Origin: Bacteroidales bacterium | GTDB taxonomy: Bacteria > Bacteroidota > Bacteroidia > Bacteroidales > F082 | Direction of reading: 5' to 3' | Assembly (NCBI GenBank): GCA_024400455.1 | Contig: JAKSMU010000005.1 | Coordinates: forward strand, 124,001-188,000 | Length of the DNA: 64,000 bases | Part shown: positions 1-64,000 of the stretch, piece by piece | How positions within the stretch are numbered: the stretch's first letter is position 1 | How the letters are laid out: every line of letters begins with the position of its first letter | Program-made: the position numbers and the translations under genes | The notes under the pieces: generated by a model | Database searches by the model: none | Seen by the model: the letters and a program-made list of their open reading frames with translations, nothing else | Told to the model about the DNA's origin: nothing

Positions 1-273
1 ATTCATGATTTCGTGCGTCAGGACACGGATGAGTTTTATCCACGATTGCTGCTCGTCGCGCTGGCGGTTACGTTCTAATATCCAGCGCATTCGGTTCAGC
101 GTGGTGTTGAATTTCCCATTTTCCTGAAAGCGGAAATTCATCTCGTCGTCCTCAAAGGCATCAAGCATATACGCCACCTTGTTCCTGTCCTTGCGCCGCA
201 CGATGATAGCCGTAGCGATGGCCGTCACCGCAACACTGGCGAAAACAATCAATATCACAAGCCAGATGCGCAT
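1..273 (-). CDS. Sensor histidine kinase, N-terminal part (cut by window edge)
   Basis: The reading frame starts at the ATG at 273-271 and runs off the window after 91 codons. Residues 3-25 form one hydrophobic membrane segment, followed by a basic stretch. Residues 85-91 read LTHEIMN, an H-box with the presumed phospho-accepting His at position 87. No large periplasmic sensor domain is present between membrane and H-box, so sensing may be cytoplasmic or in the membrane. The start codon overlaps the stop of the response-regulator gene by one base (TGATG), so the pair is probably translationally coupled. The kinase would phosphorylate the adjacent NtrC-type regulator. The ATPase domain is not visible here. 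Confidence 0.88.
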   Translation of the reverse strand, partial: MRIWLVILIVFASVAVTAIATAIIVRRKDRNKVAYMLDAFEDDEMNFRFQENGKFNTTLNRMRWILERNRQRDEQQSWIKLIRVLTHEIMN

Positions 274-1604
274 CAGATGCCGTATTTTTTAAGTTTGTTG
301 TATAAGGTAGGGCGACTGATATTCAGTGATTTCGCCACCAAAGTCAAATTGCCGTTATGTCTTTCCATAGCCTCGCGGATGGCTTTTTCCTCCGTTTCCT
401 CCAAGGTTTGCGTCTGCGTTTCGGTTGGCTTTGACACCGATGTGATTTTCAAATCGTTTGGCGAGAGCATAGTACTTTCTGCAAGGATAACCGCTTTTTC
501 GATGCAGTTCTGCAACTCACGGATATTGCCGCTCCACTGCAGATTTTCAAGCACTTCCCTACCCGATTCGCTCACACCATCGATGTTGCGATGGTATTTT
601 CCGTTGAATTGCCTGATGAAGATTTCCGCCAAGGGCAAAATATCGCTTTTGCGTTCACGAAGCGGCGGAAGATGCAGCGGCATGGTGTTGAGGCGGTAAT
701 ACAAATCCTCGCGGAAATGGCCTTCCCTGACCATTTTTTCAAGGTTCATATTGGTGGCGCAAATTAGACGGATGTCAATCGGAATTGACTTATTATCACC
801 GACTTTCGTAATGCTTCTGTTTTGTATGGCACGCAAAAGCTTAGCCTGAAGATGCAGCGGAATGTTACCAATTTCATCGAGGAAAAGCGTGCCGCCGTTG
901 GCTTGTTCGAACTTGCCGACGTGGTCGGCATGGGCATCGGTGAACGCACCTTTGACATGGCCGAAGAGTTCGCTTTCAAACAAAGTCTCAGTGATGGCTC
1001 CGGCATCGACACAGACCATCTGACGGTTGCTTCTTTTGCTCAAGCGATGGATTTCATTAGCCAAGACATCCTTTCCCGTGCCATTTTCGCCAGTAATCAA
1101 GACCGTTGCATCGGTTGGCGCAATCTTGCCGACATGATGACGGATGGTTTGCATGGCTTGGGTCTCGCCCCAAAACATTTCGACCTTATCATCTGATTCC
1201 CTGAATTTTGAAGAATCCTTGCAAGCCTTTTGGCAGGCATTGTTCAAGGTGGCAAGTAGCTTTTCGTTTTCCCAAGGTTTCACGATGAAATCGAAAGCGC
1301 CGCGACGCATTCCCTCAACCGCCAAGGCAATGTCGGCGTAAGCCGTAAACAGCACCACTTCAGTCTGCGGTGCCATGCGCTTGATTTCCGTCGTCCAGAA
1401 AAGGCCCTCGTTGCCCGTGTTGATGTCGGAGTAGAAATTCATGTCGAGCAACACCACATCGGGCTTAAAGGTCTCCATTTCGGAAACCAAAGTCGCGGGC
1501 GAAGCAATGATTTTCACCTGCCCGAAATGCGGCGGCAACAACAGCTTCAGCGCAGCGCGAATGCCCTGATTATCATCGACTACTAGGATTTTGCCTTTGT
1601 TCAT
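273..1604 (-). CDS. Sigma-54-dependent NtrC-family response regulator of the efflux operon
   Basis: This 443-residue protein has three domains: a receiver domain (about 4-120, phospho-acceptor Asp54 in VVLLDM), a sigma-54 activation AAA+ domain (Walker A GENGTGKD at 172-179, Walker B GGTLFLDE at 237-244) and a C-terminal Fis-type helix-turn-helix ending [14 protein letters not shown]. The sigma-54 contact loop reads GAFTDA (219-224) instead of the usual GAFTGA. I chose the ATG at 1604 because the longer frame opens with TTG at 1625 and adds residues before the usual KGKILVVDD start. It lies downstream of the ATPase gene in the same direction and one base overlaps the kinase gene. By its position and domains it should activate the sigma-54 promoter in front of the channel gene (10781-10796), which would give positive feedback on its own operon. 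Confidence 0.96.
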
Positions 1605-1640
1605 AGCATGTTTTATTCGTTGCAAATGTATGGAATTGCT

Positions 1641-1740
1641 TGCATAATTACACTAATTTTTTCGCTGCGCAATTACACGTAAGTTTTCGCTGCGCAATTA
1701 CACGTAAGTTTTCGCTGCGCAATTACACGTAAGTTTTTGC
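1641..1740. repeat. Four tandem 25-bp repeats upstream of the regulator gene
   Basis: Units lie at 1641-1665 (diverged), 1666-1690, 1691-1715 and 1716-1740. The three right-hand units are almost identical. Each contains the small palindrome TTACACGTAA. They lie 37-136 bases upstream of the regulator start codon and downstream of the ATPase gene. They may be operator sites or a neutral minisatellite. The rest of 1605-1866 shows no gene and no clear promoter. Confidence 0.9.
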
Positions 1741-1866
1741 TGTAACACACATAAATCCTATGATTTTCAAGTCTGTTTGCCATTAATAACATTGTAAAAT
1801 TCATCGCTTGACATCGTTTTTTCCGTCTGTAGAGACATAGCGTGCTACGTCTCTTTTGATTAAAAA

Positions 1867-2547
1867 TCACAGCAAATCAACCACATCCTTCACAATCTGT
1901 CCATCGAACAGGTTGATGATGCGGTCGGCAATGGCGGCGTCTTTTTGCGAGTGCGTCACCATGACGATGGTGGTGCCTTCGCCGTTCAGTTCCTTCAGCA
2001 GGTTCATCACCTCCCTGCCGTTTTTCGAGTCGAGGTTGCCCGTAGGTTCGTCGGCGAGAATCAGTTTCGGGTTGCTGACACAGGCACGGGCAATGGCCAC
2101 GCGCTGCTGCTGACCGCCTGAAAGCTGCTGTGGGAAATGCTTGGCGCGATGCGTGATGCTCATGCGTTTCATCATTTCGGCCACCCTTTCCTTGCGCTCG
2201 GCGGCGCCGATGTTCATGTAACGCAAAGGCAGTTCAATGTTCTCATACACATCGAGTTCGTCAATCAGGTTGAAACTCTGGAACACGAAACCGATGTTGC
2301 CCTTGCGGAACTTGGTGCGGTCTTTTTCTTTGAGTTTCCCGACTTCCTCGCCTAAAAGTTCGTAAGAGCCTTCCGTCGGGTTGTCCAAAAGGCCGAGGAT
2401 GTTGAGCAGCGTTGATTTGCCGCAGCCCGAAGGTCCCATGATGGCGACAAACTCGCCGTCCTTGATTTCAAATGATACGCCGTTCAAGGCAGTTGTCTCG
2501 ATTTCTTCCGTGCGGAAGATCTTGCTTAAATTTGATACGTTAATCAT
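1867..2547 (-). CDS. ABC transporter ATP-binding protein (MacB/LolD type)
   Basis: This 226-residue nucleotide-binding subunit is complete: Walker A GPSGCGKST (38-46), Q-loop Gln90, signature LSGGQQQRV (142-150), Walker B with the catalytic Glu in LILADEPTGNLD (162-173) and the H-loop in MVTHS. The EPTGNLDSKNG stretch is typical of the LolD/MacB/FtsE group that works with FtsX-type permeases. It should dimerise at the membrane and power the two permeases encoded upstream. The 285-base spacer before it, with a GTGCGC/GCGCAC hairpin at 2668-2681, shows no separate promoter I can defend, so I read it as part of the long minus-strand operon. Confidence 0.96.
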   Translation of the reverse strand: MINVSNLSKIFRTEEIETTALNGVSFEIKDGEFVAIMGPSGCGKSTLLNILGLLDNPTEGSYELLGEEVGKLKEKDRTKFRKGNIGFVFQSFNLIDELDVYENIELPLRYMNIGAAERKERVAEMMKRMSITHRAKHFPQQLSGGQQQRVAIARACVSNPKLILADEPTGNLDSKNGREVMNLLKELNGEGTTIVMVTHSQKDAAIADRIINLFDGQIVKDVVDLL

Positions 2548-2832
2548 GATGTTGAATTGTTTTGTTGTTTATTTATTTGAGTTATTATTTTCTTTTTCAA
2601 GAATTTGAGAAATCGAAGATTCGACGTAGTCAATTTGAGAAATCGGACAGCGTGCTACTGAAGTTCCGTGCGCAAGCGCACATTGGAATTTGAGAGCCAA
2701 ATTCGGACAATTGCACAATTCTCTCTTTCTTGTGCGAAGCACCAACTTCAAGTAGGTTTGCGTCCATAAAATTCTCAAATTCTTTAATTCTTGACATAAA
2801 AGACACTTATTATTGATTTAAAACTTAGCTCT

Positions 2833-5178
2833 CTACTCCTTCTTTAACGCCTCCGCCGGATTGACCTTCGCCACCGAGACGATTTGCCACAGCACCGAGC
2901 CAATGGCTATCGCAAAGGAAATCAATACGGTAACGATGAATATCCAGGGATGAAGGTCGATTCTGTAGGCGAAGTCTTCCAGATATTTTCCGCAAAGCCA
3001 TACGCCAATCGGAATGGCTATCAAGTTGGCAATCAAAATGATGATAACGTAATCGCGCAGGTTTTTGCGGACTTCGCTTTCCATTGTGCCACCGAAAATC
3101 TTGCGGATGGCAATGGTCTTTTCACGCTCCGACGCGAAATGCGTACTCATGGCCACCAAACCCAGCAAGGAAAGAATGACCGAAATGAGCATGAAAAGTT
3201 CCATCAGGCGCATTCTGCGTTGCGGCTTTTCCAAACATTGATGAATGATAACATCCACAAAATCATTGCATGACGCCGCCATATATAGGCCTCTCGCTTC
3301 TTCGACATATTTCTTATACAACGCGCCGATGGCTTCCTTCGCCTCCTTGTGGTCGCCTTTTATTTCCATAAGGAAACCGTTTCTGAAATTGGTCTTTAAA
3401 AGCATGACCATTCCAAAACTTTCGTCCGTGACATGCAGCACATCGCTGACCATGAAATCGCCGACGACACCGCAAATTTCGTTGCCGAAATTGCCTTGCT
3501 GCCATTTCACAATCGTGTCCACATTGATTTCGCCGTAGGGCAAACCCGTAAGTTCAGCCACCATGCTTTGCGTCATAAAGAAGCCCTGAGGAGCCGTCGT
3601 ATCGCCGAAAACACTCAGAATCGGTATTTCAAACATATTCATGACCGCCGTGTCGCAAATCATAAAATGAGCCACCTCCTCATCTTCCTCATCATTCAAA
3701 TGGCCGAGATACATAGCATTTGGAACTTTGGTAGGAATGCCCGTTGTGGTTCCAAACCGCGAAACGCAAGGCAAAGCCTGCAACTCGTTGGCCAAAGCCT
3801 CGTTATGCGATGGGTCGAGCGTGAAACTGGCATCCAAGAAATACAAATCCTTGGTGCGGCAACCAACATCTCTGTTTTGGACATGACGCATCTGCAATTC
3901 CATAGTCAACACCAAGGAAATCAGCACGATAGTTATCACATTCTGAACGACGATGAATATTTTCGAGGCAAACATTTTGTTATGCAGCCTGACTTTTCCA
4001 TTCACCACATCAATCGGTCGCGCCTTCGAAATCAGCAGTGCGGGCATAATGCCAGCCAAAAACGAAACCACGGCAACAATCATTAGATAGTAGCACAAAT
4101 ATTTGAATGACAACGAAATGCCAATCGGTATCGTAGCATCCATTAACTGGTTGACTAAAGGCAAAATCAGGAAAGCAAGCCCCAAACCGACAAGGAAACA
4201 GATGAAAGTGAAGGCAAACGACTCGGCAAGATATTTCCCGACAATATCACGCTTTTGGGCGCCGACCAAACGCCGCGATGCCATTTCCTTGGCGCGTTTT
4301 CCCGTGAGGGCGACATTCAGATTGATGTAGTTGATAATGGCCGAAACTAAAAGCAGCAAACCTACAGCCAACAGATTGTTTATCATCGACTTGTCGCCTT
4401 TTCGCAAGCCGAATGCCTGAGAACTTGAGAAATACACCTCGTCTAAGCGCACTATTGCCGACTCCTCGAAAAACGCATCGTGAAATCCGTTTCCGTAAGC
4501 CGTTTCGTAGGCAGCATCGACTTTGTTTTTCACCGATTTCATATCGACATTCGGGCTGAATTTCGCGAAAGTGAAAGGCCTGCCAAAGTGATTGAACGGA
4601 TTTTCAATTTCAGTTTTCATCAAGATGAACTTGGAAATTTCAACCACCACATCATCATCGGGCAACAGTGTGTTTTGGAAATCGGAAATCACGCCTGCAA
4701 TGATGTATTCCTGGTTATCAATAACGAGTTTCGTCCCGATGACTTCGTCCGATTCTATGCTGTTGGCCAGTTTTTGCGAGACGAATGCACATCGCTCATT
4801 GTCAATCATATCGGCATCGCCGCTGACGAATCTGGCAGGAAACAAATCGAAATACTCGCGGTCGCAGGCAAGCACATTTGTCCTGAATTTCAAATCCTTG
4901 ACTTCGACAATCGTATTCTGAAACGACTGGAACCGAGAGAGTTTCTCAATTTCAGGAATACCTTTCAAAGCGTCTTTGGTTCCATACGAAATGGCAAGTT
5001 TTTCGTTTGTGCCCATTGCGTAGATGTTTTTGTAATCGGGATTTTCCCGCGGAATGTTCATCTGTTCCGTCACAAAGCAAAAAACGATGATGACGAAAGC
5101 CAGAGAAACACTCAGGCCTACCGCCTCGATGGCGCTGTAGAGCTTGTTTCGGCTAATGAATCTGATGAATGAACGCAT
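2833..5178 (-). CDS. FtsX/MacB-type ABC permease, copy A
   Basis: The protein has 781 residues. An N-terminal membrane helix (about 13-38) is followed by a periplasmic MacB-core-like domain, three helices in the middle (about 265-390), a second hydrophobic start near 410, a second extracytoplasmic domain and three C-terminal helices. This is the two-repeat layout of the Bacteroidetes 'ABC transporter permease, FtsX family'. The C-terminus NPAEALKKE matches that of copy B. These permeases use ATP hydrolysis to drive a periplasmic adaptor rather than to move substrate across the inner membrane (family knowledge on MacB). The substrate cannot be told from sequence. The start ATG is at 5178. Confidence 0.94.
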   Translation of the reverse strand: MRSFIRFISRNKLYSAIEAVGLSVSLAFVIIVFCFVTEQMNIPRENPDYKNIYAMGTNEKLAISYGTKDALKGIPEIEKLSRFQSFQNTIVEVKDLKFRTNVLACDREYFDLFPARFVSGDADMIDNERCAFVSQKLANSIESDEVIGTKLVIDNQEYIIAGVISDFQNTLLPDDDVVVEISKFILMKTEIENPFNHFGRPFTFAKFSPNVDMKSVKNKVDAAYETAYGNGFHDAFFEESAIVRLDEVYFSSSQAFGLRKGDKSMINNLLAVGLLLLVSAIINYINLNVALTGKRAKEMASRRLVGAQKRDIVGKYLAESFAFTFICFLVGLGLAFLILPLVNQLMDATIPIGISLSFKYLCYYLMIVAVVSFLAGIMPALLISKARPIDVVNGKVRLHNKMFASKIFIVVQNVITIVLISLVLTMELQMRHVQNRDVGCRTKDLYFLDASFTLDPSHNEALANELQALPCVSRFGTTTGIPTKVPNAMYLGHLNDEEDEEVAHFMICDTAVMNMFEIPILSVFGDTTAPQGFFMTQSMVAELTGLPYGEINVDTIVKWQQGNFGNEICGVVGDFMVSDVLHVTDESFGMVMLLKTNFRNGFLMEIKGDHKEAKEAIGALYKKYVEEARGLYMAASCNDFVDVIIHQCLEKPQRRMRLMELFMLISVILSLLGLVAMSTHFASEREKTIAIRKIFGGTMESEVRKNLRDYVIIILIANLIAIPIGVWLCGKYLEDFAYRIDLHPWIFIVTVLISFAIAIGSVLWQIVSVAKVNPAEALKKE

Positions 5179-5229
5179 GATGTTTAGTGTTTATTTGTTT
5201 GTTGTTTAATTGTTTATTTGTTTGATTTC

Positions 5230-5318
5230 GAGGCTTCGGGGCTTCGGGGTCGCGAGATTGCGGGATGTTTGCGGTTCTCGTGCTCTCGCAATCCCATGAC
5301 CTCGCGACCTCATGGCTT
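5230..5318. repeat. Word-like imperfect repeat in the spacer between the permease genes
   Basis: The short spacer is built from near-copies of 8-12 base words such as GCTTCGGG, CGCGAGATTGCGG and its complement CTCGCAATCCC, giving an imperfect inverted repeat. Similar words (GCGAGATTGCGAGG) recur in the spacer upstream of the adaptor gene at 9255-9305. It is non-coding; its function is unknown. Confidence 0.7.
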
Positions 5319-5324
5319 CGCCGT

Positions 5325-7670
5325 TTACTCTTTCTTTAGCGCCTCCGCCGGATTCATGTTTGCCGCGCGGTAATTCTGAAAAGTCACGGTGGCGATGGTC
5401 ACAAGGCTGACACCGACGAACGCCAGAACAAAAACCCACCAACTCAGACCGATATGATAAGCGAAATTCTCCAACCATTTTTTCAATATGAGAACCGCAA
5501 CAGGTACCGCGATGGCGAAACTGATGACAACCACACCCATATAAGTCTTATTGAATAAGGTGAAAATCTGATTCGTCGTCGAGCCAAACACTTTTCTTAC
5601 AGCGATTTCCTTTCTTCGATAGGCACTGTCGAAAATCACCAGACCAAACACGCCCGCAATCGAAATCAGAATGGCGATAATGCTGAACAAAGTGATTTGC
5701 TTGTTGAGACGCATTTCCTTTTCATACATGCCGTTGATTACATCGTCATAAAAACGTACATCGAACTGATAACCAGGATCGAAATCATTCAAGGTCTGCT
5801 TCACGAAATCCATTGCCGCAAACAAATCGCTGCCTTCGCGCACACGAATGATGTAATACGGTCCTTTGGAATCAATACCTGTCAGCCCGTACACTCCAAA
5901 AGCCATTGGTTCGACGGAATTGCGAAGCGACATAAATTTCACATCCGAAACAAAACCGATAATCTTTCCGCCATTCAAATCATCATTCAATTGCAAATCA
6001 AATTGCTTCCTCGCTTTTTCATTGAAAATCAACGAATAAGAGCCTTTGTCACTTTCCATAAAATTTCTACCTTCCGTAATCTCAATTCCCATCACTTCCA
6101 AATAATTTATATCAATAGGCAAGTAATTGAAAATTATCTGTTTGCCATGATATACATTTCCATTTGTAGGAAAATTATCCGTACCTGACAACAAAAAAAG
6201 CGAATTGGCGACATCCACAATAGCATGATTCGCCTTCAACTGATTTACAAACGCTTCTTCCTTTTGATTGATTGTGCTGTTCGTCTTCGCCGTAATCAAG
6301 ACATCGTGCTGGAATCCAAGGTCGGTTTTCATCATGTAATTGTTTTGCCTGAACATAAATACGGCCGTGATAATCAGTACGAAAGACGCGACAAACTGAA
6401 CGGTAAGCAAAACATTACGGAGCATTTTCCCCGATTTTGAAAGGCCGAAATTTCCTTCAAGCACAAAGGCTGGTGCAAACGAAGTCATATAGAAAGCAGG
6501 ATACAGTCCAGCCAAAGTGCCTAACAAAACCGACAACAGCGCAGCACTGAAAATCAATGTCTTATGATTTGAAAAACGCATATCCGCCTCCAACAGCGAA
6601 GCCAAAGGCGACTTTGAAAACAGGAAAACCAAAAGCAAGGCTAACGCGAAGGCAAAGATGCAAACCAACACTGCCTCAAGGATAAGCGAAATCCTCAAAA
6701 CGGAATTTGAATTGCCATAAACCTTTTGCAAATTAATGCTTTTGATGCGCACAGGCGTCATTGCAACGCTGTAATTCAGATAGTTAATTCCAGCAATGAC
6801 GAGCAAGACAAATGCCACGGCAAAAAGTACATTGACCATGGATTTGTTAGCCCGTTTCATAAAATCAAACTGAATCGGTTCGTCAAAATGAATTTGTCCA
6901 ATAGGTTTCAGGTACAATCGGTAAGAATCCATTCCCAATTCATTTGTAATGTCCTTCCATTGCTGACTGTTATTGAAAACGGAATCGACTTCATTTATTG
7001 ACTCAGGATTATCAAAAAGAACATAGCCCAAGAAATTCATACCCCAATTTTCAACAAAAGGACTTTTTTCAAATGTGTAAACGGCATTTTCCAAAGAACA
7101 GTTGCTTGGAATATCCTTGTAAACACCTGTAATTGTATAATTTATATTAGCACTATCGTCCTTCATCACCAAGGTTTTACCAATGGAACTTTCTTCTCCA
7201 AACATACGCTTTGCCATAGTTTCGGGAATAATGGTCGAAAAACTGTTTTCTTTAACACACAAATTGCCTTCAACGGCTTCCATTCCAAAAACCGAAGCCA
7301 ATCCGTTAGTGGCAATGGTATGAATCTCAGAGAAATCGAAAGTTTTTCCTTCATCAATTGAAAAGACATCTTTCCCTCCAAAAAAATTCGGTTGCAAGAG
7401 AACCGACTCTTTTATATGACTTGACGAAGCGGTCAGAACCTGAAAAGCGTTGTCGGAACTGAGGCCATAGACACAGCCTTCAAATTCACTCTCAACCAGA
7501 CAGATACAATCTGAATTTGGGTAAGAGGTGTCGTAAGTGCGGTCAAAAACCACCTGCATCATAATGATTATGAAAGCCGCCAAAGCCACGGACAAGCCGA
7601 GAATGTTAAGCACTGACGCCACTTTGAAACGTCTTATGATACTGATTAAGTTTTTTATTACTGATCTCAT
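5325..7670 (-). CDS. FtsX/MacB-type ABC permease, copy B
   Basis: This is a second permease of exactly 781 residues with the same layout as copy A: N-terminal helix (about 16-42), periplasmic core, three helices (about 280-395), a hydrophobic segment near 415-440, a second extracytoplasmic domain and three C-terminal helices ending NPAEALKKE. Sequence outside the helices and the C-terminus has diverged strongly, which suggests an old duplication and probably a heterodimer with copy A. It starts at the ATG at 7670 and lies between the adaptor gene and copy A. The spacers on both sides are repetitive and carry no promoter I can defend, so co-transcription is likely. Confidence 0.94.
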   Translation of the reverse strand: MRSVIKNLISIIRRFKVASVLNILGLSVALAAFIIIMMQVVFDRTYDTSYPNSDCICLVESEFEGCVYGLSSDNAFQVLTASSSHIKESVLLQPNFFGGKDVFSIDEGKTFDFSEIHTIATNGLASVFGMEAVEGNLCVKENSFSTIIPETMAKRMFGEESSIGKTLVMKDDSANINYTITGVYKDIPSNCSLENAVYTFEKSPFVENWGMNFLGYVLFDNPESINEVDSVFNNSQQWKDITNELGMDSYRLYLKPIGQIHFDEPIQFDFMKRANKSMVNVLFAVAFVLLVIAGINYLNYSVAMTPVRIKSINLQKVYGNSNSVLRISLILEAVLVCIFAFALALLLVFLFSKSPLASLLEADMRFSNHKTLIFSAALLSVLLGTLAGLYPAFYMTSFAPAFVLEGNFGLSKSGKMLRNVLLTVQFVASFVLIITAVFMFRQNNYMMKTDLGFQHDVLITAKTNSTINQKEEAFVNQLKANHAIVDVANSLFLLSGTDNFPTNGNVYHGKQIIFNYLPIDINYLEVMGIEITEGRNFMESDKGSYSLIFNEKARKQFDLQLNDDLNGGKIIGFVSDVKFMSLRNSVEPMAFGVYGLTGIDSKGPYYIIRVREGSDLFAAMDFVKQTLNDFDPGYQFDVRFYDDVINGMYEKEMRLNKQITLFSIIAILISIAGVFGLVIFDSAYRRKEIAVRKVFGSTTNQIFTLFNKTYMGVVVISFAIAVPVAVLILKKWLENFAYHIGLSWWVFVLAFVGVSLVTIATVTFQNYRAANMNPAEALKKE

Positions 7671-7733
7671 TGTTGTTGAATTGTTTAGTTGTTTATTTAA
7701 CTACGTTGAATCTTCGATTTGTTGAATTGTTTC

Positions 7734-7803
7734 CGCTTGCTGAGCCTGTCGAAGCAAGGTCTTATTTTCCATTTCAAAATCTCACTTCGACAAGCTCAGT
7801 GAG
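7734..7803. repeat. REP-like inverted pair (CTTCGACAAGCTCAG type)
   Basis: Two related elements face each other: CTGAGCCTGTCGAAG within 7734-7758 and CTTCGACAAGCTCAG within 7781-7803, complementary over 15 bases with one mismatch. Each also carries its own outer stem (CTTGCT/AGCAAG and CTCACT/AGTGAG). Extragenic palindromes with this core are common in many bacterial genomes (from memory, not searched). A third copy lies inside a coding sequence at 62438-62456. Confidence 0.75.
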
Positions 7804-7824
7804 CTAATAATCAATTTGTCCAGA

Positions 7825-7962
7825 AGTCCAATTGTCAAAATGTCTAATTATCCAAAAGTCAAAATGTCCAAAAGTCCAATTGTCAAAATGTCTAATTGTC
7901 CAAAAGTCAAAATATCCAAAAGTCTAATCGTCAAAATGTCTAATTGTCCAAAAGTCTAATCA
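7825..7962. repeat. 48-bp tandem repeat, about 2.9 copies
   Basis: Units begin AGTCCAATTGTC or AGTCTAATCGTC at 7825, 7873 and 7921. Each unit is itself made of shorter words (GTCCAAAA, GTCAAAAT, GTCTAATT). The array fills the spacer right after the adaptor stop codon. The spacer at 37910-37995 uses the same vocabulary. No reading frame or RNA fold is evident. Confidence 0.85.
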
Positions 7963-7966
7963 TCCC

Positions 7967-9226
7967 TTACTTCATCATCAGCACATCATTCTCCCCGAAA
8001 TTGTCGTAGCCCGAAACAATGACCTTCTCCCCTTCGCTGAGGCCTTCCAGCACTTCGTAATATTGCGGATTTTGCCGCCCGATGCGGATTTCGCGTTTCG
8101 TCGCCTTTGTGCCATCGTCCGAAACCACATAAATCCATTTGCCGCCTGTCTTCTGATAGAACGAACCGCGCGGAATGATGAGCCCTTCCGTGGGCTGACC
8201 CAACTGAAGATTAAGGTAATAGGTCTGACCGGAACGAATGTTTTCGGGTTGCTCGCCATTGAACTTGAAATCGGCCTTGAATTTGCCATCGCGCACCTCG
8301 GGATAAACCTTGCGCAACAAGGCATCGAAGGTCTCGCCTTGACGTTCGAAAGTGGCGGAAAGGCCGGTCATCACACGGTCAATGTAATGTTCATCTATCT
8401 GCGCCTCAATCTTGTAGCTTTCCAGGTTGTTGATTTGTCCGATTTTCGTTCCCGCGCCGACCGATTGTCCCAAAACGACATCCAACAAGCCCAATTCGCC
8501 GTCAATCGGTGCCTTGATGCTCAGGTTGTCCTTGCGCTTGCGAATCATCTGCATGTTGATGCGCATATTGGCAAGGCTTTCGTTCATCTGCTCGATTTCC
8601 ACGCTGCGGTAAAGGCTGTCCTGACGCGCACGGTTTTTCACCAATTCCAGTTTGTCCAAAGCCAACTGATAATCCTCTTCAGCTTGCAGAAAATCCTCTT
8701 TTGCAATGAGTTGGTCGTTGTAAAGCGCTTTTTTGCTGTCGTAATCGCGTTTGGCACGACGCACATCTACATTCAGCTGTAGCCTTTCCTGCTGAAGACT
8801 GAGTTTCTGCTGCTCCATCGAAATCAAGGTGTTGCGCAAGATGTTTTCCTTTTCTGCCAATTCTGCTTCGGAGTTAAGAATCTGCAAATCAAGGTTTTCA
8901 TTGCTCAACACAACGATGACATCACCTTGATTGACATGACTGCCTTCCTCCATCACGATTTGCTCGACAAGGCCGCCTTCCTGCGGACTCAACTGAATGG
9001 TCGTCATAGGCTGCACCTGTCCGCTGACGCGGATGTAATCGTTAAACTCGCCGAATTTCACCATGTTGACCGTAATCGTCTCGGCATTCACGCGCAAAGT
9101 CTTCACATCAGGCCGCGCAATGAGGTAAATCACGAAAGCCGCCACGACTACGCCAATCCACCACGGCAAAGCCTTCTTGCTGAAAACAGCTTGCAATCCC
9201 TTTTTGGGTTCAATTTCTCTATCCAT
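7967..9226 (-). CDS. Periplasmic adaptor of the HlyD/MacA (RND-type MFP) family
   Basis: This 419-residue protein has a short cytoplasmic tail, one N-terminal membrane anchor (about 20-37, WWIGVVVAAFVIYLIA), a split biotinyl-lipoyl domain (GGLVEQIVMEEGSHVNQGDVI and the later APIDGELGLL), a long coiled-coil hairpin between them and a beta-barrel/membrane-proximal end. This is the fusion protein that bridges the inner-membrane transporter and the TolC channel. I start it at the ATG at 9226 (MDREIEPKK). The longer frame to 9328 translates repetitive spacer DNA (LAIPQSRDLAISQS), which is not expected in a protein. It lies between the channel and permease genes. Confidence 0.95.
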   Translation of the reverse strand: MDREIEPKKGLQAVFSKKALPWWIGVVVAAFVIYLIARPDVKTLRVNAETITVNMVKFGEFNDYIRVSGQVQPMTTIQLSPQEGGLVEQIVMEEGSHVNQGDVIVVLSNENLDLQILNSEAELAEKENILRNTLISMEQQKLSLQQERLQLNVDVRRAKRDYDSKKALYNDQLIAKEDFLQAEEDYQLALDKLELVKNRARQDSLYRSVEIEQMNESLANMRINMQMIRKRKDNLSIKAPIDGELGLLDVVLGQSVGAGTKIGQINNLESYKIEAQIDEHYIDRVMTGLSATFERQGETFDALLRKVYPEVRDGKFKADFKFNGEQPENIRSGQTYYLNLQLGQPTEGLIIPRGSFYQKTGGKWIYVVSDDGTKATKREIRIGRQNPQYYEVLEGLSEGEKVIVSGYDNFGENDVLMMK

Positions 9227-9254
9227 TGTATTGATTGTTTGATATTTTTGACTG

Positions 9255-9397
9255 TTTGACTGCGAGATTGCGAGGTCACGAGACTGCGGGATTGCAAGAT
9301 TGCGAGAAAAGACGCGATGAATCGACATCTCTACGACCTTTCACCTTTCCACTTCAAAACTCTCCACTTCCCACTATAAAACTCTCCACTTTCCACT
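9255..9397. repeat. Low-complexity repeats between channel and adaptor genes
   Basis: At 9255-9305 the words GCGAGATTGCGAGG, ACTGCGGGATTGC and AAGATTGCGAG follow each other. At 9340-9397 a unit of about 22 bases (AAAACTCTCCACTT...) is repeated two to three times. Both are non-coding and of the same style as the other spacers in this operon. Confidence 0.75.
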
Positions 9398-10756
9398 TTA
9401 AAACTGTTCCACATAACTCACACCTTTATAATATTTTACAACGCTGCATTTCATGTAATATTTCAACAAGGCGTAAAGTCGGTTTGCCTTGGCTTCCAAA
9501 TATTTCGCTGAGGCCGTCTGGTATTCTATGGACGAAATCAAGCCCTGTTCCAATCGCTTGGTATTCAAGGCAAAGGCTTCTTCCTGAACCTTTTCCAACT
9601 GTTCGGCCTGAAGCAAGGCTGCCAACGCACCGTCTTTGTCTTGAACGGCTCTATAAACCTCGTTCTCAATATTTTTCATCGTTTGTTCGTAATTTGCTTC
9701 GGCGCGACGAAACTCATTTTTCCGCCTTGCGATATTGGAATGTGCCGACAGACGGTCGAAAATCGGGATGCTCAACGAAACTTGCAGGTATTCGCCGCTG
9801 TTGTTGCGCAATTGGTCGAAAAATGGTGTGGAGACATAATCCGGTTGATTCGGATAGGTATAATAACTCGTTGACCATCCGCCATTTAGACTTAAAGATG
9901 GCAACAACCGCCATTTGGCGGTTCGCCATTCCAACTTGCTTCTGTCCATTGTGCCTTTTGCAATCAAGGCATCAACATTCGATGCTTTCGCAAAACTGAT
10001 TATGGAATTTGGATTGTCATCATCCGATTCCAAAATCTGTTCATCTTCAACTGCGCAATCGATTTCAAAATCCTCATCGACAGGCCAAAACATGACATCT
10101 TTAAGGCTAATCATCGCATCGCTGTAAAGGTTCTGCATATCAATGAGTTGGAAACGGCGGTCGGCCAAATCCGCTTCCATTTGAACCACATCGGCATGGC
10201 CTTTCTGACCCAGACTTTCCTGCTTTTGCGCCAATGCCAACGACTTTTCGGCAGCCTCAACCTGAATTTGCATCGTCTTCACCATTTCGGCATAATACAC
10301 CGCATTATAGAAGGCTTCCATCGTGGTAAGGCAAATTCCGTCCTTGGCTTGCTGGTCCTTGCTCAAGCCCATTTCCATCATCATCTTGCTGATTTTCAAA
10401 TTGTTAATCGTCTGAAAACCATTGAACAACATAATACCGCCCGACAAGGAATAACCATTGTTGAACGATGTCGTATTGACAAACGTATTCGTCTCAGGGT
10501 CAATGTTTCTGCCGTAATAATTATAAGCGTAGGTGCTGCCCTGAATGCTTGGCGTAAAGGCACTTAGAATGGCATCGCGGCGGGCAATGCGCTCGTCATC
10601 GCGGTCGGCTTGCTGCAAGCGCATCTGCGTCGAATTGCTGATGGCATATTCCATGCAATCTTTCAAGGTCATTTTCCGAACGGTATGCGCTTCCGAAATG
10701 TTTTTTGCCAATAATGCGCATGCCAAAACCCATATTTTCATTCTTTTCATCGACAT
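9398..10756 (-). CDS. TolC-family outer-membrane channel, first gene of the efflux operon
   Basis: This protein has about 452 residues. An N-terminal signal peptide (MKRMKIWVLACALLAKNISEA) is followed by two OEP repeats with long coiled-coil helices (for example QVEAAEKSLALAQKQESLGQ and the later ENEVYRAVQDKDGALAALLQ, then RLEQGLISSIEYQTASAKYLEA). It would form the trimeric exit duct of the tripartite pump. A longer frame reaches 10813, but the sigma-54 promoter at 10781-10796 lies inside that extension and its predicted transcription start is near 10770. The true start is therefore the ATG at 10756 or 10750, leaving a leader of 14-20 bases. It is the first gene transcribed in the operon. Confidence 0.94.
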   Translation of the reverse strand: MSMKRMKIWVLACALLAKNISEAHTVRKMTLKDCMEYAISNSTQMRLQQADRDDERIARRDAILSAFTPSIQGSTYAYNYYGRNIDPETNTFVNTTSFNNGYSLSGGIMLFNGFQTINNLKISKMMMEMGLSKDQQAKDGICLTTMEAFYNAVYYAEMVKTMQIQVEAAEKSLALAQKQESLGQKGHADVVQMEADLADRRFQLIDMQNLYSDAMISLKDVMFWPVDEDFEIDCAVEDEQILESDDDNPNSIISFAKASNVDALIAKGTMDRSKLEWRTAKWRLLPSLSLNGGWSTSYYTYPNQPDYVSTPFFDQLRNNSGEYLQVSLSIPIFDRLSAHSNIARRKNEFRRAEANYEQTMKNIENEVYRAVQDKDGALAALLQAEQLEKVQEEAFALNTKRLEQGLISSIEYQTASAKYLEAKANRLYALLKYYMKCSVVKYYKGVSYVEQF

Positions 10757-10780
10757 AAAGTTTAAAGACAAAGTACTGCA

Positions 10781-10796
10781 AGCACATGCCGTGCCA
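10781..10796 (-). promoter_or_regulatory. Sigma-54 (-24/-12) promoter of the efflux operon
   Basis: Reading the minus strand, TGGCAC is followed by five bases and then GTGCT. The invariant GG and GC are ten bases apart, as in the consensus TGGCAC-N5-TTGC. The predicted transcription start is near 10770. Downstream genes include an NtrC-type activator, which only makes sense with a sigma-54 promoter. Confidence 0.85.
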
Positions 10797-10850
10797 AACT
10801 CATTAATAAACAATATATCAATGATTTACAAAATAATATAATTGTAAAAT

Positions 10851-10889
10851 TGTAAAGAAACTTTACAGTGGGTGTAAAGATTATTTACA
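10851..10889. promoter_or_regulatory. Two inverted-repeat activator sites (TGTAAA-N5-TTTACA)
   Basis: Site 1 is TGTAAAG-AAA-CTTTACA at 10851-10867. Site 2 is TGTAAA-N5-TTTACA at 10873-10889. Centres are 22 bp apart (two helical turns) and lie about 89 and 111 bp upstream of the predicted start. This is where NtrC-type activators bind. Further half-sites (TTTACA at 10824, TGTAAA at 10843) extend the cluster towards the promoter. Assignment to the regulator at 273-1604 is inference. Confidence 0.75.
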
Positions 10890-11003
10890 GTTGAGATGTT
10901 TTTATTCGCATTTGGCTATAGGCCATTGGAATATGGCATACATAATATTTAAGGCAATAATTTACTTTTAGACCTATAAAGATATAAGTTGAAAAAGTCA
11001 AAA

Positions 11004-11530
11004 GGTTAAACGGGGGCAATGGTCTTGATGCATCACCTCTGACAGGTTGAAGGGGTTGGTGGTTTGGGTGCAACACCTTTGATAGGTTGAAGGGGTCGAT
11101 GGTCTTGATGCAACACCTTTGACAGGTTGAACGGGGTCGATGGTCTTGATGCAACACCCTCTGATAGGTTGAAGGGGGTCAATGGTCTTGATGCAACACC
11201 CTTTGATAGGTTGAACGGGGTCAATGGTCTTGATGCAACACCTTTTGATAGGTTGAAGGGGGTAAAATATGTCTGCACATGACTAATTGACAGGTTTAAC
11301 GGGGTTTTTGATCTCGCAAAGCGACCAAAAACCAGGTTAAAGGCCCTTTTTAATGTCGACACATGACAAAAAGACCGATAAAAGGGGGTAAAAAGTCTCT
11401 ATCACACACCTTTGACCAGGTTGAAGAGGTTTTAGGTCTTCGTCACACACCTCCGACAGGTTGAAGGGGTTCGATGTCTTCGTCATACATTTTCAACAGG
11501 TTGAAGGGGTTTGATGTCTCTGTATATGTG
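11004..11530. repeat. Minisatellite of 12-13 units of 40-42 bp
   Basis: Units start at GGTTGAA or a close variant at about 11004, 11045, 11085, 11125, 11167, 11209, 11251, 11293, 11335, 11377, 11419, 11459 and 11499. The core words are GGTTGAAGGGGTC, GGTCTTGATGCAACACC and TTTGATA. The centre (11125-11292) is the most uniform and has a strict 42-bp period; the flanks have diverged. A minus-strand frame reads a 14-residue repeat, but unit lengths of 40 and 41 break the frame, so I do not call a gene. Confidence 0.92.
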
Positions 11531-11786
11531 TTGTGTTCAAGCTAGTGTGATGACAGATCGCCGTGGCTTTTTTATATTTGATTTACCGACCGAGATTGGG
11601 AATCTATAACGGTTTGAAAATTATAAAAAAATGTACTTCGATTATTTTTCACAAATTATCTCCAACGTTTGGGGTCTAAAAGTATATAGATACATTAATT
11701 ATATAGATACATTAATTAAAAGAGAATACTATCAAATATTAAACCAATGAGCTAAAAGCCAGAAGCACATAATTATCTCAACAAAA
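11531..11786. other. AT-rich non-coding stretch with a 17-bp direct repeat
   Basis: Between the minisatellite and the sugar-kinase stop codon I see no gene. The only structure is a perfect tandem duplication of the 17-mer TATATAGATACATTAAT at 11683-11699 and 11700-11716. Confidence 0.8.
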
Positions 11787-12623
11787 TCACTTACAATGAT
11801 ATTTCACTAAACCATCAGCAGGCGTTTGAATGATTTCGCCCAAATGCAAGTCTTTGTTTTCAAGACAAACCTTCAGAATATCCTGAAAATGATAGGCCAC
11901 CGAACCCACAAAACTGACATTCAAGTTCTCAAAGTCTTCATATCGGCACACGAATACATTTAGAAATTCGTTAAAGCAATCGCCGACAAGTTGCTGGATA
12001 TAAGCATTTTGACAGTGCTCGCCCGCAAATTTGCAAAACGATGACAAATAAGTGTTAGGCTGCGGATAATGATACAATCTGTCGATGAAATCCTTGTGAC
12101 TGAGATGATATTCTGCCTCGAATTGCTGCCGCAAATCGTCTGGCATCAAGTCATAGAAATAACTGCGGACGACCTTTTTGCCAATATAAGTGCCACTGCC
12201 CTCATCACCGACCAGATACCCCAACGAAACTGCTTGGTTCACAATGCTTTTTCCATCATAAAGACAGGAATTTGCGCCCGTACCTAAAATGCATGCAATG
12301 CCTTTTTCGTGACCCAAAACTGCATGGGCTGCTGCCATCATATCATGCGTAACCTCGATTTCAGCCGTCGTGAAACGCTGACGCAAAGCCGCCGCAACAA
12401 GCTGGCAGTTCTTTTCATTGCCGCATCCCGAGCCGTAATAACTGATTTTCTCTACATTTTCAGGGAAATCGGCAGGGAATTCATTATTAATAATGGCCGT
12501 CATAGTCTCCCAATCCGTATAATTCGGGTTGAAACCTTGAGTCAGGAAGCGCATCGCAACACGCTGTCTGTCAATGAGAATCCATTCCGTTTTGGTGGAA
12601 CCGCCGTCAGCAATCAGGTGCAT
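11787..12623 (-). CDS. BadF/BadG-type sugar kinase (N-acetylglucosamine kinase-like)
   Basis: This 278-residue ASKHA-fold kinase has the phosphate-1 motif DGGSTKTEW at residues 5-13, an adenosine-region motif VGSVAYHF near residue 240 and the conserved segment GTGANSCLYDG. Bacteroidetes proteins of this family phosphorylate N-acetylglucosamine or related amino sugars released from peptidoglycan or glycans. The exact substrate is inferred, not shown. I start at the ATG at 12623, which puts the phosphate motif close to the N-terminus as in relatives; the longer frame adds 16 unlikely residues. It is transcribed alone on the minus strand. Confidence 0.87.
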   Translation of the reverse strand: MHLIADGGSTKTEWILIDRQRVAMRFLTQGFNPNYTDWETMTAIINNEFPADFPENVEKISYYGSGCGNEKNCQLVAAALRQRFTTAEIEVTHDMMAAAHAVLGHEKGIACILGTGANSCLYDGKSIVNQAVSLGYLVGDEGSGTYIGKKVVRSYFYDLMPDDLRQQFEAEYHLSHKDFIDRLYHYPQPNTYLSSFCKFAGEHCQNAYIQQLVGDCFNEFLNVFVCRYEDFENLNVSFVGSVAYHFQDILKVCLENKDLHLGEIIQTPADGLVKYHCK

Positions 12624-12772
12624 AGTCTTATTTTGTTGTGCAAAGGAAACAAAAATCGGCATACAATCCAATGTTTTTTATAGATTTGCAGCGGATTTTG
12701 GCACGGATTATGATTTACCGTGAAAAGCAAAACAAACCTTGTAATTAACAATCAGTAAATCAAGCATTTGAA

Positions 12773-14662
12773 ATGAGAAAATGGCGCATTGAAGATTCCG
12801 AAGACCTTTATAATGTGAGAGGTTGGGGCGGACACTATTTTTCCATCAACGAAAACGGTCACATCATCGTGACACCGAAAGAAGGCTGTGCTTCAGTCGA
12901 TCTTCCACAACTTGTTGACGAACTGGCACTCAGGGATGTTTCGGCACCTATTTTGGTGCGTTTTCCCGACATTATCGACGACCGCATCAACAAAATCGAC
13001 TCCTGCTTTAAGGAAGCAGCTGCCGAATACGAGTTCAAGGGACAAAACTTTGTGGTTCTGCCAATTAAGGTGAACCAGATGCGTCCTGTTGTCGAAGAAA
13101 TCGTCAGCCACGGTAAGAAATTCAACATCGGTCTGGAAGCTGGTTCCAAACCCGAACTTCACGCCATCATTTCACTCAACACCGACTCCGACTCCCTCAT
13201 CATTTGCAACGGCTACAAGGATGAAGAGTTCATTGAACTGGCGCTTTTGGCCCAAAAGATGGGTCGTAAAATCATCATCGTCATCGAAAAGATGAACGAG
13301 TTGAGAATTACAGCTAAGATTGCCAAACGCCTGAAAGTCACGCCAAACCTCGGCATACGCATCAAGTTGGCAAGTTCCGGCGCAGGCAAATGGGAAGAAT
13401 CGGGCGGTGATGGCAGCAAGTTCGGCCTCACCTCATCGGAAATGCTTGAAGCCCTCGACTTCCTTGAGGAGCACAACATGAAAGAATGTCTGAAACTTGT
13501 TCACTATCACATTGGAAGTCAAGTCAGTAAGATTAAGAGCATCAATATCGCCTTGCGTGAAGCCGCACAGTTTTATGTGCAGCTGCACAAGATGGGTTAC
13601 AATATCGAGTTTGTCGACATGGGCGGCGGCCTCGGCGTCGACTATGATGGTACGCGTTCCTCAAGCCCAAGTTCAGTCAACTACAGCATTCAGGAATATG
13701 CCAACAATGCCGTTTTCTCCATCGTCGATGTCTGCGACAAAAACGGTCTGCCACACCCAAACATCATCTGCGAATCGGGCCGTGCGCTCACCGCACACCA
13801 TTCCGTGCTGATTTTTGAAGTGCTGGAAACCACATCGTTACCCGAATGGGATGAAGATGAAGAACCCGCCGAAGACGATCACGAACTGATTCACGAACTT
13901 TACAATTCGTGGGACGAACTGAACAAGAATTCCTCTTTGGAAATTTGGCACGATGCACAGGAAATCCGCGAAGAAGCCCTTAACCTGTTCAGCCTCGGTT
14001 TGTTAGACTTGAAATCACGCGCAAAAATCGAGCGTCTTTTCTGGTCGATTGCACGCGAAGTGAACCATATCGCCAGCGAACTGAAACGCGTTCCAGAAGA
14101 CTTCTTATCATTGCCTAAACTTTTGGCCGACAAATATTTCTGCAACTTCTCATTGTTCCAATCTTTGCCCGACTCCTGGGCCATCGACCAGCTCTTCCCT
14201 ATCATTCCAATCCATCGTTTGGACGAAAAACCGACACATCTCGCCACCTTGCAAGACATTACCTGCGACTCCGATGGTAAGATTGCCAACTTTGTCACCA
14301 AGACCAACCAGCACACAATCCCGCTGCACACTTTCGATGACAAGGAGCATTATTATATAGGTGTGTTCCTCGTTGGTGCTTATCAGGAAATTCTCGGCGA
14401 CTTGCACAATCTTTTTGGCGACACCAATGCAGTCCATGTTTCTGTTGACGAAAAAGGTTATTACATCGACCAAATCATTGATGGTGAAACGGTTGCCGAT
14501 GTTCTGGAATATGTTCAATACAGTCCTAAGAAATTGGTTCGCAGCGTTGAAGCGTGGGTCACGAACTGTGTCAAAAACGGCAAGATCTCCGTTGAAGAAG
14601 GCAAGGAATTCCTTTCAAACTATCGCTCAGGATTGTATGGCTACACCTATTTGGAAAGCTGA
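12773..14662 (+). CDS. speA: Biosynthetic arginine decarboxylase
   Basis: This 629-residue fold-III PLP enzyme turns arginine into agmatine and CO2, the first step of putrescine synthesis by the agmatine route. The PLP lysine is Lys99 in PIKVNQMR. A glycine-rich phosphate-binding stretch (DMGGGLGVDYDG) and the active-site segment CESGRALTAHHS follow. Length and the N-terminus (WGGHYFSINENGH) match the SpeA family. It stands alone on the plus strand, divergent from the sugar kinase. The agmatinase-family gene at 49356-50381 could take the product further. Confidence 0.97.
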   Translation: MRKWRIEDSEDLYNVRGWGGHYFSINENGHIIVTPKEGCASVDLPQLVDELALRDVSAPILVRFPDIIDDRINKIDSCFKEAAAEYEFKGQNFVVLPIKVNQMRPVVEEIVSHGKKFNIGLEAGSKPELHAIISLNTDSDSLIICNGYKDEEFIELALLAQKMGRKIIIVIEKMNELRITAKIAKRLKVTPNLGIRIKLASSGAGKWEESGGDGSKFGLTSSEMLEALDFLEEHNMKECLKLVHYHIGSQVSKIKSINIALREAAQFYVQLHKMGYNIEFVDMGGGLGVDYDGTRSSSPSSVNYSIQEYANNAVFSIVDVCDKNGLPHPNIICESGRALTAHHSVLIFEVLETTSLPEWDEDEEPAEDDHELIHELYNSWDELNKNSSLEIWHDAQEIREEALNLFSLGLLDLKSRAKIERLFWSIAREVNHIASELKRVPEDFLSLPKLLADKYFCNFSLFQSLPDSWAIDQLFPIIPIHRLDEKPTHLATLQDITCDSDGKIANFVTKTNQHTIPLHTFDDKEHYYIGVFLVGAYQEILGDLHNLFGDTNAVHVSVDEKGYYIDQIIDGETVADVLEYVQYSPKKLVRSVEAWVTNCVKNGKISVEEGKEFLSNYRSGLYGYTYLES

Positions 14663-14765
14663 TTTTGCATCCATTATATCAACAAAAAGAGGGTGACTAA
14701 AAAGTCAAAAAACGCTCTGGAGAATCGCGTATTTGACTTTGCTCTCGTATCCCCCTCCGAATATG

Positions 14766-14804
14766 AAAAGGGCTGACCATACTTTTTAGTCAGCCCCTTT
14801 TATT
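14766..14804. terminator. Bidirectional terminator between speA and acyl-CoA synthetase
   Basis: The stem AAAAGGGCTGAC / GTCAGCCCCTTTT around an 11-base loop is flanked by A and T runs. It can stop transcription from both convergent genes. Confidence 0.8.
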
Positions 14805-14820
14805 TCATCTAATTGAAAAA

Positions 14821-16599
14821 TCATTCTTTTGCGGCAAACATTTTGTCAATCAAATCGTGATAGCGATTCATCACGACCTTGCGCTTCACTTTCAGCGTAG
14901 GCGTTAGGATTCCGGAAGCAATTGACCATTCGTCAGCTACAAATTCATATTTCTTAATCTTTTCAGTTTCGCCTAAAGAACCATTTATCTTATTGATTTC
15001 CTTTGCAAAACGCTTCAAGACATCAGGATTCTTAATCAATTCACGAGGATTTGTATATTGCACATCATGGCGTTGGCACCAACCTTTCATGAAATTGAAA
15101 TCCGGCAACACGATAGCACCTGCAAACTTCTGGTTTTCACCTACCACAACGGCTTGCTCAAAGAATGGTGAAGCAATAAATTTACCTTCAATCAATTCAG
15201 GATTGATGTATTTTCCACCCGATGTCTTGAAAAGATTTTTCAACCTTCCTGTGATTATCAATTGGTTATATTCATTCAAGATGCCCATGTCACCAGTATG
15301 GAACCAGCCATCTTCATCAATGACTTCCTTGGTGAGTTCTGGCTTCTTGTAATAACCCATCATCACATTGTGTCCACGGCAGATGATTTCGCCATTATCG
15401 GCAATCTTCACTTCCACGCCTGGCAATGGCTGGCCGACACTACCCACTTCCCTACCATGAGGGTTATTATTGCTGACTGCAATCACAGGAGAAGTTTCCG
15501 TCAAACCGTAACCTTCGTAAATCGGCATTTTGATGGCCGAAAAGAAACTTGCCATTTTTTTGGAAATACTGGCTGCACCCGAAACAACAATATCAATTTC
15601 ATCCGCACCCATATTTTCCCTTATCTTGCTGTAAACCAAATTATCGGCAATTTGTAATTTAAGTGCATAAAACCAATTGCACTTTGCATCCTGAACTTTA
15701 TACTTCTCGCCTAACTTCAACGCCCAGTGGAAAATGCTTTTCGAAAAGCCTTTCATCTTTTTGCCTGATGAATAGATGCTTTCATAGAAACGCTCCAAAA
15801 CACGAGGAACTGAGCAAAACATATTTGGACGGATTTCCTTCATATCGGACGCTATAGTGGCCAGACTTTCAGCATAATAAATCGACATGCCCATATATTG
15901 GTAGGCGTAAATCAAGGCACGCTCGTAGGCATGACAAACCGGCAGAAAACTGAAAGCACGGGTGGATTTCGGAGAGAAAGTTTGAACGAAATTCTTAAAC
16001 TGGCTCATCAGATTGAAATTCGAGAGCATGACACCTTTAGGCGTCCCAGTCGTTCCCGATGTGTAGATGATAGTGGCACACTGCATCTCATCTACAGCAT
16101 TCTTTCGTGCTTCAAGTTCTTCTTTATGAGGATGTTGCTCACCTAATTCCATCAGTTGATCGAAATACGGATAAACCTCACGGTTAATCATCGTATAAAT
16201 CAATTTCAATTGTGGTGCATCAGGCAGAACATTTGTAATCTTGTTCATCACGGCTAATCCATCAGTGATAACCATTTTAGCCTCACAATCGCTCAAAATG
16301 AAGCGATAATCCTCTTCACTGATAGTCGGATAAATCGGCACGCTGATTGCGCCGACCTGATTGATAGCCATGTCTATCATGTTCCATTCGGGTCGATTAT
16401 TCAGAATTAAGGCAACCTTGTCTTCCTTCTGAATGCCCAACTCAATGAAAGCATTACTTAGCTTATTAACGCATTCAATATATTCTTGGATGCTATACTT
16501 TCTCCATTCGCCGTTTTTCTTTCCCGCCAGCGCAACTGTCTGATTAGGAAACTTTTCAATATAATTCGAAAGGAGATCGAATATACGTTTAACTTCCAT
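14821..16599 (-). CDS. Long-chain fatty-acid--CoA ligase (AMP-forming)
   Basis: This 592-residue ANL-superfamily enzyme shows the AMP-binding P-loop IIYTSGTTGTPKGVML (about 176-191), the GYGLTET motif (about 355-361), the GWFHTGDMG aspartate motif and the C-terminal Lys region ITGRLKNLFKTSGGKYINPELIE. It resembles the FadD15/FACL group of soluble long-chain acyl-CoA synthetases and would activate exogenous or recycled fatty acids. No other beta-oxidation genes are nearby. It ends 17 bases from the shared terminator with speA. Confidence 0.95.
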   Translation of the reverse strand: MEVKRIFDLLSNYIEKFPNQTVALAGKKNGEWRKYSIQEYIECVNKLSNAFIELGIQKEDKVALILNNRPEWNMIDMAINQVGAISVPIYPTISEEDYRFILSDCEAKMVITDGLAVMNKITNVLPDAPQLKLIYTMINREVYPYFDQLMELGEQHPHKEELEARKNAVDEMQCATIIYTSGTTGTPKGVMLSNFNLMSQFKNFVQTFSPKSTRAFSFLPVCHAYERALIYAYQYMGMSIYYAESLATIASDMKEIRPNMFCSVPRVLERFYESIYSSGKKMKGFSKSIFHWALKLGEKYKVQDAKCNWFYALKLQIADNLVYSKIRENMGADEIDIVVSGAASISKKMASFFSAIKMPIYEGYGLTETSPVIAVSNNNPHGREVGSVGQPLPGVEVKIADNGEIICRGHNVMMGYYKKPELTKEVIDEDGWFHTGDMGILNEYNQLIITGRLKNLFKTSGGKYINPELIEGKFIASPFFEQAVVVGENQKFAGAIVLPDFNFMKGWCQRHDVQYTNPRELIKNPDVLKRFAKEINKINGSLGETEKIKKYEFVADEWSIASGILTPTLKVKRKVVMNRYHDLIDKMFAAKE

Positions 16600-16678
16600 A
16601 AATTAAAAAAATGCTCGTTTTCAAATTGCAAATATAACAATTTTCAAAAGACAAAGTTTTATTTATGAAAAAATTGCA

Positions 16679-17584
16679 TCAAATGCACAAAAAGAACAAG
16701 GCCGTCAAAACCATTAGAAGCGGAATGATTTTGCTTTTAATGTTCTTTTCCTTGAAACACAGAGCGCCATATGTGAACGAAATGACAAGTCTTACTCCGT
16801 TCAAAATCAAAGGGATAATGACCATAATGGCAGCTTCCTGGCTCAAGCCCGAGAGATAAATGCAGTCTGCCACCGAAACGAATACCGCCATTACGGCAAT
16901 GCTCCAACGCCATTCAAAAGGATGTTCATTGCGGTGACGCCACCAGATACAGAAAATGAACACCGTCATTAGCACAAACTGATAAATAGCGTACCAAGCC
17001 TGAACCGTCACCGGAGCCATATCCTGTTTGCTCAATAAATATTTGTCATAAATGCCACTAAACGCAACAATTACAGCCGACATCAGCAGCATGATAACCC
17101 ATTTGTTCGATTCAAACTTGATGCCTTCACGCTTGCCGGATTTATTCATCAAATAGAAGGAAACAATAGCCAAGACAACGCCAATCCATTGATTTACATC
17201 CAGATGCTCCTGAAATACAATCAGCAGCAAAAGCAGCGAAATGGCCGGCCGCAACTGGTTGACAGGTCCGACCACGGTAATGGGCAAGTTTTTCATTGCC
17301 GAATAACTAAACGCCCAAGAAACCAAAACCATAGAAGTTTTTCCTAATATCAGAAGATGGTTTTTCCACGGAATCGGTTCCACATAAAAGTTGGTCAGAA
17401 AACCATTGGAAAAAAGTTGCGGTTCAAAATGCGACAACAAAATGAATGGTATAAATATAAGTGCGCTCACAAAAGTACTGAAAAACAGCACCGGAGCAAT
17501 TGCATTTGCATTAACCGACTTCTTTTTAAAAATGTCATAAAAGCCTAATAGAAAGGCCGATATTAAGGATAATGTGATCCACAT
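16679..17584 (-). CDS. EamA/DMT-family transporter, copy 1
   Basis: This 301-residue integral membrane protein has about ten hydrophobic helices and the two-fold EamA repeat, with the second half starting near residue 160 (KWVIMLLMSAVIVAFSGIYDKYLLS). DMT transporters export or import small metabolites; the substrate cannot be deduced. The start ATG is at 17584. A Bacteroidetes-type -7 element TACCTTTG lies at 17614-17607 on the minus strand. It is not closely similar to the second EamA protein at 37019-37903. Confidence 0.9.
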   Translation of the reverse strand: MWITLSLISAFLLGFYDIFKKKSVNANAIAPVLFFSTFVSALIFIPFILLSHFEPQLFSNGFLTNFYVEPIPWKNHLLILGKTSMVLVSWAFSYSAMKNLPITVVGPVNQLRPAISLLLLLIVFQEHLDVNQWIGVVLAIVSFYLMNKSGKREGIKFESNKWVIMLLMSAVIVAFSGIYDKYLLSKQDMAPVTVQAWYAIYQFVLMTVFIFCIWWRHRNEHPFEWRWSIAVMAVFVSVADCIYLSGLSQEAAIMVIIPLILNGVRLVISFTYGALCFKEKNIKSKIIPLLMVLTALFFLCI

Positions 17585-17704
17585 GTCATTGCCTGTTTAG
17601 CGGGTGCAAAGGTAGTATTTAAAAGGAAACGCAACTGACTGAATGGGGATTTTTTTTGGTCTTGTTTCCCATGAGCTAGTAACCATTGGTCATAATTTCA
17701 AATA

Positions 17705-18730
17705 TCACTTCACCAAATCGATATATACTGGCAAATGGTCGCTGAAACCACCAAAATAGCGAGGGCCGATGTAGGTGCGGATGAGTTTCTTTCCATGATA
17801 AGTTGGGTCGTCTTCGAGCATGAAATCCGTCCAGAAAATACGTGCGCTATTTTCTTTATAATGAAGGCCTTCCCTATCGTTCAGCACTTGCGGAGTCACG
17901 ATAATCTGGTCGAAAATCTGCCAATCGTTCTGATGCTTCAAAGTGCCTTCAAAACCAAGGCTTTTGTTTCCGGCCATGAAATTCACCAGATTTCCGTCCT
18001 CATATTCTGAAATCGGTCTTGCTTTCAGCACATCGTAAATGCTTGGGTCGGTCGGGCAATCGTTCAAGTCGCCCATCATGATGATTTTCGGAGCATAGCC
18101 TTCTGGCGCAACGGCATTAATTGAATCAACTTGCCTGCGCAAAATGGCCGCCGAACATGCCCTTGAGCCAACAGTCTCCAACTCACCGCTGTAGCGGCTA
18201 GGCCAATGATTGACAAATACATGAATCGTATCATCCTCACCATCAATAAACTTTGCATACAAAATATCACGCGAACGATAAGCCGTATCTTCCGGATTAT
18301 AATAAGGAATGGTCTTGCTTTCGACCAGGGTAAATTTGTCCTTTGAATAGATGATAGCCGGATCGATGCCGCGTTTGTCGGGGCCCTCATAATGTACGAA
18401 ACGGTAATTGTGGTTTTTGAGCGGAGTCAGATTGAAAAGGCTGTTCAGTACATACTGGTTTTCTACCTCACAAACGCCAAAAATGCCAATCGGGTTGTTT
18501 TCCGACATAGCCAAGATGACCTTATACATGTTGTTGCGTTTCTTGTAGAAGCGCGATTTTGTCCAATGCTGCGAGCCTTCGGCAGTAAATTCGTTATAGG
18601 TCAATGTGCTGTCAACAAATGGGTCGAAGAAATTTTCCATGTTCCAAAAGGCGACGCGAACGCTTTCCTTCTGCTGCGAAAAACAATTCAAGCAGAGAAA
18701 CAGCACTAATATCAATAACAACCGTTTCAT
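17705..18730 (-). CDS. Secreted endonuclease/exonuclease/phosphatase-family protein
   Basis: This 341-residue protein begins with a clear signal peptide (MKRLLLILVLFLCLNCFS, then QQKE). The mature part is an EEP-fold hydrolase: RVAFWNMENFFDP at the start, GVCEVEN with the metal-binding Glu, FVNHWPSRYSG, MMGDLNDCPTD and FSDHLPVYIDL at the end. Each is a standard EEP metal or catalytic motif. Such exported Bacteroidetes proteins are annotated as endonucleases or phosphodiesterases; whether it cuts DNA or a small substrate is open. It is followed, 17 bases upstream on the same strand, by the thioesterase gene. Confidence 0.93.
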   Translation of the reverse strand: MKRLLLILVLFLCLNCFSQQKESVRVAFWNMENFFDPFVDSTLTYNEFTAEGSQHWTKSRFYKKRNNMYKVILAMSENNPIGIFGVCEVENQYVLNSLFNLTPLKNHNYRFVHYEGPDKRGIDPAIIYSKDKFTLVESKTIPYYNPEDTAYRSRDILYAKFIDGEDDTIHVFVNHWPSRYSGELETVGSRACSAAILRRQVDSINAVAPEGYAPKIIMMGDLNDCPTDPSIYDVLKARPISEYEDGNLVNFMAGNKSLGFEGTLKHQNDWQIFDQIIVTPQVLNDREGLHYKENSARIFWTDFMLEDDPTYHGKKLIRTYIGPRYFGGFSDHLPVYIDLVK

Positions 18731-18747
18731 TAAAAAGCACTTACAAA

Positions 18748-19134
18748 TTACTGGAACAACTTTTTCAAATCCTCTGGAATAGGCTTCGACACGTTTTTCT
18801 CACGGTCGATGCAGACCAAAACACTGCCGCAAACCGACATTACTTCGCCGGTTTCTGTGTTTCGCAAACATTGTTTCAGTTTCACGCTACTGCGGCCAAA
18901 TTCAGCCACTTCCGTCTCGCAGACAATCTTGTCGTGAATGTGAATCGGCTGCTTGAAATCAATATCAACGTGAACCAGAACCATGTCGAAAGTCAGCCAG
19001 TCGATTTCTTTCTGCATGGCGTTTTCGAGGAATTGCGTGCGGCCATAGTCGTAAAGGTTCAGCTGATAACCATTGTTGACGTGATTGAACGGATCCAAGT
19101 CGCTCATTCTGATTTGTATCGGGCAAGTAAACAT
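18748..19134 (-). CDS. Acyl-CoA thioesterase, 4HBT hotdog family
   Basis: This 128-residue single hotdog-fold protein carries the YbgC/4HBT signature MSDLDPFNHVNNGYQLNLYDYGR with the catalytic Asp in LDPFNHVNN. The family hydrolyses short or aromatic acyl-CoA thioesters. It lies 41 bases downstream of the antiporter gene and 17 bases before the secreted hydrolase gene, all on the minus strand, so the three may be co-transcribed. Confidence 0.92.
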   Translation of the reverse strand: MFTCPIQIRMSDLDPFNHVNNGYQLNLYDYGRTQFLENAMQKEIDWLTFDMVLVHVDIDFKQPIHIHDKIVCETEVAEFGRSSVKLKQCLRNTETGEVMSVCGSVLVCIDREKNVSKPIPEDLKKLFQ

Positions 19135-19175
19135 GATTTTCCATTTTTAACGTGCAAATGTAGGATTTTTTTCGT

Positions 19176-21413
19176 TTAAACGATAATCTCTGCTGTTTTC
19201 AGCCTCTCTGCCGAAGCTTCCGAACTTACAAACCACACCACATCGTTTTCCTCAAAGACGATGCGTGCCGAAGGATTCAGAATGAAATCGCCGTTGCGCT
19301 CAATGGCTATCACCATGGCGCTGTAATGGCTCGACAAGCCGGAATCCACAAGCGAGACCTGATAGAAACGGTTTTCTTTCGTAATGACCATCTTGTGTAA
19401 GTCGACATCGTTCACAACTGCCTCGTTAATAAGCACTTCGTCCTCAATTTCCACTCTACTCTTCAATTTCATGATATGGTCATCGTTGCCCACGAAAGTG
19501 ATGACATCCATCGGGAAAAGCACAAAATCCTTATTCGGCAAGTCAAAGACCTTCTTGCCACGCTCCACACTGACCACACTGATGTTGTAATTATCACGGA
19601 AATCGGTTTCGGCAATCGTTTTTCCCACATAATCGCTGTCCTGACTCAAAGTCATTTTCTCCAAACGGAAATTTTCCTGCAAGACTTCAGGAATGGCAAA
19701 TGCCTGCAAATCATCGCGTTTATTCATATTTTCCAAGAAACGCTTTTCGATTCTTTCGTAAAATTTCATGAAACGGTTGCTGATGCGCAACAAGCCGAAC
19801 AATGCCAATGCCACTGCAAAAAGGACAAGATGATTGAAGTCGATATAATGGGTCAAAATATTATAAATCAACAGAATGACAACCACATAACGTATGGCAA
19901 AAATGGTGCGGATAATGGTCCTGTTGAAACGGCTAGCCTTCATCAGTTTTTCGTTGGCGTGGCGCGACTTGTGCTTGAAAGCCACGGCCCAAAGGAAAGG
20001 CGACAACACAATGAGGGTAATGGCGCAATTGATAATGGAACTCCACACACCCGGAATGAGACGGATTATATAACCATCGATGAAGAAACACACGAGCATC
20101 AACGCGATGATGATGGCCACATAAATGACCATGTTTTTCAGTTGCCGGACGAGAAAAGCGTGCATGTCGACATGTTCGCCGCTTTTCACTTTCATGCCCG
20201 TCTCCTTGTTGCTGAAATTCTGGCGCCATTTTTCCGGTATGCGTTTCTCAAGCCAATTGTAGCATGGAACAGCCGCATTGATGGTATAAGGTGTGAGAAA
20301 CGTAGTGATGATGGACACAGAAACGATAATCGGATACAGGAAATCATCAATTACACCGAAGCTCATGCCCACCGTGGCAATGATGAATGAAAATTCACCA
20401 ATCTGGCCAAAGCAGAAACCCGCCTGCATGGAAGTCTTCAAATTATTGCCAGCCAGCAACATACCGTCCATCGAGCTCAGCGATTTCAAGGAAAGCACGA
20501 CCAAGGTTATGACCAGAATCTGCCACCAATATTGCACCAAAACGGCAGGATCGACCATCATGCCAACCGAAACGAAGAAAACAGCGCCAAAAAGGTTCTT
20601 GATAGGCGTAGTCAGTTTGTGAATCATCTCAGCTTCAAGCGTTTCGGCGAGAATCGAACCCATGATGAAAGCACCCAATGCCGATGAAAAACCCGCAACA
20701 TTAGCCAAGACAACCATCAGGAAACACAAGCCGACGGCAAAAACCGTCAGAGTTTCCTCCGACATGAATTTACGGATCCATTTCAGCACCGATGGAATGA
20801 GATAGATGCCGCCAATGAACCATATCAAAAGGAAGAAAACCAATTTCAGCATACTGAAAACCAATTCCTTGCCATTGAAAGTCTGACTGACGGAAAGCGT
20901 CGAAAGAATGACCATCATCAGGATGGCCGCCAAATCCTCGACCACCAAAACGCCAATGACACTTTCGGTAAACTTTTCGTGCTTCAGTTTCAAATCGTCG
21001 AAAGCTTTGGCAATGATGGTCGTCGACGACATGGAAAGCATGGCTCCGAGAAACATGCAATCCATCTTGCTCCAACCCAGCAATTTGCCGAGGAAAAACC
21101 CTATGATGCACATCGAAACCAATTCGGTCAACGCCGTGATGCCGACCGTTCCGCCCACTTTTTTGAGTTTCTTAAAACTGAATTCCAAACCGATGGCAAA
21201 GAGCAGAAACACCATGCCGATTTCGCTCCAAGTCTCAACGCTCGTATGGTCATTGATATTAGGGAACCAGCCGAAATAAGGCCCAATAAGAAAACCGGCA
21301 ATGATGTAGCCTAACACAAGCGGCTGCTTCAACCACTTGAAAATGACCGTGGTGATTCCAGCCGTGACAAGAATAAGCGCCAAATCGGAAAACAATACAG
21401 GTAAATCAGACAT
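19176..21413 (-). CDS. CPA2 monovalent cation:proton antiporter with TrkA-C domain
   Basis: The protein has 745 residues. The N-terminal half (about 1-390) has the CPA2/KefB-type helices, including GLEFSFKKLKKVG, MLSMSSTTIIAKAF and VVEDLAAILMM with the conserved acidic pair. A second hydrophobic block (about 430-560) follows. The soluble C-terminus (about 585-745) holds TrkA-C-like RCK sequence (SVVSVERGKKVFDLPNKDFVLFPMD). It would exchange K+ or Na+ for protons in pH and cation homeostasis under control of a cytosolic ligand. The middle membrane block between the two is longer than in KefB. Confidence 0.92.
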   Translation of the reverse strand: MSDLPVLFSDLALILVTAGITTVIFKWLKQPLVLGYIIAGFLIGPYFGWFPNINDHTSVETWSEIGMVFLLFAIGLEFSFKKLKKVGGTVGITALTELVSMCIIGFFLGKLLGWSKMDCMFLGAMLSMSSTTIIAKAFDDLKLKHEKFTESVIGVLVVEDLAAILMMVILSTLSVSQTFNGKELVFSMLKLVFFLLIWFIGGIYLIPSVLKWIRKFMSEETLTVFAVGLCFLMVVLANVAGFSSALGAFIMGSILAETLEAEMIHKLTTPIKNLFGAVFFVSVGMMVDPAVLVQYWWQILVITLVVLSLKSLSSMDGMLLAGNNLKTSMQAGFCFGQIGEFSFIIATVGMSFGVIDDFLYPIIVSVSIITTFLTPYTINAAVPCYNWLEKRIPEKWRQNFSNKETGMKVKSGEHVDMHAFLVRQLKNMVIYVAIIIALMLVCFFIDGYIIRLIPGVWSSIINCAITLIVLSPFLWAVAFKHKSRHANEKLMKASRFNRTIIRTIFAIRYVVVILLIYNILTHYIDFNHLVLFAVALALFGLLRISNRFMKFYERIEKRFLENMNKRDDLQAFAIPEVLQENFRLEKMTLSQDSDYVGKTIAETDFRDNYNISVVSVERGKKVFDLPNKDFVLFPMDVITFVGNDDHIMKLKSRVEIEDEVLINEAVVNDVDLHKMVITKENRFYQVSLVDSGLSSHYSAMVIAIERNGDFILNPSARIVFEENDVVWFVSSEASAERLKTAEIIV

Positions 21414-21601
21414 AAGATTTCATTTTAAAGGTTAGAGCGACAAATATAACAAAAAAGACACAAACTTTGGCGTAATTTTCAACAAAAACATTCTTTTCCG
21501 ATACAAGTTTAATTATCTTCTTTGCACTTGCCGTTTTTTTATGCTCCAATGTATATTATTGTGAATTTTATTGTTACTTTTGCTCACAAAATCAAAAGAA
21601 T

Positions 21602-24390
<2,789 letters not shown>

Positions 24391-24400
24391 TCTTTTGGTT

Positions 24401-24946
24401 ATGAACATTTTATTCAACAAGCCGTATGGCGTTTTAAGTCAATTCACACCCGAAGCCGGACATCAAGCGCTGAACGAATTTGGCCTGCCGCCAGGCGTTT
24501 ACGCCGCAGGCCGCCTCGATCACGACAGCGAGGGTGCTTTATTGCTTTCCGACAACGGCAAACTCATCAAAAGACTCTTGGACCCGAAATTTGAGCATCC
24601 TCGCACCTATCTAGCTCAGGTCGACGGACAAATCACCCCCGAAGCCGTTCGTCAATTGGCGAAAGGTGTCAACATAAAGGGTTATCATACAAAGCCTTGC
24701 AAAGCTGAAATTGTTTCAGAGCCTGAAAATCTTTGGGAACGCATCCCTCCTATCCGTTACCGCGCCAACATCCCTACAAGTTGGGTTCGCCTCACTTTAA
24801 TTGAAGGCAAAAACCGCCAAGTCCGCCACATGACAGCAGCCGTTGGTTTTCCCACTTTGCGCCTCATCCGCATACAAATCGGCAACATTACGCTAGGCGA
24901 ATTGCAACCTGGCGAATGGCGCATTGTGAACGAAAAAGTAATTTGA
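24401..24946 (+). CDS. rluE: 23S rRNA pseudouridine synthase, RluE/RsuA type
   Basis: This 181-residue protein has the RsuA/RluB/E/F catalytic motif AGRLDHDSEGALLLSDNG, whose Asp attacks the uridine. It also carries the family starts NILFNKPYGVLSQF and the later NRQVRHMTAAVGFPTLRLIRI. The S4-like RNA-binding domain of RsuA and RluB is absent, as in RluE, which modifies U2457 of 23S rRNA in E. coli. I take the ATG at 24401; the frame continues upstream into ligA without support. It lies 10 bases after the ligA stop and is probably co-transcribed. Confidence 0.93.
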   Translation: MNILFNKPYGVLSQFTPEAGHQALNEFGLPPGVYAAGRLDHDSEGALLLSDNGKLIKRLLDPKFEHPRTYLAQVDGQITPEAVRQLAKGVNIKGYHTKPCKAEIVSEPENLWERIPPIRYRANIPTSWVRLTLIEGKNRQVRHMTAAVGFPTLRLIRIQIGNITLGELQPGEWRIVNEKVI

Positions 24947-24951
24947 ATGAA

Positions 24952-26910
24952 TCAGCGTTCCGTGAAAGATTTAAAGAAAATCTCAGCATCCTTCCAGACC
25001 GTATAATCGCGCGCATACACCAGATTCAATTGATTGACAAATGGTTTGTCCTCCAAAATGCTTGATTCAAGATAGGAAGCCGGATTGAAAACACCACGCC
25101 TAATGTTTGGAAGTTTCTGGGTCTCATCGTCAATCGGACAATAACCCACCCATGTGCGTCGGCCAACGAGCACCAAAACTGCATTTTTCAGGAAGCGCCA
25201 TGGATGCTTGACCAACAACGCCAATGGCAACCAAAACAAGATGCTGAAACAGCTTACCAGGACATCAAAAAGACGCTTGTTACGGCGGTTAGTATTTGTA
25301 TCAATAGCCTTAATATCAACAGTATAAAGATCACCGCGCGTATTGATGGAATTGCTGCCAATGATTGACAGACTATCTTCCGGAGCAATCTTATAATCCA
25401 CATTTGTGGCATGCCACTCCACCATTTTATCAATAATCACCTGATGCGATACATCTTTCGAACAGAAAATCACCTCCGAAATCTTGTAAATAGTGATGAT
25501 GTCAGGCACTTGACTTATATTTCCAATGAAACCTTCCGGCACCTCACCATTCGGTTCCGAATAGACCCGGCCAATGAAATCCGGTTTAATGGAAGTGCTA
25601 TCCAAAAGATTTTCAACCCTTTGAACTTCCGTTTCGCTACCAATGAGCAGAAACCGCTTTTTCAAGTTTTTCTTCAATTGAAACGCTTCACTTCCTGAAA
25701 GATAGCCAACGCACCTTGACAAACACATTTCCAAGGCCAGCCAGATTGTACCAAACAAAATCAATGCGCGTGAAAAGCGCAAACTTTCCGGCAGCAGAGC
25801 GTAAAGAACTAATATCAAAACACTTCCTATGGCAACACCCAAAACACTCTTTCCATAACCGTATGGTTTGTCGTAGCCGCCACAAAAATAGGAACATAAT
25901 AGCCAAATCAAGATATAGACAGGTAAAACAGCCGCAAATAACACCGCCGGATAACTACCCGCACCTCCATACACAGCCATTTTGCCCCAAAAATAACTGA
26001 TGGCGGCCAAACCTCCATACCCCAAAACGGTATCGATTATAGGCATGAAAGCCTTCTGGAAGAATTGGGAAACTAGTGCAAGGAATGCTTTAAAATAGAT
26101 GGCTAAATTGATTAAGAATGAGAATGTTGAAGCACGCTTCTGTCCGAAGTGTTTCTTGGCAAAAATCTCCATAGCCTTGTAAAACACAAAGACATAATTG
26201 ACACTCGTTTTCTTCGTGCTCTCACCTTTATAATGAATGATACGCGTCTCTGGGAAATAATAATTCTTATAGCCTCCCAAAGTAATGCGATACGACAAAT
26301 CAATGTCCTCACCATACATGAAAAAGGTTTCATCCAAAAGCCCAACCTTATCCAAAGTCTCTCGACGCATCAGCATGAAAGCACCAGCAAGAATCTCGAC
26401 TTCATTGGTTTCGTCATTCGACAAATGCCCCATATAATAATGCGCAAAACGCTTGGAATGAGGAAACAACTTGGCGAGACCGAACATTTTATAAAAAGCT
26501 GTCATTGGCGTTGGCAGGCCGCGCTTCGATTCGGGAAGGAACTGTCCTTTGCCGTCCACCATCTTCACGCCAAGACCACCGGCATCAGGATGAGAATCCA
26601 TAAAAGCAATGCACTTACTGAAAGTGTCGTCTTCGACCACAGTGTCTGGGTTCAAAAGCAGCACATATTCTCCCGTTGAAATCCTGATTGCCTGATTGTT
26701 AGCACGACTAAAACCAACATTTTCCTTGTTGGCAATGACCTTCACCTCGGGAAACTTCTGCGCAAGCATCTTCAAGGAACCGTCGACGGAATTATTGTCA
26801 ACTACATACACCTCACCTTCAATGCCTTGCAATGCACGACGAACCGAATAGAGGCATTGCTCCAAGAAATACTCAACATTATAGTTTACAATGACGATAG
26901 ATAACTTCAT
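24952..26910 (-). CDS. GT2 glycosyltransferase fused to a shortened sugar-phosphate-transferase-like membrane part
   Basis: The protein has 652 residues. Residues 1-260 are a GT-A family-2 glycosyltransferase (KLSIVIVNYNVEYFLEQCL, LLLNPDTVVEDD as DxD region, MYGEDIDLSYRI) of the rhamnosyltransferase-like group. Four to five helices follow (about 270-405), then a Rossmann-like CoA-binding-3 domain (KKRFLLIGSETEVQRVENLL, about 415-530). The C-terminal part starts KRLFDVLVSCFSILFWLPLALL, as in WcaJ/WbaP polyprenyl-phosphate sugar transferases, but the usual catalytic core between this helix and the end is largely missing. It probably adds a sugar to an envelope glycan. The start ATG is at 26910; it is divergent from the next gene. 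Confidence 0.9.
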   Translation of the reverse strand: MKLSIVIVNYNVEYFLEQCLYSVRRALQGIEGEVYVVDNNSVDGSLKMLAQKFPEVKVIANKENVGFSRANNQAIRISTGEYVLLLNPDTVVEDDTFSKCIAFMDSHPDAGGLGVKMVDGKGQFLPESKRGLPTPMTAFYKMFGLAKLFPHSKRFAHYYMGHLSNDETNEVEILAGAFMLMRRETLDKVGLLDETFFMYGEDIDLSYRITLGGYKNYYFPETRIIHYKGESTKKTSVNYVFVFYKAMEIFAKKHFGQKRASTFSFLINLAIYFKAFLALVSQFFQKAFMPIIDTVLGYGGLAAISYFWGKMAVYGGAGSYPAVLFAAVLPVYILIWLLCSYFCGGYDKPYGYGKSVLGVAIGSVLILVLYALLPESLRFSRALILFGTIWLALEMCLSRCVGYLSGSEAFQLKKNLKKRFLLIGSETEVQRVENLLDSTSIKPDFIGRVYSEPNGEVPEGFIGNISQVPDIITIYKISEVIFCSKDVSHQVIIDKMVEWHATNVDYKIAPEDSLSIIGSNSINTRGDLYTVDIKAIDTNTNRRNKRLFDVLVSCFSILFWLPLALLVKHPWRFLKNAVLVLVGRRTWVGYCPIDDETQKLPNIRRGVFNPASYLESSILEDKPFVNQLNLVYARDYTVWKDAEIFFKSFTER

Positions 26911-27018
26911 ACTCAAAAAAATCCGTCAAAGATAAGACACTTCGCCGAATTGACAAGCAATTTTCTTCCGTTTTCGACGTTTTGACGCAATAATAACGCT
27001 GCGAAAGGAAAAGAATTG

Positions 27019-27026
27019 TATTTTTG
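27019..27026 (+). promoter_or_regulatory. Putative -7 element of the glycan-gene pair
   Basis: TATTTTTG fits the Bacteroidetes -7 consensus TAnnTTTG and lies 16 bases before the start codon at 27043. I find no convincing TTTG -33 partner. Confidence 0.5.
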
Positions 27027-27042
27027 TCAACAAATTAACGCA

Positions 27043-28713
27043 ATGGAAGAAGGAAAAACATCTTTGCGATTTGGTGTCATGGTCGACGACATGACCTTGC
27101 AACGCTGGCAGGCAGAAACCATCAAAAAACTGACTGACAGCGGCATGCAACTTTTGTTGATTATTAAAAACGAAGAATCCGCACCTAAAAAGGGACTATT
27201 CAGGAAAATCAAGGAATATCCCTTCCGAAGAATGTTTTTCCAAGTGTGGAATCACCGGCTGTTCAAGCCTGAATGTAAAGCAATGGTAGATTTATCTGCC
27301 TATTGCGAACTTGAAAAAATCGAAGTTCTTAACTGCCAACCGCAACATCAAGGCATTTCAACCATAATTTCAAATAACGATATTGAAACAATTAGAAATC
27401 AAGAACTTGATTTCATTCTTAGATTCGGTTTCAACATTCTCAGCGGCGAAATCCTTACCGTTGCAAAATACGGCATTTGGTCGTTCCATCACGACGATGA
27501 AATGGTTTATCGTGGTGCGCCTCCTGGCTTTTGGGAATTCATGCATGACGATCCTGTCAATGGAATTATTCTGCAAAAACTCACGGAATTTTTAGACAAA
27601 GGTGTGATTTTGAAAAAGGTGTTTTACCCAACCATACTTCACTCCTACAAGGCACACCTCAACCAATTGTATTTTGAAAGCGAGTCATTGCCTTTGGAAG
27701 TCTGCAACGAAATAATCCGTACTGGCGGCGTTTTTGAATATGAATCAAAATCGACAGCTCCCGTTTATCGCGCTCCGAAAAATGGCAAAATGCTGAAATA
27801 TTGGCTCCTATGCCCAATAAGAAGACTCAGTTTCCATTTGCACGACCTATTTAGGCAAGAAGATTGGGATGTAGCATACGCTGAAGTCCCATTGCGTGAA
27901 TTCATTAAAGATCCAAAGTCGTATGAGAGTGATTTTGTATGGTTTAGGAGAAGTCATTTAAACACTTACTACGCCGATCCATTTGTGATTTCAACTGCAA
28001 AAGACACCTATATTTTCTTTGAAAGTTACAATTACAAAAAAGGAAAAGGCAGCATTTGCGTCGCTTTGAAATCGGAGAAATTCAAGAAACATCACGAAGC
28101 GCTATGCGAACCCTTCCACCTATCCTATCCTTTTGTTTTTCAAGACAATGGAACAGTTTACTGTCTTCCAGAAGCCAACGAATCAAATCGTCTGACACTC
28201 TATCGCTTTAACGAAAAGGAACTCATTTTGGAAAAAGATTCCGTTTTGATGGAAAACATCCGTGCCATTGACCCAACATTATACTTCAAAGACGGGAAAT
28301 GGAACCTTTTCCTTGGTCTTCAGAAATATTCCAACATCAAGTTATTCAGGTATTTATCAAACGATTTGCGAGGTTCATACGAGACTTATTACAATAACCC
28401 CATCAAGACAGATTGCCAAAATGCGCGCATGGCAGGCGCATTTTTCACGGACGGCGATACATTGATTCGCCCTGGTCAAGAGTCTATCAGATATTATGGA
28501 ACTGCCGTCCGACTGAACGAAGTTCAAGTACTTTCAGACGATTACTATTCCGAATCACAAATCATTAGGATTGAACCATTTAACGAGTGTCATTTCAAGC
28601 ATGGCTTGCACACGCTGAATGGCAACGAAACAATGACCGTCATCGATGGAAAGCGTTTCTTTTTTACTTTTTCCGGCCTATTTCACCAACTCAAACTTAA
28701 AGTCAAGCGATAA
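27043..28713 (+). CDS. Formyltransferase-like domain fused to a glucosamine-inositolphosphorylceramide-transferase-like propeller
   Basis: The protein has 556 residues. The N-terminal part (about 8-240) follows the fold of formyl transferases: RFGFNILSGEIL, then SFHHDDEMVYRG and a downstream DDPVNGIILQ. The usual NxH is SFH, so the catalytic Asn is replaced while His and Asp remain. The C-terminal part (about 290-540) has repeated blades with YYADPFVI, YIFFESYN, YPFVFQDNGTVYCLPEA and AIDPTLYFKDGKWNLFLG, as in the five-bladed propeller of the GIPC-transferase/GH43-like family. It probably acts on a sugar nucleotide or glycan, but the reaction is not known. Its stop is 2 bases from the flippase start. 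Confidence 0.85.
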   Translation: MEEGKTSLRFGVMVDDMTLQRWQAETIKKLTDSGMQLLLIIKNEESAPKKGLFRKIKEYPFRRMFFQVWNHRLFKPECKAMVDLSAYCELEKIEVLNCQPQHQGISTIISNNDIETIRNQELDFILRFGFNILSGEILTVAKYGIWSFHHDDEMVYRGAPPGFWEFMHDDPVNGIILQKLTEFLDKGVILKKVFYPTILHSYKAHLNQLYFESESLPLEVCNEIIRTGGVFEYESKSTAPVYRAPKNGKMLKYWLLCPIRRLSFHLHDLFRQEDWDVAYAEVPLREFIKDPKSYESDFVWFRRSHLNTYYADPFVISTAKDTYIFFESYNYKKGKGSICVALKSEKFKKHHEALCEPFHLSYPFVFQDNGTVYCLPEANESNRLTLYRFNEKELILEKDSVLMENIRAIDPTLYFKDGKWNLFLGLQKYSNIKLFRYLSNDLRGSYETYYNNPIKTDCQNARMAGAFFTDGDTLIRPGQESIRYYGTAVRLNEVQVLSDDYYSESQIIRIEPFNECHFKHGLHTLNGNETMTVIDGKRFFFTFSGLFHQLKLKVKR

Positions 28714-28715
28714 TC

Positions 28716-30008
28716 ATGTTCAAGAAGATTTTAGGAACGGGAGCGACAAGGATACTGAACCTCTTGATTGGCTTTGCCAACATGATGCTCGGCGCCAAGA
28801 TTTTAGGCGCAGCCGAATGGGGCATCGGCTATATGGTTGTGGTTGATGTCTCCTTCCTCCTTATTGGTGTCGAACTGCTTGCAGGCAGCGGATTGGTGTA
28901 TTTCACGCCACGCAAAAAACTCTCCACACTGATGCTGGTTTCCTATTCGTGGATTATCGTCGCTATTGCATTATATGCACTTGCATTTTGGCTACTCTCC
29001 TATTTTCCTGACACTTTCGACAACATTGTTCCTCAAGGCTACGCTAAAATCACCCTGCTGATGGTCTTGGTTTACAGTTTCCACAACTTCAACCTGAACA
29101 TCTTTTTAGGCAAAGAAAAAGTACACCTTTATAATTGGGTTTTCTCCATCCAGATTGTGACGCAAATCGCTGTCATGTGTCTCTTGCTATTCGTTTTCCA
29201 TATTACTGACGCACATGCATTTATCTATTCACTTTTGAGTGGTTATTCAATTGCCACCATCACTGGATTCTGTTTCTTGCTGCCGATGGTGAAAAAAGAG
29301 GGCTTTGATTCCATAAAAGTCACGGTTAAGGAAATGTTCAGCTACGGAACCATTATCCAGCTTTCGACATTAGTCAGCACCCTGAACAAACGCTTGAGCA
29401 TGTTTTTGCTGAAGCAACATTGGGGCGACGAAAGGGTCGGTGTTTTTTCATCAGGAACGCAAATCACTGAAGGCGTGAAGATTATAGGAAACAGCCTTGC
29501 TCTAGTGCAATTCTCTGCCCTTAGCAACATGACTGACCGCAAGGAAGCCGTCAAACTCACTTTACGCTTCATAAAGATTGCCGTTCTGTTCACATTCCTT
29601 GCTTTGGCAGTCATCGTACTTTTACCGACTTCGTTCTACGAATGGGTGCTTTCAAAAGAGTTTTCAGAAATCAAGCATGTCATGCTTTACATGTCGCCGG
29701 GCATCATATTTCTGGCAGCACACACCATTTTAGCGCACTATTTTTCCGGAACAGGTCAGCCCAAATACAATTTATACGCCTCAATAACGGGACTTTGTTT
29801 CACAATTCCAAGCACTTTACTTTTAGTGAAACCTTTCGGCATCGACGGTGCTGCCATCTCTTCCTCTATTACTTTCGCTGCTTCATTCACTTATCATTGG
29901 ATTATTTTCCGCAAGCAGAGTTCCGCCCGCATCTCAGACCTTCTGCCTAACAAGGAAGACTGGAATTGGGTCCGGGAAGAAACAAGAAAACTTTTCAATA
30001 ACAAATAA
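28716..30008 (+). CDS. Wzx-type oligosaccharide flippase
   Basis: This 430-residue protein has about twelve hydrophobic helices and the MATE/MVF-superfamily polysaccharide-synthase layout. It begins KKILGTGATRILNLLIGFANMMLGAKILG, with the conserved first helix and Gly-rich turn, and includes TLNKRLSMFLLKQHWGDERVGVFSSG in the middle. It would flip lipid-linked oligosaccharide across the inner membrane. It directly follows the formyltransferase-like gene, and the GT2 fusion gene is divergent next door, so the three probably serve one envelope glycan. The glycan itself cannot be named. Confidence 0.9.
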   Translation: MFKKILGTGATRILNLLIGFANMMLGAKILGAAEWGIGYMVVVDVSFLLIGVELLAGSGLVYFTPRKKLSTLMLVSYSWIIVAIALYALAFWLLSYFPDTFDNIVPQGYAKITLLMVLVYSFHNFNLNIFLGKEKVHLYNWVFSIQIVTQIAVMCLLLFVFHITDAHAFIYSLLSGYSIATITGFCFLLPMVKKEGFDSIKVTVKEMFSYGTIIQLSTLVSTLNKRLSMFLLKQHWGDERVGVFSSGTQITEGVKIIGNSLALVQFSALSNMTDRKEAVKLTLRFIKIAVLFTFLALAVIVLLPTSFYEWVLSKEFSEIKHVMLYMSPGIIFLAAHTILAHYFSGTGQPKYNLYASITGLCFTIPSTLLLVKPFGIDGAAISSSITFAASFTYHWIIFRKQSSARISDLLPNKEDWNWVREETRKLFNNK

Positions 30009-30032
30009 GTATTGGACTGTGCCATTTTTTTT

Positions 30033-30040
30033 TATTTTTG
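30033..30040 (+). promoter_or_regulatory. Putative -7 element of the T9SS-cargo gene
   Basis: TATTTTTG lies 39 bases before the start at 30080; TTGG at 30012-30015 may be a weak -33 element with a 17-base spacer. Confidence 0.5.
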
Positions 30041-30079
30041 CAGCAATAATCATTAAATAATCAACAAAATAAAATTGTC

Positions 30080-31210
30080 ATGAAAAGAAATCTACTCCTG
30101 TTATTATTGGCTTTAGTGCCATGCTGTTTCATTCAGGCTCAGTGCTTTTTCCTGGACAGCTATTATTCAGACGACCACTTCGATCATGTCCAGTTCTATT
30201 ACAACAACGAAAACTTGTTGGAATCATACCATGTCACGACAGGTATCGAAGGCGAACAAGAAGAGTTCATCGACTCATTGTTTTATGATGAACGCGGCAA
30301 CGTGATTCGCGTCAACTCATACCAATATTACAATAACCAATGGATTTTCCCATGCTACATCGAATACACCTATGATGACAAAGACAACCGCACCAGCCGC
30401 ACCAACTACAACGATTTCGGCAGCGGCCACGAAATTCAGGGCGTCTACACCTATATTTATGAAGACAACGTGCTGACACGCTACGAGATGACCCTCGGCG
30501 GCATGCTTCTGATGCGCGGCACATACACCTATAATGCGCAAGGCCTTCTTGACGAACTGGTAGAAGAAACATACAGTTCATGGATGTACACTTGGGAAAA
30601 TTCTTCAAAAACCAAGCACACCTACGATGCCAACGGCAACGAAACCAAAACCGAATATTTTTACTGGGATTACAGTTGGGTTCCTGAACTGGTGACCACC
30701 CGCATTTTCGACGAAAACAACAACTGCACCATCCGAGAACAAAGCTACAACGGAACAGTAACCGACAGGGTTTCATACGCTTATGATACCGATTACAGCA
30801 TCAATGACTGCCTCATGCCTTATCATCCAGAACCAGCTTACACATGGGATGAATTCCATGGCAACAAACCTATTGGTTTTGGTTGGGAAGCCGCTAACGA
30901 TGGCGGACAACTGGTCTATGTATGCGATTATATTTTCCAATATGGCGAATTGGACAATGCCGTCAGCGCAAACTACGCAAGACCTGAAATGGCTGTGATT
31001 TTCCCTAATCCTACCGATGGCGAACTGAACATCAGCCTTGACGGCCTCAAGCGTGTTGAAATCCTTGATGTCAACGGCAAGCTGGTCATGCAAAGCGAAG
31101 CCAACGGCAAAATGCTGAAAATGAACGTATCCGGACTAGCTTCTGGCCTCTATTTCATCAAGTCGTACAACGGAATGACCTGCACCATGAATAAAATTCA
31201 GGTGAAATAA
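30080..31210 (+). CDS. Secreted YD-repeat-like protein with T9SS sorting domain
   Basis: This 376-residue protein begins with a signal peptide (MKRNLLLLLLALVPCCFIQAQ). The middle (about 45-230) repeats tyrosine-rich strands such as YDERGNVIRVNSYQYY, YTYDDKDNRTSRTNY, YTYNAQGLLDEL and YDANGNETKTEYFY. These resemble the short YD/RHS-like repeats of Bacteroidetes surface proteins. The C-terminus (about 305-376: VIFPNPTDGELNISL to LYFIKSYNGMT) is a type A T9SS sorting domain. It should be carried to the cell surface or released. Nothing catalytic is visible. Confidence 0.9.
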   Translation: MKRNLLLLLLALVPCCFIQAQCFFLDSYYSDDHFDHVQFYYNNENLLESYHVTTGIEGEQEEFIDSLFYDERGNVIRVNSYQYYNNQWIFPCYIEYTYDDKDNRTSRTNYNDFGSGHEIQGVYTYIYEDNVLTRYEMTLGGMLLMRGTYTYNAQGLLDELVEETYSSWMYTWENSSKTKHTYDANGNETKTEYFYWDYSWVPELVTTRIFDENNNCTIREQSYNGTVTDRVSYAYDTDYSINDCLMPYHPEPAYTWDEFHGNKPIGFGWEAANDGGQLVYVCDYIFQYGELDNAVSANYARPEMAVIFPNPTDGELNISLDGLKRVEILDVNGKLVMQSEANGKMLKMNVSGLASGLYFIKSYNGMTCTMNKIQVK

Positions 31211-31234
31211 TAGTTTTGGCATAAAAATCGATAA

Positions 31235-31293
31235 AAACAGTTCAAAGTGGTTCAAATGTTTTTATTCAAAACTTGAACCATTTTGAACTGTTT
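31235..31293. terminator. Long inverted repeat between T9SS-cargo gene and namZ
   Basis: Two 21-base arms (31235-31255 and 31273-31293) are complementary except for one G-T pair, with a 17-base loop. Each arm contains two TTCAA-type half-repeats (GTTCAAAGTGGTTCAA on the left). The right arm runs into TTTAATTTTC. It fits a terminator for the upstream gene, but it lies only 13 bases before the namZ start, so an operator role is also possible. Confidence 0.75.
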
Positions 31294-31305
31294 AATTTTC
31301 AGAAT

Positions 31306-32508
31306 ATGAAACGTGTATTTTTCTTGATTTCATCGCTGCTCATGATTTGCAGCGCAAGCCTCAAGGCTCAGATTTTCAAATTGGACGAAGGTCAAAAGAT
31401 TGCTTTCGTTCCAAAGGAACAGTATGTGTCGGCAGCACAGCAAATGGACGATTACCTGCCACTTTTGCAAGGCAAAAGAGTTGGCGTGGTTGGCAATCAA
31501 ACCAGCATCATCGGAACGACGCATCTTGTTGACGCACTGTTGGATGAAGGCATTAACATTAAGAAAATCTACACGCCAGAACATGGTTTCCGTGGCGCTG
31601 CTGATGCTGGAGCTAAAGTCAGCAGTGGAAAAGACGAAAAGACGGGACTTCCGATTGTCTCTCTTTATGGCAAAACCAAGAAACCTACACCGGAAATGCT
31701 ACAAGGCATCGATGTGATTTTATTTGACTTGCAAGATGTCGGCGTACGTTTCTACACTTACATTTCCACCCTTACATACGTCATGGAAGCTGCAGCCGAA
31801 AATAACATTCCTGTCATTGTTCTCGACCACCCCAATCCAAACGGCTTTTATGTTGATGGTCCGGTTTTGAAATCGGAAAACAAATCGTTTGTCGGAATGC
31901 ATGCCGTGCCAGTAGTTTACGGCATGACGATTGGCGAATACGGCAAAATGGTCAATGGAGAAAAATGGCTGAAAAACGGAATTCAATGCGATTTAACCGT
32001 AATACCTATTAGTAATTACAACCGCAATGCCATCTACGAACTGCCAGTGAAGCCATCACCGAACCTGCCAAATTGGGAATCGGTATACCTCTATCCTACC
32101 CTTTGCTTCTTTGAAGGCAGCATCGTCAGCGTGGGCCGTGGTACCGAAACACCTTTCCAAATTTTCGGACACCCAAGCATGCGTGGCGAATATAGTTTCA
32201 CTCCACAAAGCACATCTGGCGCGTCAAAACCTCTGCTGGAAGGTCAGCGCTGCCGAGGCGAAAACCTTGTGGAATTTGCCCATGGTTATGCTTTCAACGC
32301 CAACCAGTTGCATTTGGAATGGATTATTGAAGCCTACCAGCAACTCAGCGACAAAGATTTCTTCACCAACTATTTCCATCTGCTCTCTGGCGACAAAAAA
32401 CTCCGCAGTCAAATTGAGCAAGGCCTTTCTGTTGACGAAATCCGCACCAGCTGGAAAAAAGAAATTGACAAGTTTAAGGAAATTCGCAACAAATACTTGA
32501 TGTATTAA
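31306..32508 (+). CDS. namZ: NamZ-type exo-beta-N-acetylmuramidase (DUF1343)
   Basis: This 400-residue protein begins with a signal peptide (MKRVFFLISSLLMICSASLKA). The mature protein is a full DUF1343 domain: KRVGVVGNQTSI, KKIYTPEHGFRGAADAGAKV, LFDLQDVGVRFYTYISTL, PNPNGFYVDGPVL, GMTIGEYGKM and SVGRGTETPFQIFGHP. The founding member NamZ of Bacillus removes terminal MurNAc from peptidoglycan fragments; this one would act in the periplasm in wall turnover. I start at the ATG at 31306 so that the signal peptide is N-terminal. Its stop codon overlaps that of the convergent symporter gene. Confidence 0.93.
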   Translation: MKRVFFLISSLLMICSASLKAQIFKLDEGQKIAFVPKEQYVSAAQQMDDYLPLLQGKRVGVVGNQTSIIGTTHLVDALLDEGINIKKIYTPEHGFRGAADAGAKVSSGKDEKTGLPIVSLYGKTKKPTPEMLQGIDVILFDLQDVGVRFYTYISTLTYVMEAAAENNIPVIVLDHPNPNGFYVDGPVLKSENKSFVGMHAVPVVYGMTIGEYGKMVNGEKWLKNGIQCDLTVIPISNYNRNAIYELPVKPSPNLPNWESVYLYPTLCFFEGSIVSVGRGTETPFQIFGHPSMRGEYSFTPQSTSGASKPLLEGQRCRGENLVEFAHGYAFNANQLHLEWIIEAYQQLSDKDFFTNYFHLLSGDKKLRSQIEQGLSVDEIRTSWKKEIDKFKEIRNKYLMY

Positions 32509-33686
32509 GCCGCTTCCTTTTTCATTTTTCTCTCATTTATTGCATTCACAATCAAAGCGATGGCGCCATCGCCTGTTACATTGCATGCCGTTCCGAAACT
32601 ATCCATAGCGATGTACAAGGCAATCATCAGGCCGAGCATATCTTGTGTGAAGCCAAGAATCGAACTCAACACACCTAATGCCGCCATAATGGCACCGCCA
32701 GGAACTCCCGGAGCTGCAACCATTACGATGCCCAGCATACAGATAAAGCCCGCGTAAGTCCCTAAACCTAATGTCATGCCGTTCATCAACACGATGGCAT
32801 AGGAACATGCTACAATCTTTAAAATGCTGCCAGCCAAATGTATGGTAGCGCAAAGCGGAACCGTAAAGCCAGCAATGTCATCATTCACACCATTTTTCTT
32901 TGCCTGAGCCAAGGTAACCGGAATTGTGGCAGCCGACGATTGCGTTCCTAAAGCTGTAACATACGCCGGCAACATGTTGACCAAACACCTGAGAGGATTT
33001 TTCTTTGCGACAATTCCGGCCACACAAAACTGGAACAGCAACAACACGGCAGTCATGGCAAAGATTATGAGGATTACCTTGAGGAAGATGCTCAATATAA
33101 AACCAATTTCACTTTCAACGCAGATTTTCATGAAAATGCCAAAGATATAAATCGGAAACAACGGAATGATTGCCTTGGCAATCAGCATGTTGACCAAATC
33201 ACGGAATTCAATAAGAATATTCTTGAAAGTATCGCCTTTCACAGATGCGAGACCTAATCCCAAAACAAAAGCCAAAATTAAAGCTGTCATGACTTCCATC
33301 AAAGGTGGCATTTCGATGGTGAAATATGGCTCCACCGCATTTTTCGTCATGCTGCTTAAATCGGCAACCGAACCCGATTGTATGAAATTCGGGAACACCG
33401 TACTGCTTACAGAATAGGAGAAAAATCCGGAAATCAATGTCGAACCGTAGGCCAAAGCCACGGTTATCCACAGCAAACGACCTGCATTTTTACCTAATTC
33501 GGCAATACCCGGAGCAACCAAACCAATGATAATGAGCGGAATGATAAAATTCAGAAAATTTCCGAAAATCCCATTAAAAGTAACGAAAATCCTCACCAAC
33601 CAAGTCGGGAAGAAAAATGAACACGCGATGCCAAGAATAATGGCAACGATGACTTTTGGCAACAAGCCTATCTTTTTGATTTTCAT
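32505..33686 (-). CDS. Dicarboxylate/amino acid:cation symporter (DAACS), copy 1
   Basis: This 393-residue membrane protein has eight helices and two re-entrant loops typical of the DAACS/GltP/SstT family. Conserved segments are LGTQSSAATIPVTLAQ (HP1 serine-rich hairpin), IHLAGSILKIVA, AAPGVPGGAIMA (HP2) and DSFGTACNVTGDGAIALIV (substrate-binding helix 8). It imports a dicarboxylate or a small amino acid with Na+ or H+. The stop codon overlaps the convergent namZ stop on the palindrome TTAA. A second DAACS gene lies at 38753-39979. Confidence 0.93.
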   Translation of the reverse strand: MKIKKIGLLPKVIVAIILGIACSFFFPTWLVRIFVTFNGIFGNFLNFIIPLIIIGLVAPGIAELGKNAGRLLWITVALAYGSTLISGFFSYSVSSTVFPNFIQSGSVADLSSMTKNAVEPYFTIEMPPLMEVMTALILAFVLGLGLASVKGDTFKNILIEFRDLVNMLIAKAIIPLFPIYIFGIFMKICVESEIGFILSIFLKVILIIFAMTAVLLLFQFCVAGIVAKKNPLRCLVNMLPAYVTALGTQSSAATIPVTLAQAKKNGVNDDIAGFTVPLCATIHLAGSILKIVACSYAIVLMNGMTLGLGTYAGFICMLGIVMVAAPGVPGGAIMAALGVLSSILGFTQDMLGLMIALYIAMDSFGTACNVTGDGAIALIVNAINERKMKKEAA

Positions 33687-33705
33687 AATAATCCATCTAA
33701 TAAAA

Positions 33706-33736
33706 ATGCCGCCATTGTGATTTACAACGGCGGCAT
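33706..33736 (-). terminator. Terminator downstream of the aminotransferase gene
   Basis: Arms ATGCCGCC and GGCGGCAT enclose a partly paired TTGT/ACAA inner stem. On the minus strand it is followed by TTTTTATT, so it ends the aminotransferase transcript. Confidence 0.8.
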
Positions 33737-33754
33737 GTCATAATTTACACAGAA

Positions 33755-34954
33755 TTAGAAATGCATTCTGCCTGGATAAACCTTCAAGGCTTCTTCAAGG
33801 CATTTCAATGCAGCCTGCAAGTCTTCGACCTTCAAGCAGTAACTGATACGGACTTCGTCCTTACCCATACCTTCAACCGAATAGAAACCAGTGGCAGGAG
33901 CCAGCATGACAGTTTCACCATTATAGTTGAATTCTTCAAGCAACCACTTGCAGAAAGCATCAGAATCATCGATAGGAAGACGAGCCACAGCATAGAAAGC
34001 ACCTCTTGGCGTTGGGCAGAAGCAACCAGGAATAGCATTCACGCCAACCACGACACAATTGCGGCGTGCCAAATATTCATTCTTAACCTCAGCGAAATAC
34101 TCCTCAGGAGTATCGACAGCAGCTTCAGCAAAAACTTGGCTGAAAGCTGAAGGGCACAAACGGGCTTGAGCATATTTCATGGCAGCCTTCATCACTTCCT
34201 TGTTCTTAGAGACGAACATGCCCAGACGGGCACCGCAAGCACTGTAACGCTTTGATACTGAGTCGAACATAATGACATGATCATCAATACCCAGATTCAA
34301 GGATGGGAACACATACTTGCCATCGTAAGCAAATTCACGATACACTTCGTCGACAAACAGGAACAAGTCGTATTTCTTAACAAGATCAGCCAATTGATGC
34401 AATTCCTCTTCCGAATAAACAGCACCCGTAGGGTTGTTAGGATTGCAAATCATGATGGCCTTCGTCTTATTGGTAATGACCTTTTCGAATTCCTCGATTG
34501 AAGGAAGCGCAAAGCCCCTGTGGATGAACGACATGATAGGCTTCACTACCACATCCGATTCTGTAGCGAAACCATTGTAGTTAGCGTAGAACGGTTCAGG
34601 AATAATGACTTCGTCACCAGCATCCAAGCAGACACCGAAAGCAAACTGAATGGCTTCAGAACCACCATTGGTGAGGATGATTTCGTCTTCCGTAACATCG
34701 ATTCCCCACTTTTTGTAGTATTCAGTCATTTTTCTACGGGTTGATGCTTCACCTGCCGAATGTGTGTAAGCCAACACTTTCCAGCGGTAATCGTTCAACG
34801 CTTCAAGAGCGAAACGAGGCGTTTCGATGTCAGGCTGACCAATATTGAGATGATAGACTTTAATGCCTCTTGCCTTAGCTGCGTCTGAATAAGGGACGAG
34901 TCGGCGGATAGGCGACGCAGGCATTGCCTGACCTTTTTTAGATACTTGTGGCAT
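33755..34954 (-). CDS. Pyridoxal-phosphate aminotransferase, aspartate-aminotransferase class I
   Basis: This 399-residue fold-I aminotransferase has NGGSEAIQFAF, the NPNNPTGAVYS motif with its Asn-Pro-Thr-Gly, FVDEVYREF with the PLP-pyridine Asp, and the Schiff-base lysine in DSVSKRYSACGARLG. The arginine binding the alpha-carboxylate lies near the end in EVRISYCL. It probably makes aspartate, alanine or a related amino acid; specificity is not readable. The start ATG is at 34954. It is monocistronic, with a terminator at 33706-33736. Confidence 0.93.
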   Translation of the reverse strand: MPQVSKKGQAMPASPIRRLVPYSDAAKARGIKVYHLNIGQPDIETPRFALEALNDYRWKVLAYTHSAGEASTRRKMTEYYKKWGIDVTEDEIILTNGGSEAIQFAFGVCLDAGDEVIIPEPFYANYNGFATESDVVVKPIMSFIHRGFALPSIEEFEKVITNKTKAIMICNPNNPTGAVYSEEELHQLADLVKKYDLFLFVDEVYREFAYDGKYVFPSLNLGIDDHVIMFDSVSKRYSACGARLGMFVSKNKEVMKAAMKYAQARLCPSAFSQVFAEAAVDTPEEYFAEVKNEYLARRNCVVVGVNAIPGCFCPTPRGAFYAVARLPIDDSDAFCKWLLEEFNYNGETVMLAPATGFYSVEGMGKDEVRISYCLKVEDLQAALKCLEEALKVYPGRMHF

Positions 34955-35033
34955 AAGATTATATTATAGGTGTTTGAAATTAAAAAAGCCATCTAAATTG
35001 ATTAGACAGCTTTTAGTTGAATTTTTTATTGAA

Positions 35034-35480
35034 TTATCTGTTATTGACAGGAGAACCTGAACCAAAGTTATTTTCAGGCATTGCTTCAGCCGGCTGATCC
35101 AAGACGGTGCCCTTAATACGAAGGACAACGGTGCCGTTCTGAATAGCATTTGACGTGACAGTCACAGTCTTGTTGATAATGCCCGGACGATTGGTCCTGT
35201 AGGTTACCTTAATGACTTCCGATTCGCCAGGAAGAATTGGTTCCTTTGGCCAAGTAGGAATTGTGCAGCCGCAGCTTGACTTCGGTTTCTGAACTATCAG
35301 AGGTTCATTACCGGTGTTAGTGAAACGGAATTCACATTCGCCATTGCCGTTGTAAGGCACGTTGCCATAATCGTGGACGGTCTTTTCAAACTCGATTTCA
35401 GCGCCATTTCTGACTTCCTGAGCTTTCACTGCTCCTGCAAACAAGAGGAACAGGCCAAGTAAACAAACTACTTTCTTCAT
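35034..35480 (-). CDS. Secreted DUF1573 protein
   Basis: This 148-residue protein begins with a signal peptide (MKKVVCLLGLFLLFAGAVKA). The rest is one immunoglobulin-like DUF1573 domain: EFEKTVHDYGNVPYNG, CEFRFTNTGNEPLIVQ, the Cys pair in SSCGCTIPTWPKEPILPGE and VKVTYRTNRPGIINKTVTV. The family is widespread in Bacteroidetes and unassigned; the CGC pair may bind metal or form a disulfide. I chose the ATG at 35480; the GTG three codons earlier is the alternative. It runs opposite to the downstream tRNA promoter. Confidence 0.9.
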   Translation of the reverse strand: MKKVVCLLGLFLLFAGAVKAQEVRNGAEIEFEKTVHDYGNVPYNGNGECEFRFTNTGNEPLIVQKPKSSCGCTIPTWPKEPILPGESEVIKVTYRTNRPGIINKTVTVTSNAIQNGTVVLRIKGTVLDQPAEAMPENNFGSGSPVNNR

Positions 35481-35611
35481 TTTTATCACTTATTTTAAAA
35501 TTGCACAAAAGTATGAATTTATTCTGAATGTGTGCGCAAACTTTTGATTTTTTGCACAAAAATCAATTATCCAAAAACCATACCAAAAACAGAAGAAAAA
35601 AAATTCATTTT

Positions 35612-35645
35612 TTTGTTGCGCGTATTGAAAAATGTACTACTTTTG
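35612..35645 (+). promoter_or_regulatory. Promoter of the tRNA-Met gene
   Basis: The -7 element TACTTTTG (35638-35645) fits TAnnTTTG and sits 13 bases before the tRNA. For the -33 element, TTTG at 35612 gives a 22-base spacer and GTTG at 35615 gives 19. Confidence 0.75.
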
Positions 35646-35658
35646 CACCCCGAAAGAC

Positions 35659-35732
35659 GGCGGGATAGCTCAGTAGGTTAGAGCGTCGGATTCATAACCC
35701 GGAGGTCATGAGTTCAATTCTCATTCCCGCTA
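35659..35732 (+). tRNA. tRNA-Met (anticodon CAT)
   Basis: The cloverleaf folds as acceptor GGCGGGA/TCCCGCT (first pair G-T), D-stem GCTC/GAGC, anticodon loop TTCATAA, T-arm ATGAG-TTCAATT-CTCAT and discriminator A. The CCA tail is not encoded. The anticodon stem has one A-C mismatch next to the loop. CAT can belong to elongator Met, initiator Met or, if the C is modified to lysidine, Ile. The G1-U72 pair and the lack of three G-C pairs in the anticodon stem argue against a standard initiator. Confidence 0.93.
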
Positions 35733-35736
35733 CTTC

Positions 35737-35768
35737 AGAAGCAAGGTCAAAAGCCTTGCTTCTTTCGT
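35737..35768 (+). terminator. Terminator after tRNA-Met
   Basis: The perfect 10-bp stem AGAAGCAAGG / CCTTGCTTCT with a 7-base loop is followed by a T-rich tract. Nearly the same stem is used at 36958-36987. Confidence 0.85.
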
Positions 35769-36018
35769 TTTTAGTGTGGATTTCAAAAATCAATTTTCTC
35801 TCCCAAGAACTTACTACAAGCATCTTCTCCTTATCACTAAGGCAAATAAAGATAATCCACAACTAAATTCCGTCATATAGATTTTTACGGAAAAAGCAGA
35901 CATTAGGAAAAAACACATTATATTTGCAGCATTGATGTCTTTGAGGGCTGTTTAATGGACTTCGCAGAACTCAGAGAGTCAATATGAAATAATGTAAAAC
36001 AGAAGTCCTTGCATTTAT

Positions 36019-36933
36019 ATGAAAAAAACATTGGTTTTATTTTTGCTGATGCTAACGGCTTCATTCGGTTTTGCGGCACAAGACTATTATTACACCTTAC
36101 TGTTTGGTAAGGCCGGAGACCTGCTTCTACCTGCTAAAATCGTGGCTTCCAGCATTGCTGTCGATAAAGATTGCGTGAGCGCGTCAGCAACCGAAAACCC
36201 ATCCGTCATTCATCTTGAAGGACGCAAACTCGGCAGCGCCGTTGTGACATGCCGTCTCGCCTCTGGAACAAATGTCTCCATCCATGTCCGCGTGGTCTCG
36301 TCGTTCCAAGCGCTTGTGAAAGACGTTAAAGACACAAACAACGGTGTCGAATGGGACGGAGTCTATCAGTTCATCCGCCCTTCTGGAGATTACAGCTTCT
36401 CCTACACGGTTTATGACCATTCCGAAAGCTGGGACTATGCAGTTCAATATGTTAATCCTCGATACTATTTTTGGGATGGCCAATACGGAATCAATCATCT
36501 TTATGATGGAGAACGCGAGCTATACCTTATCACCAACACGAGTGCGAATGACAGCACTTGGTACACCACTGATGGCGATCGCTTGGGAGACAGATATACC
36601 AACCTCGAAACCTCACACACAGAATACCTTGAAAACAGAGATGCCAATATTGCAATACGCGGTGGTTTCGAATATCTGCAACTGTTGGAAGAGACTTTTG
36701 AAAACACCTTCATGAAAGTATTCCGTCAATATGGCAAGAGCAACAAGGATTTAGCCAAACATTTCGTTGGCTATGACTACTGTTGCGGTGTGCGATGCTG
36801 GGTTTTTGAAGGCCGCGGATTAAACACCATCAACTACACTTTTTGGGTGGATCCGGCCAACGGAATGTGCCTTCGTTGCATTTACAATGAAGACGAGCTC
36901 TTTGAGGTTACAAAGTATGACATGAAAGACTAA
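36019..36933 (+). CDS. Exported protein of unknown function
   Basis: This 304-residue protein has a signal peptide (MKKTLVLFLLMLTASFGFA, cleavage after Ala19 or Ala20). I do not recognise the family. Residues about 28-95 look like an Ig/BIG-like strand domain (VIHLEGRKLGSAVVTC... VSIHVRVVSS), as found in secretin N-termini and surface proteins. The remainder is rich in Tyr, Asp and Trp, ending YTFWVDPANGMCLRCIYNEDELFEVTKYDM, and has four Cys in the last 45 residues. No lipobox and no T9SS tail are present, so it is probably periplasmic. It is flanked by two near-identical terminators. Confidence 0.82.
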   Translation: MKKTLVLFLLMLTASFGFAAQDYYYTLLFGKAGDLLLPAKIVASSIAVDKDCVSASATENPSVIHLEGRKLGSAVVTCRLASGTNVSIHVRVVSSFQALVKDVKDTNNGVEWDGVYQFIRPSGDYSFSYTVYDHSESWDYAVQYVNPRYYFWDGQYGINHLYDGERELYLITNTSANDSTWYTTDGDRLGDRYTNLETSHTEYLENRDANIAIRGGFEYLQLLEETFENTFMKVFRQYGKSNKDLAKHFVGYDYCCGVRCWVFEGRGLNTINYTFWVDPANGMCLRCIYNEDELFEVTKYDMKD

Positions 36934-36957
36934 GAAAGAAACAAACAATCATTTTAT

Positions 36958-36990
36958 AAAGAAGCAAGGTCACAGCCTTGCTTCTTTCAT
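36958..36990 (+). terminator. Terminator after the exported protein gene
   Basis: A 12-bp perfect stem AAAGAAGCAAGG / CCTTGCTTCTTT with a 6-base loop is followed by CATTTATG. The stem matches the terminator at 35737-35763. Confidence 0.85.
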
Positions 36991-37018
36991 TTATGGTGTT
37001 GATTTACAGCTTACAAAA

Positions 37019-37903
37019 TCATTCTCCCTTTTTCGTCGTCAGAATCATGAAAAGGATGGAGAAAAGAATCAGCACCACGCCGATGGCGACATTCAGCGTG
37101 AAAGGCTCGTGAAACACGGCCACGCCTATGAAAATGGCCGTCAAAGGTTCCAAAATGCCCATCACCGAGGTCTTCGTGGCGCCGATTTTTTTTGTGGCCG
37201 CTGCCAAAGTGATGGTCGCTAATGCCGTTGGCAAAATGGCCAATCCAATCACATTCAGCCAGCACGAAGCATCAGGCATTCTGTTGAGTTCCATACCGCA
37301 TTTTGTGAAGAAGAACAAAACAATAGTGCCAATCAGGAAACAGTAAAAGGTCAAGGTCAGGTTAGGCAAGGCCTTCACTTCCTTGCTTTGGTTGACAAAT
37401 ATTATAAATAAGGTGTAGCACAAACCAGACAGCACCACCAAGACGATGCCGCGCCAGTCAATCAAGCCGCCCTCGCCGTTCAGCGAAAGCAAGACCGCAC
37501 CCGCAACGCCGGCAAAGATGGAAACCCAGGTCTGCCAACTTGACCGCTGCCCGAAAAACATCATAATCACCGCAACCATAATGGGATAAACATACAACAC
37601 ACTGGTCGCAATGCCCGATGGAATAAACTTGTAAGAAATGAAAAGCGTGATGCTGCACAAAGTAAACAGCGTCCCGACTATAGTCATCAATCCAAATTGT
37701 TTCCAACTGATTTTCAATTGTTTTCCAGCAACCAACATAAAGACAAGCATCAACAGAACCGCCATGCCATAACGGTAAAACAGCAACGAATTGACATCCA
37801 ATCCCTTATTCAAAACCGGCACGCCAAACAAAGGATTCATGCCGTAAGTGATTCCCGACAAAATACCGGCCAGATAGCCCCACCATGTTGATTTATTTTT
37901 CAT
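37019..37903 (-). CDS. EamA/DMT-family transporter, copy 2
   Basis: This 294-residue protein has ten hydrophobic helices and two EamA repeats (the first beginning WGYLAGILSGITYGMNPLFGVPVL, the second near residue 150, IDWRGIVLVVLSGLCYTLF). The late motif SVMGILEPLTAIFIGVAVFHEP is typical for RarD/EamA exporters. The substrate is unknown. It lies on the minus strand, separated from truA by a word-like repeat spacer. Confidence 0.91.
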   Translation of the reverse strand: MKNKSTWWGYLAGILSGITYGMNPLFGVPVLNKGLDVNSLLFYRYGMAVLLMLVFMLVAGKQLKISWKQFGLMTIVGTLFTLCSITLFISYKFIPSGIATSVLYVYPIMVAVIMMFFGQRSSWQTWVSIFAGVAGAVLLSLNGEGGLIDWRGIVLVVLSGLCYTLFIIFVNQSKEVKALPNLTLTFYCFLIGTIVLFFFTKCGMELNRMPDASCWLNVIGLAILPTALATITLAAATKKIGATKTSVMGILEPLTAIFIGVAVFHEPFTLNVAIGVVLILFSILFMILTTKKGE

Positions 37904-37909
37904 TTTATA

Positions 37910-37995
37910 TTCTTTGACTCTTTGACAATTAGACTTTTAGACTCTTTGACCTTTGGACGCTTTGGACTTTTGAACAATTTTTGAACATTTTTCTT
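37910..37995. repeat. Word-like repeat spacer between truA and the EamA gene
   Basis: The spacer repeats CTTTGACTCTTTGAC, TTAGACTTTTAGACTC, CTTTGGACGCTTTGGAC and TTTTGAAC-type words. The style matches 7825-7962. It is non-coding. Confidence 0.7.
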
Positions 37996-38011
37996 TTCAA
38001 TTTTTCACCCT

Positions 38012-38749
38012 TCACCAAACGTATTCCACTTCTTCCAAAAACAAGGCGTGAGCCGGAACGGATAATCCTGCCGAACAACGGTCTTTCAGTTCAACGACTC
38101 TACGGAAATCCTCCAAACTCATTTTACCACGCCCGACCTCAAGCAAAGTACCCACGATAGCGCGAACCATATTGCGCAAAAAACGGTCAGCCTTGATGCG
38201 GAATACCAGCTGCCCATCCTGTTCAAACCAACGGGCCTCCATGATTTTGCAATTGTTCGTTTTAACTTGCGTGTGCAGTTTTGAAAAACTCGTAAAGTCT
38301 TCGTATTCAAACAATAAATCAGCTGCCTGCTGCATCATTGCCACATCCAAATCACCATAAAGGTAATACGAATCCTGCGTATGGAAAGGATTTTTGGTGC
38401 GTGAAATATAGTAATGATAGGTGCGCGAAACGGCATCGAAACGCGCATGAAGATTATCGTCAACCTGCCAAATCTTATAAATCACAATGTCGCCCGGCAA
38501 AAACAAATTGACCTGTTCCGTCAAATAAGCAACATCTGCAATTGGTTCCGCAACATCAAAATGCGCATAGTAATTGCGGGCATGGACCCCCGTATCGGTA
38601 CGGCCACAACCTGTAATGGCAATTTTCTGTCCAATCTTGAAACTCAGGCACTTTTCAAGTTCCTCTTGAATGCTATTTGATTGAGGCTGAATCTGATAAC
38701 CATGATAATTGGTTCCATTATAGGCAAGATGAATAAAATAACGTGGCAT
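38012..38749 (-). CDS. truA: tRNA pseudouridine(38-40) synthase
   Basis: This 245-residue protein has the catalytic Asp in the TruA motif GCGRTDTGVHARN, the start YFIHLAYNGTNYHGYQIQP, and a late MVRAIVGTLLEVGRGK segment that completes the active site. It modifies uridines 38-40 of the anticodon arm of many tRNAs. Length fits the family. It begins 3 bases after the stop of the DAACS gene on the same strand, so the two are probably co-transcribed. Confidence 0.97.
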   Translation of the reverse strand: MPRYFIHLAYNGTNYHGYQIQPQSNSIQEELEKCLSFKIGQKIAITGCGRTDTGVHARNYYAHFDVAEPIADVAYLTEQVNLFLPGDIVIYKIWQVDDNLHARFDAVSRTYHYYISRTKNPFHTQDSYYLYGDLDVAMMQQAADLLFEYEDFTSFSKLHTQVKTNNCKIMEARWFEQDGQLVFRIKADRFLRNMVRAIVGTLLEVGRGKMSLEDFRRVVELKDRCSAGLSVPAHALFLEEVEYVW

Positions 38750-38752
38750 AAC

Positions 38753-39979
38753 TTAATCTTTTTTTTGTTCGCTTTTTTGTTCATAACGAGCCATCACAAC
38801 AGCACACGACGCATCGCCGGTAATACTCATCGTAGTGCGGGCCATGTCAATGATTCTATCGATGCCCGCCACAATGGCGACGCCTTCTATCGGAATGCCT
38901 GCTGAAGCAAACACCATGGCCATCAAAGCCAACGAGCCGCCTGGAACACCTGGCGTACCAATAGATGCAATCGTTGCTGAAACAGCAATCGCAATATATT
39001 GCTGCAAACTTAAATCAATTCCACAGCATGTGGCAATGAAAACCGATGTCACGCCAAGATAGATTGCAACACCATCCATATTGATAGTGGCGCCAAGCGA
39101 AAGTACAAAATCGCCAACATCTTTCGGAACACCGAGTTTTTGTGTGCATTTCATACTCACGGGCAACGTGGCCAATGATGAATCGCTGGAATAGGCAAAC
39201 AACATGGCAGGAATCATTTCCTTGAAAAACATCAAGGGACTCATCTTTCCCAACACCTTGACACACGAAGCATAGACAAAAACCGCATGGATTACAAAAC
39301 AAAGATATGCCACGCCTATCAGGACAGCATACGAGCCCAAAACAGACGGTCCATTAACCGCAACAGCCGGGCACAACATGCAAAAAACACCAATCGGAGC
39401 CAAAGCCATAATGAAACTCAAAATCTTCGTGACAATTTCATTAAGACTCACGATGACATCAGAAACCGGCTTTGCCTTCTCCCCTACTTTTACGATGGCA
39501 AAACCTATAAACAATGCAATTACAATGACTTGCATCATATTGGAAGTGGCCAAAGGCTCGAACATGTTCTTTGGGAAAATGTTTACGATTTGGTCCATAA
39601 GCGTGATGTGAGGAACCTCTATCGAATTGCCGTCGCGCGGAATTTCGATGATTGGAAATACATTTTTCAACAATGTCGACAACAACAGACCTAAGGTAAC
39701 GGCAAATATTGTCGTCAGCATGAAATACAGCAATGTACGAATGCCCAATCTGCCCAGTTTCGACACATCCTTCATATTGATAATGCCGCAAATAATGGAA
39801 AGCAGCACCAATGGAACAACAATGAATTTCAGCAGATTAAGAAAAATAACGCCAATTGGCTGAATGTACTTCAACGCAACATCAACATGATTCTGCATCA
39901 GAAAACCAACAATAAAGCCGAGCACCAATGCAATCAGAATAAGCATGGTCAACGATGTTTTTTTTTTGAATCGTAACAT
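38753..39979 (-). CDS. Dicarboxylate/amino acid:cation symporter (DAACS), copy 2
   Basis: The protein has 408 residues with the complete DAACS set: YSSDSSLATLPVSMKCTQ (HP1), SLGATINMDGVAIYLGVTSVF (helix 7, NMDG), GTPGVPGGSLALMAMVF (HP2) and GIDRIIDMARTTMSITGDASCAVV (helix 8). NMDG and the D-x-A-R-T stretch are closer to the classical GltP/DctA branch than copy 1 is, so glutamate, aspartate or a C4-dicarboxylate is plausible. I start at the ATG at 39979; the longer frame to 40018 adds 13 residues that relatives would not need. Confidence 0.93.
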   Translation of the reverse strand: MLRFKKKTSLTMLILIALVLGFIVGFLMQNHVDVALKYIQPIGVIFLNLLKFIVVPLVLLSIICGIINMKDVSKLGRLGIRTLLYFMLTTIFAVTLGLLLSTLLKNVFPIIEIPRDGNSIEVPHITLMDQIVNIFPKNMFEPLATSNMMQVIVIALFIGFAIVKVGEKAKPVSDVIVSLNEIVTKILSFIMALAPIGVFCMLCPAVAVNGPSVLGSYAVLIGVAYLCFVIHAVFVYASCVKVLGKMSPLMFFKEMIPAMLFAYSSDSSLATLPVSMKCTQKLGVPKDVGDFVLSLGATINMDGVAIYLGVTSVFIATCCGIDLSLQQYIAIAVSATIASIGTPGVPGGSLALMAMVFASAGIPIEGVAIVAGIDRIIDMARTTMSITGDASCAVVMARYEQKSEQKKD

Positions 39980-40018
39980 AGCGATAAATTTATGACGCAA
40001 AATTACTGAAAAAAACAA

Positions 40019-40915
40019 TCATTTCTTCACCTTGTCGTGCCGCCACATTTGCCAGCTATTGAACAGATTTTGCCAAATTGAATAAAACGCAAGATACACG
40101 GAAGCCAATGGCAAAAGGTATGTGTTGGCAATCCAAATGCCCATAGCCGTGTTTTTCTGGCCCAACAGTTGTCCGCCGGCAATGGTGTCACCATATTTTC
40201 GTCCAAGCCATTTGCCAAAGCCAAACTGAATGGCGCAATAACACATCGAGGCTATAGCAAGAGCGACAATCACGCCAAAATTACCCTTCCCGTGCAAGAA
40301 AATGAAATCGATAGTCTGTCCCAAAGTGATGAACAAGGCCACTGACCATATATAAAACGAACAGCCCTTGAAACGGCTTAAAAAAACGTTCACTTTCGGG
40401 CAAAGCAAGTAAGAAACCAAAGCAATGAAGAACGGTAAGCCTATTACAGAACCTATTTTCTTCAAAATCATAAAGAAAGACTGCCAAAACGGCAAATCCT
40501 GGTTTTCTCCGATAAAGGAAAAGATTATCGGGACAGCAACAGCCGTCATCAAATTCCCGACAATGGTATAAGTTGTTACTGTCTCGCGGTTTGCACCTAA
40601 AATGCAGGAAATCACGACGACCGAAGCTGCAACAGGGCAAATCACGCCCACCAAAACACCTTGCGCCACGATTTCGCTAAACTGCAAGGCTTTGATAATG
40701 AAATAACTGCCCAAACTCACCACAACCTGAAACAAAGCAAGCCACAAATCAAGCATTGAAGTCTTCAGCTTTTTCATGTCGACTGCCACGAAGTTCAGCA
40801 GTAATATAGTGAAAATCAGGTATGGCACAATCACCTTAAACATAGCACAATACCTGTGGAAAATCAAACCTAAAACAATAGCTGTTGGAAGTACAAAATT
40901 GCGATATTTATTCAT
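40019..40915 (-). CDS. BASS-type (bile acid:Na+ symporter family) transporter
   Basis: This 298-residue protein has nine to ten helices. The segment VICPVAASVVVISCILGANRETVTTYTIVGNLMTAVAVP matches the crossover region of SBF/BASS transporters, and LGQKNTAMGIWIANTYLLP matches the second core motif. It probably imports a carboxylate with Na+; the substrate is unknown. I start at the ATG at 40915, since the frame above it crosses the divergent promoter region of the arginine deiminase gene. A -7-like TAAATTTG lies at 40943-40936. Confidence 0.85.
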   Translation of the reverse strand: MNKYRNFVLPTAIVLGLIFHRYCAMFKVIVPYLIFTILLLNFVAVDMKKLKTSMLDLWLALFQVVVSLGSYFIIKALQFSEIVAQGVLVGVICPVAASVVVISCILGANRETVTTYTIVGNLMTAVAVPIIFSFIGENQDLPFWQSFFMILKKIGSVIGLPFFIALVSYLLCPKVNVFLSRFKGCSFYIWSVALFITLGQTIDFIFLHGKGNFGVIVALAIASMCYCAIQFGFGKWLGRKYGDTIAGGQLLGQKNTAMGIWIANTYLLPLASVYLAFYSIWQNLFNSWQMWRHDKVKK

Positions 40916-40964
40916 AACTATCAAAAAAGCGGCTGCAAATTTACGACGAAAAACAGCATTTTTG

Positions 40965-40995
40965 TTTGCATTACGGCAAAAAATGCCTAATTTTG
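40965..40995 (+). promoter_or_regulatory. Promoter of the arginine deiminase gene
   Basis: TTTG (40965-40968), a 19-base spacer and TAATTTTG (40988-40995) form the best housekeeping promoter in the window. The predicted transcript starts near 41002 and has a leader of about 60 bases. That leader contains the inverted repeat AAACAAT / ATTGTTT at 41017-41044. Confidence 0.8.
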
Positions 40996-41060
40996 CACCG
41001 ATATTTGAAGACGGGAAAACAATCAAGCCTGTCTCCCATTGTTTCACCAAAACAGTTTTT

Positions 41061-42320
41061 ATGGATTCAAATCCAATTCATGTCAGTGTTAATTCCGAAA
41101 TCGGAAAACTTCAACACGTATTAGTTCACACACCAGGCGCAGAACTTGAAAACATGACGCCTGAAAACGCACATAGCTTCCTGTATAGCGACATCCTTAA
41201 CATGCAGGTTGCACAAAAAGAATATAGTTATTTTAAGAGAGTCCTTCAAAAAGTGACATGCGTTCATGAAATCGGTGATCTTCTGACCGACATCTTGACC
41301 AATGACAAAATCAAGGCCATTCTTGTAGACAGAATATGCAAAGCCGAAAACGTCGCATACCTTTCCAATTATCTCAAGGATCTGGAACCTGCCGAATTGT
41401 CGAGGCAACTCATTGAAGGTGTTTATTTCAAAGACATCTCATACATAAATAACGAAAAATTCACGCTTCAGCCTTTGGCCAACCTTTTCTTTATGCGCGA
41501 TGCATCTTTCACCATGTTTGACGACCTGATGATCAGCAACATGGCCAGCAATGTCCGCGCCCGTGAATGCATAATCCTCGATGCCATCTACACATACCAT
41601 CCGATGTTCGACGCGCAAGTCGTCAACCCTGCCGTCAAATATGCGACAAATACCATTGGAACAGTTGAAGGCGGTGATGTACAAATCATCCGCGACGACA
41701 TCATCATCAGCGGTATGGGCGCACGAACCAACATGCACGGCATCAATGCTTTGGTTGACCACTTGAAAACGAAGCCAGGCGTCAAGCACTTGATATTCCA
41801 GGAACTGCCATTACAACCCGATTCATTCATCCACCTCGATATGGTGTTCACCATGCTGGATGTTGACAGGTGCATGGCATTCAAACCCGTTATTCAAAAC
41901 TGCCAGTATAAGACCTTCCACATCACCATCGATGGACAAAAAGCATACGGTGAAGACGAGCACGACTTGATTTCCGCCTTGAACAAACTCAATGTTCCTG
42001 TCGAACCTATTTTCTGCGGTGGCGAGAAAGACTCTTACCATGGTCCTCGCGAACAATGGCATAGCGGTTGCAATTTCTTCTGCTTTGCTCCTGGCAAATT
42101 CCTTGGCTACGGACGAAACCAGCACACCATTCAAGCCATCAATGATGCAGGATTCAGTGTTGTTACCGCAGCTGATGTTGTCAACAACAAGGTCAACCTT
42201 GAAAAAATAAATAAATGCGTCGTGGCATTTGAAGGCAACGAACTGTCACGCGGTGGCGGTGGCGCACGCTGTATGACCATGCCAGTTCAACGCATGGCTG
42301 TTGATTGGCAAGGCGCTTGA
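41061..42320 (+). CDS. arcA: Arginine deiminase
   Basis: This 419-residue guanidino-modifying enzyme hydrolyses arginine to citrulline and ammonia. It starts IHVSVNSEIGKLQHVLVHTPGAELENMTP. Other motifs are FMRDASFTMFDD (the FxRD motif), EGGDVQIIRDD, HLDMVFTMLDVDRC with the active-site His, GCNFFCFAPGKFLGYGRN and the C-terminal catalytic Cys in GGGGARCMTMPVQR. Length is normal. No ornithine carbamoyltransferase or carbamate kinase gene is adjacent, so the energy-yielding ADI pathway is not complete here. The phosphohexomutase gene starts right after its stop (TGAAATG). Confidence 0.94.
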   Translation: MDSNPIHVSVNSEIGKLQHVLVHTPGAELENMTPENAHSFLYSDILNMQVAQKEYSYFKRVLQKVTCVHEIGDLLTDILTNDKIKAILVDRICKAENVAYLSNYLKDLEPAELSRQLIEGVYFKDISYINNEKFTLQPLANLFFMRDASFTMFDDLMISNMASNVRARECIILDAIYTYHPMFDAQVVNPAVKYATNTIGTVEGGDVQIIRDDIIISGMGARTNMHGINALVDHLKTKPGVKHLIFQELPLQPDSFIHLDMVFTMLDVDRCMAFKPVIQNCQYKTFHITIDGQKAYGEDEHDLISALNKLNVPVEPIFCGGEKDSYHGPREQWHSGCNFFCFAPGKFLGYGRNQHTIQAINDAGFSVVTAADVVNNKVNLEKINKCVVAFEGNELSRGGGGARCMTMPVQRMAVDWQGA

Positions 42321-42321
42321 A

Positions 42322-43665
42322 ATGAAAGCATTCAAAGCATACGACATTCGCGGAGAATGGGGCACAGAACTGAATGAAGAAACCGCTTATAAAATCGGTT
42401 TCTTCATTCATAGGATAATTGACGCTAAGACAATTCTTGTCGGTCGCGACATGCGCCTTTCTTCCGACACATTGTTCGAAGCACTAGCACAAGGCATAAC
42501 CGACAGCGGTTGCCATGTCGACGATTTAGGTTTAGCCACTACTCCACTTGTCTATTGGGCAACAGCAAAATACGGTTATGAGGCATCCATTCAGATTACG
42601 GCTTCTCACAACCCGAAAAACCATAACGGACTAAAAATTTCCGCAAAAGACGCTCTTCCGGTAGGTTATGAAACAGGACTGAAAAAATTAGAAGCCATTA
42701 TCGAAAGCGACGAAAAATGCATTCCTGTAACTGAAAAAGGAACCATCCGGCACATTGATGTTAAGCAGGATTACTTGGCTTTTCAGAAGCAGTTTTCGGG
42801 CAACACCGACAATCTTAACATTGCCATCGATTGCAGTAATGGCATGGCATCGATGTTTGTTCATGATCTATTTGGCAAGTGCAACTTCATCAACGACACG
42901 TTGGATGGTAATTTCCCGAATCACGAGCCCAACCCTCTGGAAGCCGAAAACCAACAGCAGATAAAAGAATTAGTGCTAGAAAAAAAATGCGACATCGGCT
43001 TGCTTTTTGACGGAGATGCCGACCGCATTACTTTCATCGATGAAAAAGGGAACTTCATTTCTCCTGATTTGATAATTGCATTCTTAGGCAATTATTTCAT
43101 TGGCGAGCAACATCAAAAGGGAATCGTACTTCAAGACATTAGAAGTTCCAGATCCATTCAGGAATATCTTGACCAATATCAGGCTAAAGTCGAAACCTGG
43201 CGCGTGGGTCGCGCGTATGCCGCTTTAAAACTGCGCGAGTTGGACGGCGTCTATGGCGGCGAATTGGCCGGTCATTATTATTTCCGCGATTTCTATTATT
43301 CCGACTCTGCCCTCTTAGCCGCTTCCATCGTGTTACGGCTTCTCAACCGTTTCAAGCAAGAAGGCAAAACCATGAGTCAAATTATCTCCAAAATCACACC
43401 TTATTATAATAGCGGCGAAATCAACTTCAAGGTTGAAAACAAACAAGCCGTCATGGATGCTGTGCGCGACCATTTCACAAATATCGAAAAGCCAGAGCGT
43501 TTCCTCGATTTCGACGGCTATCGCCTTGACTATCATGATTGGTGGCTCAACATCCGTCCATCCAATACCGAACCTTATCTTCGCTTTCTTTGCGAAGCCA
43601 AAAGCGAAGATAAACTGAAAGAAATCATCAATGTTGTCACAAACATTTCACACAACATAAAATAA
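42322..43665 (+). CDS. Phosphomannomutase/phosphoglucomutase
   Basis: This 447-residue alpha-D-phosphohexomutase has the phosphoserine loop TASHNPKNHNGLKIS (about 94-108), the Mg2+ loop DGDADRITFID (about 234-244), the sugar-specificity loop GGELAGHYYF (about 315-324) and the phosphate-binding loop RPSNTEPYLR (about 414-423). GGELAGH is typical of bifunctional PMM/PGM enzymes that feed GDP-mannose and UDP-glucose synthesis. It starts at 42322, one base after the arginine deiminase stop codon, so the pair is co-transcribed although the functions do not obviously connect. Confidence 0.95.
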   Translation: MKAFKAYDIRGEWGTELNEETAYKIGFFIHRIIDAKTILVGRDMRLSSDTLFEALAQGITDSGCHVDDLGLATTPLVYWATAKYGYEASIQITASHNPKNHNGLKISAKDALPVGYETGLKKLEAIIESDEKCIPVTEKGTIRHIDVKQDYLAFQKQFSGNTDNLNIAIDCSNGMASMFVHDLFGKCNFINDTLDGNFPNHEPNPLEAENQQQIKELVLEKKCDIGLLFDGDADRITFIDEKGNFISPDLIIAFLGNYFIGEQHQKGIVLQDIRSSRSIQEYLDQYQAKVETWRVGRAYAALKLRELDGVYGGELAGHYYFRDFYYSDSALLAASIVLRLLNRFKQEGKTMSQIISKITPYYNSGEINFKVENKQAVMDAVRDHFTNIEKPERFLDFDGYRLDYHDWWLNIRPSNTEPYLRFLCEAKSEDKLKEIINVVTNISHNIK

Positions 43666-43797
43666 TCCGATTTTTTCCACCGTTACACCAAGGCTTTGCA
43701 TCGCGCTTGATTTTCATCAAGTTACCGACTCCAGTCTTAGATTATAATGCCAATGACAAATTCGTCTGGCATTGGCTCTAATTTTGAAAAAAAAGCG

Positions 43798-43805
43798 TAT
43801 CTTTG
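43798..43805 (+). promoter_or_regulatory. Putative -7 element of the TPR lipoprotein gene
   Basis: TATCTTTG lies 17 bases before the start at 43823. A hairpin with arms GCCAATG (43749-43755) and CATTGGC (43770-43776) just upstream may end the mutase transcript. Confidence 0.55.
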
Positions 43806-43822
43806 CAACAAATTACAAAGAA

Positions 43823-44227
43823 ATGAAGAAATTGACATTGATACTCATAGGCATGCTTTTCATGTGCAGTTGCCAAGACATTGAGAAATCGAGAAACTAT
43901 TTTGACGAAGGTGTCAATCAAATGATGCGCAAAGGTGATTTTGCCGAAGCAGAAAAGGACTTCTCAAAAGCCATCAAGCACAACAAAAAAGACCCTGAAT
44001 TATATTACTATAGAGCTTGTGCAAAATTCAATGCAAAGAAATACCAAGAAGCCATCCCAGATTTTGAGAAAGCCATCGAAATCAAGCCGGATTATGCCGA
44101 TGCCTATTTCTCATTAGGCCGCACTTATAGTTGCATGCACAATAGCGATATGTCGTGCTATTATTACAAAATGGCCGAAAAATACGGACGGCCTAACCTG
44201 CACGATCTACTGAAAAACTGCCCGTAA
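43823..44227 (+). CDS. Small TPR lipoprotein
   Basis: This 134-residue protein has a lipoprotein signal (MKKLTLILIGMLFMCSC, lipidated Cys most likely at 17) followed by about three tetratricopeptide repeats (FAEAEKDFSKAIKHNKKDPELYYYRA, KYQEAIPDFEKAIEIKPDYADAYFSLG and a last half repeat). TPR lipoproteins serve as scaffolds for envelope complexes; no partner is visible. Its stop is one base from the stop of the convergent MORN-like gene. Confidence 0.88.
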   Translation: MKKLTLILIGMLFMCSCQDIEKSRNYFDEGVNQMMRKGDFAEAEKDFSKAIKHNKKDPELYYYRACAKFNAKKYQEAIPDFEKAIEIKPDYADAYFSLGRTYSCMHNSDMSCYYYKMAEKYGRPNLHDLLKNCP

Positions 44228-44228
44228 A

Positions 44229-44906
44229 TCACTCCTCAACGCCAAAAGTCTCAACGACAATCAAATCGCCATCTTCGTTGTAAGTCTTCCATTGGCCTGT
44301 TTTCTGACCATTTAAATAACTGCCTTCTTCTTTCAAGGCTGTATTTGGGAAATAGGTCTTGGCAGGACCGTTCATCTGATTATGATGAAATTCACATTCC
44401 ATCATCAGATAGCCTGAATCGAAGTATTGCCGGCATGCACCTTCCCTAATGCCAGCAACATATTGCGCCTCCTCGGCAACACGCTCCGTATCAGGATTAT
44501 AAACACGCGACCACCCGTCGACTTTGCCATTTTTGTTGTCTTCAACCAAAACCAGTTTTCCGGTCTCTTTATCAAAATAACGCCACTCACCTTCCTTTTT
44601 CTGATTCACATAAGTGCCCATAGCAATCACTTTGCCATTCGCCGCAAAGGTCTGATTTTGGGCTTTCTCTCCCGACTTATCAAATTTATTCGTCGCTTTC
44701 AGATTGCCTTGTTCATCAAAATAGCGGAATTCTCCCGTACATTTGTCGTTTTTAAACTGTCCCTCATAGCGTTTCTGACCATTGGGATAGAAATCGCACC
44801 ACTTTCCTTGACGACGGCCCTTAGCATCAGTCTTATTGTAATCTTGTGAAAAACATGGACTTACTAGAAACAAAAGTCCAAAAACGAAAAATACAAGTCT
44901 CTTCAT
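44229..44906 (-). CDS. Secreted MORN-like repeat protein (YwqK family)
   Basis: This 225-residue protein has a signal peptide (MKRLVFFVFGLLFLVSPCFS) and then seven to eight repeats of the form G-x-W-x-x-Y-x-x-x-G, such as GKWCDFYPNGQKRYEGQF, GEFRYFDEQGNLKA, GEWRYFDKETGKL and GQWKTYNEDGDLI. This is the MORN_2 repeat of the YwqK family, which despite the name 'antitoxin' in databases is a generic repeat. I start at the ATG at 44906; the frame above would read through recR. It is divergent from recR. Confidence 0.9.
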   Translation of the reverse strand: MKRLVFFVFGLLFLVSPCFSQDYNKTDAKGRRQGKWCDFYPNGQKRYEGQFKNDKCTGEFRYFDEQGNLKATNKFDKSGEKAQNQTFAANGKVIAMGTYVNQKKEGEWRYFDKETGKLVLVEDNKNGKVDGWSRVYNPDTERVAEEAQYVAGIREGACRQYFDSGYLMMECEFHHNQMNGPAKTYFPNTALKEEGSYLNGQKTGQWKTYNEDGDLIVVETFGVEE

Positions 44907-44916
44907 ATCGAAATAA

Positions 44917-44950
44917 TTTGGCTGCAAATTTAAAAAATAACGTAATTTTG
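44917..44950 (+). promoter_or_regulatory. Promoter of recR
   Basis: TTTG (44917-44920), a 22-base spacer and TAATTTTG (44943-44950) precede the recR start at 44962. On the other strand TAAATTTG at 44932-44925 may serve the MORN-like gene, so the two promoters overlap. Confidence 0.6.
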
Positions 44951-44961
44951 CAGTAAATATT

Positions 44962-45570
44962 ATGGCAGAATACTCATCAATATTATTAGAAAACGCAGTT
45001 GAATCACTTTCAAAGCTGCCTGGAATAGGGAAGAAGACCGCATTAAGACTAGCCCTACATCTTTTGGGCGAAGATGCGACTGAAACCGAACAACTCGCCG
45101 ATTCATTATTAAAAATGAAGCACAACATCATGCTGTGCGAACGCTGTTTCAACATCAGCGACACAAAGGTCTGCTCCATTTGTTCCAACCCGCGACGCGA
45201 TGAAAACACGCTTTGTGTTGTTGCCGACATGCGCGATGTACTTGCCATCGAAAGGACCGCCTCTTTCAACGGATTGTATCATGTGTTAGGCGGTGTCATC
45301 TGTCCAATCGAAGGCATTGGGCCAAACAATTTGAAAATTGCGCAACTTGTAGAGCGTACGCATAAAGAGGAATTCAAGGAAATCATTCTGGCCCTGCCCG
45401 CCACCATCGAAGGCGATACGACAAACTTCTATATTTTTCGTCAACTGAATGATTTTCAAGGTAAAATAACGGTCATTTCAAAAGGCATTGCAGTAGGTGA
45501 CGCATTGGAATATGTCGACGAAGTGACCTTGGGACGGTCTATCATGAACAGGACTTTGTTCTCCAAATAG
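44962..45570 (+). CDS. recR: Recombination mediator protein
   Basis: This 202-residue RecR has an N-terminal helix-hairpin-helix (LSKLPGIGKKTALRLALHLL), a four-Cys zinc finger (CERCFNISDTKVCSIC), a Toprim domain starting CVVADMRDVLAIERT and the Walker-B-like end. It works with RecO (and RecF) to load RecA on gapped DNA. Length is normal. It is followed after 29 bases by a small convergent gene. Confidence 0.97.
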   Translation: MAEYSSILLENAVESLSKLPGIGKKTALRLALHLLGEDATETEQLADSLLKMKHNIMLCERCFNISDTKVCSICSNPRRDENTLCVVADMRDVLAIERTASFNGLYHVLGGVICPIEGIGPNNLKIAQLVERTHKEEFKEIILALPATIEGDTTNFYIFRQLNDFQGKITVISKGIAVGDALEYVDEVTLGRSIMNRTLFSK

Positions 45571-45599
45571 AATAAACGAAAACAATTCGACGAACAATA

Positions 45600-45848
45600 T
45601 TACCCTTCCTCAAATTCATCAAACAGATTAAGTTGGTTTTCCGTCAGGTATAATTCCGGCGGAACTTCATACTCGTATGCAGTAATGAAGCGGGAAATAT
45701 TTTTCTTGATTAGCTTAATGGGCGTCGTTTTCCTGGCCTTGCAATAATTTCGCAACGACTTATACTGACCTGCAGTTAACTTAAAGGTGACTGCATAATA
45801 CTTATAGTTTCTGCGCTTACGCTTCCCTTTTCTTTTCCCATTATCCAT
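45600..45848 (-). CDS. Small basic protein of unknown function
   Basis: This 82-residue protein starts at the ATG at 45848 with a very basic head (MDNGKRKGKRKRRNYKYY). It continues with VTFKLTAGQYKSLRNYCKARKTTPIKLIKKNISRFI, which resembles a strand-helix-helix (ribbon-helix-helix-like) DNA-binding segment, and ends in an acidic tail (NQLNLFDEFEEG). I do not recognise the family. Its position between recR and an orphan sigma-54 regulator gives no clear role. The codon usage looks like that of its neighbours. Confidence 0.7.
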   Translation of the reverse strand: MDNGKRKGKRKRRNYKYYAVTFKLTAGQYKSLRNYCKARKTTPIKLIKKNISRFITAYEYEVPPELYLTENQLNLFDEFEEG

Positions 45849-45925
45849 AACCACTTGATTTTTACGACACAAAATAAAGCATAATTATTCAAAAAAACAA
45901 GGAAAGATGGAAAAGAAACGAATCA

Positions 45926-47254
45926 CTACAATTCGATGCCATACAAATGCATCTTATTGTATAAGGTTTTGCGGTCAATTTGTAGCAGTTTAGCAGCCAC
46001 GGTCTTGTTGCCTCTCGCCTTTTGCAAAGCAGCTTCAATCTGTTGTTTTTCGTTTTCAGGTCGCAAAGCCCAATCGTCTTCATTTTTCTCTATATTCTTG
46101 ATTGCATGGACAAAAACCGGCAAATCATCCAATTCAATGGTATCGCCCTCGGCAAACAAGACACACCGGCGAATGACATTACGCAGTTCGCGCAGATTGC
46201 CATTCCAAGTCTGCTTTTTCATCTCGGCCAAAGCTTCAACCGAAATGCCTTTTACTTCTTTCAGCAATTCTTCATTAGCCTGATTGATAAAGAAATAGAC
46301 GAACTCATCTAAATCATCCATTCTATCACGCAAAGGCGGAACCGTCAAAGAGAACTCATTAATGCGATGATATAAATCCTGGCGGAAACGGCCTTCATCA
46401 ATAGCCAGTTCTATGTTCTCATTTGTTGCCGCAATAATGCGCACATCCACATTGATGTCAGTTGCCGACCCCACAGGTCTCACCTTCTGTTCCTGTAACG
46501 CCCGAAGCAATTGCATTTGGACCTCGTATGGCAAATTTCCAACTTCATCAAGAAAAACCGTGCCACCTTTTGCTTGTTCAAAAACACCTTTCTTATCAGA
46601 TATTGCAGAAGTGAAAGAGCCTTTCAAATGGCCGAACAACTCGCTTGGAGCCAATTCCTTCGACAGACTTCCACAATCCACAGGAATAAACGGACCATCT
46701 TTTCTCAAGCTGCAATCGTGAATCATTCGGGCAATATATTCCTTCCCCGTGCCACTTTCTCCCAAAATCAAGACAGAAAACTTTGTCGGAGCAACCAATT
46801 CAACATGCTTGTATAGCCGCTGAATTACAGGGCTATTTCCTTTTACCATTTCCTTGCGTTGCGGCTGAAACACTTCTGGCGAATCGCTTTCCGAGGAAAT
46901 GGCCGCTTCAATCTTTTCCTGCAAAACGCTCGGATTGATTGGCTTTTTCAAGTAATCGAAGGCTCCTATTTTCATGGCAGACACAGCGGTCTGAACCTCA
47001 GCATAACCCGTCATCACAATGAAAGGCACCTGGTTTTTCAGTTTTTCCCTAACCCACGACATAAGGATAATTCCATCGCCATCCGGCAAACGCAAATCTG
47101 TCAGAATCAAATCATAAGATTTAGAAGAAACGGCTATCTTTGCCTGTTCGTAACGCGAAACCAAATCGGCTTCATAATTATTCTTTTTCAGCCAGGTTTG
47201 AATCATGACACCAAATGCGGCATCGTCTTCTACTATTAGGATTCTGTGTTTCAT
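45926..47254 (-). CDS. Orphan sigma-54-dependent NtrC-family response regulator
   Basis: This 442-residue protein has a receiver domain (about 1-118, phospho-acceptor Asp53 in LILTDLRLPDGDG), a sigma-54 AAA+ domain (Walker A GESGTGKE at 165-172, Walker B GGTVFLDEVG) and a C-terminal Fis-type helix-turn-helix (VAAKLLQIDRKTLYNKMHLYGIEL). The sigma-54 contact loop reads GSFTSA (212-217) instead of GAFTGA. No histidine kinase gene is adjacent. I start at the ATG at 47254 (MKHRILIVEDD); 47272 is an alternative. TTGTGGAA half-sites in front of this gene and in front of the upstream lipoprotein gene suggest it controls both. Confidence 0.95.
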   Translation of the reverse strand: MKHRILIVEDDAAFGVMIQTWLKKNNYEADLVSRYEQAKIAVSSKSYDLILTDLRLPDGDGIILMSWVREKLKNQVPFIVMTGYAEVQTAVSAMKIGAFDYLKKPINPSVLQEKIEAAISSESDSPEVFQPQRKEMVKGNSPVIQRLYKHVELVAPTKFSVLILGESGTGKEYIARMIHDCSLRKDGPFIPVDCGSLSKELAPSELFGHLKGSFTSAISDKKGVFEQAKGGTVFLDEVGNLPYEVQMQLLRALQEQKVRPVGSATDINVDVRIIAATNENIELAIDEGRFRQDLYHRINEFSLTVPPLRDRMDDLDEFVYFFINQANEELLKEVKGISVEALAEMKKQTWNGNLRELRNVIRRCVLFAEGDTIELDDLPVFVHAIKNIEKNEDDWALRPENEKQQIEAALQKARGNKTVAAKLLQIDRKTLYNKMHLYGIEL

Positions 47255-47259
47255 AGGCG

Positions 47260-47295
47260 CAAAAATACTCATTTTCCACAATTCCACAACTCTTT
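47260..47295 (-). promoter_or_regulatory. Putative promoter of the orphan regulator gene
   Basis: On the minus strand, TATTTTTG (47267-47260) fits TAnnTTTG, and GTTG about 19 bases upstream may be the -33 element. The start would fall next to the ATG at 47254, so the message may be nearly leaderless. Confidence 0.5.
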
Positions 47296-47334
47296 TTCCT
47301 ACAAAACAATATTTCCACAAAATTATTGTGGAAA
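47274..47334. promoter_or_regulatory. Operator cluster of TTGTGGAA half-sites before the orphan regulator
   Basis: A perfect 23-bp inverted repeat, TTTCCACAA-AATTA-TTGTGGAAA, lies at 47312-47334. Two direct copies of TTCCACAA lie at 47274-47281 and 47282-47289, inside the putative promoter spacer. The arrangement suggests autoregulation, with the direct copies placed to block the promoter. Confidence 0.72.
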
Positions 47335-47347
47335 ACGCAAAAGAAAC

Positions 47348-47380
47348 AAAGAAGCCCTGCATATGCAAGGCTTCTTTTGA
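47348..47380 (-). terminator. Terminator after the coiled-coil lipoprotein gene
   Basis: The stem AAAGAAGCC / GGCTTCTTT encloses the palindrome TGCATATGCA. It lies 23 bases downstream of the lipoprotein stop codon on the minus strand and separates it from the regulator's own promoter. Confidence 0.75.
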
Positions 47381-47402
47381 AAATTGAAAACGAGCAGAAA
47401 TT

Positions 47403-48290
47403 TTATTTGATGGAAATGATCAAATAATTAGATTGGTTCCAGAATGCTTCCTTATTGGTGATGTTCAAAGTCTGAGCACCATTTTCGTCCGTTACCAACT
47501 CATAGCTGTTGGTTGGATGCTTGGTCAATATGGTTGCTTTCTTGGTATTCAACGGAATAGATGAAATTTCGCGTCTGTCAGCCTTGACAAAATTACTGTT
47601 ATCAAAAGCTTGGTCAACAAGTTGCTTAGCTTGGAAGATGCCGCCCTTGGTCATCAAGCCTTTTTCCATAAGGACTTGCGGGGTAGCAATGCAATACCAA
47701 ACGCTATTCAAAGCAGCATCCTGATTATTAATGGTTTGCTGTTGAACAGAATTTAAAGTATTGAGATTTTCATTTTCAGAACTAAGATTTTCTATGCTCT
47801 CATTCAAACCGCTTACCTGTTCATTGAGTTCGCTGATTTGAACATCTTTCAAATTCAGTTCTTCTTTCAACGAATTGATATAGGTGTCTTTTGCATCAAG
47901 TTGCTCTTTCAAACGGTTTATGGTTTCCGTCAAAGCCTTGGACTTGGCGCCTTGTGATGACAGTTGCTTTTCAAGATCGGCAATCTTCTGGTGGTTTTCT
48001 TGCAATGTCTGCTGGATGGCATTGATTTCAGCGACAGCTCTATTTGTGTCACCTTCTTGATTCTCAATCATAATGATACCTTCGGCAGCACGTACCGACT
48101 CAAGAGCATTCTCAATTTCATTGATAGTGCGAAGAGCAGAATCGAAATCGCCGTTTGCAGCAGCTGCAACGACTTGAAGCGAATCTCTTTCGGCTAACAA
48201 AGCCTGGTACTCTTTAGATTTTTCCACATTCCTACAGGAAGTAGCAAACAGTGCTACAAGTGCTAAAGCGATGATAGATAATTTTCTCAT
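47403..48290 (-). CDS. Coiled-coil lipoprotein driven by a sigma-54 promoter
   Basis: This 295-residue protein has a lipoprotein signal MRKLSIIALALVALFATSC (lipidated Cys19), a long heptad coiled coil (about 70-190: LQENHQKIADLEKQLSSQ, LNLKDVQISELNEQ, ENLSSENENLNTL) and a globular C-terminal domain (about 195-295: YCIATPQVLMEKGLMTKGGIF). I recall Bacteroidetes lipoproteins of this layout labelled as Cbp1-type collagen-binding adhesins; I cannot check whether this is one. I start at the ATG at 48290, because the longer frame to 48314 starts upstream of the predicted transcription start near 48310. The orphan regulator gene lies downstream. Confidence 0.88.
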   Translation of the reverse strand: MRKLSIIALALVALFATSCRNVEKSKEYQALLAERDSLQVVAAAANGDFDSALRTINEIENALESVRAAEGIIMIENQEGDTNRAVAEINAIQQTLQENHQKIADLEKQLSSQGAKSKALTETINRLKEQLDAKDTYINSLKEELNLKDVQISELNEQVSGLNESIENLSSENENLNTLNSVQQQTINNQDAALNSVWYCIATPQVLMEKGLMTKGGIFQAKQLVDQAFDNSNFVKADRREISSIPLNTKKATILTKHPTNSYELVTDENGAQTLNITNKEAFWNQSNYLIISIK

Positions 48291-48320
48291 TTTTTTTAAA
48301 TATAAAGTTTCCATTTTTAA

Positions 48321-48336
48321 AGCACATTTCGTGCCT
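48321..48336 (-). promoter_or_regulatory. Sigma-54 (-24/-12) promoter of the lipoprotein gene
   Basis: On the minus strand, AGGCAC, five bases, then GTGCT; GG and GC are ten bases apart. The 16-mer GGCACGAAATGTGCTT differs from the efflux-operon promoter (GGCACGGCATGTGCTT) at only two positions. The predicted start is near 48310, 20 bases before the ATG. Confidence 0.82.
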
Positions 48337-48405
48337 AAACTTGTTTATTTAATATAACATATTGATTACAAATTACTTACAAATAGATTTAACAACAAAT
48401 AATAA

Positions 48406-48460
48406 TGTGGAAAACTGTGGAATCTCCGCTTCCGCCACTATAAATTGTAGAAATCCACAA
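48406..48460. promoter_or_regulatory. Upstream activator sites for the orphan regulator
   Basis: Two direct copies of TGTGGAA lie at 48406-48412 and 48416-48422, centred about 104 bp before the predicted start. The near-palindrome TTGTAGAAATCCACAA lies at 48445-48460, about 143 bp before it. Both use the same half-site as the operator cluster before the regulator gene. Confidence 0.68.
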
Positions 48461-48468
48461 CTTCTAAA

Positions 48469-49290
48469 TCAAAGGTGAATGAGACCTGTAGACTGATGTC
48501 TTGGCAAAGGAAACACCGTGACATCAGGATTGGTGCGGATACGTTGCTGCTGCAAAATCTGATAAACATTCTGCATTGCTAGTTCAGGCGTGTTGTTGTT
48601 TTCGCTTAAATGACAGAGCATTACGTTTTTCAAGCCTTTGAGATAACGCTTAGCTATGTAACGCGACGCCTCGACATTGCTCAAATGTCCGGTCGGGCCC
48701 GCTATGCGTTTTTTAAGAATGTAAGAATACGGACCTTTCCACAACATGTTTTCATCGTAATTCGACTCAAGCACAATGGATTCTGACCTATCGAGATACG
48801 ATTCCACACAGCTGTCAATCATGCCGACATCGGTTGCAAGTGTCAGATTCTTATCATCATAGCGGAAATAATAACCCATAGTTCCACGGCCATCGTGCAT
48901 CACAGGAAAAGGCTCAATGTGGATTCCACACATTTCAATGGAATCGAAAGGCTCGATAGCGTGGAAAAATTCAGGATTCATGTTTCGGGTTGCCTTGCCG
49001 CGCAACACGCCTGCAATGCAATCGGCATGGGCATAAATGGGGACTTGCAAGGTTTCAGCAATCACATCAAGACCCTTTACATGGTCGATATGGTCGTGCG
49101 TAAGGAAAATGCACTTTATGCTCTGTAATTGATAATCAATTTGCTGCAAAGATTTCTTCAAATGCGCCAGACTCACTCCCGCATCTATCAGGAAACCCTC
49201 TTCTTCCACACCGACGAAAAAACAATTGCCGCTGCTGCCGCTGGCGAAACTGCAAAAGACGAAAGGCGAAAGACAAGAGAATAAATCCAT
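48469..49290 (-). CDS. MBL-fold metallo-hydrolase, WalJ/YycJ type
   Basis: This 273-residue protein has the metallo-beta-lactamase metal motif THDHIDHVKG (about 61-70), the start FCSFASGSSGNCFFVG typical of the YycJ/WalJ group, and the late motif CHLSENNNTPELAMQNV. Members are thought to be DNA nucleases linked to cell-wall or replication control; that role is family inference. It is divergent from the agmatinase-family gene, and the two promoters overlap. Confidence 0.92.
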   Translation of the reverse strand: MDLFSCLSPFVFCSFASGSSGNCFFVGVEEEGFLIDAGVSLAHLKKSLQQIDYQLQSIKCIFLTHDHIDHVKGLDVIAETLQVPIYAHADCIAGVLRGKATRNMNPEFFHAIEPFDSIEMCGIHIEPFPVMHDGRGTMGYYFRYDDKNLTLATDVGMIDSCVESYLDRSESIVLESNYDENMLWKGPYSYILKKRIAGPTGHLSNVEASRYIAKRYLKGLKNVMLCHLSENNNTPELAMQNVYQILQQQRIRTNPDVTVFPLPRHQSTGLIHL

Positions 49291-49297
49291 GGCAAAT

Positions 49298-49330
49298 TTT
49301 GAAAATGCAAAGATAGTTTTTCTAACTTTG
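49298..49330 (+). promoter_or_regulatory. Overlapping divergent promoters (agmatinase-family gene and WalJ gene)
   Basis: Plus strand: TTTG (49298-49301), 21 bases, TAACTTTG (49323-49330). Minus strand: TATCTTTG at 49315-49308 for the WalJ-type gene. The two -7 elements are 7 bases apart, so both promoters are unlikely to be occupied at once. Confidence 0.7.
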
Positions 49331-49355
49331 CCCCCAATTAAATTTGCAATAAAAA

Positions 49356-50381
49356 ATGGAAAAGACTTTTGACCCCAATGCAGCCGCCGTGGCCGACTCC
49401 GGCATTTACGGACTGCCCTGCACCGCCGAAGAAGCGCAAATCATCATCATCCCTGTGGAATGGGAACTGACAACCAGCTATAACCGCGGCACCGTCGACG
49501 GCCCAAGCACGATTATGGAAGCCTCGATGCAAGTCGACCTTTGCCACCACGATTATCCCGACCTCTGGCAAAAAGGCATCTGGATGGACGAGTTTCCGAA
49601 GGAACTGCGCGAACTGCACGATGAACTGGCTCCCGTCAGCGAGGAAATCATCGATGCACTATACGAAGGCTTGATGGATGAAAACCCGGAGAAATATGAA
49701 AAGATGTATGCCGACATCGTTGCTGCAACGGAAAGGAAAAACGCATGGCTCTGCGAGCGTATCGCCTACTGGAAAGCACAAGGCAAAACCGTCGGTCTGC
49801 TTGGCGGCGACCACAGCACGCCCCTCGCCTATCACCAATACCTTAATAAATTAGGTGTGGAATACGGTATACTGCACGCCGACGCCCACATGGATTTGCG
49901 CGACACTTTCGAGGGTTTCAAATACTCACACGCATCCATATTCTTCAACACTTTGAAATTCGACAATGTGAAGAAATTAGTGCAAGTCGGCATCCGCGAT
50001 TACTGCCACCAGGAAAAGGCCTTGGCCGAAAGTCAGCCGGAGCGTGTGAAGGTCTTCTTCGACCGCGACAACCGCCGCCGCATGTACGAAGGCGCAACTT
50101 GGAAAACCATCGTTGACGAAATGGTGGCTGCCTTGCCGCAAAAGACCTACATTTCAATCGACATCGATGCCCTCGACCCGAAACTCTGCCCGAATACCGG
50201 CACTCCGGTTCCTGGCGGTTTGGAGTATGAAGAACTGATGTATCTGCTCAACCGCATCCGTGAAGCCGGCAAGGAAATCATCGGTTTCGACCTTTGCGAA
50301 GTCTCGCCCGGCGATGGCGACTGGGACGGCAATGTCGGCGCCCGCGTCTTGTTCCACCTCTGCGGCGTGGCAGCGAAATGA
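49356..50381 (+). CDS. speB: Agmatinase/arginase-family ureohydrolase
   Basis: This 341-residue ureohydrolase carries the Mn2+ motifs GGDHSTPLAYH, HADAHMDLRD and SIDIDALDPKLCPNTGTPVPGG. Agmatinase would convert agmatine to putrescine and urea, fitting the speA gene at 12773-14662. Its N-terminal part (FDPNAAAVADSGIYGLPC) and length are those of the Bacteroidetes agmatinase-family group; arginase or formimidoylglutamase activity cannot be excluded. The start is the ATG at 49356 after a leader of about 20 bases. A 42-bp repeat array follows 60 bases after the stop. Confidence 0.88.
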   Translation: MEKTFDPNAAAVADSGIYGLPCTAEEAQIIIIPVEWELTTSYNRGTVDGPSTIMEASMQVDLCHHDYPDLWQKGIWMDEFPKELRELHDELAPVSEEIIDALYEGLMDENPEKYEKMYADIVAATERKNAWLCERIAYWKAQGKTVGLLGGDHSTPLAYHQYLNKLGVEYGILHADAHMDLRDTFEGFKYSHASIFFNTLKFDNVKKLVQVGIRDYCHQEKALAESQPERVKVFFDRDNRRRMYEGATWKTIVDEMVAALPQKTYISIDIDALDPKLCPNTGTPVPGGLEYEELMYLLNRIREAGKEIIGFDLCEVSPGDGDWDGNVGARVLFHLCGVAAK

Positions 50382-50441
50382 TGAAAGACTGATTCTTTTT
50401 CAGCAGCTGGCTGGGCTATTAGCCTTTAGCTTTGGGAGTGC

Positions 50442-50585
50442 ACATCAGTTTTGCGCTAGGTAATGTAGTTGAAAATTGGGTGAACATCAGTTTTACGCTA
50501 GGTAATGTAGTTGGAAATTGGGTGTACATCAGTTTTGCGCTAGATAAAGTAGTTGAAAATTGGGTGAACATCAGTTTTGCGCGGC
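50442..50585. repeat. 42-bp tandem repeat, about 3.4 copies
   Basis: Units start at ACATCAG at 50442, 50484, 50526 and 50568; each contains GTTTTGCGCTAGGTAATG and GTAGTTGAAAATTGGGTG. The period is exactly 42. A short minus-strand frame reads a 14-residue unit but has no start signal or flanking gene. The rest of the 50382-50723 gap is AT-rich with no gene seen. Confidence 0.92.
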
Positions 50586-50723
50586 AGAAATGAATTTTTG
50601 AAATAAAAGTTCATTCTATTTTCATAAAAAAAACGAACGACTAACCTTCACATTCCCTAAGCAAATTGTTTGAACTATAGATTATTTCACTACCTTTGCA
50701 GCGATTTTTTTTCATTTATATAA

Positions 50724-51371
50724 ATGGCTTTAAATAATCTTTTTACCAAGGGAAACCGCGAAAAGCACTTTTTCCCAACTTACATCAAACAGGCTGAGAC
50801 TGCGCAAGTTGCAGCCAAGTATTTGCAGGAACTCATCAAGTCGGAAGACGCTGAGGAACGCAAGCTACTCACCCGTATGGTCAAGAAGCAGGAGACCACC
50901 GGCGACGAATTGTTGCGTGATTTCTATGTCGAACTCAACGAGGCTTTCGTGACACCTTTCGACCGTGAAGACATGAACGCATTGGCGATGGCTCTTGACA
51001 AATTCCTCGACTTCATCAACTATTCGGCCAAGACCATCCTGATGTATAATCCCAAGAAGATTGACAAGCACATCAAGGAGATTATTGACAACATTCTGGA
51101 AGACGCCAACCTCATCATCGAGATTTTCAATAACTTGGAAGACATCAACAAGAATCAGGCTAAACTCACTGAGCTTTGTCAAAAAGTCTCGCACATTGAG
51201 CATGTCGTTGACGATATCTATGGGGAATACATCTCCTACTTGTTCAGCAACGAGCAAGACGAAATCGAACTGCTGAAATACAAAGAGATATCCCAATCAG
51301 TGGAAGACACCACCGACCGCGCCAAAGATGTGGCCTCAACGGTGAAATGTTTGATCATAAAGCAATCGTGA
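50724..51371 (+). CDS. DUF47/PhoU-like protein, first copy
   Basis: This 215-residue, mostly helical protein belongs to the DUF47 family (TIGR00153-like), which is found next to Pit phosphate transporters and is thought to regulate them as PhoU does for Pst. Typical segments are NLFTKGNREKHFFPTYIKQAE, FDREDMNALAMALDKFLDFI and VSHIEHVVDDIYGEYISYLF. Its TGA stop overlaps the ATG of the pit gene by one base (TGATG), which points to translational coupling. Confidence 0.92.
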   Translation: MALNNLFTKGNREKHFFPTYIKQAETAQVAAKYLQELIKSEDAEERKLLTRMVKKQETTGDELLRDFYVELNEAFVTPFDREDMNALAMALDKFLDFINYSAKTILMYNPKKIDKHIKEIIDNILEDANLIIEIFNNLEDINKNQAKLTELCQKVSHIEHVVDDIYGEYISYLFSNEQDEIELLKYKEISQSVEDTTDRAKDVASTVKCLIIKQS

Positions 51372-52441
51372 TGAATCTTCTTACTATAGCCATCATCTTA
51401 TCCATCATTCTTGCCTTGGTGTTCACCTTCCTCAACGGCATGAACGATGCGGCGAATTCCATTTCAACCATCATCGCCACCAAGGTCATGACCCCGATTC
51501 AAGCCATCATTTGGGCATCGTTTTGGGAGTTTACGGCCTTCATTTTCATTCGGTTAGTATTGAATCAGCAGTTTGCCGTGGGCAACACCATGGCCAATTT
51601 CGCCGACCAAAGTGTCATCAATCCGTATTTGATTTTGTCAGCCTTGATTGGGGCTGCCATTTGGGTGGCAGTTTGCACCAAGGCGGGTATGCCCATCTCC
51701 ACTTCGCACGCCCTTATCGGCGGTATCATCGGGGCGGCTTGGTTTGTGAACGGTGCTGGTGTGCTTCATGCCAGACCCATCTTCATCACTTTGATTTTCA
51801 TTATCTTATCGCCACTCATCGGATTGTTTTTGGGTTTTTTCCTCGAATGTCTGTTCCTAAAAATCTGCAAAAACAAGCAACGTAAGAAAGTCGAGAAGGT
51901 GTTCAAAGGATTGCAGCATTTTTCAACTGCCGCTTTCTGTATCGGCCATGGCTCGAACGATGCACCTAAGACCATGGGTATCATTGCCGTTCTGATGGCG
52001 AGCGTCTTCACCACGCCTGGCATCAGTGAAGGAATGCAAGATTTCATCGGCATTTTCTACGACAGCAGCCAAGGCTTCCATATTCCTGACACTTTGGCCA
52101 TTATTTGCTACATCATCATGTCGTTAGGTATCTTGATTGGTGGCAAGAATGTCATCAAGACCATGGGCGGCGGCTTGTCGAAAATCAATCCAATCAGAGG
52201 CTTCTCCGCCGAATTTGCGGGGGCTACCACTTTGATTGCCACCTCTTTCTTAGGCATCCCTGTCAGCACCACCCACACCATTACGGGCGGCGTGATTGGT
52301 GTAGGCCTGACCGATGGCATGAAATCCGTGAAATGGGTCACTGCCAAGCGCATTGTCCTTTCGTGGGTACTCACCATCCCTGTCCCGTTGGTCATCAGCG
52401 GTGTCCTTAACCTGTTGTTTAACCTTTGTTTCCCGCTTTAA
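51371..52441 (+). CDS. pit: Low-affinity inorganic phosphate transporter
   Basis: This 356-residue membrane protein has ten to eleven helices and the duplicated PHO4 signature: FLNGMNDAANSISTIIATKVM near the N-terminus and FCIGHGSNDAPKTMGIIAVLM in the middle (GxNDA/GSNDA). GIPVSTTHTITGGVIGVGL is the second conserved re-entrant segment. It moves phosphate (as metal-phosphate) with protons or Na+. I start at the ATG at 51371, overlapping the stop of the first DUF47 gene. The second DUF47 gene starts 3 bases after its stop, so this is a three-gene operon. Confidence 0.95.
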   Translation: MNLLTIAIILSIILALVFTFLNGMNDAANSISTIIATKVMTPIQAIIWASFWEFTAFIFIRLVLNQQFAVGNTMANFADQSVINPYLILSALIGAAIWVAVCTKAGMPISTSHALIGGIIGAAWFVNGAGVLHARPIFITLIFIILSPLIGLFLGFFLECLFLKICKNKQRKKVEKVFKGLQHFSTAAFCIGHGSNDAPKTMGIIAVLMASVFTTPGISEGMQDFIGIFYDSSQGFHIPDTLAIICYIIMSLGILIGGKNVIKTMGGGLSKINPIRGFSAEFAGATTLIATSFLGIPVSTTHTITGGVIGVGLTDGMKSVKWVTAKRIVLSWVLTIPVPLVISGVLNLLFNLCFPL

Positions 52442-52444
52442 GCC

Positions 52445-53098
52445 ATGAGTCTCAATAGTTTCTTCCAATTTTTCGTTCCGAAAGAAAACAGGTTTTATCC
52501 TTTCTATACCCAGCAGGCCGAAGCCATCAACAGTGCCTCGAAACTGCTTCACGAGATGGTGATTGTCACCGATTCAGACCGACTTGATGCGCTCCGCAAA
52601 GAAGTGAAAACCTTCGAGAAAGCTGGCGACGAGGTGCTGGAAGAGTTTTACACTCAACTGAATTCCAGCGTATTGACACCATTTGTACGCGAAGACATGC
52701 ACGAGCTCGCCGAACTGATGGACAACTTCCTTGACCGCATTGACGACTGTGCCAACATCATCATCACGCGGCGTTTCCTTGAAACCGACGACTGGCTCAC
52801 CACCATGTCTGAAAACATCATGTTCTCTGCCGAAAACCTGAACGTCATCATCAGTGACCTACAGTTCATTACTACCGGCAAAGGAAAGGAAATAGCTCGC
52901 TTGTGCAACGAAATCAAGACGATGGAACACGACTGCGACGAGCTTTATGGCAAATACATCAGCGAATTGTTCACCAAAAACTACAATCTGGTTGAAATCA
53001 TCAAGCGAAAAGACTTGGTTCAAGTGTTGGAAAACACCATGAATTCAGCGAAATACATTTCTGACAAAATCAGAAGCATACACGCAAAACTATGTTAA
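52445..53098 (+). CDS. DUF47/PhoU-like protein, second copy
   Basis: This 217-residue DUF47 protein is a diverged paralogue of the first one (NSFFQFFVPKENRFYPFYTQQAE, FVREDMHELAELMDNFLDRIDD, IKTMEHDCDELYGKYISELF). It starts 3 bases after the pit stop codon. Two DUF47 proteins around one transporter could form a hetero-oligomer or respond to different signals; this is inference. The pncB gene starts 11 bases later, on the same strand. Confidence 0.92.
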   Translation: MSLNSFFQFFVPKENRFYPFYTQQAEAINSASKLLHEMVIVTDSDRLDALRKEVKTFEKAGDEVLEEFYTQLNSSVLTPFVREDMHELAELMDNFLDRIDDCANIIITRRFLETDDWLTTMSENIMFSAENLNVIISDLQFITTGKGKEIARLCNEIKTMEHDCDELYGKYISELFTKNYNLVEIIKRKDLVQVLENTMNSAKYISDKIRSIHAKLC

Positions 53099-53109
53099 AC
53101 TAAAAAGCT

Positions 53110-54303
53110 ATGAGACAAATTATTAATAGTCTTTTAGACACCGACCTTTATACCTTTAGCGTCTGTTACGCCTATTTGCAGAAATTCCCACGCGCCATCG
53201 GACAATACACTTTTGTCGACCGCAACAACACGGTATATCCCGAAGGTTTTGCCGAGAAACTGAAGGAACAATTCAAAATGTTTGAAAGTCTCCGCATCAC
53301 TGACGAAGAAGCGCATTTCATGAAGCAGAAATGCTACTATTTCCCGTTGTGGTTCTTCACCTTTCTGAAAGGCTTTTCATTGAAATCAAATGAAGTTGAA
53401 GTAAGCCAGGACGAAGAAGGCCACCTTCACATCACCGTGACCGGATTGCTTTGGCGCACAGTATTTTGGGAGATGCCTATTCTGGCAACCGTTTCTGAAC
53501 TCATGCACGAAACGAGAGGCGAATTTGAGACCTACGACACCGAAAAAGAATACAAGAAATCATACGACAAAGCCATTAGGCTCATTGGCAATGGAGTAAA
53601 ATTCAGCGATTTCGGAACACGCCGCCGTTTCTCATTCGACCATCAGGAACGCGTCATCCAATCCTTCATTGAAGCGCAAAAGCAATTCACCAAGACTTGC
53701 TTCGTAGGCACATCAAATGTGTATCTGGCCATGAAATACAACCTCACGCCTATCGGCACCATGAGCCACCAGTTTGTAGAGACTTGCTCTTTGTACGGTT
53801 ACAACGAAGCCAACTACCTCGCCATGGACTATTGGCAGGACGTTTACGCCGGCAGCCTAGGTATTTTCCTTTACGACACCTACACACGCAAGGCCTTCTT
53901 CCAGAACTTCACCCAACTCCACGCCAAACTGTTTGACGGTCTGCGCGTCGACAGCGGCGACAACGTTGAAGCCTTGGAAGAAATCATTTTGAAATACAAG
54001 GAACTCGGCGTTGACCCGGCACAAAAATCCATCATTTTCAGCAATGGCCTCAATGTTGACGACGCCATCCAGCTGCACGAAATCGTGGATGGCCGCATGG
54101 GCGACTCTTACGGCATAGGCACGCACTTCACCTGCGATATCGACAATGTGAAAGCCATGAACATCGTGGTGAAACTCACCGCCGCCAAGATTACCGAAAA
54201 GAGAAACTGGAAGAAAGTCGTCAAACTCAGCGACGACCTCGGCAAATACACCGGAGATCCGGAAGAAATCGAGATTTGCAAGAAGACACTCGAAATCGAA
54301 TAA
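53110..54303 (+). CDS. pncB: Nicotinate phosphoribosyltransferase
   Basis: This 397-residue enzyme makes nicotinate mononucleotide from nicotinate and PRPP with ATP hydrolysis, in NAD salvage. Key segments: the N-terminal LLDTDLYTFSVCYAYLQKFP, FGTRRRFSFDHQERVIQ with the phosphorylated His, GTSNVYLAMKY, FDGLRVDSGDNVEALEEI and FSNGLNVDDAIQL. Length is that of E. coli PncB. It lies 11 bases after the phosphate cluster and ends at the terminator at 54325-54354. Confidence 0.96.
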   Translation: MRQIINSLLDTDLYTFSVCYAYLQKFPRAIGQYTFVDRNNTVYPEGFAEKLKEQFKMFESLRITDEEAHFMKQKCYYFPLWFFTFLKGFSLKSNEVEVSQDEEGHLHITVTGLLWRTVFWEMPILATVSELMHETRGEFETYDTEKEYKKSYDKAIRLIGNGVKFSDFGTRRRFSFDHQERVIQSFIEAQKQFTKTCFVGTSNVYLAMKYNLTPIGTMSHQFVETCSLYGYNEANYLAMDYWQDVYAGSLGIFLYDTYTRKAFFQNFTQLHAKLFDGLRVDSGDNVEALEEIILKYKELGVDPAQKSIIFSNGLNVDDAIQLHEIVDGRMGDSYGIGTHFTCDIDNVKAMNIVVKLTAAKITEKRNWKKVVKLSDDLGKYTGDPEEIEICKKTLEIE

Positions 54304-54324
54304 CTTGCACTATAAAACGAAACG

Positions 54325-54354
54325 AAAGCGGCTATCATCGACAGCCGCTTTTTT
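54325..54354 (+). terminator. Terminator after pncB
   Basis: The stem AAAGCGGCT / AGCCGCTTT with a 9-base loop is followed by TTTCG; it lies 21 bases after the stop codon. Confidence 0.88.
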
Positions 54355-54372
54355 CGTATCATTCCGCAAATT

Positions 54373-55239
54373 TTATTGATTCATAAACATTTGAAACAAA
54401 GGCGAATTTGGCTCCGTTCTCAGCTTTTTCAAAGCACGGTCTCTGACCTGTCGCACACGCTCACGTGAAATTTCCATATTAAAGGCAATCTCTTCAAGCG
54501 AGTATTCACGCGGCATGCCAATGCCGAAATACATTCTCAAAACTTGCTGTTCCTTCTCCGAAAGCACATCCAACGACTTCCGAACCGCTTTTTCACTCGA
54601 TTCTCGTTCCACAACAGAATCAGTTGGCGTTTCAGCTTGATCAACAAAAAGATCTAAGAAACTGGTCTCACCATCATCATCGATTGGGGCATCAGTCGAA
54701 ATGGTCTGCGTATTATTTGAAAGGATGCTTGAAACCTTTTCCGGAGTCATGTCGGTTTCCTCGGCAAGTTCTTCAATGGTAGGCTTGCGCTGCAAACGAT
54801 GTTCCAACACATTGCTAGCCTTTTTCACACGGTTAATAGCACCAACTTGATTCAAAGGCAGACGCACAATACGCGATTGTTCGGCAACAGCTTGCAAGAT
54901 GCTCTGGCGAATCCACCATACAGCATAAGATATGAACTTAAAGCCACGTGTTTCATCAAAACGCTGGGCGGCCTTAACCAAACCAATATTCCCTTCATTG
55001 ATAAGATCTTGCAATCCAATTCCCTGATTCTGATATTGCTTTGCAACGGAAACGACAAAACGCAAGTTAGCATTCACCAAGCGCTCCAATGCTGCCTGGT
55101 CGCCTTCACGGATACGCTGAGCCAAAGCCACTTCCTCTTCGGCAGTGATCAGCGGCTCCTTCGCAATGTCTGACAGGTACTTGTCCAAGGTACCCTGATT
55201 GCGGCTAGTAATGGACTTAGAAATTTTTAATTGTCTCAT
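54373..55239 (-). CDS. rpoD: Primary RNA polymerase sigma factor
   Basis: This 288-residue sigma-70 protein is of the short Bacteroidetes type without the long region 1.1. It has region 1.2 (DKYLSDIAKEPLITAEEEVALAQRIREGD), region 2 (NLRFVVSVAKQYQNQGIGLQDLINEGNIGLVKAAQRFDETRGFKFISYAVWWIRQSI), region 3 and region 4 with the -35 binding helix (YSLEEIAFNMEISRERVRQVRDRALKKLR). It is expected to read the TTTG/TAnnTTTG promoters found across the window. It runs alone on the minus strand between pncB and the HtrA gene. Confidence 0.96.
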   Translation of the reverse strand: MRQLKISKSITSRNQGTLDKYLSDIAKEPLITAEEEVALAQRIREGDQAALERLVNANLRFVVSVAKQYQNQGIGLQDLINEGNIGLVKAAQRFDETRGFKFISYAVWWIRQSILQAVAEQSRIVRLPLNQVGAINRVKKASNVLEHRLQRKPTIEELAEETDMTPEKVSSILSNNTQTISTDAPIDDDGETSFLDLFVDQAETPTDSVVERESSEKAVRKSLDVLSEKEQQVLRMYFGIGMPREYSLEEIAFNMEISRERVRQVRDRALKKLRTEPNSPLFQMFMNQ

Positions 55240-55406
55240 TTTTTCTAATCTTTATTTTGTTTAACGCACATATTCTTATCACTTGATTTTCAAACATTTT
55301 AGTTTTTCAAGTTTTTTCGGTTTTGTCACATTTTGGTCAATGCGACAAGCATAATTTACCACAACAATCATTCCAAAAACGGATGATTAAAGTAAATTAT
55401 TTCACA

Positions 55407-55445
55407 TGAACCATAAGCAAATAGACACTAAATGCTTATGGTTCA
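55407..55445 (-). terminator. Hairpin downstream of the HtrA gene
   Basis: The perfect 13-bp stem TGAACCATAAGCA / TGCTTATGGTTCA lies 19 bases after the htrA stop codon. It lacks a clean T-run, so termination may need help. Nothing else is seen between the rpoD start and here except AT-rich DNA. Confidence 0.68.
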
Positions 55446-55463
55446 AATTATTGCTCGCTTTGT

Positions 55464-56945
55464 TTATTCGTAATATTCGAAATTGACCTTCATGCCATTC
55501 GGATATACGCCTTCCATATGGACACGCGACGAGCGGTTATTCTTCAAGGCTTTTTCCAAATCGGCCTTCGAATTGATATTTTGTCCGTTGACTGCTGTAA
55601 TGACAAAACCCTCGTTAATGCCCGAGCCATAGAAACGCCCTTGACGGATTTCCATAATTTTCAGTCCGTTCTTGATGTTGAGCTTAGCCTTATCCTCCTG
55701 ATTGACAGGTTGCAGCATCAGGCCAAGATCGGAGGCATAGAAACTCTCGCCTTTCTTCACAAGGTCCAACGAGCCCATTTCGTTGAGCAAAGTGATTTCA
55801 TAATTCTGCTTGCTGCCATTGCGACGGACTTCCACATTCACCTTGTCGCCAGGACGGAACTGACGGATGTTTTCGAGCAACTGCGCTCCTGTATTCACCT
55901 CATTGCCATTGATGGCAGTAATGACATCGCCTTTTTTGACACCTGCCTGTTCTGCAGCGCCACCTGCTGTAACTTCAGCAACATAAACGCCTTGCATTTC
56001 ATCCAGACCAAATTTGTCAGCAAGTTCTGCCGTGATTTCAGCCATTTGGATGCCCAAATAGGCGCGTTGTGTCTCGCCATACATCAGCAAGTCGTCCACC
56101 ACCTTGCGCACAATATTGGAAGGAATGGCGAACGAATAGCCTTCATACGAACCTGTATGCGAAGCAATTGCTGCATTAATGCCTATCAACTCCCCATTGG
56201 TATTCACCAATGCGCCACCACTGTTTCCCGGATTGATAGCCGCATCGGTCTGAATGAAAGTGTCGACATTGGTGCCTTCGCCCAAAATGCTAAGGTCGCG
56301 TGCCTTGGCACTGACGATGCCAGCCGTAACCGTAGAATTCAAGCGGAAAGGATTACCGACAGCCAACACCCACTCACCTACTCTAACCTTATCGGAATCT
56401 CCAAACACAAGATATTCAAGGCCTTGCGCATCGACTTTAATCAAAGCCAAATCGGTCGATGGGTCAGTGCCAACGATTGTTGCCTTACGCTCCTTTTTAT
56501 CATTAAAGGTAACGGTCAGTTCGGCAGCACCTTCCACAACGTGATTGTTGGTAACGATATAACCATCAGGCGATAACACCACGCCCGAACCATATGCCTC
56601 TAAATATTGCTTTTGCGTTTGGCCAGGCATACCGTAAAACTGTTGCAGCAAAGCGCCAAAGAAATCGTTGTAAGTATTGGTTTGTTTTTCAATCTTCGTC
56701 TTAATATGCACAACGGCATTCAAACTTTTTTCAGCAGCCGTAACGAAATCAGGCGTGCCTTCAGTTGGTATGAAAGCCGTTCTATGTACCTGAGGTTGAA
56801 CCTGTTCAACCTGCATGGCTTGTTGGTCCTCATTGGTCTCTTCATTCACGGGTTGGGTTGAATTGCAAGATGTTGCCATCATCATTCCGACAGCAATCAA
56901 AGCCACCTTCATGGTAGCCGAAAATTCATTTTTCACGTTAAACAT
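55464..56945 (-). CDS. htrA: HtrA/DegP-type periplasmic serine protease
   Basis: This 493-residue Do-like protease starts with a lipoprotein-like signal (MKVALIAVGMMMATSC, preceded by 11 residues), so it may be tethered. The trypsin-like domain has the triad His in VTNNHVVEGA, Asp in DPSTDLALIKV and Ser in INPGNSGGALVN. Two PDZ domains follow (about 290-385 and 400-490). It would degrade or refold damaged envelope proteins. The ATG at 56945 keeps the lipobox at about residue 27; a start at the inner Met is possible. It is followed by a strong hairpin at 55407-55445. Confidence 0.94.
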   Translation of the reverse strand: MFNVKNEFSATMKVALIAVGMMMATSCNSTQPVNEETNEDQQAMQVEQVQPQVHRTAFIPTEGTPDFVTAAEKSLNAVVHIKTKIEKQTNTYNDFFGALLQQFYGMPGQTQKQYLEAYGSGVVLSPDGYIVTNNHVVEGAAELTVTFNDKKERKATIVGTDPSTDLALIKVDAQGLEYLVFGDSDKVRVGEWVLAVGNPFRLNSTVTAGIVSAKARDLSILGEGTNVDTFIQTDAAINPGNSGGALVNTNGELIGINAAIASHTGSYEGYSFAIPSNIVRKVVDDLLMYGETQRAYLGIQMAEITAELADKFGLDEMQGVYVAEVTAGGAAEQAGVKKGDVITAINGNEVNTGAQLLENIRQFRPGDKVNVEVRRNGSKQNYEITLLNEMGSLDLVKKGESFYASDLGLMLQPVNQEDKAKLNIKNGLKIMEIRQGRFYGSGINEGFVITAVNGQNINSKADLEKALKNNRSSRVHMEGVYPNGMKVNFEYYE

Positions 56946-57120
56946 AGTATTTGATATTTTGATTGGTTTCCCTATTAATGTGATTTTTTCTCTTTTATTG
57001 CACCGAAAATCGTATTTTTGTCAACTTTTTCGGCAGCGGTAGTCATCAAAAAATATGCCAACAACCTTATTTGCCCGAAAACTGACAGAATGCATTACAC
57101 TAAACCCTTAAAAGTCAACC

Positions 57121-57642
57121 ATGTTCATCAGAACTGACAAAATCGCACTTCGAAGTGCCGAACCAGAAGACGCCTCCCTAATCTATGCATGGGAAAATGA
57201 CCGCAACTTATGGCGCGTCAGCGGCACTTTTGTGCCTTATTCGTACTTTCAAATCGAACAGTTTTTACTGAACAACAACGACTTGTTTTCGCAGCAGCAA
57301 CTCCGTCTTATGATTTGCCTAGGCGAAACCAACATCGGCTGCATCGACATTTTCGATTATGACCCTATCAACGAAAGAGCGGGCATTGGCATCCTCATCG
57401 ATAAACGATATCGCTATCAAGGTCATGCAAAAGAAGCCATCATTTTGCTTACCGATTATCTTTTCAACAGTCTGATGCTCAAACAAGTGCATTGCTCCGT
57501 AGACGCATTAAACGACGAAAGCCAGCATCTTTTTCAAAACCTAGGCTTCGAACTTTGCGGCTGCCGAAAACAATGGATCAAGACACCTGACGGTTTCATC
57601 GATGAACATATTTACCAACTCATCAACCCCAAACACGCATAA
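57121..57642 (+). CDS. GNAT-family N-acetyltransferase (RimJ/RimL-like)
   Basis: This 173-residue protein has the start RTDKIALRSAEPEDASLIYAWENDRNLWRVSG typical of the RimJ/L group and the acetyl-CoA-binding stretch GIGILIDKRYRYQGHAKEAIILLTDYLF. The target (ribosomal protein, amine or peptide) is unknown. A -7 element TATTTTTG lies at 57013-57020. Its stop codon overlaps the start of mltG (TAATG), so the two are translationally coupled. Confidence 0.92.
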   Translation: MFIRTDKIALRSAEPEDASLIYAWENDRNLWRVSGTFVPYSYFQIEQFLLNNNDLFSQQQLRLMICLGETNIGCIDIFDYDPINERAGIGILIDKRYRYQGHAKEAIILLTDYLFNSLMLKQVHCSVDALNDESQHLFQNLGFELCGCRKQWIKTPDGFIDEHIYQLINPKHA

Positions 57643-58730
57643 TGACAAAAGAAAAAACCACAAAAAGCAAGAAAAGCAAGGCTAAGTCAAAAGGCCATAA
57701 AACACGCAATATCATATTGTTAGTTGTTTGCATATTATTCATTTTCGGCACGGCATTCGGATACTGGCTCTACCGGACCGTACTTTCGGCAAATGTAAAA
57801 ACCGGAGAAGAAAAAGAAACCGTGATTTACATTCCGACAGGTTCGGATTTCAACGCCGTGATGGATACGCTTAACAGCCAAGGACTTTTGGTGCGCGAAA
57901 GCAGTTTCCGTTGGGTCGCCAACAGGAAAAAATATCCGGAAAACATCAAGCCGGGCCGCTATGTGGTGTGCGACCGCATGAGCAACAATAATCTCGTGAA
58001 TATGCTGCGTGGCGGATGGCAATCGCCCGTCAATGTCACCTTTAATTATATGCGCAATGTGGATATGCTGGCAGGCAAGATTGGCAAACAGATTGAAGCC
58101 GACTCAGCATCCATCGCCAAGTTATTGCACGACAAAGACTATGTCGGGAAATTAGGATTCAACGAACGCACCTTGCCAGCCATGTTTCTACCTGACACCT
58201 ACGAGTTTTACTGGAACACCGACGCGGAATCGTTCATCTCACGCATGCTTCAAGAATACAACAAGTTTTGGAATGAAGACCGCAAAAAGGCTGCAAAAGA
58301 CAAAGGCCTCTCCCCTGTCGAAGTCAGCATTTTAGCCTCAATCGTCGACAAGGAAACAAACAAGACCGATGAAATGCCACGCATTGCCGGCGTATACATC
58401 AACCGTTTACACAGCAATTGGCTGCTTCAAGCCGACCCCACGCTGATTTTTGCCATCGGCGATTTCAGCATCAAACGTGTGCTGAATGTCCACAAGGAAA
58501 TCGAATCGCCATACAACACCTATAAATACATAGGCCTGCCACCTGGTCCAATCTGCATTCCTTCCGTTGCAGCCGTAAAAGCCGTACTCAATGCCGAAAA
58601 TCACAATTATTTTTACTTCTGCGCCAAGGAGGATTTCTCTGGTTATCACAATTTTGCGAAGACTTTAACGGAACACAACCATAACGCACTGAAATACCAA
58701 AGTGCATTGAACCAGAGAGGAATCAGATAG
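57642..58730 (+). CDS. mltG: Endolytic peptidoglycan transglycosylase
   Basis: This 362-residue protein has a lysine-rich cytoplasmic head, one membrane helix (about 24-44, NIILLVVCILFIFGTAFGYWLYR), a LysM-like domain and the YceG catalytic domain with its Glu in LASIVDKETNKTDEMPRIAGVYINRL. Other motifs are FLPDTYEFYWNTD and YKYIGLPPGPICIPSVAAVKAVL. It cuts nascent glycan strands and sets their length. It is co-transcribed with the acetyltransferase gene, and the T9SS nuclease gene follows after 30 bases. Confidence 0.96.
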   Translation: MTKEKTTKSKKSKAKSKGHKTRNIILLVVCILFIFGTAFGYWLYRTVLSANVKTGEEKETVIYIPTGSDFNAVMDTLNSQGLLVRESSFRWVANRKKYPENIKPGRYVVCDRMSNNNLVNMLRGGWQSPVNVTFNYMRNVDMLAGKIGKQIEADSASIAKLLHDKDYVGKLGFNERTLPAMFLPDTYEFYWNTDAESFISRMLQEYNKFWNEDRKKAAKDKGLSPVEVSILASIVDKETNKTDEMPRIAGVYINRLHSNWLLQADPTLIFAIGDFSIKRVLNVHKEIESPYNTYKYIGLPPGPICIPSVAAVKAVLNAENHNYFYFCAKEDFSGYHNFAKTLTEHNHNALKYQSALNQRGIR

Positions 58731-58760
58731 ATTAATCATTTAGAAAACAGCCACGGCAAA

Positions 58761-61700
58761 ATGAATATCAGAAATTCACGAATCGGAAGATTATGTACTT
58801 CGCTCATTGCGATATTTTTTTCGCAATTGGCAATAGCACAAATTCCAAACGGCTATTACAACACCGCCGAAGGCAAAACCGGCAGCGAACTCAGAGCCGC
58901 ATTACACAACATCATTAAGAATCATACAGTCGTGTCGTACAGCAACTTGCTCAATGCATATTGGACAACCGACAACCGTGGCAACGGAAAGGTTTGGGAC
59001 ATCTATTCCGACAACCCAAACGGCAACCCGCCCTATCTTTTTGACCTCGGGCAAGACGTGTGCGGAAGTTATGACAGCGAAGGCGACTGTTACAACCGTG
59101 AACACCTATGGCCGCAAAGCTGGTTCAAAGAGAAATCGCCTATGAAAAGCGACCTCTTCCATGTTTTACCTACCGACGGCTATGTCAACAACCGACGTTC
59201 AAACTATCCTTTTGGCGAGATAGGTAATGCAACATGGACCTCGCGCAACGGATCAAAACTTGGAAACTGCAATGTATCAGGCTATTCCGGCACCGTATTT
59301 GAACCAATTGATGAGTACAAAGGCGACATTGCACGCGCATTTTTCTATATGAGCACGCGCTATTATGGTGAAGATTCAGGTTGGTCGACGACAGCCATGA
59401 CCAACCAGGCCGAAATAAAAGATTGGGCAGTGGATATGTTACTGACTTGGAACGAATTAGACCCCGTCAGCCAAAAGGAAATCGACCGCAACAACGTCAT
59501 CTATGAAGACTATCAGCACAACCGCAATCCATTTATTGACCATCCTGAATATGCACGAATGATTTGGGACGAAAACTGGCAAGGTGGCACAACTCACGAC
59601 ATCACGGTCAATTCCAGCACAAACGGAAGCATAACCACCGATGCAAATTCGGCTTACGAAGGACAGACCATCACACTGAACGCCTTCCCTGCATCTGGTT
59701 ATGAATTAGACACTTGGAACGTATACAAAACCGGTTCACCTAGCACAAGCGTCACCGTAAGCAGCAACAACACCTTCACGATGCCAGATTTCGCCGTGAC
59801 AGTTTCCGCCACATTCAAGCAAAATGAAACACAATACGCCATAAACATCGCTACAACTTCGCATGGAACCATTTCTGCCAGTGCAACAACCGCCCTGTCA
59901 GGCACTTCTATAACACTCAGTGCCCAACCTGCCAATGGATACGAACTCTACGCATGGTATGTTTACAAGACAGGCAATCAGAACACGACTGTTGATGTCA
60001 CAAGCAACAGTTTCACAATGCCAGCTTTCAATGTGACCGTCTTTGCCACTTTCGCCCCACAAGGCACCTCTAGTTCAGGCGATTACGAGAAAGTCACCAG
60101 CGCATTGAACGAATGGAGCGGCGAGTATCTCATCGTTTACGAAGATGGAAGCGCAGCATTTAACGGCGGTTTAACGACATTGGATGTTGCAAACAATTAC
60201 ATTTCCGTCAATATCAGCAATGGAACCATCATAGCAAATGAAACAACCAATGCCGCAAAATTCACCATTGCACCTACAGCAGGCGGCTACTCAATTAAAA
60301 GCGCCAGCGGCTATTATATCGGAAACACATCAAATTCAAACAACTTATCATCTTCTCAATCTACAATTTACTCAAATTCAATAGATTATAACAATAACAA
60401 CATCAACATTATCAGTTCTGGCGGTTCCTATCTAAGATACAATTCAGCAAGTGACCAAAAGCGTTTCCGTTATTACAAATCGGGAACATACACCGGACAA
60501 AAAGCCATTCAACTCTACAAGAAAACAAGCGATGGATTCATGATGCAACACACGCTTCATTTCAATTCAAACGGCGGCGAAGGCACAATGAACGACCAGC
60601 AAATCGATGAAAATGAAGCGACTGACATTACATTGAACACTTTCGTCCATGAAAACCACATCTTCGACGGCTGGAACACCGAAGCCAACGGAACAGGGAC
60701 TTTTTATGCCGATGGCGCACAAATCACCTTATTTAACGATGTGACACTCTATGCACAATGGTTGCCGCAATTCAGCATCACTTGCGCCACGGATTTGCCT
60801 CATGGAGAGATTTCGGCAGACAAAACACAAGCCATTTGCGAAGAATTGGTGACATTAACCGCATATCCCAACGACAATTACGAGTTTATCAAATGGATTG
60901 TAACAGATTGTAGCGGCAATGAAATTTCAGTCACCGAAAACCAGTTTGAGATGCCCAATTGCGAGGTAACGGTTTCCGCTACTTTCAGACCTGTAGAAAC
61001 TCCTTTCATTACAGATTATCACCTTGTTACGTCAAGGGACCAACTTATTCCCGGCAGGAAATACTTGATTGTGGATGCCAGCAAAACGAAAGCCTTGGGG
61101 GAACAAAATGACAACAACCGCGCTGCAGTTTCGATTATTTGTACAGATGACAACATCATTGCAGACAAAGGCAACGCCTACGAACTTACATTAGGCCAGG
61201 ATAATAACAAATGGACACTCTATGATGGCAAAGGCTATCTATATGCAGCAAGCAGTTCTAAGAATTATCTAAGGAGAAAAAACGAAATTGACAACAATGC
61301 CCATTGGAGCATAACGATTTCCGACGATAAGGCCGAAATCATTGCACAAGGCCAAAATACGCACAATACCATTCGCTACAACAGCATTAACAATCTTTTT
61401 TCATGCTACGAAAGCGGTCAAAACGACATTTGCCTTTTCATCAAAAGCGAACTCTACGACATTCATGAAGACACCGAATTGTCTTCCCTCACCCTTTTTC
61501 CCTTCGACCGTTGCACCATTCGTCCTGACGCAACACTCACTGTTTCAGAAACTTTGAGCAATGCTAGCACCGAAAACCTCATCATAAAAGATGGTGGTCA
61601 GCTGATTCACAGCACGGCAAATGTTGCGGCAACGGTCGAAAAAGACATTGAAAGCTATTCCAGCGAACAAGACAACTTCTATTTTCTTGCATCACCCGTC

Positions 61701-62753
61701 ACATCGTGTGATGCAAACAGCGTAAAAATAGGAACTTACGATTTGTTTAAGTATGACGAGCCAACCCATTACTGGATCAATCAGAAGAATGCAAACGACA
61801 ACCTAAGCAGCACTATAGGTTATCTTTATGCCAACAGTTCCGACCAAACGCTCTTGTTTTCAGGCACATTGTTGCCATCTGAAAACGATTTTACGATTAA
61901 CAGCCTTAGTCATCAAGCCAATGTCTTGAATGGATTCAATTTGGTCGGCAATCCGTTTGCCTGCCAAGCCTACATCAACCAGGACTTTTACATCCTTGAC
62001 AATGACAAAGTCATCCTTAACGAAACACAAAACTACCCCATTAAACCATGTGAAGCCGTTTTTGTAAAAGCAACAGAAGAATCAAATTCCGTAACTTTCA
62101 GCAAGTCAATCCCTTTAAAAAGCAACAACTCAATCGACTTATCTGTCAGCGGCAACCGCAGCAACAACATTGACCGCGTCAGAATCCGTTTTAACGAAGG
62201 ATGTGCCATGGAAAAATTCACGCTCAACGAGAATCTGACACAACTTTACATTCCGCAAGACGGGAACCATTTCTCCGTCGTTTCGGCAAGCCCAACAGTC
62301 AACGAAATGCCGGTCAGTTTCAAAGCGGCAAAAAACGGAACATACACCATCACCATCAATACAGAAAACCTGAATGTCAACTATTTGCATTTGGTGGATA
62401 ATCTGACGGGAGCCGATGTGGATTTGTTGGATGCCGCCGCTTCGACAGGCTCAGCGAGCTACACTTTTGATGCCAAAACCACCGATTATCCCACACGTTT
62501 CAAAATTGTATTCAACAACACGGGAAACAGCCAAAACGGCGACAATTTTGCCTTTCAGTCGGGCAAGCGTCTCATCATTCCAAACATCGGGAACGATTCG
62601 GAAATGCAGATTTTTGATGTCATGGGACGCAACATTATGACAAAACCTTGCTATGGTTCATTCGATGAGGAAATCTATTTGAAATCAGGAATTTACACGA
62701 TTCTTCTCCAAAGCGAAAGCGACACACAGGTGCAGAAGATCGTGTGGAAATAA
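58761..62753 (+). CDS. T9SS-exported endonuclease I with InlB-like and Listeria-Bacteroides repeats
   Basis: This 1330-residue surface or secreted protein has several parts. After the signal peptide (about 1-26) an endonuclease I (EndA/NucM) domain spans about 27-275, with the catalytic motif CYNREHLWPQSWF (about 110-122) and HVLPTDGYVNNRRSNYPFG. Two InlB-type repeats follow (about 278-435), then a strand-rich segment, a Listeria-Bacteroides repeat (about 600-670), a third InlB-type repeat (about 670-745) and a second strand-rich segment. The C-terminus (about 1255-1330) is a type A T9SS sorting domain. The nuclease would take up or degrade extracellular DNA. A REP-like sequence lies inside the gene at 62438-62456. 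Confidence 0.93.
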   Translation: MNIRNSRIGRLCTSLIAIFFSQLAIAQIPNGYYNTAEGKTGSELRAALHNIIKNHTVVSYSNLLNAYWTTDNRGNGKVWDIYSDNPNGNPPYLFDLGQDVCGSYDSEGDCYNREHLWPQSWFKEKSPMKSDLFHVLPTDGYVNNRRSNYPFGEIGNATWTSRNGSKLGNCNVSGYSGTVFEPIDEYKGDIARAFFYMSTRYYGEDSGWSTTAMTNQAEIKDWAVDMLLTWNELDPVSQKEIDRNNVIYEDYQHNRNPFIDHPEYARMIWDENWQGGTTHDITVNSSTNGSITTDANSAYEGQTITLNAFPASGYELDTWNVYKTGSPSTSVTVSSNNTFTMPDFAVTVSATFKQNETQYAINIATTSHGTISASATTALSGTSITLSAQPANGYELYAWYVYKTGNQNTTVDVTSNSFTMPAFNVTVFATFAPQGTSSSGDYEKVTSALNEWSGEYLIVYEDGSAAFNGGLTTLDVANNYISVNISNGTIIANETTNAAKFTIAPTAGGYSIKSASGYYIGNTSNSNNLSSSQSTIYSNSIDYNNNNINIISSGGSYLRYNSASDQKRFRYYKSGTYTGQKAIQLYKKTSDGFMMQHTLHFNSNGGEGTMNDQQIDENEATDITLNTFVHENHIFDGWNTEANGTGTFYADGAQITLFNDVTLYAQWLPQFSITCATDLPHGEISADKTQAICEELVTLTAYPNDNYEFIKWIVTDCSGNEISVTENQFEMPNCEVTVSATFRPVETPFITDYHLVTSRDQLIPGRKYLIVDASKTKALGEQNDNNRAAVSIICTDDNIIADKGNAYELTLGQDNNKWTLYDGKGYLYAASSSKNYLRRKNEIDNNAHWSITISDDKAEIIAQGQNTHNTIRYNSINNLFSCYESGQNDICLFIKSELYDIHEDTELSSLTLFPFDRCTIRPDATLTVSETLSNASTENLIIKDGGQLIHSTANVAATVEKDIESYSSEQDNFYFLASPVTSCDANSVKIGTYDLFKYDEPTHYWINQKNANDNLSSTIGYLYANSSDQTLLFSGTLLPSENDFTINSLSHQANVLNGFNLVGNPFACQAYINQDFYILDNDKVILNETQNYPIKPCEAVFVKATEESNSVTFSKSIPLKSNNSIDLSVSGNRSNNIDRVRIRFNEGCAMEKFTLNENLTQLYIPQDGNHFSVVSASPTVNEMPVSFKAAKNGTYTITINTENLNVNYLHLVDNLTGADVDLLDAAASTGSASYTFDAKTTDYPTRFKIVFNNTGNSQNGDNFAFQSGKRLIIPNIGNDSEMQIFDVMGRNIMTKPCYGSFDEEIYLKSGIYTILLQSESDTQVQKIVWK
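62438..62456. repeat. REP-like element inside the T9SS nuclease gene
   Basis: CGCTTCGACAGGCTCAGCG carries the same core as the pair at 7734-7803 (CTTCGACARGCTCAG) with a CGCT/AGCG outer stem. In this frame it encodes a short ASTGSAS-type linker, so it is tolerated in the protein. Confidence 0.8.
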
Positions 62754-62782
62754 CATTTCATTGAAATTTTAGCATATACGAA

Positions 62783-62816
62783 AAGAGCCTCGATTGCTCG
62801 AGGCTCTTATTTTTTT
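62783..62816. terminator. Bidirectional terminator after the nuclease gene
   Basis: An 11-bp perfect stem AAGAGCCTCGA / TCGAGGCTCTT with a TTGC loop is followed by ATTTTTTT. It can also end the convergent metallopeptidase transcript. Confidence 0.9.
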
Positions 62817-62830
62817 GACTTTCAGCGACA

Positions 62831-63838
62831 TCATTTGGAAAGAATTTCCAGAATTCGTTCCAGCAGTCCTTGATTCGGGCACGACTGATCTTGCATGATG
62901 GCAAACGAAAAGTTATCGGCAATGCACTCTTCTGGGTCGACACAATAGTTGGTATTGCCATCCGACATGACATAATCGAAATTCGAGACTTCCGATGCAT
63001 GATACATGGCCCATTGTCCGTCAACTATATAAGGTTCAAAGTTTTCATCAAGGGCAAGCAGATAGATGCCTTTATTGCTAGTGAAATAATCCATTAAGCC
63101 CTCGCCCTGCATATAAACACTGTCAGGGCAGCGTGTAATTAACATGCAATTCTTTTCCTCCCCGTTAATGTTGAATTTGGCATAAGAATCATGGCGGTTG
63201 ACATCAGGATTATAAATCAAAGTGTTCTTCACATCTTCAGGAATCGGGATTTCATCCGACAGGATTTCAAAGCCAATCAATGCATAAAACTGTTTACGGT
63301 AATCCGGATACAATCTGTCCAGAACATGACAGAATTCATGCCACAACAAAGTCTCGGCATAAGCCGTACCATTTTGTGAATCATAGTCATAGTACAGTTT
63401 CAACATCTCGAAATCGATAAAAATATAAGTTCCAAGCGTAAAGCCTGCCGCTTGGTCCCAAGCCAACATCTTCGAATTAGCCAGCGGAATCGGCTGATTG
63501 AAAGGGAAATTCAAGCCCATAGCGTCGATGCGACGGTTCATGCGAGCTTCCAAACTATCAACCAGAAACAGCAGTGAGTCAGGCACATCAATCACATCAT
63601 CACGGCAAACATTCAGAAAATCATTAAAATTACTATTTTGCTGTCGCATACAGATGTCGACACAAATTGGAGAAATATGAGCCTGTTCAATATTGCTCAC
63701 AAAAAACTGCTGTCCTTGCGGACGGCTGATGACTTCAAAACTGATATGGTTCCGCGTTGGTTCAATCGGTTCCTTATGGCAAGCGCTCAGAAGCATTAAG
63801 GCTGCTGCCATGACAGCCATCATCATTTTAGTTTTCAT
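62831..63838 (-). CDS. Lipoprotein zinc metallopeptidase-like protein
   Basis: This 335-residue protein has a lipoprotein signal MKTKMMMAVMAAALMLLSAC (lipidated Cys20) and a gluzincin-type HExxH motif, HEFCHVLD, at 167-174. DPEECIADNFSF near residue 303 could supply the third metal ligand and the helix that holds it, as in families with ExxAxNF-type sequences. Similar Bacteroidetes lipoproteins are called 'putative zinc-binding metallopeptidase'. Substrates are unknown; it should face the periplasm or cell surface. It is convergent with the T9SS nuclease gene. Confidence 0.87.
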   Translation of the reverse strand: MKTKMMMAVMAAALMLLSACHKEPIEPTRNHISFEVISRPQGQQFFVSNIEQAHISPICVDICMRQQNSNFNDFLNVCRDDVIDVPDSLLFLVDSLEARMNRRIDAMGLNFPFNQPIPLANSKMLAWDQAAGFTLGTYIFIDFEMLKLYYDYDSQNGTAYAETLLWHEFCHVLDRLYPDYRKQFYALIGFEILSDEIPIPEDVKNTLIYNPDVNRHDSYAKFNINGEEKNCMLITRCPDSVYMQGEGLMDYFTSNKGIYLLALDENFEPYIVDGQWAMYHASEVSNFDYVMSDGNTNYCVDPEECIADNFSFAIMQDQSCPNQGLLERILEILSK

Positions 63839-63873
63839 TGGAATAATTTATGGTTTTTCAAACTGTTTAAATA

Positions 63874-63901
63874 TAAAAAGGCCCCAAACAAGATTGAGGC
63901 C
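63874..63901 (-). terminator. Terminator of the gene at the right edge
   Basis: On the minus strand GGCCTCAA / TTGGGGCC (one G-T pair) around a 6-base loop is followed by TTTTTATATTT, 31 bases after the stop codon at 63932-63934. Confidence 0.78.
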
Positions 63902-63931
63902 ACAGTAAAATTATGAAAAAGTTGTCTATAA

Positions 63932-64000
63932 TTATTTTCTCTTTGGCTTAGGATTCACGATGAACTTATAGATACACAGCTGATGGTATTCTTCACCAGG
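63932..64000 (-). CDS. C-terminal 22 codons of a gene cut by the window edge
   Basis: A minus-strand frame enters from the right edge and ends YKFIVNPKPKRK before a TAA at 63934-63932. It is placed in front of a good terminator and has an ordinary basic tail, so I accept it as a real gene end. The family cannot be recognised from 22 residues. Confidence 0.6.
   Translation of the reverse strand, partial: PGEEYHQLCIYKFIVNPKPKRK

Follow-up and report, generated by a model that had tools for sequence, protein, structure and literature searches.

A predicted sigma-54 message for a Cbp1-family lipoprotein in Bacteroidales may carry a 3′-UTR small RNA complementary to the nrdD leader

Introduction

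Sigma-54 and an NtrC-type activator drive stand-alone small-RNA genes in the GlmY/GlrR and Qrr/LuxO systems. The locus described here is similar in that an NtrC-type activator and sigma-54 are predicted to serve a regulatory RNA, but this RNA would form the tail of a message that also encodes a protein and would not have a gene of its own. In CpxP/CpxQ of the Enterobacteriales, according to the available part of PMC9438474, a response regulator switches an envelope-protein gene whose unusually conserved 3′ UTR is a small RNA. As far as that account goes, the present locus shares with it a two-component-controlled envelope gene giving a protein and a predicted RNA from one promoter. It differs in that the promoter is a predicted sigma-54 promoter with sites for an NtrC-type activator, in Bacteroidales relatives, and in that the predicted targets are an anaerobic ribonucleotide reductase and an acyl-CoA ligase-like gene, whereas those given for CpxQ are inner-membrane proteins.

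In Bacteroides thetaiotaomicron, 21 UTR-derived small-RNA candidates have been described, and GibS pairs around start codons through a seed that is conserved and unstructured; in the available text of that paper (PMC7366714) we found no mention of the present element, its parent gene, its promoter type or its targets. SnoA of the same species, a clade-restricted Bacteroides RNA, is reported in the accessible part of a preprint (PMC13370916) to work at promoter DNA together with HcpR under nitrosative stress. To the extent described there, the present element resembles SnoA in having a conserved seed that is predicted to be unpaired, but its complements lie in predicted mRNA leaders rather than in promoter DNA. 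Deletion of the pneumococcal Ccn small RNAs raised nrdD mRNA, a rise that the abstract sets beside zinc stress (PMC11478796). Among open-access papers we found none that deals with the present element, with a sigma-54-driven 3′-UTR small RNA of the Bacteroidota, or with nrdD as a base-pairing partner.

Here we analyse a 64,000-nucleotide stretch of DNA (the window), for which the original prediction had proposed a sigma-54 promoter, repeated half-sites and an orphan regulator serving one lipoprotein gene. The core of this observation is confirmed, and is stronger than originally stated.

Results

The host bacterium has a genome of 2.9 Mb and its nearest relatives are Bacteroidales. The lipoprotein gene lies directly 5′ of the NtrC-type regulator in 73 of 80 fetched relatives, and these, together with the window, make up the 74 loci considered below. 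The features of the window are collected in Table 1.

Table 1. Features of the locus and its predicted targets in the window
Feature	Position	Strand	Basis or remark
Acyl-CoA ligase-like CDS, predicted target gene	14821..16599	-	profile matches
13-nt seed complement TTGAAAACGAGCA, predicted second target site	16612..16624	-	ligase-like gene leader
NtrC-type response regulator (REC, sigma-54 AAA+, Fis-type HTH)	45926..47254	-	domain matches
Direct pair of TTCCACAA half-sites before regulator	47274..47289	.	sequence
Palindrome TTTCCACAAAATTATTGTGGAAA before regulator, possible autoregulation	47312..47334	.	sequence
Hairpin 2: terminator hairpin and T-rich run	47336..47377	-	folding, helix comparison
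15-mer CTGCTCGTTTTCAAT, predicted small-RNA seed	47383..47397	-	exact in 69/74 loci
Hairpin 1, over CDS end and stop codon	47403..47427	-	folding, helix comparison
Cbp1-family lipoprotein CDS	47403..48290	-	start MRKLSIIALALVALFATSC; longest ORF opens at 48314; NF052320 match
-24/-12 element GGCACGAAATGTGCTT, predicted sigma-54 promoter	48320..48335	-	window matches, conservation in relatives
Upstream activator site (UAS), direct pair TTCCACA-N3-TTCCACA, 10-bp period, TTCCACAGTTTTCCACA	48406..48422	-	sequence, conservation
Near-palindrome TTGTAGAAATCCACAA	48445..48460	.	read from sequence

The predicted lipoprotein promoter is present, one base away from the 48321-48336 first assigned to it, and its 16-mer shares 14 of its 16 bases with the efflux promoter (10780-10795), as had been claimed. 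Allowing up to three mismatches, GGCACGAAATGTGCTT occurs at three places in the window including its own site (0.77 expected); since 5 of 100 shuffles also reach three, the similarity between the promoters is by itself modest evidence. Across relatives, a strict GG-N10-GC is found in 55 of the 74 loci and absent from 19 (4.9% in dinucleotide-shuffled sequence), and a relaxed GGYAY-N6-[TGA]G in 71 (2.9% in mononucleotide-shuffled sequence). The host genome contains rpoN, together with four strong and three weak matches to the sigma-54 activator domain. What is expected of a sigma-54-activator system, namely a -24/-12 element and upstream sites at the target and rpoN in the genome, is thus found here.

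Taking a transcription start near 48310 from the usual promoter spacing, the direct pair and the near-palindrome are centred about 104 and 143 bp from it, in agreement with the original prediction, and half-sites do recur before the regulator gene as a direct pair and a palindrome. The window contains 11 exact copies of TTGTGGAA where 4.8 would be expected; none of 100 shuffles gave as many, and four of the 11 lie before the regulator. The concern that relatives might keep the genes and lose the half-sites did not apply: the UAS pair at 10-bp spacing, with up to two mismatches, is kept in 68 of 74 loci (0.6% of dinucleotide shuffles), and at least two TTCCACA/TGTGGAA lie within 250 bp upstream of the lipoprotein gene in 69. 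Conservation is lower ahead of the regulator, where only 24 of 74 loci retain an exact half-site. In the host genome loosely matched UAS pairs are hardly enriched (39 vs 32). One other exact pair was found genome-wide, at C10:16156-16172, ahead of a further lipoprotein-like gene whose -7 box is housekeeping-like; no -24/-12 element was seen at that gene, and so no second sigma-54 target was found in the genome.

The regulator carries PF00072, PF00158 and PF02954, each above its cut-off, the domain set of the NtrC family. The GAFTGA loop of such activators contacts sigma-54. At this position 78 of 81 regulators read GSFTSA and three GAFTSA, keeping the Phe and Thr with different neighbours. The regulator had been described as an orphan. 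This holds locally: we found no kinase-like ORF near the locus, nor in the window any homologue of the hybrid kinase that relatives have. However, the regulator has a hybrid-kinase homologue as its immediate neighbour in 37 of the 80 relatives, two Paludibacter loci among them (domains verified in L016, L030 and L075), and the regulator is therefore probably not an orphan in origin. That the coiled-coil lipoprotein would be under sigma-54 control and be activated by the neighbouring regulator via the TTCCACA sites is well supported at the level of sequence.

The lipoprotein scores 262 bits (cut-off 90) against NF052320, the NCBIfam Cbp1 model, over profile positions 2-286 of 286, and by this curated score belongs to the Cbp1 family. 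The family is that of Cbp1 (BF0586), reported in the available part of PMC3949742 as a collagen adhesin of Bacteroides fragilis; the likeness is one of sequence, and collagen binding by the present protein is putative. Cbp1 genes from other families of the order were compared as well. Among the 30 with the highest scores, none shows a strict -24/-12 element, a paired site, the 15-mer or an activator close by, the start codon being doubtful in four of them (L206, L215, L223 and L225). Among 14 of these 30 loci, one (L216) has a loose promoter-like match.

Wherever a locus has it, CTGCTCGTTTTCAAT lies between the lipoprotein stop codon and the terminator. Four of the five loci without the exact 15-mer have a diverged copy beside the regulator and an exact copy after a tandem upstream lipoprotein. 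The 15-mer is predicted to be unpaired (mean 0.85 vs 0.49 for the whole RNA, 69 sequences; the mean includes the window RNA at 0.23, folded past the terminator, which becomes 0.86 when trimmed there). In 48 of the 69 sequences the flanking helices were compared: 98.5% of cells are paired vs 87.9% when shuffled, and two-sided changes occur in 109 cells vs 32.1. Further pair types in these helices show no excess over shuffles (18 vs 17.5, 273/500), and only one of the seven pairs in the stop-codon helix shows a two-sided change. As would be expected of a 3′-UTR small RNA, a conserved seed, predicted to be unpaired, thus lies between a stop codon and an intrinsic terminator. The host genome has a single exact copy. 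An order-wide search found the exact 15-mer in 17 of 393 genomes, at 18 places; in five same-genus genomes there is one intergenic copy each, after the lipoprotein. The other 13 places are inside ORFs (one in a same-genus genome) and were read as chance. No Rfam family matched at gathering score in the 12 loci given, and stretches of the window gave only sub-gathering matches; those to gltS (33.2 bits, gathering 47.5, opposite strand) and csRNA (26.5, gathering 57) were taken as chance.

The only place in the host genome that matches the 15-mer with one mismatch is a complement ending 5 nt before the start of nrdD, the gene for the anaerobic ribonucleotide reductase, where predicted pairing with CTGCTCGTTTTCAAT spans 14 consecutive bases. 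The core of the complement, AACGAGCA, is present in 20 of 21 nrdD leaders read, L240 being the exception (L250 and L252 were dropped as second pieces of counted genomes; L247, L248 and L251 had no readable leader). The longest complement averages 10.5 nt, more than any of 3000 shuffled 15-mers gave (mean 5.2, highest 10.1), although this statistic ignores kinship: one shuffled 15-mer also had matches of 8 nt or longer in all but one of the 21 leaders, because the region before the nrdD ATG is conserved as a whole, running on into CACATTAT. This last part may partly serve translation. A sense seed of at least 8 nt occurs in one of the 21 leaders, the complement in 20. Predicted duplexes range from -11.7 to -20.8 kcal/mol, against a mean of -7.0 and a lowest value of -15.9 for shuffled leaders. 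In a divergent group of nrdD genes the core stands 25-28 nt before the ATG, probably inside the transcript.

Searching the host genome for AACGAGCA-N0-30-ATG gave 48 places, of which nrdD and the ligase-like gene are the only non-ORF gene leaders by our criteria; AAAACGAGCA showed no genome-wide enrichment (16 vs 14 for the reversed control). The pattern GAAAACGAGCA-N0-15-ATG matched in 51 of 60 genus genomes. Thirty of these loci were read, and eight are clear gene leaders (nrdD seven, ligase-like one); at L156 and L163 the match is at one gene's end, just before an ORF of 228-230 aa, and the remainder fall within ORFs or the element itself, or precede short frames. The ligase-like CDS is best matched by the FadD11 and long-chain acyl-CoA ligase models, though it reaches the curated cut-off of neither. 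Among 28 of its leaders read from a sample of 30 loci (L361 is a fragment with the true leader outside it), AACGAGC is present in seven, a 1-nt deletion of it in five more, and neither in L348-L354. Sixteen of the 74 loci, every one of them in the range L045-L066, have a complement 9 nt or longer in the regulator's own leader. In the group L045-L077, delimited by locus number rather than by a tree and comprising 30 loci with the lipoprotein (L073, which belongs to the first group, excluded), it is present in these 16 and lacking in 14. Conservation of a leader complement alongside the seed, a further property expected of a small RNA, is therefore seen at nrdD and is patchy in the other leaders.

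Discussion

We consider it likely that one sigma-54 message would encode the Cbp1-family lipoprotein and carry a 3′-UTR small RNA pairing with the nrdD and ligase-like leaders. We lean slightly towards the fuller reading, in which a two-component system would control, through one message, an adhesin-family lipoprotein and an RNA tail repressing the anaerobic ribonucleotide reductase, with a feedback loop in one group. The small RNA, its ends, its processing, its effect and the direction of that effect are what we infer from these comparisons of sequence. A sensor kinase would phosphorylate the regulator, which would bind the paired TTCCACA sites and loop to sigma-54 polymerase at -24/-12. The lipoprotein message may then be cut near the stop-codon hairpin, or may act whole, and the single-stranded CTGCTCGTTTTCAAT would pair just before the nrdD start codon, most likely blocking translation; the ligase-like leader would be hit likewise. 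In one group of relatives, the complement in the regulator's own leader would create a negative feedback loop. If the RNA pairs with the nrdD leader, the protein arm would change the surface while the RNA arm would lower oxygen-sensitive NrdD.

The opposite sign is conceivable, with the RNA activating its targets or the nrdD leader serving as a sponge for it, and the host nrdD leader does hold two AACGAGCA copies, one of them near the predicted 5′ end. RNA pairing beside a start codon usually blocks initiation, however, and we regard activation or sponging as rather improbable. Quite unlikely, too, is that the 15-mer and its complements are DNA operators of an unknown repressor, or that the RNA pairs with promoter DNA. 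Operators would function in either orientation, the copies at nrdD, at the ligase-like gene and at the L045-L066 regulators lie close downstream of likely housekeeping promoters, the 3′-UTR copy itself lies upstream of the regulator, and the promoter-DNA action described for SnoA in the available preprint text offers a precedent. Against this, the leader copies present the complement on the mRNA strand with the strong bias seen at nrdD, and the core of the divergent nrdD group probably falls within the transcript. The 3′-UTR copy, moreover, is predicted to be unpaired between covarying helices, and is fixed over 15 nt whereas nrdD leaders mainly keep an 8-nt core.

Its location between stop codon and terminator would also suit a cis element of the lipoprotein message only, acting in stability, termination, localisation or protein binding, with the nrdD match incidental; that the sole one-mismatch place in 2.9 Mb falls just before the nrdD start, and that the core is kept in nearly all nrdD leaders, make this clearly improbable. 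The original prediction, an orphan-run switch for one envelope lipoprotein and nothing more, finds its sigma-54 module borne out by promoter and site conservation, and the window is without a kinase homologue. The self-contained character of that switch fares worse. The neighbouring hybrid kinase in relatives speaks against it, and because the conserved 3′ element has its complement in nrdD, ligase-like and some regulator leaders, the module is probably not a one-protein switch; we give the unmodified proposal very little chance.

The preferred reading, a lipoprotein message with a target-pairing RNA tail, involves a seed, targets and controls that are short and exact, and the claim is therefore testable by reporters. 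The analysis places one lineage of Cbp1-family proteins in a regulatory context and, for an activator that is uncharacterised, suggests binding sites and a probable kinase. If the reading is true, Bacteroidales would have a dual-output message of the CpxQ type under a sigma-54 activator, and its best-supported target would be an enzyme that makes DNA precursors in an anaerobe. A single switch, likely of the sigma-54 kind, would then set both a surface protein and the supply of DNA precursors.

A predicted sigma-54 promoter and paired putative activator sites are conserved before a Cbp1-type lipoprotein gene

On the minus strand of the window, a paired TTCCACA site and a −24/−12 element precede a lipoprotein gene, which is followed by a terminator, further half-sites and the gene of an NtrC-type regulator. 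The lipoprotein matches NCBIfam NF052320 (Cbp1 family, collagen-binding adhesins) with 262 bits against a cut-off of 90, and the regulator carries a receiver, a sigma-54 AAA+ domain and a Fis-type HTH. The textbook sigma-54 contact loop is GAFTGA; the regulator sequences read GSFTSA in 78 cases and GAFTSA in three of 81. The original prediction had matched the lipoprotein promoter to an efflux promoter at 14 of 16 positions, and both this match and its coordinates proved correct within one base. The regulator of that first sigma-54 module (see table) is also NtrC-type, with a GAFTDA loop by eye and neighbours resembling ABC permeases, an ATPase, membrane-fusion and TolC-like proteins. The 2.9-Mb genome holding the window contains rpoN, and the sigma-54 activator domain has four strong matches in it and three weak ones.

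In the best 80 of 367 encoding stretches from a scan of relatives' contigs, the lipoprotein gene lies immediately 5′ of the regulator in 73, giving 74 loci with the window. Two of the seven exceptions (L025 and L079) have contigs starting just before the regulator, and L025 still carries the 3′ element described below. In L026 an acyl-CoA ligase-like gene, a relative of a predicted target, replaces the lipoprotein, and in L072, L076, L078 and L080 no such lipoprotein was seen 5′ of the regulator. Six loci (L058, L061, L063, L065, L068 and L070) have a tandem duplication of the lipoprotein gene.

Sigma-54 and Bacteroidota promoters were read against their general consensus sequences. A strict GG-N10-GC element (score at least 7, within 110 bp of the start) was found in 55/74 loci compared to 4.9% of dinucleotide shuffles; the relaxed pattern GGYAY-N6-[TGA]G is present in 71/74 compared to 2.9% of mononucleotide shuffles. 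The TTCCACA-N3-TTCCACA pair is exact in 57/74 loci; with up to two mismatches within 250 bp it is kept in 68/74 versus 0.6% of shuffles, the conservation by which the original prediction was to be judged. Where both elements are present (52 loci), the pair starts mostly 82–87, 103–106 or 122–126 bp from the −24 element, and these steps of about two helical turns would fit looping, a pattern that may partly be an artefact of picking among tandem sites. An exact half-site 5′ of the regulator is kept in 24/74 loci, and autoregulation through it would therefore be lineage-specific. Elsewhere in the genome, tandem TTCCACA-like units precede another lipoprotein-like gene (L260) that has a housekeeping-like −7 box; a −24/−12 element was not seen there.

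Features of the module and of related loci
Feature	Sequence	Position	Strand	Remark
Regulator, first sigma-54 module	window	273–1625	−	
Promoter 16-mer, first module	window	10780–10795	−	14/16 match to lipoprotein promoter
13-nt complement of seed, ligase-like leader	window	16612–16624		match to AACGAGCA-N0-30-ATG
90-residue ORF 3′ of regulator	window	45600–45872	−	no family match over cut-off
Stop-codon hairpin	window	47403–47427		final lipoprotein codons pair with stop codon, also in relatives
Acyl-CoA ligase-like gene	L026	3195–4982		directly 5′ of regulator
TTCCACA-like units	own genome, contig C10	16146–16172		three, 10-bp spacing
Second AAAACGAGCA copy	L082; own genome, contig C12	1446–1455; 36287–36296		near predicted nrdD message 5′ end

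A conserved 15-mer, predicted to be single-stranded, lies in the lipoprotein 3′-UTR

The stretch from the lipoprotein stop codon to the terminator contains the 15-mer CTGCTCGTTTTCAAT, exact in 69/74 loci; in these 69, positions around it are less conserved except for a short T run on its 3′ side. Four tandem loci (L058, L063, L065 and L068) have the exact form 3′ of the upstream gene and CTGCCCGTTTCAT, a diverged version, 3′ of the downstream, regulator-adjacent gene; in L075 (Paludibacter) it is absent and the activator pair is retained. The 15-mer sits between the stop-codon and terminator hairpins, with a predicted mean unpaired probability of 0.85 versus 0.49 over the entire RNA (69 sequences) and 0.86 in the window RNA ended at the terminator. 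In 48 of the 69 sequences, with kinship ignored, 98.5% of hairpin cells are paired versus 87.9% when shuffled, and two-sided changes number 109 versus 32.1; the count of further pair types is not above shuffles. Shifting the partner by 1–3 columns lowers pairing to 29–45%. Covariation comes mostly from the terminator helix (6/7 pairs, versus 1/7 in the stop-codon helix). One pair of the stop-codon hairpin stays AU, GU or GC across amino-acid changes in both arms (Ile to Val in one, Ile to Thr in the other). No Rfam family reached the gathering score in the stretches searched.

The 15-mer is complementary to the nrdD leader

The genome holds one exact copy of the 15-mer, and allowing one mismatch adds a single place: the complement ATTGAAAACGAGCAC, which lies 5 nt ahead of the start codon of nrdD, an anaerobic ribonucleoside-triphosphate reductase gene (TIGR02827, over cut-off); a second AACGAGCA lies near the predicted 5′ end of this leader. 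NrdD matches were obtained in 22 of 30 genus genomes (26 loci), and 20 of the 21 leaders read contain AACGAGCA. The longest complement averages 10.5 nt, reached by none of 3000 shuffled 15-mers (mean 5.2, highest 10.1), although one of these nonetheless reached 8 nt or more in 20 leaders; for the sense seed this happens in 1/21. The core could be a mere start-codon motif, but in a divergent nrdD group it stands 25–28 nt before the ATG in 4/5, which speaks against this.

AACGAGCA-N0-30-ATG occurs at 48 places in the genome versus 16 for the reversed control, and by our criteria the only gene leaders outside ORFs among them are those of nrdD and of an acyl-CoA ligase-like gene in the window. Among 28 ligase-like leaders, AACGAGC occurs in 7 (5 being 13–14 nt complements), a one-base-deleted form in 5 and neither in 16. 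The regulator's own leader has a 9–13 nt complement near the start in 16/30 loci of L045–L077. A point on the other side is that AAAACGAGCA, counted by itself, shows no genomic enrichment (16 versus 14); only its placement is unusual. In L156 and L163, one gene has GAAAACGAGCA at its end, 6–8 nt before an ORF of 228–230 aa (MRKPIEER...), possibly a further pairing site or chance.

A hybrid kinase homologue adjoins the regulator in part of the relatives

The regulator had been described as an orphan. Within the 64-kb window this holds, with no kinase homologue at E 1e-5, but the gene that follows the regulator, at most 90 bp from its end, encodes a hybrid histidine kinase homologue in 37/80 loci (L003, L016, L030–L044, L075 and others, often a few bases apart). 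It lies tail to tail in 36 (L067 is cut by the contig end) and in the same direction in L077; the 37 include two Paludibacter loci. In two further loci (L007 and L025) it is about 800 bp off. Domain checks in L016, L030 and L075 gave HisKA, HATPase and receiver for the kinase, and by eye its C-terminus resembles an HPt domain. From this gene order the regulator is probably not an orphan in origin, and the window lineage probably moved or lost the kinase.

Lineage specificity and proposed mechanism

PMC3949742 identified Cbp1 as a collagen adhesin of B. fragilis; the words 'promoter' and 'regulator' are both absent from its main text. Cbp1-type matches occur in 150/198 genomes of the order, over the cut-off in 122. 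Among the 30 best-scoring loci from families other than the window's, none has the strict −24/−12 element, the exact paired site, a 15-mer-like element or a sigma-54 activator within 1.5 kb; for four of them the start codon is uncertain, and L216 showed one loose promoter-like match. The module thus seems not to be general for Cbp1 and looks like a lineage-specific rewiring. A survey of sigma-54 regulons names, in the part available, other Bacteroidota targets (PMC12316311).

Most likely, a kinase signal would lead the phosphorylated regulator to bind the paired sites, sigma-54 polymerase would then transcribe the lipoprotein message, and the single-stranded seed of an RNA from its 3′ end would pair at the nrdD start and reduce nrdD translation. 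Conserved DNA and known domains argue for the early steps, and the RNA step is supported by the conserved seed, by covariation in the hairpins and by the complements kept in leaders; we infer both a separate RNA and the sign of its effect. CpxP/CpxQ follows the same logic (review PMC9438474). In Bacteroides thetaiotaomicron, UTR-derived small-RNA candidates are reported (PMC7366714), and the SnoA RNA is reported to act with HcpR at promoter DNA (preprint PMC13370916).

If this mechanism is true, nrdD would be lowered when a surface-attachment protein is made. Class III reductases are oxygen-sensitive, and lowering one alongside an attachment protein could therefore suit life near oxygenated mucosa.
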